A DNA stretch of 64,000 nucleotides, taken from contig NC_081183.1 in NCBI RefSeq assembly GCF_029867415.1, forward strand, positions 114,923,061 through 114,987,060, written 5' to 3'. A program made the position numbers and the translations under genes. The notes below the pieces were generated by a model that worked only from the letters and a program-made list of their open reading frames with translations, was not told the DNA's origin and searched no databases. This document shows, in pieces, positions 1-64,000 of the stretch. The DNA comes from Vicia villosa (lineage: Eukaryota > Streptophyta > Magnoliopsida > Fabales > Fabaceae). Numbering within the stretch: the stretch's first letter is position 1; every line of letters begins with the position of its first letter.

Positions 1-795
1 AGATACGCGGAGACAAAAAGTATGTTTAGGACCGTCCGTCACGGAATAATGCGTGTTTGTAGCGCACCATTTATTGCGGAAAATGATGCCGCGTTTATAG
101 GCTACCGTGACCCGTGAGTGAATAGTGAGTTCCACTCTCAATAAAACATACTAGCTACTTTGATAGAGACTCTACCTCCTCACCCATGTGATGTCTTTGC
201 CTTAGTTTTTATTGGCTTAAATACATTTTTGGATCACGTACGTTAGCGAGTTTTTAATTTTCGTTCCAATAAGTTTTTTTTTTAGTTTGAGTCTTTATAT
301 CTTACTTTTTCTTGAGGTTTAGTCTTTAAAGCTAAAATTCGCAGAAAAATTTGCAGATTTCTTACCGATTTTTCTGTGAAATTTCATGCGGATTTTAATT
401 TTAAGGACTAAAACGAACGCGAAAATGAAATATAGGGACTCATACCAACAAAAAAACTTACAAGGAAGAAAATAAAAAATTCGCTAATTTACATGGACCA
501 AAAGTGCATTAGTCTTTTTATTTTATAGAAGGCTTATAAGTTACTATAAAACTTTAAGTGATGCAATTGTCTTAATTTTCTTTTGCCATAAAACAATTTG
601 AGATTACTCAAAAATATATATTTTTTAATCCTCTAAAATATTTATATCTTTTAAAAATATTTATTTTATAATTTTTTTATAGAATATGTATTTATATTTT
701 TTAAAAATATTTATTTTTTAAATTTTTCGTTGATATAATATGCATTTATTTGTATATAAGTCTCACATTTACTATAACATGTAATGAACTGTAAA
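1..795. other. AT-rich intergenic sequence, no gene seen
   Basis: No coding region of credible length or composition. Long A/T runs and short degenerate direct repeats around 600-720. Nothing here was assigned to a known family. Confidence 0.5.
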
Positions 796-863
796 TCTCT
801 ATATATAATCTGTGTAGTGTTATTCTCACACGGTTGATCTTAATATCTCTCAATATCTAACAT

Positions 864-960
864 GCAGGGTCGACCCTGGGTCAGGACAAGCAGGTCCACA
901 ACCCAGGGCCTCAATTTTTGAAGGGCCTCAAATTATAAATTGGGTGTTTTAAAAATCTAA
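864..960 (+). mobile_element. hAT-type terminal fragment
   Basis: Begins with the near-palindrome CAGGGTCGACCCTG and continues with GGGCCTCAA repeats, which resembles the CAGGGxCGxCCCTG termini of Tip100-like hAT elements. No matching opposite terminus was found nearby, so this is probably one end of a broken non-autonomous element. Confidence 0.35.
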
Positions 961-1010
961 AATATGTTATGGACATATACCTTTTTTTCTCGATAAGTAA
1001 TCACTAGTTT

Positions 1011-1076
1011 TGCGTGGCTGAGTGGAAGTCAATCTAGCTAGCTTCCCAAGTGCGGTGTCCTCGAATCCCCTTACCA
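1011..1076 (+). repeat. tRNA-like (pol III box A/box B) segment
   Basis: TGGCTGAGTGG at 1015-1025 fits the tRNA Leu/Ser box A consensus, and TCCTCGAATCC downstream is close to box B (GGTTCGAATCC). A T-run follows. The arms do not fold into a full cloverleaf by eye, so this is more likely a tRNA-derived SINE head or a tRNA relic than a functional tRNA gene. Confidence 0.35.
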
Positions 1077-1321
1077 TTTTTTTCATATTAATCTATAATA
1101 TAAAAAAAATTAGTGGTTCTTGTTTTTACCAAATTACTCATCCTTACTTTTTTTTACACCTATTAAAATTGTTGGTTTTTTTGTCTATCTACACAATTGT
1201 CCATTATAATTTTAATATTTTATTCAACTATATTATAACTTACTTTAACCATTCTTTCTCTCTCTTCACCTTGTTAGTTTCTACCCTAATTTCTCTATAC
1301 TCCATTTACTTTTTATAAGAG

Positions 1322-2165
1322 AAATGGTATTTATGATCCAAAAATTTAATTTAAAAATGGCATACGGAAAAAATTATTGCTGATTTAAATATTTTCATAT
1401 ACGAAAATTTACTATTGATCTAGATATTTTTGTAAATGATACAAAAACATAAATAACATTTAAATACGGGAAAAATCTATTATTGATCTAAATATTTTTA
1501 TATACGAAAAATTGTATTTATGATCCAAAAAATTTTATTCAAAAATGGTATACAGAAAAAACAAATCTATTATTGATCTAAATATTTTTATATACAAAAA
1601 TTTACTATTGATCTAGATATTTTTGTAAACGTTATCTAAACATAAATAACATTTGTATACGGGAAAAAAATCTAAAATTGATATAAATATTTTTCTATAT
1701 GAAAAATGGTATTTATGATCCAAAAAAATTTAATTCAAAAATGGTATACGGGATTATAATCTTTTATTTATCTAAATATTTTTATATACGAAAATTTACT
1801 ATTGATCCAAATATTTTTGTAAACGATACTTAAACGTAAATAATATTTGTATACGGGAAAAAATCTTTTATTGATCTAAATATTTTTCTATATGAAAAAT
1901 GGTAATTATGATCCAAAAATTTTAATTCAAAAATGGTATACGGGAAAAAGTATATTATTGATTTAAATATTTTTATATACAAAAATTTACTATTGATCCA
2001 GATATCTTTATAAATGATACCTATACATAAATAATATTTAAATACGAAAAAAATCTTTTATTGATTTAAATATTTTTATATACGAAAAATGGTATTTATG
2101 ATCCTTAATTTTTTATTCAAAAATGGTATATGGGAAAAAATCTATTATTGATATAAATATTTTTA
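1322..2165. repeat. AT-rich tandem array, left half
   Basis: Imperfect tandem repeat of roughly 90-120 bp. Each copy contains versions of TATTGATCTAAATATTTTTA, ATACGAAAATTTACTATTG, a segment with ACCTAAACATAAATAATATT, and TACGGGAAAAAATC. The array is interrupted by MULE-1 and resumes at 5540 in the same phase and orientation, so it existed before the MULE inserted. It occupies most of the candidate Helitron. Confidence 0.85.
2157..2165. repeat. 9-bp target-site duplication of MULE-1, left copy
   Basis: ATATTTTTA, identical to 5540-5548. A perfect 9-bp duplication is the signature of Mutator-like transposition. Confidence 0.9.
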
Positions 2166-2394
2166 GGGTTAAACGCTATTTTGCCCCCTGCCATTTGGGG
2201 GGAATCCGGAAAACAACCCTGTAAAAAAAAAAGTTTTAGATTTCATCCTTGTAATTTCCAGATTCCCTCTTTTTAAACCTTAAGTGGATTTTAGTGGATG
2301 ACATGTGATTTTTAGCTGATGTGGCAAAGAATATCATGCATATGTGTCATGTTTATTTCTTTAACATATTTTATGTGGCAATTTCACTTTCCTC
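2166..2394 (+). repeat. MULE-1 left terminal inverted repeat
   Basis: Pairs with 5313-5539 on the opposite strand from GGGTTAAACG through a segment ending CACTTTCCTC, with few mismatches. Immediately inside are CCTCTTT repeats (about 2391-2428) and three copies of a CCACCATCTTCAAT unit, which would lie in the transposase 5' UTR. Confidence 0.92.
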
Positions 2395-2560
2395 TTTCCT
2401 CTTTCCTCTTTCCTCTTTCCTCTTCCACCCCCTGAAACCTAACGTTTTGAAACCCACCATCTTCAATCCACCATCTTCAATCCACCATCTTCAATCTACC
2501 GTAATCTCGTTTCAAACACCGTAATCTCGTTTCAAAAAATCCCTAATTTCTGTTTTCGCC

Positions 2561-4090
2561 ATGCCATTGTTCGACTTCTGTGTACACCATGGAGGTCAAT
2601 TTGTACGTGAAAGTGGAAGCTTCGTATTTTACCAAGGAGGTGATGAAACTTTTGTTCGTGGGAAAGAATCAGATACTTGGTCATACTACGAAGCTTTGAG
2701 TTTGGTTATGGAGTGTGGTTTTGATTGTACTGGAGTCCGCTTATGGAGGAAAATCGAAGGTACAGATGAGAAATTTTTTCATGTTACTGATGATGTACAT
2801 GTTACAGAAATAGCAAATCATGCTATTATGAACAATGTTGAGGGACATATTTGGCTTGAAAAAATTGTTGGAGGAAACATAGATAGGGTTGAGAATCCAA
2901 ATATCACTGAAGTTGCTATTGAGGAATCGAGTGAGGATGAAGAAGCTGATGGAGTTACTTTTGGTGACAGTGAGGAAGAAAGAGTAAATGATGCTAAAGA
3001 AGGCTTCGTGGTTGTGGAGGTTGATAAACCTGATGAAGGTAATATGGTTGAAATTGGTGGTAAGAAATTAAGGTTCAAGTTGAGAGCTTGGAAGAATACA
3101 TCAACACTGAGTTCTCCCAAAAAACTGAAGTTACATGTTCATTCAAGAATTGCTGGTGGCCAACCAAGTTCTGAAAGGGTTGTAGAGGAAGATGGAGATT
3201 ATGAAAGTGAAGAGCTTGGAAGTTCTGATCCAGATGCTAGTGATGATGAAAAGATGCCTAAATATGAGAAGTTTAGGGGAGATTTACTCAACAAAGACTA
3301 TGAGTTCAAACTAGGTATGGAGTTTAACTCTCTTGTTGAATTCAAAGATGCTATAAGAGAATGGTCTGTTTTAAATGGTAGAGAGATTAGGTTTGTGAAA
3401 AATGAAAGTAATAGGGTAAGGGTAGAATGTAGGGGTAAATGTGGTTTTTTAGCCCTTTGTAGTAAAGTTGGTGACAAACAAACTTTTCAATTAAAGACTT
3501 GGTGGGGACACATACATGTGCTAGGGTTTTAAATAACAAGTCAGCAAATTCTAAGTGGGTGTCTAAGGTTGTGGTAGAAAAGAGGCAGTATAGTGGCAAA
3601 GTCAAAGATTCAGATCTAATGGCAGAATTAAGGAGCAAATACTCAGTTGGAGTTACTAAAGGAAGGGCATGGAGAGGAAAAACATAGCTGAGGAAATTAT
3701 TGAAGGTGACTCATGTAAGCAATATTCAATGTTATATAGATATGCTGTAGAACTTAAGAAACAAAATGATGGAAACACTGCAAAGATCAATGTGGAGAGG
3801 CCAATCCCAACTCTTCCACCAAGATTTGGGAGCTTCTACTTTTGTTTTGATGGCTGCAAGAAAGGCTTTCTGCAAGGTTGCAGACCATTTATTAGTGTAG
3901 ATGGTTGTCATTTGAAGACAAAATATGGTGGCCAACTACTTATTGCTGTAGCTAGAGATCCCTATGATCAATAATTTCCTCTAGCATTTGGTGTTGTGGA
4001 GACAGAGTCAAAAGAAAGTTGGAGATGGTTTTTGAACTACTAATGGAAGACATTGGACAACAAGGGAAAGAGTCCCAAAAAGAAAAAGAA
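2561..4090 (+). pseudogene. MURA-type MULE transposase, frameshifted and truncated
   Basis: The ATG at 2561 opens 323 codons: an N-terminal PB1-like segment (about residues 1-110), a long acidic linker, and then the MuDR-type DNA-binding region (about residues 240-315, with FKLGMEFNSLVEFKDAIREW). A one-base loss near 3500 shifts the frame (the protein continues from 3499 with GTHTCARVLNNKSANSKW). A second loss near 3682 shifts it again, leading into the catalytic domain with the first acidic residue in FISVDGCHLKTKYGG (about 3888-3932). TAA at 3972-3974 then stops it, replacing an expected Tyr. Homology runs to about 4040, after which the rest of the DDE domain and the SWIM finger are missing and a lysine-rich stretch follows. 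It cannot encode an active transposase. Confidence 0.88.
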
Positions 4091-4634
4091 AAAGTCTCCC
4101 AAAAAGAAGAACAGAAACTGAAGACATTTATGAGAAGTTGGATGGCATTTTGAGAAAGATTTAAGTTGATGGCATTTTGAATATTTTGACTAAATTTTAT
4201 CTAATTTTGGGTCAGTTTGTGTGCAACATTATAGTATCAGTTTATATGCAACACTGTGTATCAATTTGTATGCTTGAATTATGTATCAGTTTGTATGCAA
4301 CTTACATTATGAAGTTATGATGTATGCAACTCTGTTCAGCTTACATTATGTATCATTTTGGGTCAGCTTAATTTTGGGTCAGCTTACATTAGTATTTTGG
4401 GTCAACTTACATTATGTATCAGTTTGTATGCAACTTTGTGTTCAGCTTACATTATGTATCATTTTGTGCAACTTTATAGCAATTGGTATGCAACATTATG
4501 TATCAGTTATATGTGCAATATTATGTTCAGTTTACATCACTTTATGTTCAACATTAGAGTATTGTTTATGCCAACTCAAACACATTTCATTCATTTCAAG
4601 CATAATACAACCGTTACAACAGATTGTTTATTGA
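4091..4634. repeat. Degenerate repeats between the two MULE-1 genes
   Basis: Roughly 30-bp imperfect repeats built on CAGCTTACATTATGTATCA and TTTGTATGCAAC, from about 4200 to 4520. Small open frames here reflect the repeat and are not considered genes. This is the 3'-3' interval between the convergent genes. Confidence 0.6.
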
Positions 4635-5193
4635 CTACTTAACTATATTACAAAGAGTTAACATAACAGAAAAACAGATCCAAGATGCAATAAGAGTGAA
4701 TGTGAGGACATTAATAGTCTTCTGATCCTTTGCAGACTCCTGTTTCAGTTTGTCAATTTTCTTGTTGTTCAATGATTTCCCCAACTCGTCTACAAATGTC
4801 TTCCCAAACTCTGCTCCATAGTTCCTCATAACCTCTAACATCTTTTCACTTCCACTTGAAACTCCATCATACAGATTTTCTTCAACTTTTCCACTTTCAA
4901 TTTCATCATCCCAGTGAAACCCATTACAATCATTCTCCTTCTGCCAAATCAAATATCACACCCTTATGAACATTAATAAAACCCTAACTCTTGTGAATTA
5001 TCAAAATAAAGTCAAATTAACATAGAGATACGAAGTAATATGTACTAACCCCCCAGTATTTGCACTTCCAATATCTTCTTCCTGGGTTTGACCTCGACTT
5101 TGAAACAAAAATTCGCATGGGGAGATGGTGTCCACAAACTGGAGCTCTTCGTCCACAACTGTTGACCCCAGAGCTTTCGCTTGCGCCTGACAT
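4635..5193 (-). CDS. GRF-type zinc-finger protein with C-terminal membrane segment, carried by MULE-1
   Basis: Two exons. Exon 1 (5193-5050) starts at an ATG and ends at donor GTTAGT; the intron (5049-4941) ends GGCAG; exon 2 (4940-4635) is in phase 0 and ends with a stop. The predicted protein is 149 residues. Residues 13-65 form a GRF zinc finger: Cys13 and Cys20, the hallmark NPGRRYWKC, then C-N-G-F-H-W-D-D-E across the splice junction. A middle coiled-coil-like stretch (GKSLNNKKIDKLKQ) is followed by a hydrophobic tail (about residues 127-145) that could span a membrane. GRF fingers bind nucleic acid in other proteins; many small plant GRF-coiled-coil-TM proteins have no known role. There are no stops or frameshifts, unlike the transposase beside it. 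Inferred: a transposon accessory gene or captured host gene. Confidence 0.78.
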
Positions 5194-5312
5194 AGCTAGA
5201 TGTTTGAAGAAGAATTAGGAGATGTTAGATGAAGTAGAAAACGAATAGGTGGTAGAAAACAAAAGAGGTGGTAGAAAACGAAGATGAAGAAGACAACGTT
5301 GAACCCTAATCT

Positions 5313-5539
5313 GAGGAAAGTGAAATTGCCACATAAAATATGTTAAAGAAATAAACATGACACATATGCATGATATTCTTTGCCACATCAGCTAAAAATC
5401 ACATGTCATCCACTAAAATCCACTTAAGGTTTAAAAAGAGGGAATCTGGAAATTACAAGGATGGAATCTAAACTTTTTTTTTACAGGGTTGTTTTCCGGA
5501 TTCCCCCCAGATGGCAGGGGGCAAAATAGCGTTTAACCC
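5313..5539 (-). repeat. MULE-1 right terminal inverted repeat
   Basis: Inverted copy of 2166-2394, ending GCGTTTAACCC at 5539 and followed by the 9-bp duplication ATATTTTTA. It lies about 120 bp upstream of the GRF gene start, so it probably contains or borders that gene's promoter. Confidence 0.92.
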
Positions 5540-6350
5540 ATATTTTTATATAGGAAAATTTACTATTGATTTAGATATTTTCGTAAACGTTACCTAAACA
5601 TAAATAATATCTGTATACGGAAAAAAATCTTTTATTGATCTAAATATTTTTCTATATGAAAAATGATATTTATGATCCAAAAATGGTATACGGAAAAAAA
5701 TTTATTATTGATTTAAATATTTTTATATACGGAAATTTACTATTGATCTAGATATTTTTGTAAATGATACATAAACATAAATAATATTTAAATACGGGAA
5801 AAATCTATTGTTGATCTAAATATTTTTATATATGAAAAATGATATTTATGATTCAAATTTTTTTTATTCAAATATTGTATACGGGGAAAAATCTATCATT
5901 GATCTAAATATTTTTTATACGAAGATTTACTATTCATTCAAATATTTTTATAAATGATACCTAAATAAAAATAATATTTGTATACAGAAAAATTTTATTA
6001 TTGATCTAAATATTTTTATATACGAAAAATGGTATTTATGATCCAAATTTTTTTAATTAAAAAATGGTATGCGGGAAAAAATCTTCCATTAATCTAAATA
6101 TTTTGATATACAAAAATTTACTATTGATTTAGATATTTTTGTATATGATATCTAAACATAAATAATATTTGAATACGGGAAAAAATATATTCTTGTCTAC
6201 ATATTTTTAAATAAGAAAAATGATATTTATGATTGAAATATTTATGATACAATAATAATATAAGGAAAAAAATTTATTATTGATCTAAATAATTTTATAT
6301 ACGAAAAAATTATTATTGATCTAAATATTTTTTCTTTTTAAATGTTCTAT
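5540..6350. repeat. AT-rich tandem array, right half
   Basis: Continuation of the array at 1322-2165, with the same internal blocks. It runs to within about 50 bp of the Helitron 3' hairpin. Copies become more diverged to the right. Confidence 0.8.
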
Positions 6351-6395
6351 TTAAAATAAATGTATTATGTAAACAAATGCGCGTATAAGAACAGA

Positions 6396-6426
6396 ACCCG
6401 TGCGTATGCACGGGTTTGTTACTAGT
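6396..6426 (+). other. Helitron 3' terminus (hairpin + CTAG)
   Basis: ACCCGTGC-GTAT-GCACGGGT perfect hairpin, then TTGTTA, CTAG and T. Matches the canonical plant Helitron 3' terminator structure. Confidence 0.7.
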
Positions 6427-7678
6427 TGTTTTAAATGATCAGTTCACCATTCCACCTCTTAACTAGCATTTGTAATTTTTTCTATTCTTTCAATTTTATT
6501 TATGCTACATATATAGTAAATTTTTTGAGTGGGAAGAGGCCGCAGTGACGTAACCGGCTTATGCGCAGACAACGGCCATGATGGCGTAAGCGGCTTAAGT
6601 ACTCAGCTCTTGGAGGGGAAGTGTTGTCAATTGAGACTTAACTCAGATCTGGTATCCAAGCGCGATTCTTTCTTGCAAAACTGACTAACAACTAAGAGAG
6701 TCTGTATTTAATAAATATTTTATTGATTTGGCTTCTTCATCTCCATGTTTATAGCATTTCGACTTCTTCTGAGCACAATGGCGCCGACTTCTTAGAGTTC
6801 AACATCTTTAGTAAGATGTATCCTCTTCCAATAATCTTCCTATATAATTTCTATCAGGGATGAAATGAGTCGACTTAGTCCTCCATAACCTTCCTATCCA
6901 AGATACCTATATAAGTTCCCCTAGCGTGAGACTTGTAGAACAGGACAAAGCGCTTTGAACAAGAGCTATCCCGGTAAGACATGTGTAGGCTCTTCCGATA
7001 ATCCTCCCGCCCAATTTCTACAAGTTTAAATAAAATAGGAGGTGCCTCCTACCCGCGCACGAGAAGAAAGAAACACTTATAGCTTGATTCAGCTCTAAGG
7101 AATTCTTTTAAATAATTACAAAAGCACAGATCATTACTTGCCTTTTCCTACAATAAAAGTAATTACAGTATGAGCTCGTATATATCTCTAGGCTCTTGGC
7201 TTTGTTGACGACCTTGGTAGATTTATACTTTGAAGATTAATTTCTTCTATTCTCTATTTTGATATTCATGATGTGGAGCGACACATCTCGCTTCTTTGTG
7301 AGTGACTTGTTTAAAGATAGCTCAGTTACTCTTTGAATGTTTATGCTTTGCAACGTATATTTGTAGGACTGTGTTATAATATATTTTGACATCCTCGTTG
7401 TTGTAAGCAAATCCCTTGCCATAAAAATAATTCTTGAACGTGGGATCCAACAGAATTGTTATCTATTGCATACTCATAAACAATAATATTTATTACATAA
7501 CGTAGCAAGCTATATGTAGCATAGAATTATAATAAAATTCAAACCATGAATGCTATTGATGTTCTTGGCGGTGAAAAAGTTTTAAACATTTATTGACATA
7601 TTAAAGGCTCACCATCATATCACCTACCAAGTTATAAACCTAAATGCCTCATCAAATATATCATGCTTTCTTAGATCA
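6427..7678. other. Intergenic sequence between two opposed Helitron ends, no gene
   Basis: Contains a moderately GC-rich stretch (6530-7030) that looks like retrotransposon LTR or leader DNA, but has no paired repeat, PBS or reading frame to confirm it. A 61-codon minus-strand frame at 7237-7422 has no recognisable content. Confidence 0.4.
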
Positions 7679-7708
7679 CTAGTAAAAGACCCGTGCATTC
7701 GCACGGGT
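7679..7708 (-). other. Second Helitron 3' terminus, opposite orientation
   Basis: On the minus strand: perfect hairpin ACCCGTGC-GAAT-GCACGGGT (7708-7689), spacer CTTTTA, CTAG (7682-7679), then T. The element would extend to the right; its 5' end was not identified. Confidence 0.65.
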
Positions 7709-8460
7709 CACGCAAAGTCGATATAAACAATAAATAAATATATAACGATGGTTGATAAATATATATAAAAAGATACACAAATTAAAAATAAAAAACATTT
7801 GAAATTATAATTGTCAAATAAATATTAATTTAATTTAGTTAGAAATATATACTTTAGTAGAAAAAATAAATAAAATAATTAAGTAGTCATCTACCCGTGC
7901 GTTCGCACACATCATACAATATAGTTATAATCTATCGTGAGTAGTCATCTACCCGTGCGTTCGCACGTATTGCACAATATTATAAATAATAAATAAATAT
8001 AATATATGTGATTATATTTATTTGATTTGGTAACCGGTACCAAACTTTTTTGTCCAAATTTTGTTTATCGTCACTCATACCCCTATCTTATTATAAGCAT
8101 TTGAAATTTTTTTACTTATTTTAAATAAAAATTTCAATATATTTAATAGATTTATTTTTTCAAAAATATCAGTTATAGGTTAATATGTACATATAAAAAA
8201 TAAAGGAAATAATTAAGTATTTATCTATCACAATTGTAAATAAATATAATATAATGATGGTTAAAAATGTAAATAAAATATATACACATTAAGTAGTTTT
8301 GTCCCGTCGGAAAATGTATATTTTAGTAGAAAAATAAAGAAAATAATTAAGAAATCATTTACCTGTGCGTTCACACGGTTCATACAATGTCATTATAAAT
8401 AATAAATTAATATAATATAGTGATGGTTAAAAATGTATATAAAATACAAAAAGAATAACA
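7689..8460 (-). repeat. Diverged repeats of the Helitron terminal hairpin
   Basis: Relatives of the hairpin core GTGCGTTCGCAC recur at 7893, 7951 and 8361. Each is followed on the plus strand by related sequence (CATACAATGT, ATAAATAATAAATAAATATA, GTGATGGTTAAAAATGT). Outer stem positions are mutated in the internal copies, so only the outermost copy retains a full hairpin plus CTAG. Confidence 0.65.
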
Positions 8461-9736
8461 ATTTTTTTATATAAGAAATTATGTATTCATCAATCATAAT
8501 TGTCTCATGTTAAATGTAATTTTATAAGTAGTTTTGGTCAATCGAAAAAATGTATGTTTTTCATAAGAAATTTATGTATTTATACATCATAATTGTATCA
8601 TGTTTTTTTGTAAAAAAAATATATTAATAGCAAATTTTTTTAGTATAAATGTTAAATTTTATCATAAAAAATTGCTAACATTTTCTTTGATAATTGAAGT
8701 TTTTAATATCTTTTATTATACTTTAATAGTATCTTTAATTATAATTAATATATTATATATATTTTTAAAAATAACATAAAAAAATAAATAATGTTTATAG
8801 ATAAAACTATATTTAGTATTATTATATAGTATTATTGTTAGTAGTTTAGATTAATGAAGCAATTCTGACAATAAGTTAATTATTTGATTTATTGATCAAT
8901 AAATAATTCATTCAAATATATAATTATTTGGTAATTATTTAATTATTTGATTTATTGATCAATAAATAATTCATTCAAATAAAAAAAATTAAACAACAAC
9001 ATTTATTAGTAAAACTTATAATAGGTAATCATGGTATATCTGTAATATATTAGTTGACATAGTATATTTTTTATTTGTAATTGAATTCGGGAAAAAAATA
9101 AAATTTATGTAATTGAAATGAATATTATAATTAAAAAAATTATTTATTATTATATTAAATAATTATTTCTCTTTATTTTTTTACAAATAAGATAGTTATT
9201 TTATAATAAAGAGTAAGTTTTTAAAAAATGGACTCTCTCTTTTCATATATATTTTAGACTATTTTTTTACAAATAAGATGGTTATTTCATAAATAGATTA
9301 TTTTATCATTTTTTAAGATAAATTTTGTTTATTTAGGTCTCATTTACCATTACCCATAAATTTATTATGGGTATAATGAATTTATTACAATAAGTATATT
9401 TATTATAATAAATATATTTACCATTACCCATATTAAAAGTAGACTAATATAATTTTATAATTAGTATTAAACAAAAACTAGACTGACAAATGGAATAAAA
9501 ATATATGACACAAAAGGATCTCACTCTATTTAATACAAAATAAATATATCATTATTGGCCTCATATCAAATAGATAAATAATATTATGATTTTTTTATCA
9601 CAATAACAATTTCTTAAAAAACAGTAACAATTGCAAATATTAAAAAAAGACTGATTAATTACTATCACCTAAAACTACACATTCCCAATGATACAACTAA
9701 TAATTACCTACAATTACCTATAAAATGAATTATTAT
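8461..9736. other. Extremely AT-rich sequence, no gene
   Basis: Mostly A/T homopolymer and ATT runs. One direct repeat of about 43 bp (TAATTATTTGATTTATTGAT..., at about 8879 and 8939). Possibly the interior of the minus-strand Helitron. No coding content seen. Confidence 0.45.
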
Positions 9737-10973
9737 CACCTAAACTCAATTACAACTAATTAAAAAAGACGATTAATTATTATCACCTACAATTAATACC
9801 TACCTCTATTGGGTCCTTTGAAGCACATGAATTGATTTATTATAGCAATCAATTAATAGATTTATTATAAATGCTCTCATTTTTTGTGAGTATCATAGGT
9901 TATTATAATAGTAAATGTCATAGTTAAAAATAAATATATTTTCTTTTCTTAAATAAATATTATAATTATAATTACAATTACTAAAAGTTCAGATTTTAAT
10001 TTGCATAAATATAGTATTAAGTTATTATGTCAAATTACAAATATTATTTTATAATTCATTAGCTATTATTATTATTGATGATGATCGATTTGATTATACC
10101 ATGGTCTCAAAATTTTGTTGTTTTGTAATTTAGAGAGTTGTGTTGAAAACATATTAACTTAAATATATTTAGTCTTCCTATCACAATATAGCCATAATAA
10201 ATAAAAAATAAAATAAAGATAATAATAATTTGAAGGGTTGTGAATGTAAGAAGAGAATGATTGTAAAATGACGTTGAAATTGGTTTATGCACATGAAACG
10301 TAATGGTGAGCCGCCAAAAACGAATTGGAAGTGGAATAGTTCAACATTTTTTTTACTAATATTTTTTTCACGTGAATAACAACCCTGAGTGTATCAATTG
10401 TAATTGGCCTCATTAAATGTGATATTTCAAACTTCCCAATTATCAATAGTTATTGTATTTTATTATTTTGATTATTTTAGTTTAATTATTTAAAACTACT
10501 AATGGGAAAGATAATAATTAAAATTGAGAATAATTATCTATAATCAACTAAATACTACTTTTAGATAATAACAAATTCTACATGTTTTCACATAGACAAA
10601 TTATACACTTCAATAAAGGATAACGCATGTGTGTTGGAAATTGTAAGCAATAGTTGTTTCATATGAATAGTAATAATAGTGCATATAGTAATAATAGTGC
10701 ATGCAAAAGAAACGGTTGACACGTTTTTCCTAGGCTAGCCATACCATATCATATCATTACTGCATAGATCTCAATGTAATACCAAATCAACAAAATATTT
10801 TTAACCAACTTTGTAAGCAACCTATCACTATAATTATTTAGAATGAATTGAAACTGCTGGAACTGAGAAAGGGAGGGAATTAACAGAAAATTAGGACTTT
10901 ATTAAATTAGAAATGCAAAAAAACTTAAATATTTCAATATTTTCAATACAAAAAATTATAAGATAAAAAAGAG
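9737..10973. repeat. Tandem duplication copy 1, left part (split by MULE-2)
   Basis: From CACCTAAACTCAATTACAAC onward this matches 15781-17055 almost base for base, including a small region around 10110-10290. The copy is interrupted at 10974 and resumes at 15684. Unknown AT-rich sequence with no coding content. Confidence 0.88.
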
Positions 10974-11040
10974 GAATTTTTTTTTTGAATATCCATTTTT
11001 TTTAAAAAAATTCCAAAAATAACTAGGTTTTCAAAAAAAT

Positions 11041-11190
11041 TACATAAATGTCACTTTTTTGCTAAAAAATACACGTTGTCGCCAGGGGGGGTGGCGACAA
11101 CAATGGGCCTGGAGAGCTGTCGCCAGTGGGCCTGGCGCCCATGTGTTTTTTTTAGGTGTTGTCGCCACCCCCCTGGCGACAACACCCCCC
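11041..11190. repeat. MULE-2 left subterminal hairpins
   Basis: Two stem-loops with the same 10-bp stem GTTGTCGCCA/TGGCGACAAC: 11075-11101 with a 7-G loop, and 11158-11183 with a C-rich loop. Between them are GGGCCTGG and CGCCAGTGGGCCTGGCG. The block is strikingly GC-rich in a very AT-rich setting and is mirrored at the right end. Confidence 0.85.
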
Positions 11191-11569
11191 CTTTATTTTT
11201 TTTTTCTTTTTTTTTTTTTGTAATTTTTTTTCTTTAACATTATTTTCTCTTAAATTTTTTTTATGTTATACTTTTCAATTATTATTTCAAAATGGATTTT
11301 TTAAATAATTATTTTTTTCATGGTATTATATTTTCGGTAATTTTTTACTTTCAATATTAATGTTTTCGGTACTATTTTCTCTTAAATCTTTGTAAATTTT
11401 ATTGGTTCCAAATATTTTTTCCATGGTAATATTTGGTAATTTCTTTCAATATGTATCATGAACTTTTTTTTATTTAGTAATTTTTTTTGTGTTGTAACCC
11501 ATAAAATTTATAAAAAAAAAAGTTCATTTCATTGAAAAAGTAAATTACAAACATCATCGAAACTAATAA
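11191..11569. other. MULE-2 left subterminal AT-rich spacer
   Basis: T-rich and A-rich tracts with no gene; lies downstream of the transposase stop codon and probably includes its 3' UTR and polyadenylation region. Confidence 0.5.
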
Positions 11570-12640
11570 CTATGTTGTGGAACTAGATCCACGATTGGGA
11601 CATTTGGTCCTATTATGTCCTACCTCACGACATATACTACACTTCCTCTGCATTTTTTCAGTTACGTCCATCTCGGTTCTAATACGCCTGCTGTTTGGTC
11701 GACCGCTTTTATTCCGACGCATTAAATCGTTATGCCAAACTGTTTCCCCCTCGTACACAGGCCAATATGCTTCCATTGCTACCACCGGAAAGTAATTGTC
11801 GTATACGTTGAGCAACGTTGATACCTTGTAAATTTCTGATACCAAAGATAATGCATCAAAGTGAGTATGTGAACATGCTGCAAGGACATGGGAGCAAGGC
11901 ATGCGATATGCTTGAAATTGGCCACAGTCGCACCAACGATCTGGGATATTGACGCGATACTGTTGTCGTGGAAGTCCCTGGTTGTGGTCAATTGTTTCCT
12001 TTACACTGAAGGTGTGGCCATGACGGTCGAACTCGGTCACTCGGTGAGTGTTACCCTTGGCAGATTCCTGTTGTATATATTTCATACACACATCGCTGTA
12101 GACCTGTTGTGTTTGTAACACTGAATTCCACCTCTTACCTCGTGTGGCGAACAAAGTTGCCATCCGAAAATACGTAGCACTAACAATGGCAGTTACAGGT
12201 AGGTTTCGTATGCCTTTGAAAACCCCGTTCATTGATTCCACAAGATTTGTAGTCATGTGGCCCCACCTAGCCCCATCGTCGTATGACCTAGTCCATCTTG
12301 CTCTATCAATGCTGTCAATCCACCTCCCTGCATCTGGATTTGTCAACGCTATTTCTCGGCGGTAGTATTGAAATCCAGGTTGGTTTAAGGCATACCCCGC
12401 ATTCACCAAGTGGTTCTTCAAAAATTTATCCTTGATCTCTCTCATAAAATTCTGTGCTATGTGCCTAATACAGTAGACATGCTTAGACGGAGGGTTGTGC
12501 CAACCATTTGCCGGATTGTTGTATGCGCTGTCAATAGAAGCGTGCCTGTCAGAAATCAAACAAAGATTAGGTTGTGAATCTCTTAATAACCTATGCATTT
12601 TGGCTATAAATATGTTCCCAAACTTGTTCATTTTCTTCAT
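11570..12640 (-). CDS. MULE transposase, N-terminally truncated (356 aa)
   Basis: An open frame from ATG 12640 to the stop at 11570. Near the start, LCLISDRHASIDSAY holds the second catalytic Asp of the MULE DDE domain; TTNLVESMNGVFKGIRNLP holds the catalytic Glu. A SWIM zinc finger (WCDCGQFQAYRMPCSHV, CxC-x-CxH pattern, about residues 235-260) and a CCHC knuckle (CSICREVGHNRTKC) follow. The N-terminal DNA-binding region and the segment with the first catalytic Asp, normally some hundreds of residues, are absent. Sequence just upstream has a stop and then runs into the divergent PMD gene. The protein therefore cannot be catalytically complete, although the remaining frame is undamaged. Either the element depends on an intact relative, or the fragment has been kept by chance because it is young. 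Confidence 0.85.
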   Translation of the reverse strand: MKKMNKFGNIFIAKMHRLLRDSQPNLCLISDRHASIDSAYNNPANGWHNPPSKHVYCIRHIAQNFMREIKDKFLKNHLVNAGYALNQPGFQYYRREIALTNPDAGRWIDSIDRARWTRSYDDGARWGHMTTNLVESMNGVFKGIRNLPVTAIVSATYFRMATLFATRGKRWNSVLQTQQVYSDVCMKYIQQESAKGNTHRVTEFDRHGHTFSVKETIDHNQGLPRQQYRVNIPDRWCDCGQFQAYRMPCSHVLAACSHTHFDALSLVSEIYKVSTLLNVYDNYFPVVAMEAYWPVYEGETVWHNDLMRRNKSGRPNSRRIRTEMDVTEKMQRKCSICREVGHNRTKCPNRGSSSTT

Positions 12641-12706
12641 CACCTCTTATACTTTCATCAGAGCAACTTATCATCAGAGCAACTTTGTGTTTCATCATCA
12701 ACAAAC
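12641..12706. promoter_or_regulatory. 66-bp divergent interval between transposase and PMD gene
   Basis: The two start codons face away from each other across 66 bp that contain a direct repeat of TCATCAGAGCAACTT. No clear TATA box. It may be the 5' UTR or core promoter of the PMD gene, or simply the breakpoint where the transposase 5' half was lost. Confidence 0.4.
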
Positions 12707-15003
12707 ATGTCTCTCCTAACTATGGGTCAAGAGCATCGAGGCACCATTGCAAACATTGCCACTTATGTAAGTTTGAGTAAACACTTAATTTTTTTTACTT
12801 AAATTTACTAATTTCAAATACTTATGGGAGGTGTTTTTTTTATAGGATGTCACGAGATTTAGGACCCGTGCTGGTAAGATGAATGCTCCTGACCCTTTGA
12901 TTGTGGACTACGTTAAACGTGCGGGATTTGGTGAGGTAATGAACTTAACACATACCTCAGTTGATATGAAGTTTATATTAGCATTGTGTGAGCGTTGGAG
13001 GCCTGAGACTCATACTTTTCACCTTCCAATGGGTGAATGTACCGTCACTCTAGAGGACGTGTACATGTTGTTGGGTCTCAAAACAAATGGAAAGGCAGTG
13101 TATGGAAATGTCCAACAACCAAACGCCCTATGCGTCGAATTGTTGGGTGTGGATTTAATAGAGGGTGAGGGGCAACAAAGGGGTAGGGGCCAAGGTATAA
13201 AGCTTGCTGGCCTTCAGGAAGCTTATGTTGGGCTTCAATTGGATCAGTTTTCTGACGAAGAAACTATACTGCAGAAAACTAGGATGTATATTATGTTGTT
13301 GTTTGGTAGGTTTCTATTTCCCGAAGGCACGGGAAATAGTGTTAATTTTATGTACTTGTGTTTACTTGGGGACATTGATGCAATAAAGACATATAGTTGG
13401 GGTTCGGCTGTGTTGGCATACCTATATAGTTCCTTGTGCAAATGTGCAAAAAAGGATAGTTGTACATTTAGTGGATGTGCATTCTTGCTACAAGCATGGG
13501 CATGGTGGAGGATGCCGGTATTGGCCCCTGCAAATCCAAACAGTTACGCCTTCCCTTACGCTTCAAGGTAACTTTTGGATCTTATTTTAATTATTGCTTT
13601 TTATTCTATTATTATTTGTAACTATATTGATTTATATCTTTTAATGTGTTTAGGTTCAATGCACTCGGAATGGATTGGTCCAAAACGCCTGATTCCAAAA
13701 TCATTTTCTACCGCCAGCTATTAGATCGACTAGGACCCCAAGAAGTAATACCTCTAAAAATGTCCATTTTCTAAATATATTTTTAAAAATAACTATCTTC
13801 TATATTCTGAAATTAATATTATTTGCTTTGCAGTTTATTTGGCGTCCTTACTTGGAATTGGACCACGTACCCGACCTTGACGAGGCGGCTATTTGGACAG
13901 CAAAATCACCCATCATACGGTTCACCACTGTGGAGATGCACCCGAGTGACCGTGTGAAGCTCCAATTCGGCATGCATCAAGGTATCCCTGACCCACCTGA
14001 GCCTGACTGTTTGGGACGTTGGCATCTTGCGAAGGTTAGCGAACAATGGTACGTAAAAAATTACAAGTCCTTTGCCATAGATCAGCGTAAAATATGGGCT
14101 CGTCGATCAAAAACGGTTCTAGAATTTCCTGTGGCGCCGGGAGAAATGAAGCCAACTGTTGACTATGTAAACTGGTACAGATCCGTCACAAATCCTGAAA
14201 TGATTGTGTCTGCCCCTTTCTATTTAGCTGACCCGCGAGCACAACCTCCATATTTTGGAGGACAACAACAACCACCACCAAATTACCACCACCAACAACA
14301 ACAACCACCGCCACCAAATTACCAACAACAACAACAACCACCACCAAATTACCAACAACAACATTACCCACAACAACACCACCAACAACAACAACAAAGT
14401 TACCACCAACAACCAATGCAACCACAAACACCTTTTTACCAACAACATTCCCAACAACTCCACCAGTTTTTTCCATCCCAAACTCAACCACAAAATCAAG
14501 AATTCCATGCAGGGAGCTCTTCTAGATCATATTTCCAGGAATTCCATGCGGGGGGCTCTTCAAGATCACCACCAATGACCCCCGACATGGGCATAGAAGA
14601 AGAATACCCGCAATACACCACATTCGACCAACACACATCACAGTACCCCAGCCAACAATTTGACTTCAACACACCGCCACAACCATTGTATTTTAACCAA
14701 ACCGGATCCACCACCAACTTCCAAAACTTCCAGGCTGCACCCACTAGGAGAAATTTTAACCCGCCTAGACACAGCTTCGACAGCGCCGCGGGCACCCGCC
14801 TATCCTATGGAGGGAATTCTATAGGTCAAGATGTTGAAGACCCAGGTTTCATTCAGGGACCATCGACTATGGCACAAGACGAACCAAATAGAGGGGGGCG
14901 TCGTCGCGGAAATAGGGGGGCATTACCAACTCGTGACCCGTCTACACGACCCATTCGGCAACCTCAATGTGGATCGTACCATGGTCCACGTGGCGCGCAA
15001 TAA
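12707..15003 (+). CDS. Plant mobile domain (MAIN-like) protein in MULE-2, 680 aa
   Basis: Four exons with GT-AG introns: 12707-12766, 12846-13567, 13654-13744 and 13834-15003; all junctions keep one frame to TAA. The first ~320 residues are a plant mobile domain. Hallmarks are DYVKRAGFGEVMNL, ALCERWRPETHTFHLPMGEC, TLEDVYMLLGL, AWWRMPVLAP, then FIWRPYLEL and VCDWYRS-like VDYVNWYRS in exon 4. Host PMD proteins of this type (MAIN, MAIL1) act in the nucleus with a PP7-like phosphatase to keep transposons silent, and related genes are often annotated as PP7 long-form homologs. The C-terminal ~250 residues are low complexity, rich in Gln, Pro, Asn and Tyr, ending in an Arg/Gly-rich tail (GGRRRGNRG). 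Inferred: a transposon-borne homolog that could mimic or interfere with the host pathway. Expression is unknown. Confidence 0.87.
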
Positions 15004-15465
15004 GATTTTTATTTGTATCGTGAATGTATTTTGTAATGTTTTTAATTATAATGTATTTGTATCGTTAATGTATTTTAATGTCTTTAATTTTAATGTATTT
15101 GTATTTTAATATATAAATATTTTAAAGAATGCTCAACTTTCAAAATAATGAATCCACCACCAACTTCCAAAAATAATTTTAACAAGATAGATAAAATAAA
15201 ACAATATAAGAGAAATTATTGTTAAAAATTGTAGTTATTAAAAAAATTGTAGCTATTAAAAAAATTGTTGTTAAAAATTGTAGTTATTAAAAAAACAATA
15301 TAAGAGAAATTATTGTTAAAAATTGTTGTTAAAAAAAAATACTAAAAAAAATACGAAAAAAAAATATTAAAAAAATGTAGTTATTAAAAAAAATACTGAA
15401 AATATTTTAAGAGAAATTATGTTAAAGAAAAAAAATAACAAAAAAAAAAGAAAAAAAAATAAGGG
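15004..15465. other. MULE-2 right spacer, A-rich, no gene
   Basis: 3' flank of the PMD gene: repeated ATTGTTAAAAATTGTAGTTA blocks and poly-A tracts. No coding content. Confidence 0.55.
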
Positions 15466-15590
15466 GGGGTGTTGTCGCCAGGGGGGGTGGCGACAACACC
15501 TAAATATTGCATGTAGGCGCCAATGGGCCTGGCGACGACGTTATGGGCCAAGTGTTGTCGCCACCCCCCCCCTGGCGACAACGTGTTGCA
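15466..15590. repeat. MULE-2 right subterminal hairpins
   Basis: Two stem-loops with the GTTGTCGCCA/TGGCGACAAC stem, at 15471-15497 (G7 loop) and 15554-15582 (C loop), separated by CGCCAATGGGCCTGGCG-like sequence. Inverted counterpart of 11041-11190. Confidence 0.85.
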
Positions 15591-15683
15591 GATAGCAAAA
15601 AAGTGACATTTGGGGAATTATTTTGAAAAGTTGGTTATTTCTGAAAAAAAATTTAAAAAATTTGTTATTCAAAAAAAAAATTC

Positions 15684-15780
15684 AAAAAAGAGCAACAAAG
15701 TTAGAATGACATAGTAGTGAAAATCATATATCTCACCAAAAAAAAAAATAAACAATTAAATCATTCTACTTGTGTGTATA
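15684..15780. repeat. Tandem duplication copy 1, right remainder
   Basis: Starts with the right 9-bp duplication of MULE-2 and continues the first duplication copy (AACAAAGTTAGAATGACATAG) up to the junction with copy 2. Confidence 0.85.
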
Positions 15781-17055
15781 CACCTAAAATCAATTACAAC
15801 TAATTAAAAAAAGAAGATTAATTATTATCACCTACAACTAATACCTACCTCTATTGGGTCCTTTGAAGGGCATGAATTGATTTATTATAGCAATTAATTA
15901 ATAGATTTATTATAAATTCTCTCATTTTTTGTGAGTATCATAGGTTATTATAATAGTAAATGTCATAGTTAAAAATAAATATATTTTCTTTTCTTAAATA
16001 AATATTATAATTATAATTATAATTACAATTACTAAAAGTTCATATTTTAATTTGCATATATATAGTATTAAGTTATTATGTCAAATTACAAATATTATTT
16101 TATAATTCATTAGTTGTTACTATTATTGATGATCGATTTGATTATACCATGGTCTCAAAATTTTGTTGTTTTGTAATTTAGAGAGTTGTGTTGAAAATAT
16201 ATTAACTTAAATATATTTAGTCTTCCTATCACAATATAGCCATAATAAATAAAAAATAAAATAAAGATAATAATAAAGATAATAATAATTTGAAGGGCTG
16301 TGAATGTAAGAGAATGATTGCAAAATGACGTTGGAATTGGTTGAGCCGCCAAAAACGCATTGGAAGTGGAATAATTCAACATTTTTTTTTGAATAACAAC
16401 AATGAGTGTATCAATTGTAATTGGCCTCATTAAATGTGATATTTCAAACTTCCCAATTATCAATAGTTATTGTATTTTATTATTTTGATTATTTTAGTTT
16501 AATTATTTAAAACTACTAATGGGAAAGATAATAATTAAAATTGAGAATAATTATCTATAATCAACTAAATACAACTTTTAGATAATAACAAATTCTACAT
16601 GTTTTCACATAGACAAATTATACACTTCAATAAAGGATAACACATGTGTGTTGGAAATTGTAAGCAATAGTTGTTTCATATGAATAGTAATAATAGTGCA
16701 TGCAAAGGAAACGGCTGACACGTTTTTCCTAGACTAGCCATACCATAGCATTACTGCATAGATCTCAATGTAATACCAAATCAACAAAATATCTTTAACC
16801 AACTTTGTAAGCAACATATCAATATAATTATTTAGAATGAATTGGAACTGCTGGAACTGGGAAATGGAGGGAATTAACAGGAAATTAGGACTTTACTAAA
16901 TTAGAAATGCAAAAAAAATTTAAATAGTCCAATATTTTCAATACAAAAAATTATAAGATAAAAAAGAGCAACAAAGATAGAATGACATAGTAGTGAAAAT
17001 CATATATCTCACCAAAAAATAAATAAACAATTAAATCATTCTACTTGTGTGTATA
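15781..17055. repeat. Tandem duplication copy 2 (uninterrupted)
   Basis: About 1.28 kb matching 9737-10973 plus 15693-15780, with scattered substitutions and small indels (for example one ATAGTAATAATAGTGCAT unit fewer). It preserves the empty MULE-2 target site near 16960-16980. Confidence 0.88.
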
Positions 17056-18620
17056 TCAAACAGAGTAATGGAAAAAATAATCTGGAGTGATATAAACAAA
17101 AACCACAATGCTCTCCTCCTGATTCAAAAACTATTTTCTGTCAAAAAAAATAATCAAACTTTTAGCAAACACCACTATATAAAGTCCAACTCTTTCCTTA
17201 AAAAAAAAACCATAACTTTTTTAAACAATGTCTACAGAGGAAAAACATATGGGTAATAATCAATGTTGAAAAATATAAGTAATTTGGGAACTCAAAAATC
17301 TTAGATAAGACAATATCTTCAGTCTTCCCCGTGCTCCATCTCTTCGATCTATAAAATTGTTAAGCAAAGTGAAAACCTTTTAAACTGCATATAAGCAAAC
17401 ATAACTTAATTTGAAGCATTAAACCTAAGAAAAGAAAACGAATGACAAATAAAAAACAAAGAATCTCAAGGAGGAGAAAAGAAAGATTGAAAATGAAAAA
17501 GTAAACAAAGTAAATCTTACCGAAAATAAATCGAACATTAAACTTGGGAAATTTTCCTAAAGTAATTCAAACTTGCTATAATATTGATGAAAGTTCTGGA
17601 TTAAAATTCATGACAGCAACTTGGAAAAATAACTCTCCAATATCAAGACAGCAACACAAATCCATCCAGAAAACACGATCAACATTAATAAAAAACTGTA
17701 ACAACATGTAACAGTACAATATATATTTTAACAGCGTGCATATACCTGAAAAATTGAAAAAAAAATCAAAAAATTCAAGCATGTAAAGTTTAGAATTCAG
17801 ATCTGAAAAATCCAAAAATGCAAAGTTTAAATCTCACCCAGTACCCTTTATTGAAGGACACCGGCCTTTTGAGTCATTTATTCTATGAATCAAAGTGCTT
17901 TTGCGTCTTTACCGAAATTGTTGAATCCACAACCATGTTCAAAGAAATGATAAAATTGGGGGTTAGATAAAGAACGATAACCTAAAGTTGAAAAATTGAA
18001 GAAAAAATTATCAATTGAATTTTGTAGTTTGATAACATAATTGATTGTTATTATTATCGAATAAAAAAGAAGATACCTTTTGATTTGCAACTTGATAATG
18101 ATTTTAGAAATTAAAGAAAAACTATGAATGGAAGATGCAGGATTTTGACGAACCTTCAATGTGTGGAGAATGAAATCAAGGAATGAAAGGGACATGTTAA
18201 AATCGATGGGGTAATAGAATAGGAAGATGAGCCAAATGTAATGGTTTGTAATTTAGGGTTTGCAGGTTGAAATCAAAAGCCATAATATATATAGATCAAT
18301 GAGAGAAAGTTTAAGGGTTTTTCAGAAACCAAAGAGAAAAAGCGTGGATGAGGTTTTGCTATATCCAAGAAGATTTGCACAATTCCAATACAAAGGCCTC
18401 GCGTTAGTATTAATGATGGAAAATAAAATGGACAATTGAAAGGGTATGCAATGATTAAGGAATATATATTTTTAATTAAAATATTAAAGGAGATCCAATT
18501 ACCGCTATGTCCCCGAATATCACCCTCAAATTGGTGATTATAGGGATATTGAAAGAATTTCATATGTCATGTACTTTATTATATTAAAAGTAGATGCATA
18601 AAGCTACGTACAAAATCATG
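17056..18620. other. AT-rich intergenic sequence, no gene recognised
   Basis: Several short minus-strand frames (17576-17815, 17890-18195, 18273-18563) have AT-driven composition and no recognisable motif. It may be decayed gene or transposon sequence, but nothing supports a specific call. Confidence 0.4.
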
Positions 18621-20480
18621 CTTCCAGGATTTGAATAATCTTTCCTATACTCAGTCTGTTCGCATCTTTGGAAAACAGATACTAGATTTATGCATGATTT
18701 TTCCTCACATAGTACCCGGACACGTCGCTATGAGGTACAATGTACTCGATAACCTGCCTATGCAAGACATCGGCACAATCATATGGAAACCAGCCCCTGC
18801 TATGCTTGGTGAGTTTGAGAATATGTATTTTAGGCCGGCCAAAACCTGTCACTTGGGTGGAAATTGCTAAATATATAAGCACGAGTATTTATAAGAAATT
18901 TTTAATCATGATTTATAATGTACTTGTGTATCCAGCCATGACATAAATTATCATGTTATCACTGTGCATAATTACTCATAAGAACAACATCACCTGTCTG
19001 AGATAACCAAGAATGACATGAGTTAACTAGTCGGCGCTCCTCGTCGTCTCGAAGTTTACCACTTCGTGTTTCCTTGTTGATTTACAACTTTGTATAGAAC
19101 TTTGTATGAAGTATGAATAAATCAAACCCCAAGCATAACACATATTCAAGCATAAACACATGGCTGCTAAAACTGCTTTAAGAATACAAAATCAACAAAC
19201 AGAAAAGCATAAGCCCTTTTTGTACCACAGTATTTTTATGGTTCTACATAAAGTAGGATATCTGCCAAACATATGAGGTACATGTTAATCTTTTTATTAA
19301 CACAGTCATTGACTTTCAATATCTCATAGAATGAGTATCCATTAAAATTAGAGAGAAACGAACCAATAATATGTCAAGAATTCACTAATCATAACAAGGA
19401 ATCGTACAAGAGTTGTGAAGAATCACTTATCTTTCAACGGCGACATCAGCACAATGATTCCTGTCTCATCTTGATTTGGGTGAATACATACTTGCACCAC
19501 TTCGACGGTGTATTCGGATTTGGATTTCTCCGCTTTTCATGACCTCGAGTTGGCGGAGACAGAATAGTCATCACTCATCAGTTGGGAATGTCTATGCATG
19601 GATTAAGTAACATCACTTGTCACCAGACGTAAAGGTCTTCCAACATCAGATCAGATCTCAATCAATGAAAATGCATATCTCTGAAGACTCTGGTGGTTCT
19701 TCATAAGACCGTAAACTATGGCTTCACACCATAGTTTTTCATTCCTTATTTCTCTCCTTCCCTCCAGGCTATTCAATTCCTAGATTCATACGGGCATAAT
19801 TCTAATGTTTAATGTTATTGATCATGAGGATTCGGCCTCGCCATAGTAAGACCATGGTTTCCATGTGAATGTTTAGGTATGAATGGTGTGGTGCAGAAAA
19901 GTTTTATCGGAATCCCACAATAGGTGTCAAATGTTCTTGCAAACATATTTGGAATATACTAAAAGCAAATCCGATGAGATTGCAATTGTTTAGCTTTCCC
20001 CCCGGATGTAGGCTTTAGAGAAAGATATCGAATGAATTGGGGGATTCGAGTGGCACAATTATGGAATGCATGCACCCAAGAATTATGTCTGGCTTATCCC
20101 TCGGGTGGGAGCCCCTATTTATTGTGAAATCTTTGGTCTAATGACCATTAATCAGCTCTGTAACGCTTGTAACTGTCCATAAGTACTTGTAACCTCTTCA
20201 TTAATCATGCGTAACTTACTCTATAAATGGCTTCTAACGTCTTATGACCATTGATCTGTTTGTTCCCGAGTCGGCCATGATAGCTCAGGGCTATCATCTC
20301 GGCTTCCGATCTATAGATGCTTTAGCAACAGCTCGACTGTTACAACTTAGCACTGCTCGGCACATCTGACTTGGGCACCCGGTCTAGAGAATTATATAAT
20401 ACGTACACTATCATTTATATCTTGATTAATGGAATTGGATAATTATATTAGTCATTAAAGGAGACAATTCATAAACTAAG
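18621..20480. other. Unassigned repeat-like DNA, possible LTR fragment near its right end
   Basis: 18631-18870 contains an 79-codon frame of normal composition that was not recognised. The stretch 19980-20400 (GGGAGCCCCTATTTATTG, then alternating GTAACxxxTGTAAC-like segments and GGCTATCATCTCGGC) has the feel of an Ogre/Athila-type LTR and resembles the style of 52490-52842. No paired LTR, PBS or TSD was found. Confidence 0.35.
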
Positions 20481-23026
20481 GACAGTAGTATCGGGCGTCT
20501 AAAGCGAAGAATTTCATTTGGTAAAACTTAGTTAAGATAGGAGAAATTTGATTATGGTTCGGGGAGTCTTTCTAGGGTATCTCTAGATGAAGGAGCATAC
20601 TCTAGGGATTCTTGTCTCGACGCTATATTCTATGATGATGACTTAACAGATAGTTCTGCAGTCGCTTCTAAACCCATTTCATCCCAAGCTACAGGGTCTT
20701 TGACTTTGTTTCCCTTACTAACTTCAGAAATGTAGGTTACTAGCTGGAGGATGAAGTGTGCTAGAGATTACGTCAAAGCCTATAGGAAATCCTATAAGCG
20801 AGATCTCATCGATACTGATATCAAGGATCATCTGGAGCGCGGGGCCCAACTAGATGGAGTTTTTTGGCTTAAATCCTCCAAGCACTTTTAAGGTCGATGA
20901 ACTATCCCTGAAAAAGGCTACACTAGTGGATCTAACCAACGTGAACAAATACAACTGGGTTGATGCAGAAATATAATAGGCACCTCTCCATTTTACGTAC
21001 TTGAGCGGAAGTAGATGCGACTAACATCATGATCAACTACCCTTCTGATTGGTCGACCATTCCAATGGACTCAAAAAAGGGCATGCAACACCTTTGAAGG
21101 GTGTTTAGTCTCATTTTATAAGTGTTTGTCTACCAGGATAAATATGTGGCATCCTCTATCTGAATTTGAGGTCGAAGTGTTTAAGCACTTAAACATTGCC
21201 CATATCAGATTCAACTAAGCTCGTAGGCTTATATAAAGATGTTCTAATTTTGGGATGATTATAGATCTTGGAAACCTCCTCGTCTATTTTTAAACTTATT
21301 TTGTAGTTTTCACACTTCCTAGAGTGATATGCAGGATCCAAGGATTATTGAGCTTCGTCAGCATAATCCCTTGTTTGGTCCTTTTACCGAGGACTAGGGC
21401 GATTTCATATGGCGTTTCGTGTTGGTGATGCTCCATACTCAAGAGGTTCACTTTCCCTTCTGATGAAACCCTATCAAATATTCTCGCTATTGTAAGAACA
21501 AGTTTCTGAATTTTCGGTACTGGCCCATTTCCACTCTGAGCCATATTCTTACAAAATCAAACTCTACTCCCTTACTTAATAAGTTATGATGAGGAGGGAT
21601 TTGAAGTCTCTATATTAGGGAATCATTTATGAAGATGGGTTTGGGCCCAACAATATGTCATTTTCTTATTAGAGGAAAAAATCTATTGACACCTGCGATG
21701 TTGTCGTGTGGTCGTGTTTATTGGTGTTTTTAGTTAACAGTCACAAGTTTAGTTCACTTAAGAAATTAACTTGAAAAATCTCAGAGACATATTGTGCAAA
21801 GAATGGATAGTGATAAAAGTGTGTTTGTTTTGGGTTTATAACGTTTGAATAGTAAACAACTAGAAGTAAATAATGAACTTTGGATAAAGATAATAGACAA
21901 GACACAAAGTAAATGAAGTACATGACATTTAATGTAAATGCTTTGAATACAAAAGATTTGCATAATGTTTAAAGGGTGGGCGCATATTCACATATCTCAC
22001 AAAATGTTTTTCTCCATGACTTAGGTACTTTAGTTCTATAGAGAATTAGTGAGGATTTCCGACCCCGGCTATAATACATAAACTTGCATTATATACTACT
22101 ACGGAGATAATTGTCCAAAACAGTTCAATCCTATGGATTTGACACATATCCCACTACTTAATCCTTCATGCTCTAACGTTTTTCCACGCATCTTTAAAGA
22201 AATAATTGTTGAGAACTGTGTTGATAACTGCTTTGAACTTCTCAACTGCTTTCAAGAAATACCTGATTCAGTTCTATAACACTTCATCGAAACATCTCCT
22301 CACTTAATTGATCCTTAGATTTAGAAAATATACTAGGTCCTAGACATCTGGTGACCCCGTCGAATTCAACCATTATGTTGAAACCCTTTTTCAAGATTTT
22401 GTACATGTTTTGAAGAGATAGTAATGTTAATCTTGTGGATCTGTTCTTGAGATTCTTCCAAAACCATATTCGTCATGTTAGTCGAACTACTTTTGTTGAC
22501 GTGACTAGTCAATTGAAGCTTTTTAGTTGAGAATTCTCGACACTTCGTATTTTTCAACGTGGTTATTAGCATTCTTCTTTGACTTTTCACCAGCTGGAAT
22601 TTCCAAGCTAACATATGCCCCCCAAAAATGCCACTTTCAATCAAATGTGTCAAATGGAAGAAAAGTGATGTTTCTTGTAACCATTCAACACTGTTTGGAG
22701 TAGCATGTACATGTCACCTCGGCCAGACGCCTTTATAGCCATTATGACCACTTTATAGCAAACCTTCGTGTCACATACGTGCATGCAGTTCATAATCAGT
22801 GTCTCAAATTTCCAAGGATATTAATGATCCACTTCGTTAAATGAAATTAAGAGAATCCATTTAATTTTATTTTTCCCTGATCTTTAAAAATGCTATCTGG
22901 AAATTTGGACGTGCCACTTGTGCCAATTATTTTGAAGGGAAATTCAAGAGTTTCCTCGTTATAAATACCTAACTTCTCATAACTTCAAAAACATTTTCAT
23001 TCTGAGAAATTTCTTCATAGAACATA
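20481..23026. other. Degenerate sequence upstream of the PMD pseudogene
   Basis: A broken plus-strand coding trace around 20590-20890 (for example DAIFYDDDLTDSSAV and ARDYVKAYRKSYKRDLI) is interrupted by stops. It may be the remains of a retroelement or PMD-associated ORF. The rest is AT-rich with no clear content. Confidence 0.3.
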
Positions 23027-26000
23027 ATGACTTCTTCATCTTTGACAAGACTTCCAATACCGCTTGCCTCTCAAATCAATGCTCCCATCGTTACTAGTAA
23101 ACACACCTACGTTCTGAAGCTGCCAATGGAGGAGGAGAAAGTGGTGATCTGGGCTTCTCAGGTACATGTCCCTTTCTCCATTTATAGTACTATTCACGCC
23201 TTCTTAGGCCATTTCCCCAAAGCCTCTAAAAAACCCGAACAATTGAGCAAGTTTTTCCTGATCATCATATCCACAATCCTAGAATCTTTCAAGACAAAGA
23301 TTATGAACTATAGTTCAAATGGGTTCTCATGGACGGATTATTCACATAACCAATCCATATCCAAATTTATAACCATTTACTATAATCGGATATAATAACC
23401 AATCCATATACATGGTTATATTTTTACATAACCGGTTATAAAATCGATTTATATAACCACCTTTTATAACCGGTTCTAAAATTTATAACCAGTTTCAAAC
23501 ATCAAAATAAAATTTTTATCTTTGGATATTGTTTTTTACAATTAGTTTTAAATTTTTATTTTTTCGAAAAGAAATTGATTTTCCATTTTTTTCAAAAACA
23601 CTTGATTTTTCGTATTTCCAAAAAAAATCAATTTTCGAAAAAAAATTGATTTTGTTTATTCCGATAAAACAAATGGAAAAAATTCAATGTTTTCGTATTC
23701 CCTTTCATATTTTCGAAAGAACTCGATTTTTTACGAAATTAGAAATAAAATTGATTTTTTTTCGTATTTATGAAAATAATCAACTTTTTTCGTATTTATG
23801 AAAAATGATTTTTTCATATTCCCAAAAAAAACTCGATATATTCGTATTTTTGAAAAAATTAATTTTTCATATTTCCAAAAATAACATCGATTTTCAAAAG
23901 TACTCAATTTTCAGAAGAAAAAAACTCGATTTTCTGAATTTTTGAAAAAAATTTGATTTTTCATATGTTCAAGAAAACTTGATTTTTTGTATTTTTGAAA
24001 AAACTCGTTTTTTTATGTTTTTAGAAATAAATCAATTTGTTGCATTTTTAAAAAAAAAAAACAACTTTATTGTTTTTTTTTAAATTTTTTTTGATTTTTT
24101 GTATTTTCAAATTTTTGTTATTTTTTCGTATTTCTGAAAAAACTCAATTTTCAAAAAATATTTTAATCTAGTTTTTATTTTGGATATGGATTTGGTTAAA
24201 ACCATATTAATAAAAAGTCTAAAATGTGAATTTGGTTAAAAGCCATATTAAAATTAACCAGTTTTTTATAACCGGATTTGGATATGGATATAGATAATTT
24301 ATATAACCGGTTAATTTGAACACCCCTAATAGTTCATAAGCTCTCCTAGACGCGTATTTCGTGCTTTTCCTTCCCAAAAGATTGAGACCTATATTGTCTG
24401 GCTAGATAAAGTAGAGACGAAAAAAAAGCCCAGTTCTGGAAGGATCAAGAAATTTATGACTTGATTCAGATATCACGGATGGGTATTACGTTCAATCCCC
24501 ATATGATCATGCAACTTTGCTTTTTTGGGAAGGTTCCACTAACACTTTTCAACACCGCTTCAGAATGGTGACTCCTACCTTGTTTGACATAGCTGCGATA
24601 ACGAATCTTTACCCCACTAGCAAAACCTTCGACCCCACTCTGATAATTAACATTGAACCAACCTTTGATTTCGACCTCATAACTTATAAACATTTTGTCA
24701 AAGACTTTCATGAGAATGGCTTTGAAAAAGTCTCTGACCATTAGCATATTGCCTTCTTAACCTACTGGCTATATTGCTTTGTTTTTATTTTGATTCTTTG
24801 CAGGTATCCAAAAAAATTACAACTTTGGCCTCTAAGCTTCATGAAGGGCGAAAGATAAATCTCAGTAAGTTAATCTTAGGCTCTTTCTACGAAGCTCTTG
24901 GCCTTGCCACCTATGACTTTAAGTCTATCGATAATCATGCGTACAAGTTCCACATAAATGCTCCTATGTGATTTTTACAACTTTGGCTTAATGCCACATT
25001 TGAGTCTTTCCTGAAATTCAAAATCCCTTCTAACATGGTGTAACATGTTGAAGGAAGACAAGTTGAAGCCATGGGACTTGCTTTGTTGACACCAGAAGAT
25101 GTTGGTCTGTCGACCGCAGATGCTTTCAAGAAGTATGTCATCATGTTTGCATAACATGACATTTTTGAACCATCTATAGCTTCGTTTATCAGTCGAAATT
25201 ATGGTCTCGAATGTTTTAAAATAGAGTTCCATCCTCTTTCTCCTAATCACAAGCCTGAGGCCCTTGATATCTAGTCAGCATTTCTTCGACCTACTATCTT
25301 GTCAACCAAAATTCTTTAGGAAACAAGGGTTTGGGCCTTGTCGAAAATTAGCTAACCTGGTAGCTCAACAATTTGGCTTCTGCCAATTCTTGCCTAAGTC
25401 ATTCTTCCTCCACAAAACATAAATCTCTACAACCACCACTCTTTTCATAGAAAAAGAATACCTATCCTAGTTGAATTTCCTCATTATCGACATCATCACC
25501 TTAACTACTTTTAATTATCAAGTTTGCTATCTCTGCATAGAAGAATTTGAAGAATGAAGGTCGAAATACCATAATGCTCATTTTGTGGAATCTTCAATTA
25601 TTCCGCAGCATCTGACAAATGTTTTTTCAACTATGCTGACTCATTGCAAGAAGAGTACATGTACGCACGTCAAAGAAATTCTGGATTTCCAACATTACTT
25701 TGAGGTTGTATATAACTCTTATTATATTCGTCAAACTCTCTATGACGCGACGCTCTCTTTAAAACAAAAAAAGTATGGAACAAATTCCAACTTTGAAAAC
25801 TCCCCCTTATGCAATTGATAGGTATCATTTTGCTTTAAAGTTTCATTTTTCTAAATTCCCATCATTGCCTACTAGTGAACTTGGCTTGGCATTTCATCCA
25901 TCATTCCTAGACTGGGTACTTTGTGAGTCATTATCAACTTTAGATAACGTACTAAGAAAACCCCGTCATATAGTGGTCTCGTCTAAATACATGGATACTT

Positions 26001-26040
26001 ATAAAGGCCACCTTCGTGTCAGCATTAAACACGTCTGAGT
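23027..26040 (+). pseudogene. Long-type plant mobile domain (aminotransferase-like) pseudogene
   Basis: The start at 23027 reads SKHTYVLKLPMEEEKVVIWA, then PFSIYSTIHAFLGHFPKASK, typical of the N-terminus of long legume PMD proteins. An insertion (about 23311-24330) splits the gene. It resumes at about 24335 with SSPRRVFRAFPSQKIETYIV, then LFWEGSTNTFQHRFRMVTPT (24517 on), HIAFLTYW, an apparent intron, LASKLHEGRKINLSKLILGS (24774 on) and LQLWLNATFES. A C-terminal part follows at 25775-26038 (FHFSKFPSLPTSELGLAFHP). Multiple stops (for example at 24742 and 24969) and frameshifts make it non-functional. It belongs to a PMD branch visibly different from the MULE-2 gene. Confidence 0.72.
23311..24330. 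mobile_element. AT-rich insertion in the PMD pseudogene, possibly non-autonomous hAT
   Basis: It splits the PMD coding sequence. ATAGTTC occurs at both borders (23310-23316, 24329-24335), which could be a 7-8-bp duplication. The right end reads GAACACCCCTA on the plus strand, as in common hAT-type ends (TAGGGGTGTTC). Subterminal ATAACCGGTTAT-like motifs and ATCCATATCC occur at both ends. The middle is a degenerate ~27-bp repeat of TCGTATTTxTGAAAAAAxTCGAT. Confidence 0.5.
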
Positions 26041-26745
26041 CTTGTCGCCCATCTTAATAGGTGATGTAAGAGATTCTTAGGAAATTATGTTTTTTCATCA
26101 TGTCCATTACTTAATCATGTCGAGTATTTGCAGCTACACGTATTACCACTGAGGAATTAAAGAAAAACAAATAGAAGTATTTGTAGAAGCTGATGAGTCA
26201 GATCCTACACAGGAACCCAAACATGTACACCTTGTAAACATGTTTTTCTCTTCGATCAACTTTGGTTTTCTTCCTTATTTATCTTCGTTATTTCTAGAGT
26301 CGAAAAGAGAAAAGTAGTACCCCTACTATTGTCCCAAAAAAGAAGAAAACTAAGAAGGATCCCACCAACGCTGCTCTTGAGGTCGAGTCTGCTGATGATA
26401 GTCCTGGCGGTCTAGAGTTTCCTCAACGCGCTCCTGCTAAGCACCATGGACACTTAGACCACCAAGTAATAGACGTAGGCTCTAGTTATGGTAAGAAGAA
26501 AAAAATCCTCTGCTGATGCTCGAGTAGTCGAGAAAAGAAGAAAAAGACAGAGAAAGTGATTCTCATCCCTTCCACTCTAAAAAGACAGAAGAATGACATA
26601 ACCCCTAAATTTAAGGTAAATAATGCATCACATTGTTTTATTTTTCTTTGATCCATGCCTCGAGACAATACTCATTTCTTGTTGCGTAGGAAAACCCCAC
26701 TCAAAATATACTTCAAATAGCTTTAGGGAAGAAGAAAAAAAATTG
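26041..26745. other. Downstream decay of the PMD pseudogene
   Basis: Contains fragments that look like the charged C-terminal tail of long PMD proteins (Lys/Arg-rich around 26290-26380 and 26490-26560), broken by stops. No intact gene. Confidence 0.35.
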
Positions 26746-27517
26746 ATATCATACATTTCCAACTTTATTTCCAAACTTTAGTATTCGATAAATCTTCATA
26801 AAGTCATAAAGTCAACTTTATTTCCCCACAAATGTTTTTAGGTTACTCACAAGATCGACTAGATTGATCATAGGACATGTGCTTTTATTTTAAACTATGT
26901 TGTTGCGAAACTTGTAAACAAAATGAAGTGAGGCAATTCAAGTAAATTGCAAGAATTTAGTAAATTCTATAAATGATAAATTGCAAACTAAATAAAAATG
27001 GTGTTTACAGGTGCATTTCTCAATAACGCAAATACTTTGAGTTTATATGAGATTTGTACAAATGAATAAACACGCGGATTCTTAACATTAAGACTCCTAT
27101 ATATAATTAATCGAAATAACTGTCTCTGTATCAATATATCATACATTTCCAACTTTATTTCAAAACTTTAGTATTCGATAAATCTTCATAAAGTCATAAA
27201 GTCAACTTTATTTCCCCACAAATGTTTTTAGGTTACTCACAAGATCGACTAGATTGATCCTAGGACATGTGCTTTTATTTTAAACTATGTTGTTGCGAAA
27301 CTTGTAAACAAAATGAAGTGAGGCAATTCAAGTAAATTGCAAGAATTTAGTAAATTCTATAAATGATAAATTGCAAACTAAATAAAAATGGTGTTTACAG
27401 GTACATTTCTCAATAACGCAAATACTTTGAGTTTATATGAGATTTGTACAAATGAATAAACACGCGGATTCTTAACATTAAGACTCCTATATATAATCAA
27501 TTGAAATAATTGTCTCT
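26746..27517. repeat. 390-bp tandem direct duplication (two copies)
   Basis: Copy 1 26746-27135, copy 2 27136-27517, both beginning ATATCATACATTTCCAACTT and differing at only about eight to ten positions. Non-coding. The high identity suggests a recent duplication or gene-conversion event. Confidence 0.92.
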
Positions 27518-28015
<498 letters not shown>

Positions 28016-28065
28016 TTAATAGTCATTTTTCACCTGCCATATAGGCTATATATATTATATAGGGT

Positions 28066-28556
28066 TAATAGTCATTTTTCCCTACCATATAGACGCCTTT
28101 TGACCCCCCCCACCCCCTGGTAAAACAAACACTTGCATAGAATCCCCTCACATTTGTAAAATATCTTTCTATAAACCTTTGGCAGACCAACTCATCAATA
28201 ATGATGATGTGGAAATGTTTTTTATTATTTTCAATTTAAAAGCAATATCAGATGTGTTTAAATATTTCTGGAAGGATGAAAACACCCTTTTGTGAAAAAC
28301 AAAAACTTTAAATAAAATTGACCTTCTTCTTCATGCTCATTTCAAATCCTAACTGTTAGGGCTCTTTGTTTCTGTTTGAAAATTATGAAAAGTTAGTGTT
28401 CTTTGCTCTTTGCTCCGGTTTCCTCTTGAATTGCTTCTAGGAAAAGATTTTGTTGGCTCAAAAATGTACAATTTTTATACTCAGTTATGACATTTATGTG
28501 GTCCTAATGCACACTTTCTATAAGTTTTATGAGGCCCCACATGTTTCTTTCTTCCC
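28066..28556 (+). mobile_element. Old MULE remnant, left terminal part
   Basis: GGGTTAATAGTCATTTTTCC followed by GACGCCTTTTGACCCCC resembles the MULE-1 terminus (GGGTTAAACGCTATTTTGCC). A partial copy of the same terminus occurs just upstream (about 28014-28045). The copia element at 28557 is inserted in it. A transposase-like C-terminal ORF beyond the copia (38704-39042) may be the other side of the same element. No matching right TIR was found. Confidence 0.45.
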
Positions 28557-30054
28557 TGTGAATACAAGATCACACTCGCAAAGATGTTTTTGATTCATGG
28601 TAAACTCCACAAGCATACAAGCAACAAGGCACAAGCAGAAGAACTCAAAGAAAAGCAAGCATTGGTCACTCATGACAGAGCAGGTCGACCTACTATGCAT
28701 ATAGGTCGACTCAATACAAGTAAAACCAGAGGAACTCAGAAAAACAGCAGTCAGGTCGACCTACTCCCATCCCAGGTCGACCTAAAGTAGAGAAATTTAC
28801 ATATCATTCTGCTAGGTCGACCTACACAACAACTAGGTCGACCTAAACTGAGGAAAGGTCCCCAAAACGTATCTGATGTGGATTCTGGTTGACCTACTTC
28901 TTTAACAGGTCGACCTAACTGGGAACAAATGTTATTCAAAGAATATGCAGCTCTGTTAGGTCGACCTAAGCACTACAAGAGGTCGACCTATTTGATCAAA
29001 AATGCCAAAATTTATGGTTTTCTTTGCTCCAACTGATAAGCTCTCATATATATTGTCCAAGGTTAATTATTGCAGTTTTTTTAACACCAACAACTGAAAG
29101 ATACACAAAGGCTTCTCATCTTCGATCATCGACACAACTCCAACACAATTATACACAGTCATTCTTGCGTTGAGGGTTAGCATTCGAGATCGATAACGTC
29201 CATGGAACGGAATTGAAGATTCCCAGTGGGTGATGATTTGTGGGGTTTTTGGTGAATAAAATTCGAGGGTTTTGTCCTCCAAGATAGGTGAATCTTGGGG
29301 GTTTTTATCAAGAGGTTTCATCAAGGATCCATCTGAGTGTGAAGATTGAAGAACAAGGGTTTAAGGCAATTCAAGACACTGCAGAAAAGGGATCAAGTGA
29401 AGCTCTTGGGACACCTTGATCTGGCTCAAGATTAAGGGGGAAGAAGATTCAAAGGATCGACAAATTTGGTTTATTGTTTATCGCTTTGCTTTCTTCTTTG
29501 TATAAACTGCTTTCAACATTAATGGAAGATTTCCCAATTTCAATTTAGAATTGGGGGCAGACGTAGTCGTAGCGAGGACGATCAACAAACTGCCTGAACA
29601 AATATCGTGTTCTTGTCGCTTTTATCTTTTCATTTACATTCTGTTCATATTTGGTCATAATTGCAAATTGATTAACGATTCAAGTGTTAAAATTGTGAAT
29701 TAAGATTCTTCATAAACATCACAATTCACCACGTCTTGAATCTCCATCAATTTGAATATTATCACCAAGTGTTTGTCTTTTTGCTTCTTCCATTATCACT
29801 GCATTGCAAACCAAAGTTTATCAATTTAAAAGTTACTCGATTTTCTGTTGAGAAACGTATTGATTCGATAACATATCATTTCATCGTTAATCTCAATTAT
29901 CTTGTGGTTTTGTCACATATACGACCCTTGCAATAACGGTCCAGAATAGACGCAAGTCGATTCAGAACCGCTTTCGCTTTAGTTCGAAATAATTCCGAAA
30001 AACTCTGTGAGATCTATTCACCCCCCCTCTAGATCCTTAGGCCAGCGTCTAACA
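28557..30054 (+). repeat. 5' LTR of the copia element (1498 bp)
   Basis: Starts TGTGAATACAAG, ends CGTCTAACA. Pairs with 36972-38468. Contains the palindrome array (28682-28989), a TATA-like CATATATATT near 29046-29054, and a long downstream untranslated part. The array therefore lies in the U3 region, just upstream of the probable core promoter. Confidence 0.96.
28682..28989. promoter_or_regulatory. Phased AGGTCGACCT palindrome doublets in the copia LTR
   Basis: Starts of the 10-bp palindrome or close variants: 28682/28703, 28753/28774, 28814/28835, 28886/28907, 28958/28980. The spacing inside the doublets is 21, 21, 21, 21 and 22 bp; between doublets it is 71, 61, 72 and 72 bp. Eight copies are exact. 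The 11-bp linkers and inter-doublet sequences are unrelated to each other. One variant, GGTTGACC (28887), fits loss of the central CpG by C-to-T change. The same array sits in the 3' LTR from 37097. The array ends about 57 bp before a TATA-like sequence. Function unknown; see findings. Confidence 0.9.
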
Positions 30055-30056
30055 AG

Positions 30057-30069
30057 TGGCATCAAGAGC
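30057..30069 (+). other. Primer-binding site of the copia element
   Basis: TGGCATCAAGAGC, two bases after the 5' LTR, a variant of the initiator-Met tRNA complement TGGTATCAGAGC used by most plant copia elements. Confidence 0.85.
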
Positions 30070-30107
30070 TGGTTAATTCCGTGCTACGTGAAACACTTAT
30101 TGGAAAG

Positions 30108-33100
30108 ATGGCTTCCGGACCTAAAGGGGCTCACAATAGAGCTCCAGTTTTCAACGGTGAAAACTATGGCTATTGGAAGGATTGTATGTGTGTCCATATC
30201 AATGCCATTGATAGGAACATCTGGACAGCTATTGTTGATGGTCCCTTTCAGATCACCATAACAAATGCAGCTGGTGCAGTTGTTCCAAAACCAGAAAATA
30301 CTTGGGATTCTGAAGATGAAAAGAGATATGGATACGATTGGAAAGCGAGAAACATTCTAATCTCATCTCTAGGAGTTGATGAATACTATCGCGTTTCCCA
30401 TTGTAGATCTGCTAAAGCTATGTGGGACACATTGCAAGTTGCCCACGAGGGAACGAATGATGTCAAACTAGCTAGAATCAATACGTTAACTCAAGAGTTC
30501 GAACTCTTCCACATGGAAGATGGTGAATCCATCGAAAACATGCAGAAGAGATTCGTTCACTTGAAAAATCGTTTAAATTCTCTTGATAGACCTATTTCCA
30601 ATGCAGTTGCTACTAACAAAATCTTAAGATGTTTGAACAGGGAATGGCAACCCAAGGTTACAGCAATAAAGGAAGCAAATGATCTAAACACCTTAGACAT
30701 TACCACTCTCTTTGGTAAACTAGAGGAACATGAACAACACCTTAAATGCCTTGACATGCATGAGAAAAGGGCAAAGAAAGAGAAGAACATGGAGAAAGAG
30801 GTAGAGAAGAAGTCAATAGCTCTAAAGGCTTCAAGCTCCAAGACCTCAAGACAAGAGCTAGAGGATAGTGATACAAGTGATGACGAAGACTCCGATGATG
30901 AGGAAATGGGACTGTTTGTGCGAAGATACAACAAATATCTAAAGAAAAATGGAGCAAAACATTCTGACAAAGGCTTGATCAACTATAGAAAGCAATCGAA
31001 CAAGTTCAAACAAGATGACAACAACAAAGGAAAAATCAAAGGCCCTTGCTTTAATTGTGGGAAAGTCGGTCACTACAAACCAGATTGTCCATACCTTAAG
31101 AAGGAAAAAGAGAAGAACCAAAGCAAAGGTCATAACAAATCTAAAAGAGCCTACATAGCATGGGAAAGTGATTCATCTAGTGAAAGCTCATCAAGCGATG
31201 AAGAAGAATCAGCAAACTTATGCCTTATGGCTCATCAACACAAGAAAAAGAAAGCTGAAAAATGTCTTGACATTGCCGAAAGGTTGTGGTTCCTTGATAT
31301 CGGATGTTCAAGACACATGACGGGAGACATATCTCTTTTCGTTGTGTTTCACGCAAAGAAAAAGGGGTATGTCACCTATGGAGATAACAATCGGGGAGCC
31401 ATACTTGGTAAAGGAAGTGTAGGTAACCCTTCTACCACAACTATAACTGATGTACTGCTAGTAGAAGGCCTTAAGCATAATCTTTGAAGTATAAGTCAAT
31501 TGTGCGACAAAGATTTTAAAGTAATGTTTACAAATTCTGGCTGCACAATAGAACATACTAAGAAAAGAGACATTATGTTTAATGGCTTAAGAGTAAACAA
31601 CATCTATATGCTAAACTTGGATGAGGTATCTAAGTCTAGTACCAAGTGTCTAATTGCTCTAGGCGAAGACTCATGGCTTTGGCATAGACGTCTCGCCCAC
31701 ATAAATTTTGACTTACTTAATAAAGTTGTCACAAAAGATTTAGTAACCGGCTTACCTAAAATGAAGTTTTCAAAAGATCATCTATGTGATGCTTGTCAAA
31801 AGGGAAAGCAAACAAAAATCTCTTTTAAATCAAAGAACGTGGTTTCAACATCACGCCCTCTTGAACTACTTCACATGGATCTCTTTGGCCCTTCAAGGAC
31901 TAAAAGCATAGGTGGAAACATCTATGGTTTTGTCATTGTCGATGATTACTCTATATTTTGTTGGACAATCTTTCTACCTAGTAAGGATCAAACTTTTCCA
32001 GCTTTCACACAATTTGCAAGATTATGTCAAAATAAAATGAACACCAAAATAGTTGCAATTCGAAGTGATCACGGTGGAGAGTTTGAAAACTATCTTTTTG
32101 AAAAATACTGTGATAAACATGGAATTGAGCATAACTTTTCAGCTCCTAGAACACCACAACAAAATGGGGTGGTTGAACGTAAAAATCGGGTTCTAGAGGA
32201 GTTGGCAAGAACAATGCTGAATGAGGGTAGTCTACCTAAGTATTTTTGTGCTGACTCGATTAGCACCACATGTTATGTTTTGAATAGGATAATAATACGT
32301 CCTATACTGAACAAAACTCCCTATGAATTACTAAAAGGTAGAAAACCAAATGTATCTCATCTCCATGTATTCGGTTGCAAGTGTTTTGTTTTGAACAATG
32401 GTAAGGATAATCTTGGTAAATTCGATGCTAAAGCTGATGAGGGCATCTTCCTTGGTTACTCACAATCTAGCAAAGCATATCGGGTATATAATAAAAGATT
32501 ACTTATAGTAGAAGATTCAGTACACGTGTCTTTTGAGGAATCTTATACAAAATATGTCGAGAAAGGTCTTTCGTTTAATGGTGCAGGTCCATCCACTGAA
32601 GACATTGTCAAAGATAAGGAAGACGGGAATGAAAATATTGTAAAGAAAGATGCTGAGAAAGAGAAAGATGAGTCTCATGATGAAAATGAAAAGGAGAGCA
32701 TCTCAAACAATGAAGAACTTCCTAAGGCCTGGACAAATGTGAAAGACCATCCAATTGACAACATAATAGGAGACATCTCAAAGGGCGTTACAACACGCTC
32801 AAAGATAAGTAACTTCTGTCATCATTTTGCTTTTGTTTCACAAGTTGAGCCGAAAAACGCTAAGGACGCATTACTTGATGAGCATTGGCTAATGGCCATG
32901 CAAGAAGAATTAAACCAATTTAAACGGAATGATGTTTGGGACTTAGTTCCTCATCCGGGAGATCATCAAGTAATAGGCACTAGATGGGTTTTTCGTAACA
33001 AACTTGATGAAAACGGCGTTATTACTAGAAACAAAGCTAGATTAGTTGCCCAAGGTTACAATCAAGAGGAAGGTATTGATTATGAAGAGACATACGCTCC

Positions 33101-34382
33101 TGTAGCACGTCTCGAAGCTATTCGCCTCTTACTTGCCTATGTTTATTCTAAAGACTTCAAACTATTCCAAATGGATGTTAAAAGTGCCTTTCTAAATGGC
33201 TATATAAATGAAGAAGTCTATGTTGCTCAGCCACCCGGCTTTGAGAATTACATGTATCCAACTCATGTTTATAAGCTGAAACGTGCTCTATACGGTCTTA
33301 AACAAGCCCTTCGGGCTTGGTACGAACGTTTGAGCAAATTTCTTCTTAACCAAGGGTACTCTAGGGGTAAAGTTGACACTACTCTCTTTATTAAAATAAA
33401 AGATAAAGATGTACTCTTAGTCCAAGTTTATGTAGATGATATTATATTTGGCTCGACTAATGCAAAACTTGTCAAAGATTTTTCTAAGCTTATGCAGAGT
33501 GAATTTGAGATGAGTCTCATGGGTGAGCTAAATTTCTTCCTTGGTCTACAAATCAAGCAACTCAGTCATGGAAAGTTTGTAAGTCAAACTAAATACTGTA
33601 CAGAGCTGCTCAAAAGATTTGGAATGAGTGAAGCGAAGGAGATTGACACACCTATGGCAACAAATACTAACCTAGACAAAGATGAGAAAGGTGAAGAGGT
33701 TGATGTGAAATTATACCGAGGTATGATATGTTCATTATTGTATCTTACTGCCTCAAGACCAGATATTATGTTTAGTGTGTGTATGTGTGCAAGATATCAA
33801 TCTTGTCCAAAAGAATCTCACTTAAAAGCTGTCAAAAGAATTCTGCGATATTTACGTGGAACTACTACATATGGCCTATGGTATCCAAAGGGAAAAAAGT
33901 GTTATTTGGTAGGATTCTCCGACTCAGATTTTGCTGGCTGCAAATCCGATAGAAAAAGCACCAGTGGAACATGTCATCTATTCTCAAATTCATTGATAAG
34001 TTGGCATAGCAAGAAACAAGTATCGGTTGCATTATCTAGTGCTGAGGCAGAATATGTAGCTGCCGGAAGCTGCTGTGCGCAGATATTATGGCTCAAGCAA
34101 CAACTTCTTGACTTTGGCATTAAGCTTGATCGTATACCTATCATGTGCGACAACACAAGTGCCATAAACTTGAGTAAGAATCCTGTCTTACACTCACGAA
34201 CCAATCATATTGAAATAAGGCATCACTTCCTAAGAGATCATGTAGAGAAAGGAGACGTTATATTTGAACATGTAGAGAGCAAGAAGCAACTAGCTGACAT
34301 CTTCACCAAACCTCTAGCAACGGAGCAATACTTCAACATTCGTAGGGAATTAGGGATACTCGATATCTCTAATTTGGGCTAA
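30108..34382 (+). pseudogene. copia gag-pol polyprotein, one internal stop
   Basis: The ATG at 30108 (MASGPKGAHNRAP) is the first good start after the PBS. Gag: UBN2-type capsid region (about residues 20-210), acidic stretch, CCHC knuckle CFNCGKVGHYKPDC. The protease site reads WFLDIGCSRHMTG, with Ile in place of the usual Ser of D-S-G. TGA at 31485-31487 interrupts the sequence before [10 protein letters not shown]. After it one frame runs to 34382: integrase zinc finger (H-H-C-C in LWHRRLAH...CDACQKGK), DDE residues in [19 protein letters not shown] and NGVVERKN, reverse transcriptase ([23 protein letters not shown]) and RNase H ([17 protein letters not shown]). The stop and the protease substitution argue against activity; everything else is intact. 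Confidence 0.93.
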
Positions 34383-34413
34383 TTACGTTTGTTTCTCTTA
34401 AGGTTATTCCTTT

Positions 34414-34418
<5 letters not shown>

Positions 34419-34494
<76 letters not shown>
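34419..34494. repeat. (TA)n microsatellite after pol
   Basis: About 38 TA units in the copia element, 36 bp after the pol stop. Likely variable between copies of the family. Confidence 0.95.
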
Positions 34495-34496
<2 letters not shown>

Positions 34497-34823
34497 ATTT
34501 CTCTCAAGCTAACATTTCTCTGAGTGTAAAGGTAGTTCATCATCAAGCCAGGCATCATTCCACATTGACTAAAGGCTTCCACTAAACGGTGACACCTACA
34601 TATTGAGAAGACGGTAACATGGTTGTTGTTCACTTCCAAAAATATCATTGATGCTATAATATGCTATCAATTAACATGCTTATAGTGACTTCATACATAT
34701 ATCTTTCTTGCTTATGTATGTGTTTCATCTTTAATCATAGCATATCATATTCTAAACATACAAGCAAGTAACTAGGCATAAACACATCTCATATAGAGCT
34801 TTTTTCACAAATTTTAGGAATTT

Positions 34824-35029
34824 AGGTCGACCTAATCTGCCTCTGAGTCGACCTACACAAGTCATTTTTCAACATACAAATTAAAATGCCCAGTTACGTC
34901 GACCTACCCTTCTTTTAGGTCGACCTAATCTACATTTTTTTAAAGGCTTTTCTGTTAGGTCGACCCAGCCCTAAATTAGGTCGACCTACTGCTATAAAAT
35001 TTTCCCAAATTGGGTCTGTTGGTCGACCC
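34824..35029. promoter_or_regulatory. Second palindrome-doublet array, upstream of the third copia ORF
   Basis: Starts of AGGTCGACCT or variants: 34824/34845, 34896/34917 and 34957/34978, each pair exactly 21 bp apart, with doublets 72 and 61 bp apart, plus a single copy at 35020. TATAAAAT at 34993-35000 lies 6 bp after the last doublet, and the third ORF starts at 35165. The layout copies that of the LTR array although intervening sequence differs. It suggests an internal promoter for the third ORF. Confidence 0.8.
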
Positions 35030-35164
35030 GACCCATACCCCCTCATACATAATCATCTCTTTTACCTCTTTTGCTCATTTGCATACCATTTGTACGACCA
35101 ACCCTAATTCCTCAAGCACAGAATCTGTCACAAATCATCTCTCTCACTCTACTACTCAACAAAC

Positions 35165-36584
35165 ATGCCTCCAAAATCAAGAAAGGGAAAGGAAATTGCC
35201 TCGGGTTCATCATCTCAACCGGTAAGTGCTCTTGTTCATCCTGATTGTAGGGAAAATTTTGAGAAATGGCAGATGAAAAGAAAAATTGTTAGGCAATATA
35301 TCTATAACCCAAATGTTGTCAAACGTATGCATATCCCCGAGGGTGCTAATCTGATTGAACACCAAAATATTCATCCATTGGTGCAATGTGATACTCCGTA
35401 CTGTGAGAATACTGTTAGGGCCTTCTATGCAGGATTTGAAAAAGGGGACGGTTGTAATTTCCGTTTCAAAATGGCTCTAGGTCGCATGTTGTTGACAAAC
35501 GGGCTTGGATAAGCATTTTTGGTTTAAAAATTGTGGGAGATGAATATTGTATGGAAGACGGGGACATACCGGGAAACTATGACCATGTGGCCTACATGAA
35601 ATCTATTCTCAAAGACCCTTCCGTCTTTGACAAACCTAATGAAGCTATAACAGCTGGTCACCTAAAGCGAGATCCTAGGCTCCTAAATTGGGTCATCTCA
35701 AGAGTCATTCGACCAAGAGCAGGAGGTTACTCAAGAATCGAAAGAAATGAAGTGGTGCTCATGTATCTGCTGCAAAACAGAACGCGTGTACATTGGCCTT
35801 ACTTTCTAGCTGCCAAGTTTCATGAGGTACAACAGAAAACTACAGCCCTGTGTTATGGATCAATAATTCAAACAATTGTCAATCATTTCGGCATGAGGCT
35901 TGATCATTTGCCCTACATACGTTGCAACAGTCTCAAGACTTCTCACAAACAACCTTGACCCTGATGGGATATCATTGGGATCCAAATCAGAAAACCTACT
36001 ATCTCATTCAAAAGGGAACCGGGAAAGTCATTTACAATTATGACGATCCCACTGAATTTGGACACATAGCAGGAAATGAAGAAGAAGGCCTTGATCAAGA
36101 CAATGCAAATGATGATGATCACCCTATGGAAGATGTTCCACAAGATACGGATGAAAATTGGAGATATGTTCCTCCTCAACAAGAGGAAATCCCTTGGGGA
36201 TACACAGCTCCGCCTCCGCCGGATCAAACCAACATCATTTCCATGTTAGAAAATATGCAACTCCTACAACAACAGCACTTCGACACACAGCAGCTCCAAT
36301 TCCAACAGATGCAACAGCTCCAACAAGATCGCTATGACGAACAACAACGACAATATCACTCGTTGTACAACTTGGTTCAAGACCACAAAAGCGATTTTGA
36401 GACGTTTGCATCCAACTCGACCCTAAGACAGAATCAGTTTGAAGAAACTGCTTTGCATCGTCATGCCAACATAAGCCAAAGCTTCAACACTCTCAACCTA
36501 TCTGTGCTGGATTTGTTGGAACAAGTTGAAGAAGATCGCCCTCATACATTTCAAAGAGGAAGAGGAAGAAGGGGCAGGCGTTAG
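35165..36584 (+). pseudogene. Extra ORF downstream of copia pol (env-like position), two frameshifts
   Basis: Three overlapping frames form one ancestral protein of about 470 residues: 35165-35512 (MPPKSRKGKEIASG start), about 35490-35958 (KRDPRLLNWVISRVIRPRAG and HWPYFLAAKFHEVQQKTT), and about 35915-36584. Frame changes fall near 35490 and 35915. The middle part resembles the 'putative plant transposon protein' type of domain; the C-terminal part is Gln-rich with probable coiled coil (QLQFQQMQQLQQDRYDEQQ) and ends in an Arg/Gly tail (RGRGRRGRR). No signal peptide or membrane segment is seen, so an envelope role is not supported. SIRE/Maximus elements are known to carry an additional ORF at this place. 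Confidence 0.75.
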
Positions 36585-36956
36585 GATGCATTCTCATTAC
36601 ATCATCTCATTGCATTTCATTTCTCTATTATTATGATCATTTGCTACATGCTCTAAGTACTTAGTTTTTTTTAGAATATTATGTCTGTTGAAATGTACTT
36701 TCATACCTGCTTGGTTCTTATGTTATAACTATCTACCTTTTATCTATTATACTATGAATGCTAACGTTTTATCTATGTTTCTCTCGTTACTCTCCTCTTC
36801 TATTTCGTTGTATCTCTTTTGATGTTGTCAAAGGGGGAGATAGATGCTGAGTGTACGAGGGAGCTCAGTATGCAGCAACTTAAGCTTACGCATACAAGCT
36901 CAGTATGGAGCTTTTACCACTTATTGCCAAAGCTTCTACTATCGGTTTGCCATCAT

Positions 36957-36971
36957 AAAAAAGGGGGAGTA
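36957..36971 (+). other. Polypurine tract of the copia element
   Basis: AAAAAAGGGGGAGTA immediately before the 3' LTR; primes plus-strand DNA synthesis in LTR retrotransposons. Confidence 0.85.
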
Positions 36972-38468
36972 TGTGAATACAAGATCACACTCACAAAGAT
37001 GTTTTTGATTCATGGAAAACTCCACAAGCATACAAGCAACAAGGCACAAGCAGAAGAACTCAAAGAAAAGCAAGCATTGGTCACTCATGACAGAGCAGGT
37101 CGACCTACTATGCATATAGGTCGACTCAATACAAGTAAAACAAGAGGAACTCAGAAAAACAGCAGTCAGGTCGACCTACTCCCAACCCAGGTCAACCTAA
37201 AGTAGAGAAATTTACATATCATTCTGCTAGGTCGACCTACACAACAACTAGGTCGACCTAAACTGAGGAAAGGTCCCCAAAACGTATCTGAAGTGGATTC
37301 TGGTCGACCTACTTCTTTAACAGGTCGACCTAACTGGGAACAAATGTTATTCAAAGAATATGCAGCTCTATTAGGTCGACCTAAGCACTACAAGAGGTCG
37401 ACCTATTTGATCAAAAATGCCAAAATTTCTGGTTTTCTTTGCTCCAACTGATAAGCTCTCATATATATTGTCCAAGGTTCATTATTGCAGTTTTTTTAAC
37501 ACCAACAACTGAAAGATACACAAAGGCTTCTCATCTTCGATCATCGACACGACTCCAACACAGTTATACACAATCATTCTTGCGCTGAGGGTTAGCATTC
37601 GAGATCGATAATGTCCATGGAACGGAATTGAAGATTCCCAGTGGGTGAAGATTTGTGGGGTTTTTGGTGAATAAAATCGGAGGGTTTTATCCTCCGAGAT
37701 AGGTGAATCTTGGGGGTTTTTATCAAGAGGTTTCATCAAGGATCCATTTGAGTGTGAAGATTGAAGAACAAGGGTCCAAGGCAATTCAAGACACTGCAGA
37801 AAAGGGATCAAGTGAAGCTCTTGGGACACCTTGATCTGGCTCAAGATTAAGGGGGAAGAAGATTCAAAGGATCGACAAATTTGGTTTATTGTTTATCGCT
37901 TTGCTTTCTTCTTTGTATAAACTGCTTTCAACATTAATGGAAGATTTCCCAATTTCAATTTGGAATTGGGGGCAGACGTAGTCGTAGCGAGGACGATCGA
38001 CGAACTGCCTGAACAAATATCGTGTTCTTGTCGCTTTTATCTTTTCATTTACGTTCTGTTCATATTTGGTCATAATTGCAAATTGATTAACCATTCAAGT
38101 GTTAAAATTGTGAATTAAGATTCTGCATAAACATCACAATTCACCACATCTTGAATCACCATCAATTTGAATATTATCACCAAGTGTTTGTCTTTTTGCT
38201 TCTTCCATTATCACTGCATTGCAAACCAAAGTTTATCAATTTAGAAGTTAATCGATTTTCTGTTGAGAAATGTATTGATTCGATAACATATCATTTCATC
38301 ATTAATCTCAATTATCTTGTGGTTTTGTCACATATACGACCCTTGCAATAACGGTCCGGAATAGACGCAAGTCGATTCAGAACCGCTTTCGCTTTAGTTC
38401 GAAATAATTCCGAAAAACTCTGTGAGATCTATTCACCCCCCTCTAGATCCTTAGGCCAGCGTCTAACA
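36972..38468 (+). repeat. 3' LTR of the copia element (1497 bp)
   Basis: Collinear with the 5' LTR. Carries the same palindrome array from 37097. Here one palindrome has become GGTCAACC (about 37190), while the fourth doublet, mutated in the 5' LTR, is GGTCGACC. The two LTRs have thus lost different CpGs. Confidence 0.96.
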
Positions 38469-38703
38469 TTCCCTACAAATATTAATTTTTTGGGTATCTT
38501 TGTATTTGCATAAATGTGTTTTTTATGTCGTATTTCACCATGGGGAAACTTTGTGCAAGACAAACACACGTTTTACAACGGAAGGAGTGAAAGGATTGTA
38601 CAAGGGAAGGACTCTGATAAGTGGAGTTTTTTAAACTGTTAGATGTTAGCTTGGCAAGACTCTTGATGACATGATGAATTCCTTTGAAGAATAACAATCA
38701 TAA

Positions 38704-39042
38704 GTTTTTAATCTGACACCTGAGCAAACTGCACCAACTCAGCATGCTACACCAACTGCATATGATGCACCAACTGAGCATGCTGCACAAACTACTATAA
38801 ACACTGCTACAAAGTCTGCTAAGCAACTTGCTACAAAGACTGCTAAGAAAAAAGATGCTGCTAAGAAGACCACTAACAAGGGAAAATCTAGGAGGTGCAA
38901 TGAGAGGTTGAAAGAAGTTAGGAATGCAAAAAGAATTGGTTGGTTTGGTTCAACTTTAGATGCAACATTGGTGTTTAATGATGTGCCTTTTGTGAAGACA
39001 TCAAACAAGTGGGATGATATTGAAAGGAGAATGACTCAGTAA
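38704..39042 (+). pseudogene. MULE transposase-like C-terminal fragment
   Basis: A 112-codon frame after a stop, ending TAA at 39040-39042. It reads as repeated T-P-T and A-T-K blocks (EQTAPTQHATPTAYDAPTEH; TKSAKQLATKTAKKKDAAKK), then RRCNERLKEVRNAKRIGWFG and FVKTSNKWDDIERRM. Lys-rich tails of this kind occur at the C-terminus of plant MULE transposases. It lies just right of the copia insertion and probably belongs to the same old MULE as 28066-28556. The catalytic region is absent. Confidence 0.45.
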
Positions 39043-39913
39043 TTAGGTTGTCCATTAGGTGTCATTTTGGTTATCAAAACATTTCTGTTATGTTGTTATC
39101 GGCCATCTTTTGTTAAGCACATAATGTGCCATTTTGTAACTTATTTTGTAAGGCTTACACTATTAACCCCGTTATATTTTAAATGTCCTGTTTGAAACAA
39201 GCCTGTTATGCACATTATATGCCATTTTGAAACTCATTTTGTAAGCCAAAATTAGGTATCTATCTTTGTTGGTTTTAATGACAATATGCATTTGCCTGCA
39301 ATAACAATAGGCATCTGCCTACAGTGATAATATTTACCTATCTATGTTGCCTATTAATGTATGAACATATTCAAAAAAATTATGTGTATTTCTTATATTT
39401 TGTGCCATTTGAATATATTCACCAATTTGGGTGTACAAATTAACAACATTTCAAACATATTCTTCAACATCCTTTTATGCATTTTGAAAGGCATAATTAT
39501 GCACCGTTTTTATGACTGTGTCACATTACACAACATAAATGATCAATTTTACTAAGTCAACATCATCTTTCATTGATTCAACAACAATACATTACAAAAA
39601 GATGCCTCTCATATTCTATATTGATGTTTTTAATCTTTAAGAGACAATTTAGGACGTAGATGAAGAATGGAAAGAAAAATAAAAGTTAAAACCTAATTCT
39701 TTGTAGTATTTTTGATCAAATTTGCAGCTTGAAATTTGAACATGATACACAACATTAAAGTTGAATAAATAAATACAATATAGAGATAATTAACCATTAA
39801 CAAATAAAACTACAAATTAAAAACTAACAATAAAATAGAAGAAAATAAAAATTAAAAAAAATAAACTTATAAAATAGAAAGAATAAAAAATTCCATTATA
39901 ATGTATAGTATAA
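39043..39913. other. AT-rich flank of the MULE fragment, no gene
   Basis: Degenerate repeats containing GCCATTTTG, GCATTTGCCTGCAATAAC and similar blocks at 39060-39350, then plain AT-rich DNA. No right TIR of the old MULE was recognised. Confidence 0.4.
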
Positions 39914-40253
39914 ATCTATGAAGCATGAACACTTCTAAAATGGTGAAGTACCGGTATCGGATACACGTACTATATTTGTGGTACTTCATTTTTTCTTCAT
40001 TATTTGATTTTGAGTGAAATTTGTGGTCTTTTCAAATATCAATATAGTATATTTATGTATTTTAATTTCTTTGTTATTGTATCTAAAAATTATTTTTTAT
40101 TTTTTATAATTTTTACAATGATATTTTGTTATGAACCTAGCAATTTATTTAGCTACTCATATATTTTATAGATAACTCTTACTTTTTATTAACGTACATG
40201 TACTTTAATTTTTTTAAATAACGGTACCAGTACCCGCACCAGATAGCGTACAC
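39914..40253. mobile_element. Possible short non-autonomous DNA element
   Basis: Ends CTATGAAGCATGAACAC on the left and CATACCTATGTATCATAGG on the right are partly inverted; internal GAAGTACCGGTATC and GGTACCAGTACCCGC are also inverted. The AT-rich middle has no ORF. No clean target duplication was seen. Confidence 0.3.
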
Positions 40254-40584
40254 ATACCTATGTATCATAGGTATACACCTAAATTTTTAAATTAAAATAT
40301 CTATGCAAAATAATAAAAATATAACATTAGAAAATATATATGACCAATATTTTACCAAAGCACCTTTATATTTTAATGAAAGCGGAAAATCCATCTTACA
40401 TATTGAAAATTTGAAACATATTAATAAACTAAGTTTGAATAAGGTATAATATATTAATTAATTGATAATAAGAGAAATAGTTAAAATATTAAATTGATAT
40501 TGTAAAAAAAAATAGATAAAAGAATACAATTTATGTATATTAATAAGAATTAATTATATCAGTCTTACTATTTAATAATCCTTA
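40254..40584. other. AT-rich spacer, no gene
   Basis: Plain A/T-rich sequence with no repeat or reading frame of note. Confidence 0.45.
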
Positions 40585-41200
40585 AGGGTGTGTTTGGTTC
40601 GGGGTAGATGGAGGGAAAGAGAAGAGAAATTTATAATTAAATATGTTTGGTTCAAATTTTAGGAGGAGAAGAGAGGGGATAGGAATAAAATTCTTCCAAA
40701 CCACATTTTTTGCGTCCCTTCGAATCGGGGGATTTGGAGGGCAGTGGAGAGAATCTGAATTTTAATATGTAAAAAAATTATTATACTTATTAAAATATCC
40801 TCAATTTAATTTTAGTATTTCAAACTTATTTATTTTCTTTCGTGTTAGTGCTTCTCTTCTATGTCATTTTTATCGATTGTTTTCATCAACTTATTATAAC
40901 TATTATCTATCTTCAAATTTTTTTACTTAATATAAATCATAATTATTATATTATTTTTATAATTTTTTAAATTTTTATTTATGTTCATTTTTTCTTCTAA
41001 TTTTATTATTTATCCTATTATATTTTCTTTTATATCAAGTCTTAAATCATTTATTCTTCTAATTTTGTTATTTATCCTATTATTTTTTCTTCTAATTTTG
41101 TAATTTCAACCAAACACTTATTTTAAACCAAATATTTATCTGATAAAAAAAATCCTTCCCTTCCCTCTTTCCTCGATTAAAATTCCTCCCCTCCGCCTTA
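40585..41200. mobile_element. MITE-like element with TGTTTGGTT ends
   Basis: Left end GGGTGTGTTTGGTTCGGGG, right end CTTATTTCAACCAAACA, the common inverted-end motif of many small plant DNA transposons. Purine-rich left half (GGAGGGAAAGAGAAG) is mirrored by a pyrimidine-rich right half (CTTCCCTTCCCTC). The target duplication is not clear. Confidence 0.45.
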
Positions 41201-43790
41201 TTTCAACCAAACAAGAAAATTTAACATGAAATACTAAAAATTAAAATGTATTAATATATGTTTTTTGTTATTGTCTGAAAGTATTTCGTACTTTTATTAT
41301 ATTTATTGATGTTTATTGTATAATAACAACTCACATGGTATATGGAAAACGTATGTACATTTATTTCATAAGGTATACAGAAAGTATGTACATTTACTTT
41401 AACTGTGTACATTTACTTTAACTTTTGATGTCTACTGTATAATCATAATTCACAAGGTGTATGAAAAGTGAATATTAATTTTTTAAAGATCTTGTGCAGT
41501 GTATAAAGGTACTGATCTTGTTTATTCTATTTTTTATTTGGACTAATTTTATTATAATTAAGAGACTCTTATATTTTTAGAGGTCCTTTGCAGTATAATA
41601 GATTGTATAACGATTCTGATTCTTCGTTGTTGGAATGAGATGAATATTATATTAATTTAATTATTAGTTAATTAATTATAACAAAAAGAGTTTTGGTGGA
41701 ATTTTTTTGATAAAGATTAATAAGTGAATTAATTAGTAGAAATAGGGTATTGCAAATAAGATAAGATGTAATATGAGTTACTAATGTAAGTTAATGGAAT
41801 GAATATTATTTTTATTAATTAATTTTACATAATGTAAGTTAGGTAGATAAATAACAATGTAAGTTAGGTAGATAAATAACCATAAATAAATTTAAGTTAA
41901 GTTGTAATATGAGTTACTGATGTAATTGTTTTAATTATTATTAATTAATTTTTTGATTTAATTTAATTATTAGAAGTAAGATAAATAACAATATAAGTTA
42001 GGTAGATAAATATTAATTTAATTTAATTTTATTATTAATTAACTATAAATAAAAGAGTTTTGGCGCAGATTTTTTGATAAAGGTTTTATAAAAATTATGA
42101 TTTAGTATGATGAAATATAAAAAATATGTTTTAATAATATTAAATGATATTATAATTTGATACAAAAACAAGTCTATGTATTTAGATATCAATATTTATA
42201 AATTTAAGGCTTGATCGCACTGCTATTATTATTATTATTGATATTTTTAATTTATACTAATATTTGAAATGATTATAATAAAAACTAAAAAATAATTTAG
42301 CATAATGACAACTTTGCAAAAACAAATGTTAAAATAAATATTTTTGACAATTCTAAACTAAAAAGATGTCGGTCAAGTTATTTATATATTATTTTTATTA
42401 TTATTTGGTTTGATAGAAAATTTAAACATTTTTTAAAAAGAGTTAAATTAAAAATAAAGTTTAATCTCATAATTATAGCAAATTATAAAATTTCATAGGA
42501 TGATATTAATTAATAATAAAATGGGCTCTAGAGAGTATATAGAGATATTTAGAATTGGAATCATGGTGTATGTGATGCTTGTTTGAAATTTATTATTTTT
42601 TGAGAAATTGAGAGAAGAGAATGAATATTTACTTTTTTTAATTTTAATGTCTCTTTGATTTTATTTTTAGTTCCCTCTATCTAATTTTAAGCATCTAAAC
42701 TATGTTTGGTTCCTCTTAGTTCAATCACTTCTTTTCTTTGATTCTATTATTACTCTCCTTTGATTTTGTTCTCTATAATGCACTCATTGTGTATTGGTTT
42801 TTTAAAATTAATTTGTAGGAAGTAGGAACAATTATGTTGAATTTTTGTTAGACTTGTAAGATTTTAGAGATTTTTGCATGTTTGAATCATGGGATGTGTA
42901 AGGTGAAGTGGTTGAAGAGAAGGAAAATGTGGTTCTTAAAGACATGGTTGTTAGGAAAATTTTAGAAGAGGAGAGTGTGTTCCAAAGTTGTGTAAAATAA
43001 ATGTGATTCTTGAAGTCGATAGTTTGTTGAGAAAATTATGGAAGAGAAGAGCTTGTTATTTTTTGGTTAAATGTTAGTTGGATTTTGGGCTTGAATTGCA
43101 TGGAGCATATAAATGAAAATAGAATTATTGTGTACTTTCTAAATTGTTAATTTTTAATCATTATTATTATTATTATTAGTTTTTTATTTAACTTAACTGT
43201 GTATCTTTATTTTTAGACTTTTAATTGGAGCAATGTGTAGATGTGCTTCGATAGTGAAATAGACAAATAGAACCCAATAAACATTGTGAATGAAAATAAT
43301 ACTTTTGAATTTTTGTGTATATAAGTTTAAAACTTAATTAGTTATTAAGTCAGTTAACTTAATTTAAGATTTCACTTTAATCACTTATTTAATAATAAAA
43401 GTTATATATTAGTTTTTACGGTTGATTAATCTTTTCTAATAATATTTTGGAATTAATCATTTTTTGTTAAATATTGAGAAAATTGTAATTATATGACATG
43501 ACAACATGACAAAAGTAAAATAGTGAGTCATCAAACATTTTATAAATATATATTCATCTTCATTCAGAAGCAAACCATGTTGTCATGTGTCTTCCAGGGT
43601 TTCACTTTCATCTTCAAAATTTCTCTTCAATATTAAAGATTTTGATAAGTGCTTCAATGTCAAACAACCAAAAAAAAATTATTGATGACAATATGAATTT
43701 TTCTTTCATTACATATCATTGTTTCATGCTTACAATAAGAACCAACACCATTTTCCCCTCAACCAAGAGACAAATACAACAAAATAAAAT
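41201..43790. other. AT-rich intergenic sequence, no gene
   Basis: Long low-complexity A/T DNA. A short direct repeat AATGTAAGTTAGGTAGATAA occurs near 41826 and 41857. A 70-codon frame at 43585 is not convincing. No RNA gene or element recognised. Confidence 0.45.
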
Positions 43791-43794
43791 GTTG

Positions 43795-43900
43795 TAAATA
43801 TTGAGAGAATACCATAGTTGGACAAAAAAGTTTTCTATTGTGAATGTAATTTTGTTACAAATTATCAAAAGTAAATGAAAGAACCTTTATATATAGCGCT
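43795..43900 (-). repeat. Copia LTR fragment (same family as 50971-51281)
   Basis: The blocks CAnAGTTGGA, TTTTCnATTnTGAATGTA, TTnTGnTACAA and AAATGAAAGAA...TTTATATATA are shared with the start of the LTR at 50971. The fragment is cut at about 43900, where the gag sequence of a different copia family begins. Confidence 0.55.
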
Positions 43901-43901
43901 A

Positions 43902-46900
43902 ATGGCTACTATTGATGCTGAATCAGAATCTACATCAGAATCAAACTCAGACTCTGAAGAGGTATTTTGTGAACTGTCTAGAGATGAGCTAGTTTCCAGC
44001 CTAACTGAAATTCTGGAAATCAAGGCTAAGCTTAGTATCAAATACAAAAAGCTGAGAAAGCTCTTTGCATCTGAAACTAAGAAGCTTGAATTAGAAAATT
44101 CTGAACTAAAAAAGAAGTTTTAAAACTATCCAAAGATGCTGAGTTATCTTCTAGTTTAGAAAAGTCTATTCTGAGCATGAAGAATATTCTTAAGGAATAT
44201 GACTTGAGTTTCAGGAAATTTCTATCTAGAGGTATTGGAAGAAGTCAACTTGCCTCTATGATATATGCAGTTAGTGGAAACAAGAGAGCTGGCATAGGCT
44301 ATGAGGGTGAAACCCCATACAAACTTGAATCTGTTGAGGATATGAAAATCACATACAAACCTTTGTATGATCAATTCAAGTATGGCCACTCCCATGATAT
44401 TAGGCTCACATCACATGCTAAGAGTTTCCACATTACACACACAAAGAAGCATGTGACACAAAATAGAAAATATCATGTTGCTCAGACTAATAAATATCAT
44501 GTTGTACCTCCTATTAATTTCCATGCTAAACCCAAGTTCAATCAGAACTTGAGGAGAACTAACAAGAAAGGACCCAAGAAATTGTGGGTACCTAAGGAAG
44601 AGATTATTCATGTTGCAGATATCCTTGGCAGCCAAAAAGACAAAGCAAAACATGTCATGGTACCTGGACTCTGGGTGCTCGTGGCACATGACGGGAAAAA
44701 GGTCTATGTTCCAAGACCTAGTGCTTAAATCTGCTGGCGAAGTAAAGTTTGGAGGGAATCAGAAGGGCTGGATCATTGGCTCTGGAACCATATAAGCATT
44801 GATAACTCTCCTTCCATAACTAATGTTCTGTTAGTAGATGGATTAGCTCATAACTTATTATCCATAAGTCAATTAAGTGACAATGGTTATGATATAATCT
44901 TCAATCAAAAGTATTGTAAAGCTATTAGTCAGAAGGATGGCTCAATCCTATTTACAGGCAAGAGAAAGAACAACATTTATAAGATTAATCTTCAAGATCT
45001 TAAGAATCAGAAGGTAACTTGTCTTATGTCTGTTAGTGAAGAGCAATGGGTCTGGCACAGAAGATTAGGCCATGCTAGTTTGGGAAATATTCTCAGATTA
45101 ACAAACTTAATCTGGTCAGAGGACTCCCTAATCTGAAATATAAATCAGATGCTCTTTGCGAAGCATGCCAGAAAGGGATTTTTTCCAAACCTGCATTTAA
45201 GTCTAAGAATGTTGTCTCTTCCTCTAGGCCGCTAGAACTTCTGCGCATTGATCTATTTGGACCAGTCAAAACAGCATCTGTCAGAGGGAAGAAATATGGA
45301 TTAATCATCGTAAATGATTATAGCAGATGGACATGGGTAAAGTTCTTGAAATACAAGGATGAGTCTCATTCTGTGTTCTTTGACTTCTGCACTCAGATTC
45401 AATCTGAGAAAGAGTGTAAAATCATAAAGGTTAGAAGTGATCATGGTGGCGAATTTGAGAACAAATTCTTTGAGATTTATTTCAAAGAAAATGGTATTGC
45501 CCATGATTTCTCTTTCCCTAGAACTCCACAGCAAAATGGAGTTGTAGAGCAAAAGAATAGGACTCTACCAGAAATGGCCAGAACCATGATTAATGAAACC
45601 TATATGGCTAAGCATTTATGGGCAGAAGCAATTAACATAACGTGTTATATTCATAATAGAATCTCTATTAGACCTATTCTTAATAAGACTCCTTATGAAT
45701 TATGGAAAAACAGAAAGCCCAACATTTCTTATTTCCATCCTTTTGGATGTGTATGTTATATTCTGAACACTAAAGATCATCTGCATAAGTTTGATTCTAA
45801 GGAACAGAAGTGTTTCCTTCTTGGATATTCTGAACGCTCTAAAGGCTACAGAGTATATAATACTGAAACATTGATTGTTGAAGAATCAATCAATATCAAA
45901 TTTGATGATAAGCTTGGTCTTGAAAAGCCAAAGCAGTTTGAGAATTTTGCAGATATTGAAATCTCTAACTCAGACTCTGAAGAACCCAGAAGCAAGGTGT
46001 CAGAAGATCAAGTTGCTGCTTCATTAGAGAATCTCAGAATTTCTGAAGAGCCAACTATCAGAAGATCTTCTAGACTCAACTCTGCTCACTTAGAAGATGT
46101 TATCATTGAGAAGAAAGAAGATCCTATCAGAACAAGAGCATTCCTTAAGAACAATGCAGAACGTCAATTTGGTCTAGTATCTCTTATTAAGTCAACTTCT
46201 GTTGATCAAGCTCTGGAGGATTGTGACTGGATAATTTCTATGAAAGAAGAACTCAATCAGTTTATAAGGAATGGCGTATGGGATCTTGTTCCAAGGCCAA
46301 AAGGATTCAACATCATTGGAACCAAGTGGGTCTTCAGAAACAAGCTAAGCGAAAAAGGAGAAGTTGTAAGAAACAAAGCCAGACTGGTTGCTCAGGGCTA
46401 TAGTCAGCAAGAAGGTATTTACTATACAGAAACCTTTGCACCAGTGGCCAGGTTAGAATCTATTCGCTTGTTAATTTCATTTGCCACTCAGAACAACATC
46501 ACTCTGTATCAGATGGATGTTAAGAGTGCCTTCTTAAATGGTTATATAGATGAGGAAGTATATGTCCACCAACCTCCTGTTTTCGAAGACTCTAAGTCTC
46601 CAGAACATGTTTTCAAATTAAAGAAATCATTATATGGCCTGAAGCAAGCTCCTAGAGCTTGGTATGAAAGATTAAGTTCTTTCCTTCTGGATAATTGTTT
46701 CCCTAGAGGACAAGTGGATACAACACTCTTCTGTAAAACCTTTAAAAAGGATATTTTAATTTGCCAAATATATGTTGATGATATTATCTTTGGGACATCT
46801 AATGCTACCCTTAGAAAGGAGTTTGCTAAATCTATGCAGGCTGAGTTTGAAATGAGCATGATGGGAGAACTCAAGTATATCCTTGGGATCCAGATCAATC

Positions 46901-46919
46901 AAACTTCTGAAGGAACTTA
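43902..46919 (+). pseudogene. Truncated second copia gag-pol (5' and 3' deleted)
   Basis: Starts in the C-terminal part of gag (DELVSSLTEILEIKAKL) with no 5' LTR. A frameshift near 44105 and another near 44655 separate gag from the protease (WYLDSGCSWHMTG, D-S-G intact). A stop at about 44793 and further breaks interrupt the integrase zinc-finger region (WVWHRRLGHASLGN, EACQKG). One long frame (45346-46919, 524 codons) then carries the integrase core ([18 protein letters not shown]) and most of the reverse transcriptase ([23 protein letters not shown]). It ends abruptly after ELKYILGIQINQ; RNase H is missing. The sequence is related to, but clearly distinct from, the 28.5-38.5 kb element. Confidence 0.9.
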
Positions 46920-47807
46920 GTTGTTTTCTTGTTTTTATGCATCTGTTTCTTGCATCTGCTTCTATCTGTTTTGTACTTCTGATAAATTTTGATCAATGAA
47001 ATATTATCTTATTCTCTTTATGTGTCTTTTATCATCTGAATCTTTTAATGCTTTTTGATGTTATGACAAAAAGGGGGAGAATTTTAATGCTTTATCATAT
47101 CAATTGCTGGGATTAAGTCTCAACATTCCTAACATTATTTGCAAGGTCTTTGAGATTTTTGCAGGATTGAATATATTCTGAAAAAGCTCAGCATGAGAAG
47201 CAAATACATGAGGAAAAGCAATTCTATAAAGAAGCAAGTTCTTAAAGTTTTGAAGAAAGCTTAGTGCTGTGAAGCTTCAAGATCAGAAGCTAGAAGAAGA
47301 ATGTTCTGATATTCATCTTAGAATGCTCTAATATATTCTTTTTTGAATACTCTGATACATTTTCTTTCTCAAGAATGTTCTGATACATTCATGCTCTGAT
47401 ATTTTCATCTAGTATGCTCTGATACATTTCAGGATGTAAAGATGATCTGATGATGCTCTGATACATTCAAGAATGTTATGATATAATCAAGCATTCTATT
47501 ACAAAGAAGAAATTCAAAGCTCTGAAGCTGTCCTATGGAAGTAAGAAGCAGAAGCTCTGAATATTCTGAAGTTCTAGGCAAAGTGAAAGTCTCTACTGAA
47601 ATGAAAAATACTCAGGGAAGTCTTTTATTTATAAATTATTCTAGTATTTATTTCAGGGGGAGATTGTTAATCTCAGGGGAGACATATTCACACACTCTGT
47701 TTATATGCTTATGTTATAACTGTGTAATTGTCCTTGGTCATCTGTTATTCTGATTGCAAATTCATATCAATTATATATGTTTTTGTCATCATCAAAAAGG
47801 GGGAGAT
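46920..47807 (+). other. Untranslated 3' region of the second copia
   Basis: Includes two GGGGGAGA purine tracts (about 47073 and 47797); the second directly precedes the LTR and is the probable PPT. From 47305 to 47480 about nine degenerate copies of GCTCTGATACATTC recur at irregular intervals of 11-28 bp. Confidence 0.6.
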
Positions 47808-48939
47808 TGTTAGAACAAGATTTGTTCTGATCAATATTCTTGTTTTGATAATAACAATATATATGAATTTTGTATAAGACAATGTGGTACTCTAATCTTA
47901 TGCATTTTCCATTTCAGGAAATATATAAGGAGTATGCACAATTCAACGCTAAGAAGCATTGACTCAGAAGGTTCAAGATGACTGCATCAGAATATGCTCT
48001 CGCAAGACATCAGAAGATGGTCAAGCAGAATTAGAACATGGTCTATGAAGCATCAGAAGAACATGAAGTCAGAAGCAAAAGCACTGAAGTTCTTATGGTA
48101 TCACGCTAAAGCTCTTCAAAGTCAGAAGACAAGAAGATGCTTTGCACCAAGCTGTGACTCTGATTATTCAAACATTGTATTCACAAATCTAAGATCAAAA
48201 GCAAGTACAAGATGACAGACTATTAAGTTTAATCTCCGACTGACAAAAGGAACGTTAGAAGCTACAAAAGGCAAAGTCAGTAAAAGCAGGAAAAGCATGG
48301 CTCGAGGTAGTTGACAAAAGTGTGAAACATTAAATGCAAAGCTGTACTATTCACGCAATGCATTAAATGTAACCCAATGGTCATCTTCTCAAACACCTAT
48401 AAATATGGAAGTTCTAATCAGAAGTAGCTAACCAACAATTGTGAAATATACCAAAATGTTGTCAAATTCAAAGCTCACGAACTTCATCTTCAACCTCACA
48501 AACTCTTGTAATATTTAGTGAGTGTTAAGCTTAGAACTTAAGAGAAATATCACAGTTGTGATTATCGCTTGATCATAAGCAATTCATACTCTTGTAACAT
48601 TTATTTTACATTGATTGTAAAAGGTTCCTAGAGTGATCAGTTAGATCAGCAGACTCTAGAAGACTTAGAAGTTTCTAAGTGTTGATTTCCTAGAGTGATC
48701 AAGTTGTGATCAAAATACTCTAGAAGACTTAAAGGGTATCTAAGTGGAAAACCATTGTAATTAGATTGATTAGTGGATTAAATCCTTAGTTGAGGTAAAT
48801 CACTCTAAGGGGGTGGACTGGAGTGGTTTCATTAACAACGAACCAGGATAAATATAATTGTGCTAATTGTTTTTATCTTACAAGTTTTTAAAGTCACACT
48901 TATTCAAACCCCCATTTCTAAGTGTTTTTCTATCCTTCA
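47808..48939 (+). repeat. 3' LTR of the second copia (about 1132 bp)
   Basis: Starts TGTTAGAACAAG after AAAAAGGGGGAGAT and ends TCTATCCTTCA, the usual form of SIRE-like legume LTRs. No 5' partner in the window, so the element is 5'-truncated. It abuts a gypsy LTR fragment directly. Confidence 0.75.
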
Positions 48940-49855
48940 CTTATACCTTGCGATGTATGATTATTGTTGCTAAGTTGTAGTTGAATTATTAATGTTGTGT
49001 TGTTGTTATTGACTGTTGTTGAATGGTTGATGTTGACGCTATTGTTGTGATGTCGCATTCATGAGTCACATACATTGCATATTTTGTGACGGCCTGGACT
49101 GGCAAACTGCGACGAAGGCTTATGCCTTGGCCTTGATTGGCAAACTGTGATGAAGGCTTATGCCTTGTTGATGCCTCTATTAATTGACAATTATTAAGTT
49201 GGGCGTTCTGCTCCGTTTTTAAGTTGGGAGTTCTGCTCCAATGGTACCACATGCATGTGCATTGTACGGGTCGTATTTCGTGTTGCATTTCTGAGTTGTT
49301 GTGATGATGAAGTTGTTATTATATTATGTTGATGATTGCGTTGCAATAAACGTTTTTATAAAGTTGTGAAGTGGTGATTTTGTATGATCTGAATTTAATA
49401 TAGTATTTATCATACATCTGATTTTATGGTTCGATATCTCACCCCTTTTGTTTGAATGTTACCCCTATATTGTTAACGTGCAGGTAATCCAGAGTGAGTA
49501 AGTAACACTCGGGGGATGAACGCTTGTTGCTTTATTGTTGTCATTACTTTAGTTGTTGAATTTTAAGTTGATATCAATAAGCATTTTGTTGTCTTTGAAG
49601 TTGTTTTCGGTTGAACAAGACGATATGTAATTTAAGTTGAAATTGTGATTCCGCTGCTTAATTAATGAAAGTTGGTTTGTTCTTGAAGATCAAATTATGT
49701 TGTTATCGGTTCATCCAAATTTTAAGTGTTATGTATCTGTTTTACATGCGATTAAATGCCGTTGTTTTAAGAAGTAAACGTGACATCCTATTTGTATGTT
49801 GAATTTTGTAACTCTGATTTTAATAATATTCGTCGGGTATAAATGGGGTGTTACA
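48940..49855 (+). repeat. Gypsy (Tekay-like) LTR fragment
   Basis: Shares landmarks with the second half of the LTR at 52843-54806, including GGTACCACATGCAT, a CACCC...TTGT segment before the middle, and the terminal GGGGTGTTACA (49845-49855). The 5' part is missing and no PBS follows, so this is an isolated LTR remnant. Confidence 0.6.
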
Positions 49856-49879
49856 AGTGAAACCAAAGGAGGAGGAAGA

Positions 49880-50953
49880 TGAATCTTCAAAAACAACAGG
49901 GGCATTTGAAGCATTGTTCACTTGAGATTACGAAGAACCTTAGCCATAGTTATGAGTTTTCCTTATTTGTCTATAGCCTGGTGGATATCCATGCTTCAAG
50001 AAACAAGCGTCCATTGTATGGTTTATACTTCCACAATAAGTACAAACCTTGTTATCTCTTTTTGGAGAAGGATTGGATCTTTTCCCAGTTGCTGAACTGA
50101 GTTCCTTAGCCAATAGAAATACTTTGAGAGTTAACATGCACTGTAATATGTGTAGACTCAGTACAATCCATGGGAAAACTTGAAATAATTTCACGTTCTT
50201 GCTGAATGACTAGTGAGAAAACCTTATCAATGTTAGGGAGAGGGAATATCAACATAATTTGTGATTTTGAATGTGCAAAGTGTTCATTTAATCCTTTTAA
50301 TAAACGATTTACACAGTCTTGTTCACAACATGTTCTAGTAGAATCAACAACACAACAAGTGTAAGCAAAAGAACATTTATAATAAGGAATGAGACAACAT
50401 TTTTCTAATCCATCCCAAAGTGCTTTCAATTGAGTAAATTATTCTGAAACATAAATAATACCTTGGAAAAATCGATAAAGATATTCTTGAATATCTGAGA
50501 TACAAAAAATGTCACTATGCAAAAACCTAACGCGAAGATTCTTCCAAAATTTTGCTGCATTATCGGTCCACAAGACATATTTCATAATTTATTTAAAAAT
50601 TGATCTATGAATCCAAGAAAGCAACATAGCGTTGCAGCAAATCTATTGAGAATATAGTGGGTTAGAAGCAGGGGGTTTGGGAAACTAGCCATCAATGAAC
50701 TTCTCTTTGTTCTTAGATATCAATGCGATATGTATCAAATGCGACCATGTGTAATAATTCTTGATGTCCAAAGGCAGAGCAAATAGAATCAAGACAAAGC
50801 TTTCGTTCAAATGTAGTAGGGATTTTTAGATTTTTTTGAGAAAATATAAGTAGCTCTGGTGATCCATGATTGAATTGAGAAAGGGAAGAAACTCGAAGAA
50901 GAAGGAAGAAAGTTCAAGAACTGAACAAAAAGGAATGGTCACCAGATTTCATT
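49880..50953 (-). pseudogene. Copia gag remnant (third copia, minus strand)
   Basis: The minus strand reads, from the PBS leftward, a copia gag: YYTWSHLIHIALISKNKEKF-like sequence near 50700, LKALWDGLEKCCLIPYYKCS and QDCVNRLLKGLNEHFAHSKS (50429-50250), then the CCHC segment CTYCGSINHTMDACFLKHGY (50040-49990). Stops and frameshifts break it. The element is cut at about 49860, losing pol and the 3' LTR. Confidence 0.75.
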
Positions 50954-50967
50954 GAGCTCTGATACCA
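50954..50967 (-). other. Primer-binding site of the third copia
   Basis: On the minus strand TGGTATCAGAGCTC, complementary to initiator-Met tRNA, just inside the LTR at 50971. Confidence 0.85.
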
Positions 50968-50970
50968 TAT

Positions 50971-51281
<311 letters not shown>

Positions 51282-51479
51282 TAAACTATACTCACAAGAT
51301 TAATGTAGTGAATATGAAAGTTGAAATGATGCAAATGGCATTCCATTTAACAACATTCTTGAGACAAATAGGAGCATTTCAACTTAGTGTGAAAGGGAAT
51401 TTAAAGATTCATCTAGATCTTATTCAATAGAGAAATTACAAAATTCCTTTAAATTATCAGCTATTTTAATTTTCTAAAT
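51282..51479. other. Spacer between LTR and gene relic
   Basis: No feature recognised in about 200 bp of AT-rich DNA. Confidence 0.4.
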
Positions 51480-51861
51480 TTCACCATCCCTCATAAAACT
51501 CTCTCAGTCTCTCCTTAAAAATCCCCAATTCCTCCAAAAAGCTCTTATGAAAAGCATGTTCAACAACATTCCACTCAACGATTCAATTACTTTACAATCA
51601 TACTCTTGTCTCTCCCCCACCATCCTCCAAAATTGATTCACTTCATTCTCAACTGAACTCTTCTCATTTTGTAGCCTCAAGATCATTGCCATTGTCTCAT
51701 CTATCGCATTCGAAGTAGACACACATTCTTTATCGATCTTCGAACATACAATAACATATCTTTATCTCTCTATTTTCACCAATTTTCTAAGCGACATTAC
51801 TTTAAACACCTCATCCTCTAAATTATCTTCCTTACCCTTCTCCTCCAAATTCATCCCCCAT
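51480..51861 (-). pseudogene. Relic of a myosin-binding protein gene (DUF593/GTD-binding domain)
   Basis: Reading leftward from 51861: EDNLEDEVFKVMSLRKLVKI, a TAA where Gln is expected, then STSNAIDETMAMILRLQNEK and VENEVNQFWRMVGERQEYDC, a one-base frameshift after ESL, then VVEHAFHKSFLEELGIFKER. This is the core of the plant GTD-binding domain (DUF593), whose hallmark is the (A/D)E(T/A)MAMILRLQ coiled coil; in intact MYOB proteins it binds the globular tail of myosin XI. Only the domain core, about 125 codons, is present, without the N-terminal membrane anchor. One stop and one frameshift show it is dead. It may have been captured by a transposon, or be a truncated gene copy. Confidence 0.75.
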
Positions 51862-52489
51862 CATCACGTTTCACCAGATATTTTAACTAGGTATCCAAAT
51901 TCTTAACCTTTGGCGACTTCAGAAGTTTTTGAAACCTAACTATCTCTAAAATTGAATAATCTTGATGAAAATTATGCAAATCAAAACAAGACCTCCGAAA
52001 TTAAAAATTCGAGAGAAGTAACCACGAAGAAGAACAAAACAACAATCAAGCTCACTAACTTGTGTAAGAAAATTGAAAGTTGAAGGAAAATACTTAATAT
52101 TGAGAGGAAAAAAATTGAAGAAACTTATGATAAATTTCAATAACAGAGTGATGAAGAAAAACCAACAAACAAAAACTACCTAAAGTATGCATCTGTATCA
52201 TCTGAGTGGTTCGATTATTTTACAAATAATAATAACTTTAAAATACAAAAATAAAACATATCAAATTACATAATATCAACTAAATTTCCATTGCCACGTA
52301 TAAATCACACATTTTTTCTACTTCAACACACATTTATATTTAATTAATATTGAAAAAACACTTTCATCAATCAACACATGTAAACAAAGGTACGATCAAT
52401 TATCACGTAAATTTATCTTCTTCATAGTAATTTAAACACAACAAGTTAAAACATATTACTTAAAAATTATCTCTATTTAATGATATTGT
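51862..52489. other. AT-rich sequence, no gene recognised
   Basis: May include upstream remains of the DUF593 gene, but no motif was found. Otherwise unremarkable. Confidence 0.4.
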
Positions 52490-52842
52490 TCTTGTGTAAA
52501 AAATTGGATATGGTGGAGTTTATCCTCAGAGGTGAGGAAAGTTTAGAAATTAGATGTTACTATGACGAGCTTTGAGGATTTGGAAGCAGTGAGGGATGCA
52601 CTTTTTTCCAAGAGAAGTGTCTTGCTTAACCCTCTTGCGGGAGCCCCTTTTATAGCCTCAGCTTGGTCCCTTAAAGCCTCATTTAAGAAGCATTTTTGGA
52701 ACTTCGATGGTTATAGACGTTTCTATGTCCTTTAATATCTAGCCATGAATGACACATTCAAGCATCAGTAATAGTCGACTTGCCTGTAACAGCCATACGT
52801 TACGTCCGAGTTATACTAGTGACTTTTCATATGCCTCTAGTA
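52490..52842. repeat. Older LTR-like sequence, left part (split by the gypsy element)
   Basis: Moderate GC, with GGGAGCCCCTTTTATAGCC and GTAACAGCCATACGTTACGTCC, in the style of an Ogre/Athila LTR. It continues after the gypsy insertion at 57639. Family assignment is a guess. Confidence 0.4.
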
Positions 52843-54806
52843 TGTAACACCCGTATAATTTTAATATTAATTTAATTGGAATATTGAATTAATAATTAGA
52901 ATTATAGGGATTTTGTGAAAATAATGAATAAATAATGGTTTATGGCATTTGGGCCATATGAGGAAATAGTAAAGATGGGGGTGTGGTTTAGTAAAACTTT
53001 CACTAATCTCAATATTATTATTTTTCATAAAATAATTGGGAATTGGGAAGAAAGAACGTGAAAGAACAGAAGTTGGAACGAGGAACGTGACGGAGAACTG
53101 TAGAGGGAGAGACCAAGAACCAAGACTTTTATCCGAGGTAAGGGGAGACTCTCCGTTTAATCTCTTTTATCGTATTATAGGTGATAGTATGGATTAGGAG
53201 TATGGTTGGATCCATTGATTCTATATTCTGAATTGTTATTTGTGTTCATCATTGAAATTTGGACTGTTAATCCCTAATAACTGATAGATTTAGGGTATGA
53301 TGAATGAAATTGATTATGGAATCATATACTGTGGTTGTGGATGAATTCGTATGCTGTTTAGATGTGAATTTTCTGGTTTTTAGACTCAAAATCGTGGACT
53401 GGTATGAGTAAAAACGAATGGGTTTTGGACTGTTACGAAGTTGCAGGTTCTGGACAAATTTTTCTGGTGTTTCGCGTATGAAACAGTGCCATACGCGTAT
53501 GGGATGAGGTCATACGCGTATGAGGGACATTCCCCGAGGGCTATACGCGTATGATACGCAGCTGCCCTGTCCCAAAGTACCTTGTACTGGTGAATTGCGT
53601 ATGAGAGCGTATGAGGATGCTCATACGCGTATGGAATTTTTAAAAGAGGAAGTTGATCTGATGATACGCGTATGGCAAGGCTGATACGCGTATGAGGTTG
53701 TTTTTAGGCCATTTTTGACTCTGAGGGAATGCGTATGATACGCGTATGAGGGATGGTGATACGTGTATGGACGCGTATGGACTTGATGATACGCGTATGG
53801 CTTCTGTATGTGAAATTTTTGTTTTGTGATTTTTCTGGAAAGTTCAATGATGTGTAACTTTCGATCTGTAGGCCTATTTTGTATGCTGTTTGAGACTGTG
53901 TAAACCCTGTGATGTGATTATGTGGTTTACTGATGATTGATTGTATTGAATGATGTTAATGTATATATGAACATGCTTAGTAATGATGATGATGATGATG
54001 AAATGAGTATAGATGATGCTACTCATAGAATGGTAAGGATGAAAGTATGTTATATATATATATATGTTTGCATGCATTCATAGTCATTTGATGAGGATTG
54101 TATCTTAATGATGAGAGGATACAGTGAAGGGCAAGATTCCCATTGTGTGGAATCTGTGCTGGCAGGGCCGTATCTGGATGATGATAGATCGGTCGGTGGA
54201 TGATTTCCACTGGTGATGTTGGTACCACATGCATAGTGTCAGTTTCATACATGTGCATGACTTGTTTTAATATGATGATATATGTTATATGACGACTTGT
54301 CTGTTTATCTGTGGATGTGTGAATGATGATTTGTCTGAATATGAAACAATTGGGTGAATGATATAACTATGATATGTTATTATTTATGATGCAATAACAT
54401 TGGTTAACTGTGATGAGACTCACCCTTACTTGTTGTCATTTTCAGATTGAGGATAGCGGCGCGACTTGGTGAGGATTAGCTCATAAGTCGGTTATTAGTT
54501 ATCGAGTCGGTGTCATGCTCTGGTAGTTGTAACACTGGGAACGCGTTGTTTTGGAGTTTTGGATTATAACTCTATTTTGTTTTGTTATTTGAAGTCTTAT
54601 ACATTAAATGATGAATGTTGACTTGATGAATTAATTCCGCTGTGCAAAACATGACTTTGGTTAATGAGTTATAATTTCAGACGTTTCAGTGAATGCATGA
54701 CATGTACCAATGTGATTTTCTTTACTTATGAATTGTGACACCTCTTGCATGCTTACTCTGATTTAATAATTGTTTAATTGCCGCGGGTTATTAGAGGGGT
54801 GTTACA
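52843..54806 (+). repeat. 5' LTR of the gypsy element (1964 bp)
   Basis: Complete LTR, TGTAACACCC to GGGGTGTTACA. Contains the ATACGCGTATG array (53470-53799), a TATATATATATATG stretch at about 54050 that may be the TATA region, and the 3' part shared with the 3' LTR remnant. Confidence 0.93.
53470..53799. promoter_or_regulatory. Phased ATACGCGTATG palindrome array in the gypsy LTR
   Basis: Fifteen copies or partial copies start at 53470, 53491, 53512, 53543, 53554, 53593, 53603, 53633, 53664, 53684, 53727, 53738, 53759, 53769 and 53789. Eight are exact (53491, 53512, 53543, 53633, 53664, 53684, 53738, 53789). Intervals are 21, 21, 31, 11, 39, 10, 30, 31, 20, 43, 11, 21, 10 and 20 bp; 13 of 14 lie within 1.5 bp of a multiple of 10.5. 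The core ATACGCGTAT is a palindrome with two CpGs. Flanking sequence is not repeated. Confidence 0.88.
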
Positions 54807-54810
54807 ATAG

Positions 54811-54822
54811 TGGTATCAGAGC
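54811..54822 (+). other. Primer-binding site of the gypsy element
   Basis: TGGTATCAGAGC, four bases after the LTR; complementary to initiator-Met tRNA. Confidence 0.92.
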
Positions 54823-54942
54823 ATAGTCGGTTGTTGTGACCAGAGTCTTTGCGTCTTAGTGTCAGTCTTTCCTGTGTATGCGATTAATACGAGTTATTAT
54901 CGATACTTTTGTTCTGACTGGATTGTTGTGTTAAGCAGAACA

Positions 54943-55915
54943 ATGGCTGGAAGAGGAGGAAGAATGATGATGCTATCGCTGAGGCTCTGGGAATGATTGC
55001 TGGTGTGCTGGGAGGGAATGCCAATGGTGCTGCGATTGGTGCTGACAGGCAGCTGAACAGTTTTCAGAGGAACAATCCTCCATTGTTCAAAGGCACGCAT
55101 GATCCTGAAGGTGCTCAGAAATGGCTTAAGGAGATCGAGAGGATTTTCAGAGTCATTGACTGTGCTGAGGATCTCAAGGTGAGGTATGGTACTCATATGT
55201 TATCTGAGGAGGCTGATGACTGGTGGATGTCAACCATAGCTGAACTGGATGCTGATGGTACAACAATTACTTGGACTGTATTTAGAAGGGAATTCCTGAG
55301 GAGGTATTTTCCTGAAGATGTCAGGGGCAGAAAGGAAGTTGAATTTCTGGCACTAGTTCAAGGCAATATGTCGGTACCAGAGTATGCGGCCAAGTTTGTG
55401 GAACTGGCAAGGTACTATGTGCACTACAATGAGGATGAAGCCAATGAGTTCTCGAAATGTGTCAAATTTGAGAATGGTCTTCGTGATGAGATCAAGCAAG
55501 GTATCAGGTACCAGAGAATCCGGAGATTTGTTGACCTTGTAGATTGTAGTAGAATCTTTGAGGAAGATAACATCAAGATGAAGTCATCTCACTCTCGCGA
55601 GTTGGTTGACAAGAAAGGAAAGAAACATATGGATAGAGGTAAGCCATATGGTAGAGGCAAAGCTGCTGATTGGAAGAAACCCAGTGGGGGAGATTCCAGT
55701 GCTCGTATCATATGTTACAATTGTGGCGAGATGGGACATCGTAGGAATGAGTGCAAGCTTGATCAGAAGAAGTGTTACAAGTGCGACCAAGTGGGTCATA
55801 TTGCTGCTGATTGCAAGAAGAGGGTTGTGACTTGTTATAACTGTGGATAAGAGGGCCACATCAGTCCGAATTGTCCTAAGCCGAAGAAGAACCAATCAGG
55901 AGGAAAGGTTTTTGC
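54943..55915 (+). pseudogene. Gypsy gag, frameshift and stop
   Basis: The expected ATG is at 54943 (MAGRGGR), but a one-base loss near 54970 shifts the frame. The main frame then runs from about 54972 with the retrotransposon gag domain (FKGTHDPEGAQKWLKEIERI, ADDWW, LVQGNMSVPEYAAKF). Zinc knuckles follow at CYNCGEMGHRRNEC and CYKCDQVGHIAADC, and a third CYNCG-EGH is broken by TAA at 55848-55850. Three knuckles and the gag type fit a Tekay-like chromovirus. Confidence 0.88.
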
Positions 55916-55916
55916 T

Positions 55917-57140
55917 TTGACCGGGTCAGAGACTACTCCAGATGACAGGTTGATTAAAGGTACGTGTTTCATTCATGGCATACCTTTAGTTGCAATTATT
56001 GATACTGGAGCAACTCATTCTTTTATTTCTTTGGATTGTGCTGAGACGTTAAATCTTGAAATATCTGACATAAATGGAAGTATGGTTATTGACACTCCTG
56101 CGTCGGGTTCAGTAACTACTTCGTCTGCATGCCTGAATTGTCCGGTTGACATTTTTGGTAGAGAATTCGGGATGGACTTAGTGTGCCTTCCGTTGAAGCA
56201 ACTCGATGTAATCCTGGGAATGAACTGGTTGGAATTCAACCGTGTTCATATCAACTGTTTTGCGAAGACGGTAATTTTTCCTGAAGAGGTTAGTTTTGAT
56301 AGTCTGGAAATGACAGCTAGGCAAGTGAATGAGGCTATTAAGGATGGTGCAACAGTGTTTATGTTGTTCGCATTGATGGATGTGAAAGAAAAAGTGGCGA
56401 GTAGCGAGTTACCTGTGGTATGTGAATTTCCATAAGTTTTTCCAGAAGAAGTGAACGAATTGCCACCGGAAAGAGAAGTGGAGTTTTCTATTGATTTGGT
56501 TCCGGGAACTAGTCCAGTGTCGATGGCACCGTATCGTATGTCGCCGTCTGAATTGGCTGAACTCAAGAAGCAGTTAGGGGAATTGCTTGAGAAGAAATTT
56601 ATTCGTCCTAGTGTTTCGCCATGGGGTGCGCCTGTGTTGCTGATAAAGAAGAAAGAGGGTTCAATGAGGCTGTGTGTGGATTACAGACAATTGAACAAGG
56701 TTACTATCAAAAATCGGTATCCATTGCCGAGGATTGATGATTTGATGGACCAGTTGGTTGGAGCACGTGTGTTTAGTAAGATTGATCTGAGGTCTGGGTA
56801 TCATCGATACGTGTGAAAGATGACGATATTCAGAAGACTGCTTTTAGAACGAGGTATGGACATTATGAATATTCTGTGATGCCGTTTGGAGTTACTAATG
56901 CACCTGGTGTTTTTATGGAGTATATGAACAGGATCTTCCATCCGTATCTCGACAAGTTCGTAGTAGTATTTATAGATGACATCCTGATATATTCTAAGAA
57001 TGAAGAAGAACATGCGGAGCATCTCAGAACGGTATTGGGGCTGTTAAAAGAGAAGCAACTTTTTGTCAAACTATCGAAGTGTGAATTCTGGTTAGAGGAA
57101 GTCAGTTTTCTTGGGCATGTGATTTCTAAGAATGGTATTG
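55917..57140 (+). pseudogene. Gypsy protease and partial reverse transcriptase
   Basis: Protease: AIIDTGATHSFISLDC (D-T-G near 56000). A TAA at 56433-56435 stands where Asp is usual in the DVFPEE-type linker. Reverse transcriptase: [40 protein letters not shown], then a one-base loss near 56805 within GYHQIR. It continues with [20 protein letters not shown] and the catalytic FIDDILIYS (about 56968). It ends at [10 protein letters not shown], where the sequence fuses to the 3' LTR. RNase H, integrase and any chromodomain are deleted. Confidence 0.92.
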
Positions 57141-57638
57141 CTGTGGATGTGTGAATGATGATTTGTCTGAATATGAAACAATTGGGTGAATGATATAACT
57201 ATGATATGTTATTATTTATGATGCAATAACATTGGTTAACTGTGATGAGACTCACCCTTACTTGTTGTCATTTTCAGATTGAGGATAGCGGCGCGACTTG
57301 GTGAGGATTAGCTCATAAGTCGGTTATTAGTTATCGAGTCGGTGTCATGCTCTGGTAGTTGTAACACTGGGAACGCGTTGTTTTGGAGTTTTGGATTATA
57401 ACTCTATTTTGTTTTGTTATTTGAAGTCTTATACATTAAATGATGAATGTTGACTTGATGAATTAATTCCGCTGTGCAAAACATGACTTTGGTTAATGAG
57501 TTATAATTTCAGACGTTTCAGTGAAGGCATGACATGTACCAATGTGATTTTCTTTACTTATGAATTGTGACACCTCTTGCATGCTTACTCTGATTTAATA
57601 ATTGTTTAATTGTCGCGGGTTATTAGAGGGGTGTTACA
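57141..57638 (+). repeat. 3' LTR remnant of the gypsy element (498 bp)
   Basis: Exactly collinear with 54309-54806, with two substitutions. It begins at CTGTGGAT, a string also expected at the RT side of the junction. The first 1466 bp of the 3' LTR, including the palindrome array, are deleted. Confidence 0.95.
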
Positions 57639-57800
57639 TACTACGCGTCCGAACTTCTAGCATCAGAGCTCATGACCCTGCTGATTAGGTACTCGGTTAT
57701 CACCTAGGTGCAATCCTTGGTTGGGTCGTATACTCTACCTCTATCCATAACACATCCCGAGTCACGTCCTCGTAAATATCCCTAGTATCGAACAACACTT
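57639..57800. repeat. Older LTR-like sequence, right part
   Basis: Continues the sequence of 52490-52842 after the gypsy insertion (ACGCGTCCGAACTTCTAGCA, then GGTTGGGTCGTATACTC). No further features. Confidence 0.4.
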
Positions 57801-57980
57801 ATATATAATATATAATGATCAAATATCCTCATATCTTAATCAACAACTTACGTATTTGTAAAATTAATTACTTCAATACTTTTCTATTTTATTTAAGGAA
57901 TAGAGGTTGAACATTAACACTGACACAAATATATATTTTCAATGGTGTCTGTCCTACATAACTAATTACTAAATATGAAT

Positions 57981-58214
57981 TATGAGTTATGATAAAAGAT
58001 AGGGAAAAGATATTTGTACACTATAAGTGTACACTACACCGTATAAATATACATTTACTATACTATTTTTATTATTTTATTAATTTAACTTTTCTTGAAT
58101 TTTGTGCTGCCACCATTTTATGTTGTTGTTCCATAAGGTGTATATATGGTGTATGAAAAAGATGGTGTACAGATAGCACAGCTGTAAAAGATATATGAGT
58201 TATGATAAAAGATA
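57981..58214. mobile_element. 192-bp insertion with 21-bp flanking direct repeats, upstream of OSTC
   Basis: The direct repeats 57981-58001 and 58194-58214 (21 identical bases, starting TATGAGTTATGATAAAAGAT) flank 58002-58193. The insert has GTGTACACT and GGTGTACAG-like inverted motifs near its ends and no ORF. Long target duplications are typical of SINE/LINE-type retroposition, but there is no A-tail; a MITE within a small duplication is the alternative. It ends 243 bp before the OSTC start codon. Confidence 0.6.
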
Positions 58215-58456
58215 TAAAAATATACTGTATTTTTTTAAAGGATGTAATTACCGTATATAATAAATATTCTTTTTATAAATAAAAATAAAGTGTGAAAGAA
58301 GAAAAAAAAACTAAAAAAGGGGAAAAAAAATCCATTTTGGAGTTTTTATCTTTTCAGTATCCATTTTGGATTTTTTACACACCTCGCACTCTCTTAAACT
58401 CAGAACTCTTCTATTCAACGTTATAGAGTATAGACTGTGCTAACCCGACCCGAAAA
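58215..58456 (+). promoter_or_regulatory. OSTC promoter and 5' UTR region
   Basis: AT-rich upstream part with A-runs (58290-58330), then a pyrimidine-rich CACACCTCGCACTCTCTT stretch at about 58380 and GTTATAGAGTATAG at about 58421. No canonical TATA box is certain; the CT-rich leader is typical of constitutively expressed plant genes. Confidence 0.45.
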
Positions 58457-58990
58457 ATGCCACCCAAATCGGAGAACCCGGTTCAACACACTTCATCCTT
58501 CACCGCAACCGACTCATCCTCCGCCGGATCAATGGATCCGATCTTCCACGTCATTCGTATTCTCCCATTCAGCTTCCTCCGTCCACCGCGTCTCCGTCTG
58601 AAGCTTCCGTCGATCTCCCTCCCCTCCTCCAACGTCGTCTTCGCCCTCGTCCTCCTCACCTACTTCATGGTCGTCTCCGGCATCGTCTACGACATCATCG
58701 TCGAGCCTCCCGGTATCGGTTCCACACAGGATCCCTACACCGGCTCGGTAAAACCGGTTGTGTTCATGTCCGGCCGTGTTAACGGTCAGTATATTATTGA
58801 AGGTCTGTCGTCGGGATTCATGTTCGTTCTCGGTGGAGTTGGGATTATAATGCTGGATCTTGCGCTTGATCGGAACCGTGATAGATCTGTGAAGGTTTCG
58901 TATGCTTCGGCTGGTGTTTCGTCGATTGTTATTGCTTATGTTATGAGTATGCTCTTCCTTCGCATCAAGATCCCTGCTTATCTTAGCTGA
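58457..58990 (+). CDS. OSTC: Oligosaccharyltransferase complex subunit OSTC (DC2-like), 177 aa
   Basis: A single uninterrupted exon from ATG (MPPKSENPVQHTSS) to TGA. It belongs to the OST3/OST6-related OSTC/DC2 family. These small ER membrane proteins link the STT3A-type oligosaccharyltransferase to the translocon for co-translational N-glycosylation. Three membrane helices are visible: about residues 60-80 (VVFALVLLTYFMVVSGIVYD), 110-132 (IEGLSSGFMFVLGGVGIIML) and 148-168 (SYASAGVSSIVIAYVMSMLF). Family hallmarks are PPxIGSxQDxxTGSVKPVVF and QYIIEGL. Animal homologs are about 149 residues; plants have the longer Ser/Thr-rich N-terminus seen here. Codon use is C/G-rich at the start, unlike the surrounding repeats, which supports a real host gene. 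Confidence 0.95.
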   Translation: MPPKSENPVQHTSSFTATDSSSAGSMDPIFHVIRILPFSFLRPPRLRLKLPSISLPSSNVVFALVLLTYFMVVSGIVYDIIVEPPGIGSTQDPYTGSVKPVVFMSGRVNGQYIIEGLSSGFMFVLGGVGIIMLDLALDRNRDRSVKVSYASAGVSSIVIAYVMSMLFLRIKIPAYLS

Positions 58991-60471
58991 ATTTGAATTT
59001 CATTTTGTTGTTATCTTTTTTTGATGAATTTTGTAGTTTGAATTTGTCTATGATTATGATAATTTCTGGCTCCCAATTATGATAGATTAGGGTTGCTGAA
59101 TTTGAATTGAAATGTCTATAGCGACTTGATCTGGTTTTCTGATATTTAGTTGGTTTGATATACTTGAAATTTGTGTTAACATTTTTGGCTTAAAATTGTT
59201 GTGGTTATCGGTGGTTGAATTTGTGATTTGTTTCAATGTTGCTAAATATCAACTATATTGGTGATATAGAATATAGCATAGTTGAATCTGAACAAAGAGG
59301 ATACACGGTTTAGTACAAAATGTAGTTGAATAGATGCTATAACGATGCCGTAAGGTATTGGAATTTGAACAAACCACTGTGATTAATAACATTGGTATGT
59401 GTTACTTGTTGAATGTATGGATACATGTTGTGCTACTTGGATGTTTTCTTTTGTTACTGACTGTATTTGTGGTGCAAATATTTCTTGTGGTGGTTGTTAC
59501 TGTCTGGCTATAGGTTATAAACAATTCTGGTGAATGAAAGATCAGGCATGAAAAAGAGAATGGAGATTTGGTTATGGATAGGCTGATTGTGTTATGTTTA
59601 TGTGATTTCATTATATGCTTATCTTGTTTACTTTGTAGGATGATCCTGCTCATTCTCTGTCTGATATAGCAGTATACTTCCTTTATATATATCTAATCCC
59701 TTTCCTAAGGTTGTGCTCTCTTCAAACTTCTATTTTTTGTTGTATAAACATAAAAAGCCATTCGTCCTAGATACATAAGACATAGCTGTTCTCTAAAATG
59801 CATCCATCTTCATTATCGAGTGACTCTATGATACCCAATGGTTATTAACCATTCTTCCCTGATAAACTCAAGTATACTTGATAATTACGCAACTTTGCGT
59901 TGACAGTTGATTTTCTTTCCACTGTTAACCTTTTGTACTATTGAAGCAAGAAATAGGTGAGAGACTCTCCTTTAAGATGGGAGATCAATGTGTGTTACTG
60001 TTACCCTGCTAAATATTCTGAAAGAAATTTTTTTCTTTCTAATTTCACTTGTGATTAAGGAAAATTGGTTATGAATTTGTCAACATAACCTAGGTTTGAG
60101 TTGCATTTGCACCAAGTCTCTTGGAGACAACTTGATCTCAGGAAGAGTCTGAACCACATTGAGGCTGCTTTGCCTCTGGTTTATTATACCTTAGTATTTT
60201 GACTTAAATGTAGCAGTTCCTTTCTCTATAAGAAAAACCCATCATCTTAGATGTCACATTGCAGCTCCAAATCCACATTCAGTCTCAGGTTTGTCAAGTG
60301 AACTTGTGTTTTAACTCTTTTTGAGGTGGACACCGGTCCAGGCTGATAGCTTCAAGGATTTTAACGCCATTAACACTAGGAATTTTTTCACTATGTTTTC
60401 TTTAAATGGTTACATTTCTTGTGTTTTGCTGACATTTTCTATTTTTATTTTTGTAGATGTTGGTTTTGTGA
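58991..60471. other. Intergenic region downstream of OSTC
   Basis: Presumably the OSTC 3' UTR for the first few hundred bases (T-rich, with AATTTTGTAGTTTGAATTTG), then ordinary non-coding DNA. No gene or repeat family was recognised. Confidence 0.45.
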
Positions 60472-60660
60472 AAAAAATGGCATTTTAGTGCCTTAAACCT
60501 CCTGCAATAATGGGTCTAGGAAAGGGTTAGGCTCTTTGTTGATTTTGTTGCTTTTTTTCCCCTTTGCTTTTGCAAAAGACTAACTGCACAATTTGAATCC
60601 ATGATCTCTTAGTCATATGGCAGCATTTCTCCACCTCACACCAGGTCTTAGTCTTCCGTT
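60472..60660 (-). repeat. Au-like SINE
   Basis: On the minus strand: a box-B-like GGATTCAAA after AGAGATCAT, then CTTTTGCAAAAGCAAAGG, then CCTAACCCTTTCCTAGACCC, then GCAGGAGGTTTAAGGCACT, ending TGCCATTTTTTT. This order matches the plant Au SINE (tRNA-like head, CTCTTGCA block, CCTTCCCCGGACCC block, GGGAGCTT/GTGCAC block, T-run tail). It is diverged and has no clear target duplication, so it is old. Confidence 0.6.
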
Positions 60661-60935
60661 ATAAATTTTAACCCCAAAAAAATTGAAAGATTTTTTTTCC
60701 TCTAGACTCTAGATTAGGTTGGGTGTTTAAAGTGCGTGGGCGATAGAACTGGAATCAAATGTGATATGTTTGTACTTCGTATATTTACTAAACTTTAGTT
60801 ACACTGACATGGTTAAATATCAGTAGCAGAGATCTATATAACAAGCATGTTAACATTTGGAAATCTCAAAGACCAGAGAAAATAAAGTATCACAGGCAAT
60901 TTAAGAGGTCTGGTTTTCTTCCATTGTTACTCAAG
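60661..60935. other. Intergenic, no feature
   Basis: No gene or repeat recognised. Confidence 0.4.
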
Positions 60936-61229
60936 TTACCTATTTCCTTTGTATCTTCTTCTATTACCCCCCTTCCCTCTTACCCCAACTAATTCTATCT
61001 CTTCCTCCATTCTCTTTTCATTGCCTACATTAGAATTTGGGGTTGTCACTTGATTTCCTCCTATTTCCTTTATTCTTGTCTCTATTGTCTTTAAGATTGA
61101 ATCTTCCCTTTTGTGCTCTTGTGAATTTTCAAGATATTGATTTTTTCTTATACTTGTATACCAAACTACTCTGTTATCTCTTATATACTTTTGCTCTTTA
61201 ATGCTTGACATATGATAATGAAGGAACAA
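60936..61229 (-). pseudogene. Possible copia inter-domain fragment
   Basis: A 97-codon minus-strand frame (WYTSIRKNQYLENSQEHKRE, then a Glu-rich stretch ending in RGKGGNRRRYKG) resembles the charged linker between integrase and reverse transcriptase of some copia polyproteins. No catalytic motif is present, so the call is weak. Confidence 0.25.
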
Positions 61230-61823
61230 AATTCCAGAAACATGGTTGCATTAATTTTTAAGCTCTAATGATAGATTTTCTCCTTGGGGCGGAAGTATAT
61301 CCATTTTTTTTACTCTTTCTTGCGTTTGAGCTGCATGCACTGTGCTTAGTGTTTGTGCTAATTTAGTCGAAATACTAGATGCTTGTATGAAAGGATATAT
61401 GATTTAATGAGATTGGTTTTTCTTTCTGGTGGTGTGCTTGCTTTCACTTATCATTTGGTTGTTAATCCATTAACTCATTTCCTCAGTCTCCATAAAATTC
61501 CAACAGAGTTTAGCCATTTTGTAATGATTGTTGTTCGCCAAATTGCAATGAAGTTACAACTGTAAAAAGGACTCGTAATAAGATATTAATTTACATTAGA
61601 AGAAGCTTAACATGAACAGGTTTAAGAATTTTTACAAACCCACAATTTTCAAATCCATGATACACGTACAATATTCTGCTTACAACCTAACCAACACTTA
61701 TTCTTCTCATTTACAATAGCCATGTCCTGATTGTTGGAATTCAAAAACAACCATGCTATTAAAACTATTTTAACCTGTAAAGAATTTATACATAGATTTT
61801 ACAAAATATTTTACAGTGTCGTC
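61230..61823. other. 3' flank of the PIRL gene
   Basis: Presumed 3' UTR and terminator region of the minus-strand LRR gene for the part nearest 61823, then intergenic DNA. The plus-strand frame at 61383-61565 is not convincing. Confidence 0.45.
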
Positions 61824-64000
61824 TTAATTGAAAGAACGGCGGGGTGAGAATAGGCGAAGAGGTGACAACTTTCCCATGAAGCCTGGTGTTGCAAGACCAT
61901 TCATTGGCTGATATTGAAGCATGCTAAAACCTCTGTGATCTGTGTGTTTCCCACTTCTATTGTGCCCATTGAAGGTTCCACATTTCACCATCCACCATCT
62001 CTTCTTGGTTGAAACTTTATTGCCCGAGTTCATTTTGTGGCACATATACTCCTTCACCACATGCAATCCTTGCTCCACCACCTCAGGTGGAGGCGAACTA
62101 AGCGGGTTTCCCTCAACGCTTAGCTTTTGAAGCTTCTGGAGGCACCCAATGGAGTCAGGCAATGTTTTGATACTGTTGTAGCTAATGTCCAATTCAACCA
62201 ATGACAAGAGGAGCCCTATGGAATATGGCAGGGACTCCAAGTATTGAAAGTTCTGACTCACATTTAGGGTTTCAAGATTGATGAGATTCTCGAGGTTGTC
62301 GGGGAGACTCCTGAGGCAGTTCAAACGCGCGTCGAGAACCTTAAGAGCCGTAAGGTGAGAGGTGGAGCTAGGAAGAAATACCAGTTTGTTGGAGTTGACA
62401 GAAAGTTTCTTGAGTTTTATGAGCTCGAAGCCTATTGTGTCTGGCAGCATGCTCAACTCGTTGAAGTTCACATTCAATTCTTCCAAAGCTCTGGTTGGTC
62501 AAAATTCACACATACGCATGCACGTTAGAAAAAAGAACCATGTACAAATTACAATCAACGCCAACATTGATATATACACATATATGACCTCAAACTTATA
62601 GTATTGATTTTTAGATATTTGTTTTTTTACCGTTAGTTATCTGATTGTTAAATCAACCGAAAGTATTGAATAGATTATTGTGATAAAATATCAATTTGCA
62701 TCAGTTACGTTATTGTTTGATTTGCGTGACTTCATATGATGATGTGAAAGTAAATTGATTAGATATGGTAACAAAAAAAGATCGGATATTTATTAAAATA
62801 TTGGGCAGCCGTATATTTCTTGTTTATTTTTCAGCTGTTTACATCTCAATTATAAATATAATGTTTATTTACATGAGTAGATAACTTGTTGCATTCATAA
62901 ACTCCCAAGTCATTTTCCAAAACGGGCTCGCTGGATAATGTCTATTTTGTCTGTAATTATTTGGAGGAGATAAATCAGTATCCTGCAATATGTCTGTCCT
63001 AGTCCGTCTTGTTTTTTTGCCCACACAGATATTAATATGAAAATTTGTGATTTTTAAATTTAAAAGGTGTAATGAGAGAGTTCGCCGCACCCTACACTCA
63101 ATTTTTTTGGGTGAAACAAAGTTTTAGACATACACCCTCGACATAATTCATCTCATCCCACTTATTTAAACATACCCGTTTTCCAGTTTAAATTTTTTCT
63201 ATGTAGGATTCACTAACATTTATTAATAGTATCTAAATATAACTTTATTTACATTGTTATAAGAAATTTTTTATCAACCCACTTATATTTATTTGGTGAA
63301 TTAACTCATAATAGTTGTGATATTCTACCTACCCATTTTTATATCTCAATTATAAAAAAGTTAATTTTAAAATAGCTATTTTACAAATATTTCTCATTTG
63401 AAACAGTAACATTTTTTAAGGGTTAACCATATTTTTTTTATAGTTTTTGTAAAAATAAATAAATAAATTTTATAATTTTTATTAAATAACAAACTTCTAA
63501 ACCTAGTCTTTATTAAATTTAAGTTTTCAAAAAAACTCAAAAGTTTGTGATTTTGTAGAAACTTAAATAAATTTAATATGTTTTTAAAAATCATGTTAAA
63601 AAACAAGCAAAAACTTTTTAAAATAATTATTCTTTACAAAAATATTTTTTTATAAATAAATCCTAACAAAAGGAGTTGTAATTTTTTCTTCAAACTAATT
63701 AAGATTTATTACTAAACAATTAAATTTTCAATATATAATCAGAGATTATCAAGTCAAATAAATTTTTCTTTGCAGTGTGACATGCAAGGCACAATACTTA
63801 ACGTGATGTTCTTCTAATAAATGTCAACACCTTAAAATTTGAAGTCAAATAAAATATATATGTGGAAAGAAAGTAATAATACCTATATACATGCACATAT
63901 GAAATATGTATATAATAATAGAAAGGTAAATTAACTTCTTCAAAGAAAAAAGATAAATTATTAAAATAAACCTGCAATTCTCAATGGTTGCAGGAAGAGA
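61824..64000 (-). CDS. Plant intracellular Ras-group-related LRR (PIRL) protein, 3' part
   Basis: Two exons are visible; the gene continues beyond the right edge. The upstream exon covers 64000-63972 (SLPATIENC, donor AG|GTTTAT). The intron (63971-62491, about 1.48 kb, acceptor ACCAG) contains nothing coding. The last exon is 62490-61824. The splice restores [20 protein letters not shown], a perfect LRR junction. The last exon has about five 23-residue LRRs of the intracellular LPxxLxxLxxLxxLxLxxN type (for example [20 protein letters not shown] and [20 protein letters not shown]). It then has the PIRL cap [15 protein letters not shown] and a basic tail ending LFSPRRSFN. PIRLs are cytoplasmic scaffold-like proteins; some are needed for gametophyte development. 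Which PIRL this is cannot be decided from the 3' part. Confidence 0.92.

Follow-up and report, generated by a model that had tools for sequence, protein, structure and literature searches.

Repeated cis-boxes in front of the LTR TATA box are known from the U3 enhancer repeats of the tobacco Copia elements Tnt1 and Tto1. The array described here is placed in the same way but the Tnt1 and Tto1 repeats are few in number, have different motifs and, to our knowledge, include no paired palindromes. VANDAL elements, which are MULE DNA transposons, provide another comparison. The targets of their VANC proteins are, in the portion of PMC5735166 drawn on here, short noncoding repeats which expand and contract and whose motif varies between related families, and the repeats described below do likewise. 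However, the VANC motif in that portion, YAGTATTAY, occurs in one orientation and its binder is known, whereas the array in our window (the whole 64 kb stretch of DNA that was analysed) is made of palindrome pairs and lies in an LTR retrotransposon, not in a VANDAL (MULE) DNA transposon. The same portion makes no mention of spacing or helical phasing of the VANC motifs.

The closest described system is that of the RM boxes of Sireviruses. In the part of Bousios et al. 2010 (PMC2829016) used here, these are palindromes clustered within the upper half of the LTR, upstream of its TATA box, with further copies ahead of ENV; they number at least eight per element and have a CGG-CCG core, and Tnd-1 is counted by that paper although it lacks the core. 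One role later suggested for RM boxes, at least in the parts of the literature used here, is hairpin folding, and Bousios 2016, as reported in portions of PMC10760457 and PMC5311732, describes fast-evolving palindrome clusters within the regulatory region of Sirevirus LTRs. The element in the window has ten palindromes per LTR and a further seven internally. As with RM boxes, the clusters lie upstream of a conserved LTR TATA box, and extra copies are found before the gene in the ENV position (family A and E loci, defined below) and are absent where that gene is absent (one family B element). The RM box of a grape element, CGGTCGACCG in the part text of PMC2829016, differs from the window motif in the outermost base pair only, and a search of the host genome for exact pairs of CGGTCGACCG with gaps of 0-30 gave none. 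The CGG-CCG core given in that part text is not found; the window motif has AGG-CCT and the core AGGTCGACCT (GCGTCGACGC in family E). Judged by its sequence, the array is a member of the described RM-box kind except for the CGG-CCG core. The body text of PMC2829016, in the part used, makes no mention of helical phasing or of regular box spacing, and helical pairing of RM boxes was not found in the open literature searched, subscription papers being outside the scope of the search. A literature search with the motif string gave nothing bearing on the array among the matches listed, judged by title and the first lines of the abstract.

The element carrying the array has TTCCC on either side (28552-28556 and, next to the 3′ LTR, 38469-38473). 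Its 5′ LTR (28557..30054, + strand, ends TGTGAATACA...CGTCTAACA) is 97.5% identical over 1498 bp to the 3′ LTR (36972..38468, + strand), and the K2P distance between them is 0.0245. The gag-pol frame, taken from the list of open reading frames, runs from 30108 to 34382 on the + strand with one in-frame stop at 31485-31487. It matches Retrotran_gag_2, zf-CCHC, Pol_BBD, gag_pre-integrs, rve, SH3_retrovirus and RVT_2, so that gag, Pol_BBD, integrase and RVT_2 stand in the Copia order. Two polypurine tracts (36830-36839 and 36957-36969, + strand) and a C-rich run by the LTR end (C7 in the 5′ LTR, C6 in the 3′ LTR) are features of Sireviruses. However, the PBS is a variant, CA being followed by AGTGGCATCAAGAGC where the published Sirevirus PBS is TATCAGAGC after CA/ATTGG. 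On these sequence features the element is classed as Copia and Sirevirus-like rather than as a Sirevirus.

The LTR array (28682..28989, no strand assigned) consists of ten GTCGAC-type palindromes starting at 28682/28703, 28753/28774, 28814/28835, 28886/28907 and 28958/28980. Eight of the ten are exact copies of AGGTCGACCT and the other two read AGGTCGACTC (28703) and TGGTTGACCT (28886). The start-to-start steps are 21, 50, 21, 40, 21, 51, 21, 51 and 22 bp. Recomputation of sites and steps therefore returned the five doublets, 21-22 bp apart, given in the preliminary description, and the ten sites of the 3′ LTR (37097..37404) have the same steps and register. The array is also far above chance: 38 matches to the motif with at most two mismatches were found in the 64 kb window, and in 100 shuffles of the window the mean was 9.93 (sd 3.33) and the highest count 22. 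A chance origin of the pairs is excluded by these shuffles together with the reversed-pattern controls described below. Nine of the ten CpGs in the array fall within palindrome sites and one falls outside. RM boxes are described as forming a CpG island; the CpG observed/expected ratio here, calculated from composition, is 0.67 at a GC content of 0.44 for the LTR array, and 0.92 at 0.42 for the internal array. Six differences between the two LTRs lie in the array, two of them in site CpGs (28779 and 28890), which is consistent with decay after insertion. Should the element be methylated, the retention of CpGs at the sites would suggest that these were maintained in the source copies.

Paired GTCGAC sites were found in several families, namely A (the window element), B (L001, L019 and others), C (L022), D (L043), E (L012, L013, L058, L063, L067-L069), F (L064) and G (L065). 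In the window a TATA-like box, TATATAT (29047..29053, + strand), lies 57 bp beyond the last palindrome, as the preliminary description had it, and this distance is nearly constant. Among 41 LTR arrays of the A-D type the last site is 57 bp from the TATA box in 28, 55 bp in six and 59 bp in one; the remaining six, L028 among them, gave no match to the TATA pattern. The distance is 58 bp in family E, 62 bp in G and 99 bp in F (one locus each). In families C and D (L022, L039, L043) the second site of a doublet is in some cases AGGTCAACCT. This contains, on the opposite strand, TTGACC, which we take to be W-box-like, and loss of the site CpG may thus have created a WRKY-type site.

The spacing of the sites was examined over the host genome (2.03 Gb) by searching for pairs of the exact motif, with reversed patterns as controls. 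Pairs 21 bp apart numbered 8096 (control 0). Between 22 and 38 bp there were 4027 pairs (control 1), of which the matches listed were, by eye, at 22 or 30 bp, and the range 23-29 bp contained only 12 (23 bp, five; 25 bp, one; 26 bp, two; 28 bp, one; 29 bp, three; control 0). Four pairs were 10-20 bp apart (three at 20 bp, one at 14 bp; control 0). Pairs 41-48 bp apart numbered 360 (control 0), and those listed were, by eye, mostly at 41-42 bp with an exact or degenerate site in between, a few being at 44 and 48 bp. Such pairs are not independent observations, since thousands of them go back by descent to few source elements. In the loci fetched there were 268 distinct pairs of neighbouring GTCGAC sites no more than 80 bp apart; 250 of these were within 1 bp of 21, 30, 41, 51, 61 or 72 bp, where even spacing would place 26%. 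The sample includes 16 loci (L045-L060) chosen as spacing exceptions, a bias which runs against the spacing claim, and the ladder of values was fixed after the first arrays had been seen, only the search with GTCGACGC being later. The steps fitted best to a period of 9.8 bp when taken over 18 distinct arrays and of 10.05 bp when distinct step values were used, rather than 10.5 bp; none of 5000 random sets of steps was as regular as that observed. Exceptions to the spacing are inherited too, with steps of 13 and 33 bp in family C, 54 and 32 bp in family E and 44 bp in four internal arrays of family E. The second type of motif, GTCGACGC, was searched for with gaps of 0-30 and gave 1425 and 1556 matches on the two strands (controls 4 and 1). 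Among the 100 matches listed a spacing of 21 bp was seen in 66 and one of 22 bp in 26, and the other eight were at 11, 23, 32 and 36 bp.

The check proposed in the preliminary description, that the spacing should be kept while the linkers drift, was supported by these pairs. The 92 of the 100 listed GTCGACGC pairs which are at 21 or 22 bp contain 67 distinct linkers (49 plus 18) with a mean identity of 0.41-0.42, falling into 25 clusters (16 plus 9). In the window element the likeness among linkers and among spacers is not beyond chance, either in the LTR (p=0.21 and p=0.38) or in the internal array (p=0.81 and p=0.72). The statement that the linkers are unrelated thus stands within the window element (all p≥0.21), though the LTR and internal spacers are weakly alike (p=0.024). 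When the window array was compared with that of L028 the sites were 95% identical and the spacers 71% (58% when shuffled), and all nine intervals agreed within 1 bp. The sequence downstream of the array shows 93% identity between the two, so the spacers may differ by exchange of U3 and not by slow drift.

The array is probably a promoter-proximal platform on DNA for a putative dimeric DNA-binding protein. As the site is self-symmetric a dimer would be expected, and as the sites come in doublets there would be two dimers per unit. Each GTCGAC-core palindrome would bind one dimer and two dimers, two helical turns apart, would form the working unit. Spacing near to whole turns combined with free linkers points to proteins that sit next to one another on the same face of the DNA duplex. 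The units would be stacked at approximately whole turns and the sites would come to lie on the same side of the helix, in most cases 55-62 bp upstream of the TATA box of the LTR. The location upstream of this box and of the extra reading frame described below points to control of a promoter, and the outcome could be activation of transcription or, for instance, protection from methylation. The idea of a dimeric or tetrameric protein on one helix face had been put forward from the window alone; the spacing over the genome and the drifting linkers now support the geometry, and the protein would follow from it by inference. A whole-turn rule which is close to strict while linkers drift means that the function is probably exerted on double-stranded DNA and needs neighbouring sites to share one face, and a doublet of 31 bp together with half-turn variants makes a precise probe for finding the binder.

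The binder could be supplied by the host. Other plant Copia elements have cis-repeats in their LTRs which host factors bind; a host factor that has exactly this paired site is not known to us. A dimeric host transcription factor, perhaps stress-related, acting on the boxes as an enhancer has in our estimate an even chance of being the explanation. The array stands directly before the TATA box at a conserved distance and is retained in a family B element which lacks the extra reading frame, both as expected of a host enhancer, and the RM boxes gave mainly matches to stress factors in the part of PMC2829016 used. Against this, the flanks of the core vary by family within one host and a single factor would need to tolerate that variation.

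A third array, besides those of the two LTRs and absent from the preliminary description, lies inside the element at 34824..35029 (no strand assigned). It has seven sites with steps of 21, 51, 21, 40, 21 and 42 bp; its linkers differ from those of the LTR array while the 21 bp doublets and the steps of 51 and 40 bp are common to both. A TATAAAA within it (34993..34999, + strand) is a weak candidate since it is not conserved in the relative L061. Downstream is an extra reading frame in the env position (35165..36584, + strand), broken into three frames (35165-35512, 35458-35958 and 35904-36584). Its middle piece has a sub-threshold match to PF20167, 'Putative plant transposon protein' (21 of 45 bits), and the outer two pieces have no domain matches. 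A sequence search of the PDB with the frame gave three matches with E values of 0.31-0.88, which are not meaningful, and two AlphaFold2 models were of low confidence (mean pLDDT 36.5 and 39.4). A search of viral contigs found no relatives of the frame and none of the exact doublet. On the platform reading, the internal paired palindromes would be a second platform, serving as part of a promoter and co-regulating the extra frame.

Doublets at 21 bp upstream of the extra frame are found in family A (the window element and two of the three doublets of L061, the first of which has 19 bp instead of 21) and at four family E loci (L063, L067-L069). Each of these four loci has before the frame one doublet of the AGGTCGACCT type and one of the GCGTCGACGC/AGGTCGACGC type. 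The first internal doublet is alike in the two families, AGGTCGACCT followed by GAGTCGACCT (34824-35029, L061, L063, L067-L069), and the type of the second differs between them as it does in their LTRs. An array before the extra frame is thus common to families which have diverged. Families A and E are 76% (819 residues) and 72% (144 residues) identical in pol, their LTRs can be aligned over 144 and 43 bp only, and their extra frames are 26% identical. At three of the family E loci (L067-L069) the extra frame is open from its ATG as far as the fetched sequence extends. At the internal array another observation concerns two homologous predicted proteins from other source records (P0002 and P0003; DNA not seen), which have N-terminal LGRP repeats spaced first 7 and then 14 residues apart, as would be expected if the 21 and 42 bp steps exist there. 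A coding explanation, in which 21 bp represents seven codons as in these LGRP repeats, was rejected; the steps of 20, 22, 40, 50 and 61 bp are not multiples of three and so the reading frame is not what is conserved.

It is also conceivable, but improbable, that control is encoded by the element itself in the manner of VANC, the extra frame producing a sequence-specific DNA-binding protein whose targets would be the paired palindromes and whose effect would be activation or de-silencing of its own family. Arrays are present in the LTRs as well as ahead of the extra frame, in line with this. Doublets of GCGTCGACGC/AGGTCGACGC occur in family E both in the LTR and before the extra frame and were seen at neither place in family A, among the loci examined, so that the motif type differs between related families as it does for VANC targets. 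This shift in step at two targets, along with the diverged frame, resembles the coevolution of VANC proteins and their targets (PMC5735166, in part). Four published Sireviruses with boxes and without ENV have no internal boxes in the portion of PMC2829016 used, and the family B element mentioned above (L020, L062), in which the LTR array follows about 700 bp past the end of pol with no space for the frame, likewise has no internal array. However, that same element retains its LTR array without the frame, although the protein could act in trans. In family E doublets of the AGGTCGACCT type are likewise present at both places, A and E share their first internal doublet, and the product of the frame matches an uncharacterised family only weakly. 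It is doubtful that the product of the env-position frame is a factor binding DNA as a dimer of dimers, and not an envelope, with each family recognising itself through a coevolving motif and protein. If this were so, a Sirevirus would recognise itself by phased pairs in the two LTRs and also in the promoter of the frame, and its own family would be switched on or shielded from silencing. The spacing rule makes the role of the env-position frame as a self-regulator directly testable.

Folding of the nucleic acid is a much poorer explanation than binding of a protein. A palindrome doublet is able to fold, its two neighbouring palindromes forming a stem closed by an 11-nt loop, and such RNA or DNA hairpins could feed small RNAs or RNA structure; small RNAs are in excess on the palindrome clusters of maize Sireviruses (PMC10760457, in part). 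The focus of Bousios 2016, as far as the portions used here convey it, was on secondary structure and small RNAs, whereas among 158 distinct doublets no sign of selection for hairpin pairing was seen here. The arms of these doublets pair at 8.639 of 10 positions compared to 8.638 when arms are re-paired, and changed positions were compensated in 10 cases and not compensated in 215. Spacings of 30, 40, 51, 61 and 72 bp have no obvious meaning for a loop. It is very unlikely that hairpins are the function of the array and they may be a side effect.

There is likewise little chance that the array is a decayed, functionless minisatellite which inherited its spacing from tandem duplication of one unit. 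Tandem duplication has enlarged the arrays of some relatives (L027, L022, and several places among the 41-48 bp matches listed), the copies are related by descent, and the weak likeness of LTR and internal spacers would also fit. However, the linkers of the window array show no likeness beyond chance, the 67 linkers in 25 clusters noted above, among the matches listed, all keep 21 or 22 bp, and the site CpGs were kept while only one other CpG is found in the LTR array. The last long interval, measured by eye as a net length, is 51 bp in A and L028, 50 bp in D and 40 bp in B and C, a change of about one whole turn, unlike the indels shared by at least two copies in the R-U5 region of the same LTRs, which were counted by script (58 in all; 37 of a single base pair, 20 that are 2-7 bp long and one of 9 bp). 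Private R-U5 indels include one of 10 bp and one of 11 bp. The claim that duplication does not explain the spacing must thus be narrowed as duplication did build some arrays, but many linkers in several families have the same spacing and duplication does not by itself explain this.

Other repeats were noticed in the window. A 383 bp tandem duplication (98.4% identity, period 390 bp) lies near the 5′ side of the Copia element at 26746-27518. Direct repeats at 54309-54806 and 57141-57638 (498 bp, 99.6% identity, 2.8 kb between them) may be the LTRs of a short element of very recent origin, and those at 9734-10973 and 15777-16968 (90% identity) possibly belong to an older LTR or composite element; an inverted pair, 10974-11261 and 15399-15683, is found near the latter. 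An odd element of mixed repeats has tandem arrays in direct orientation at each end (1307-2394 and 5313-6332) and an inner inverted pair (2166-2394 and 5313-5539) at 98% identity. A near-perfect palindrome of 112 bp (98%) is present at 51059-51170.
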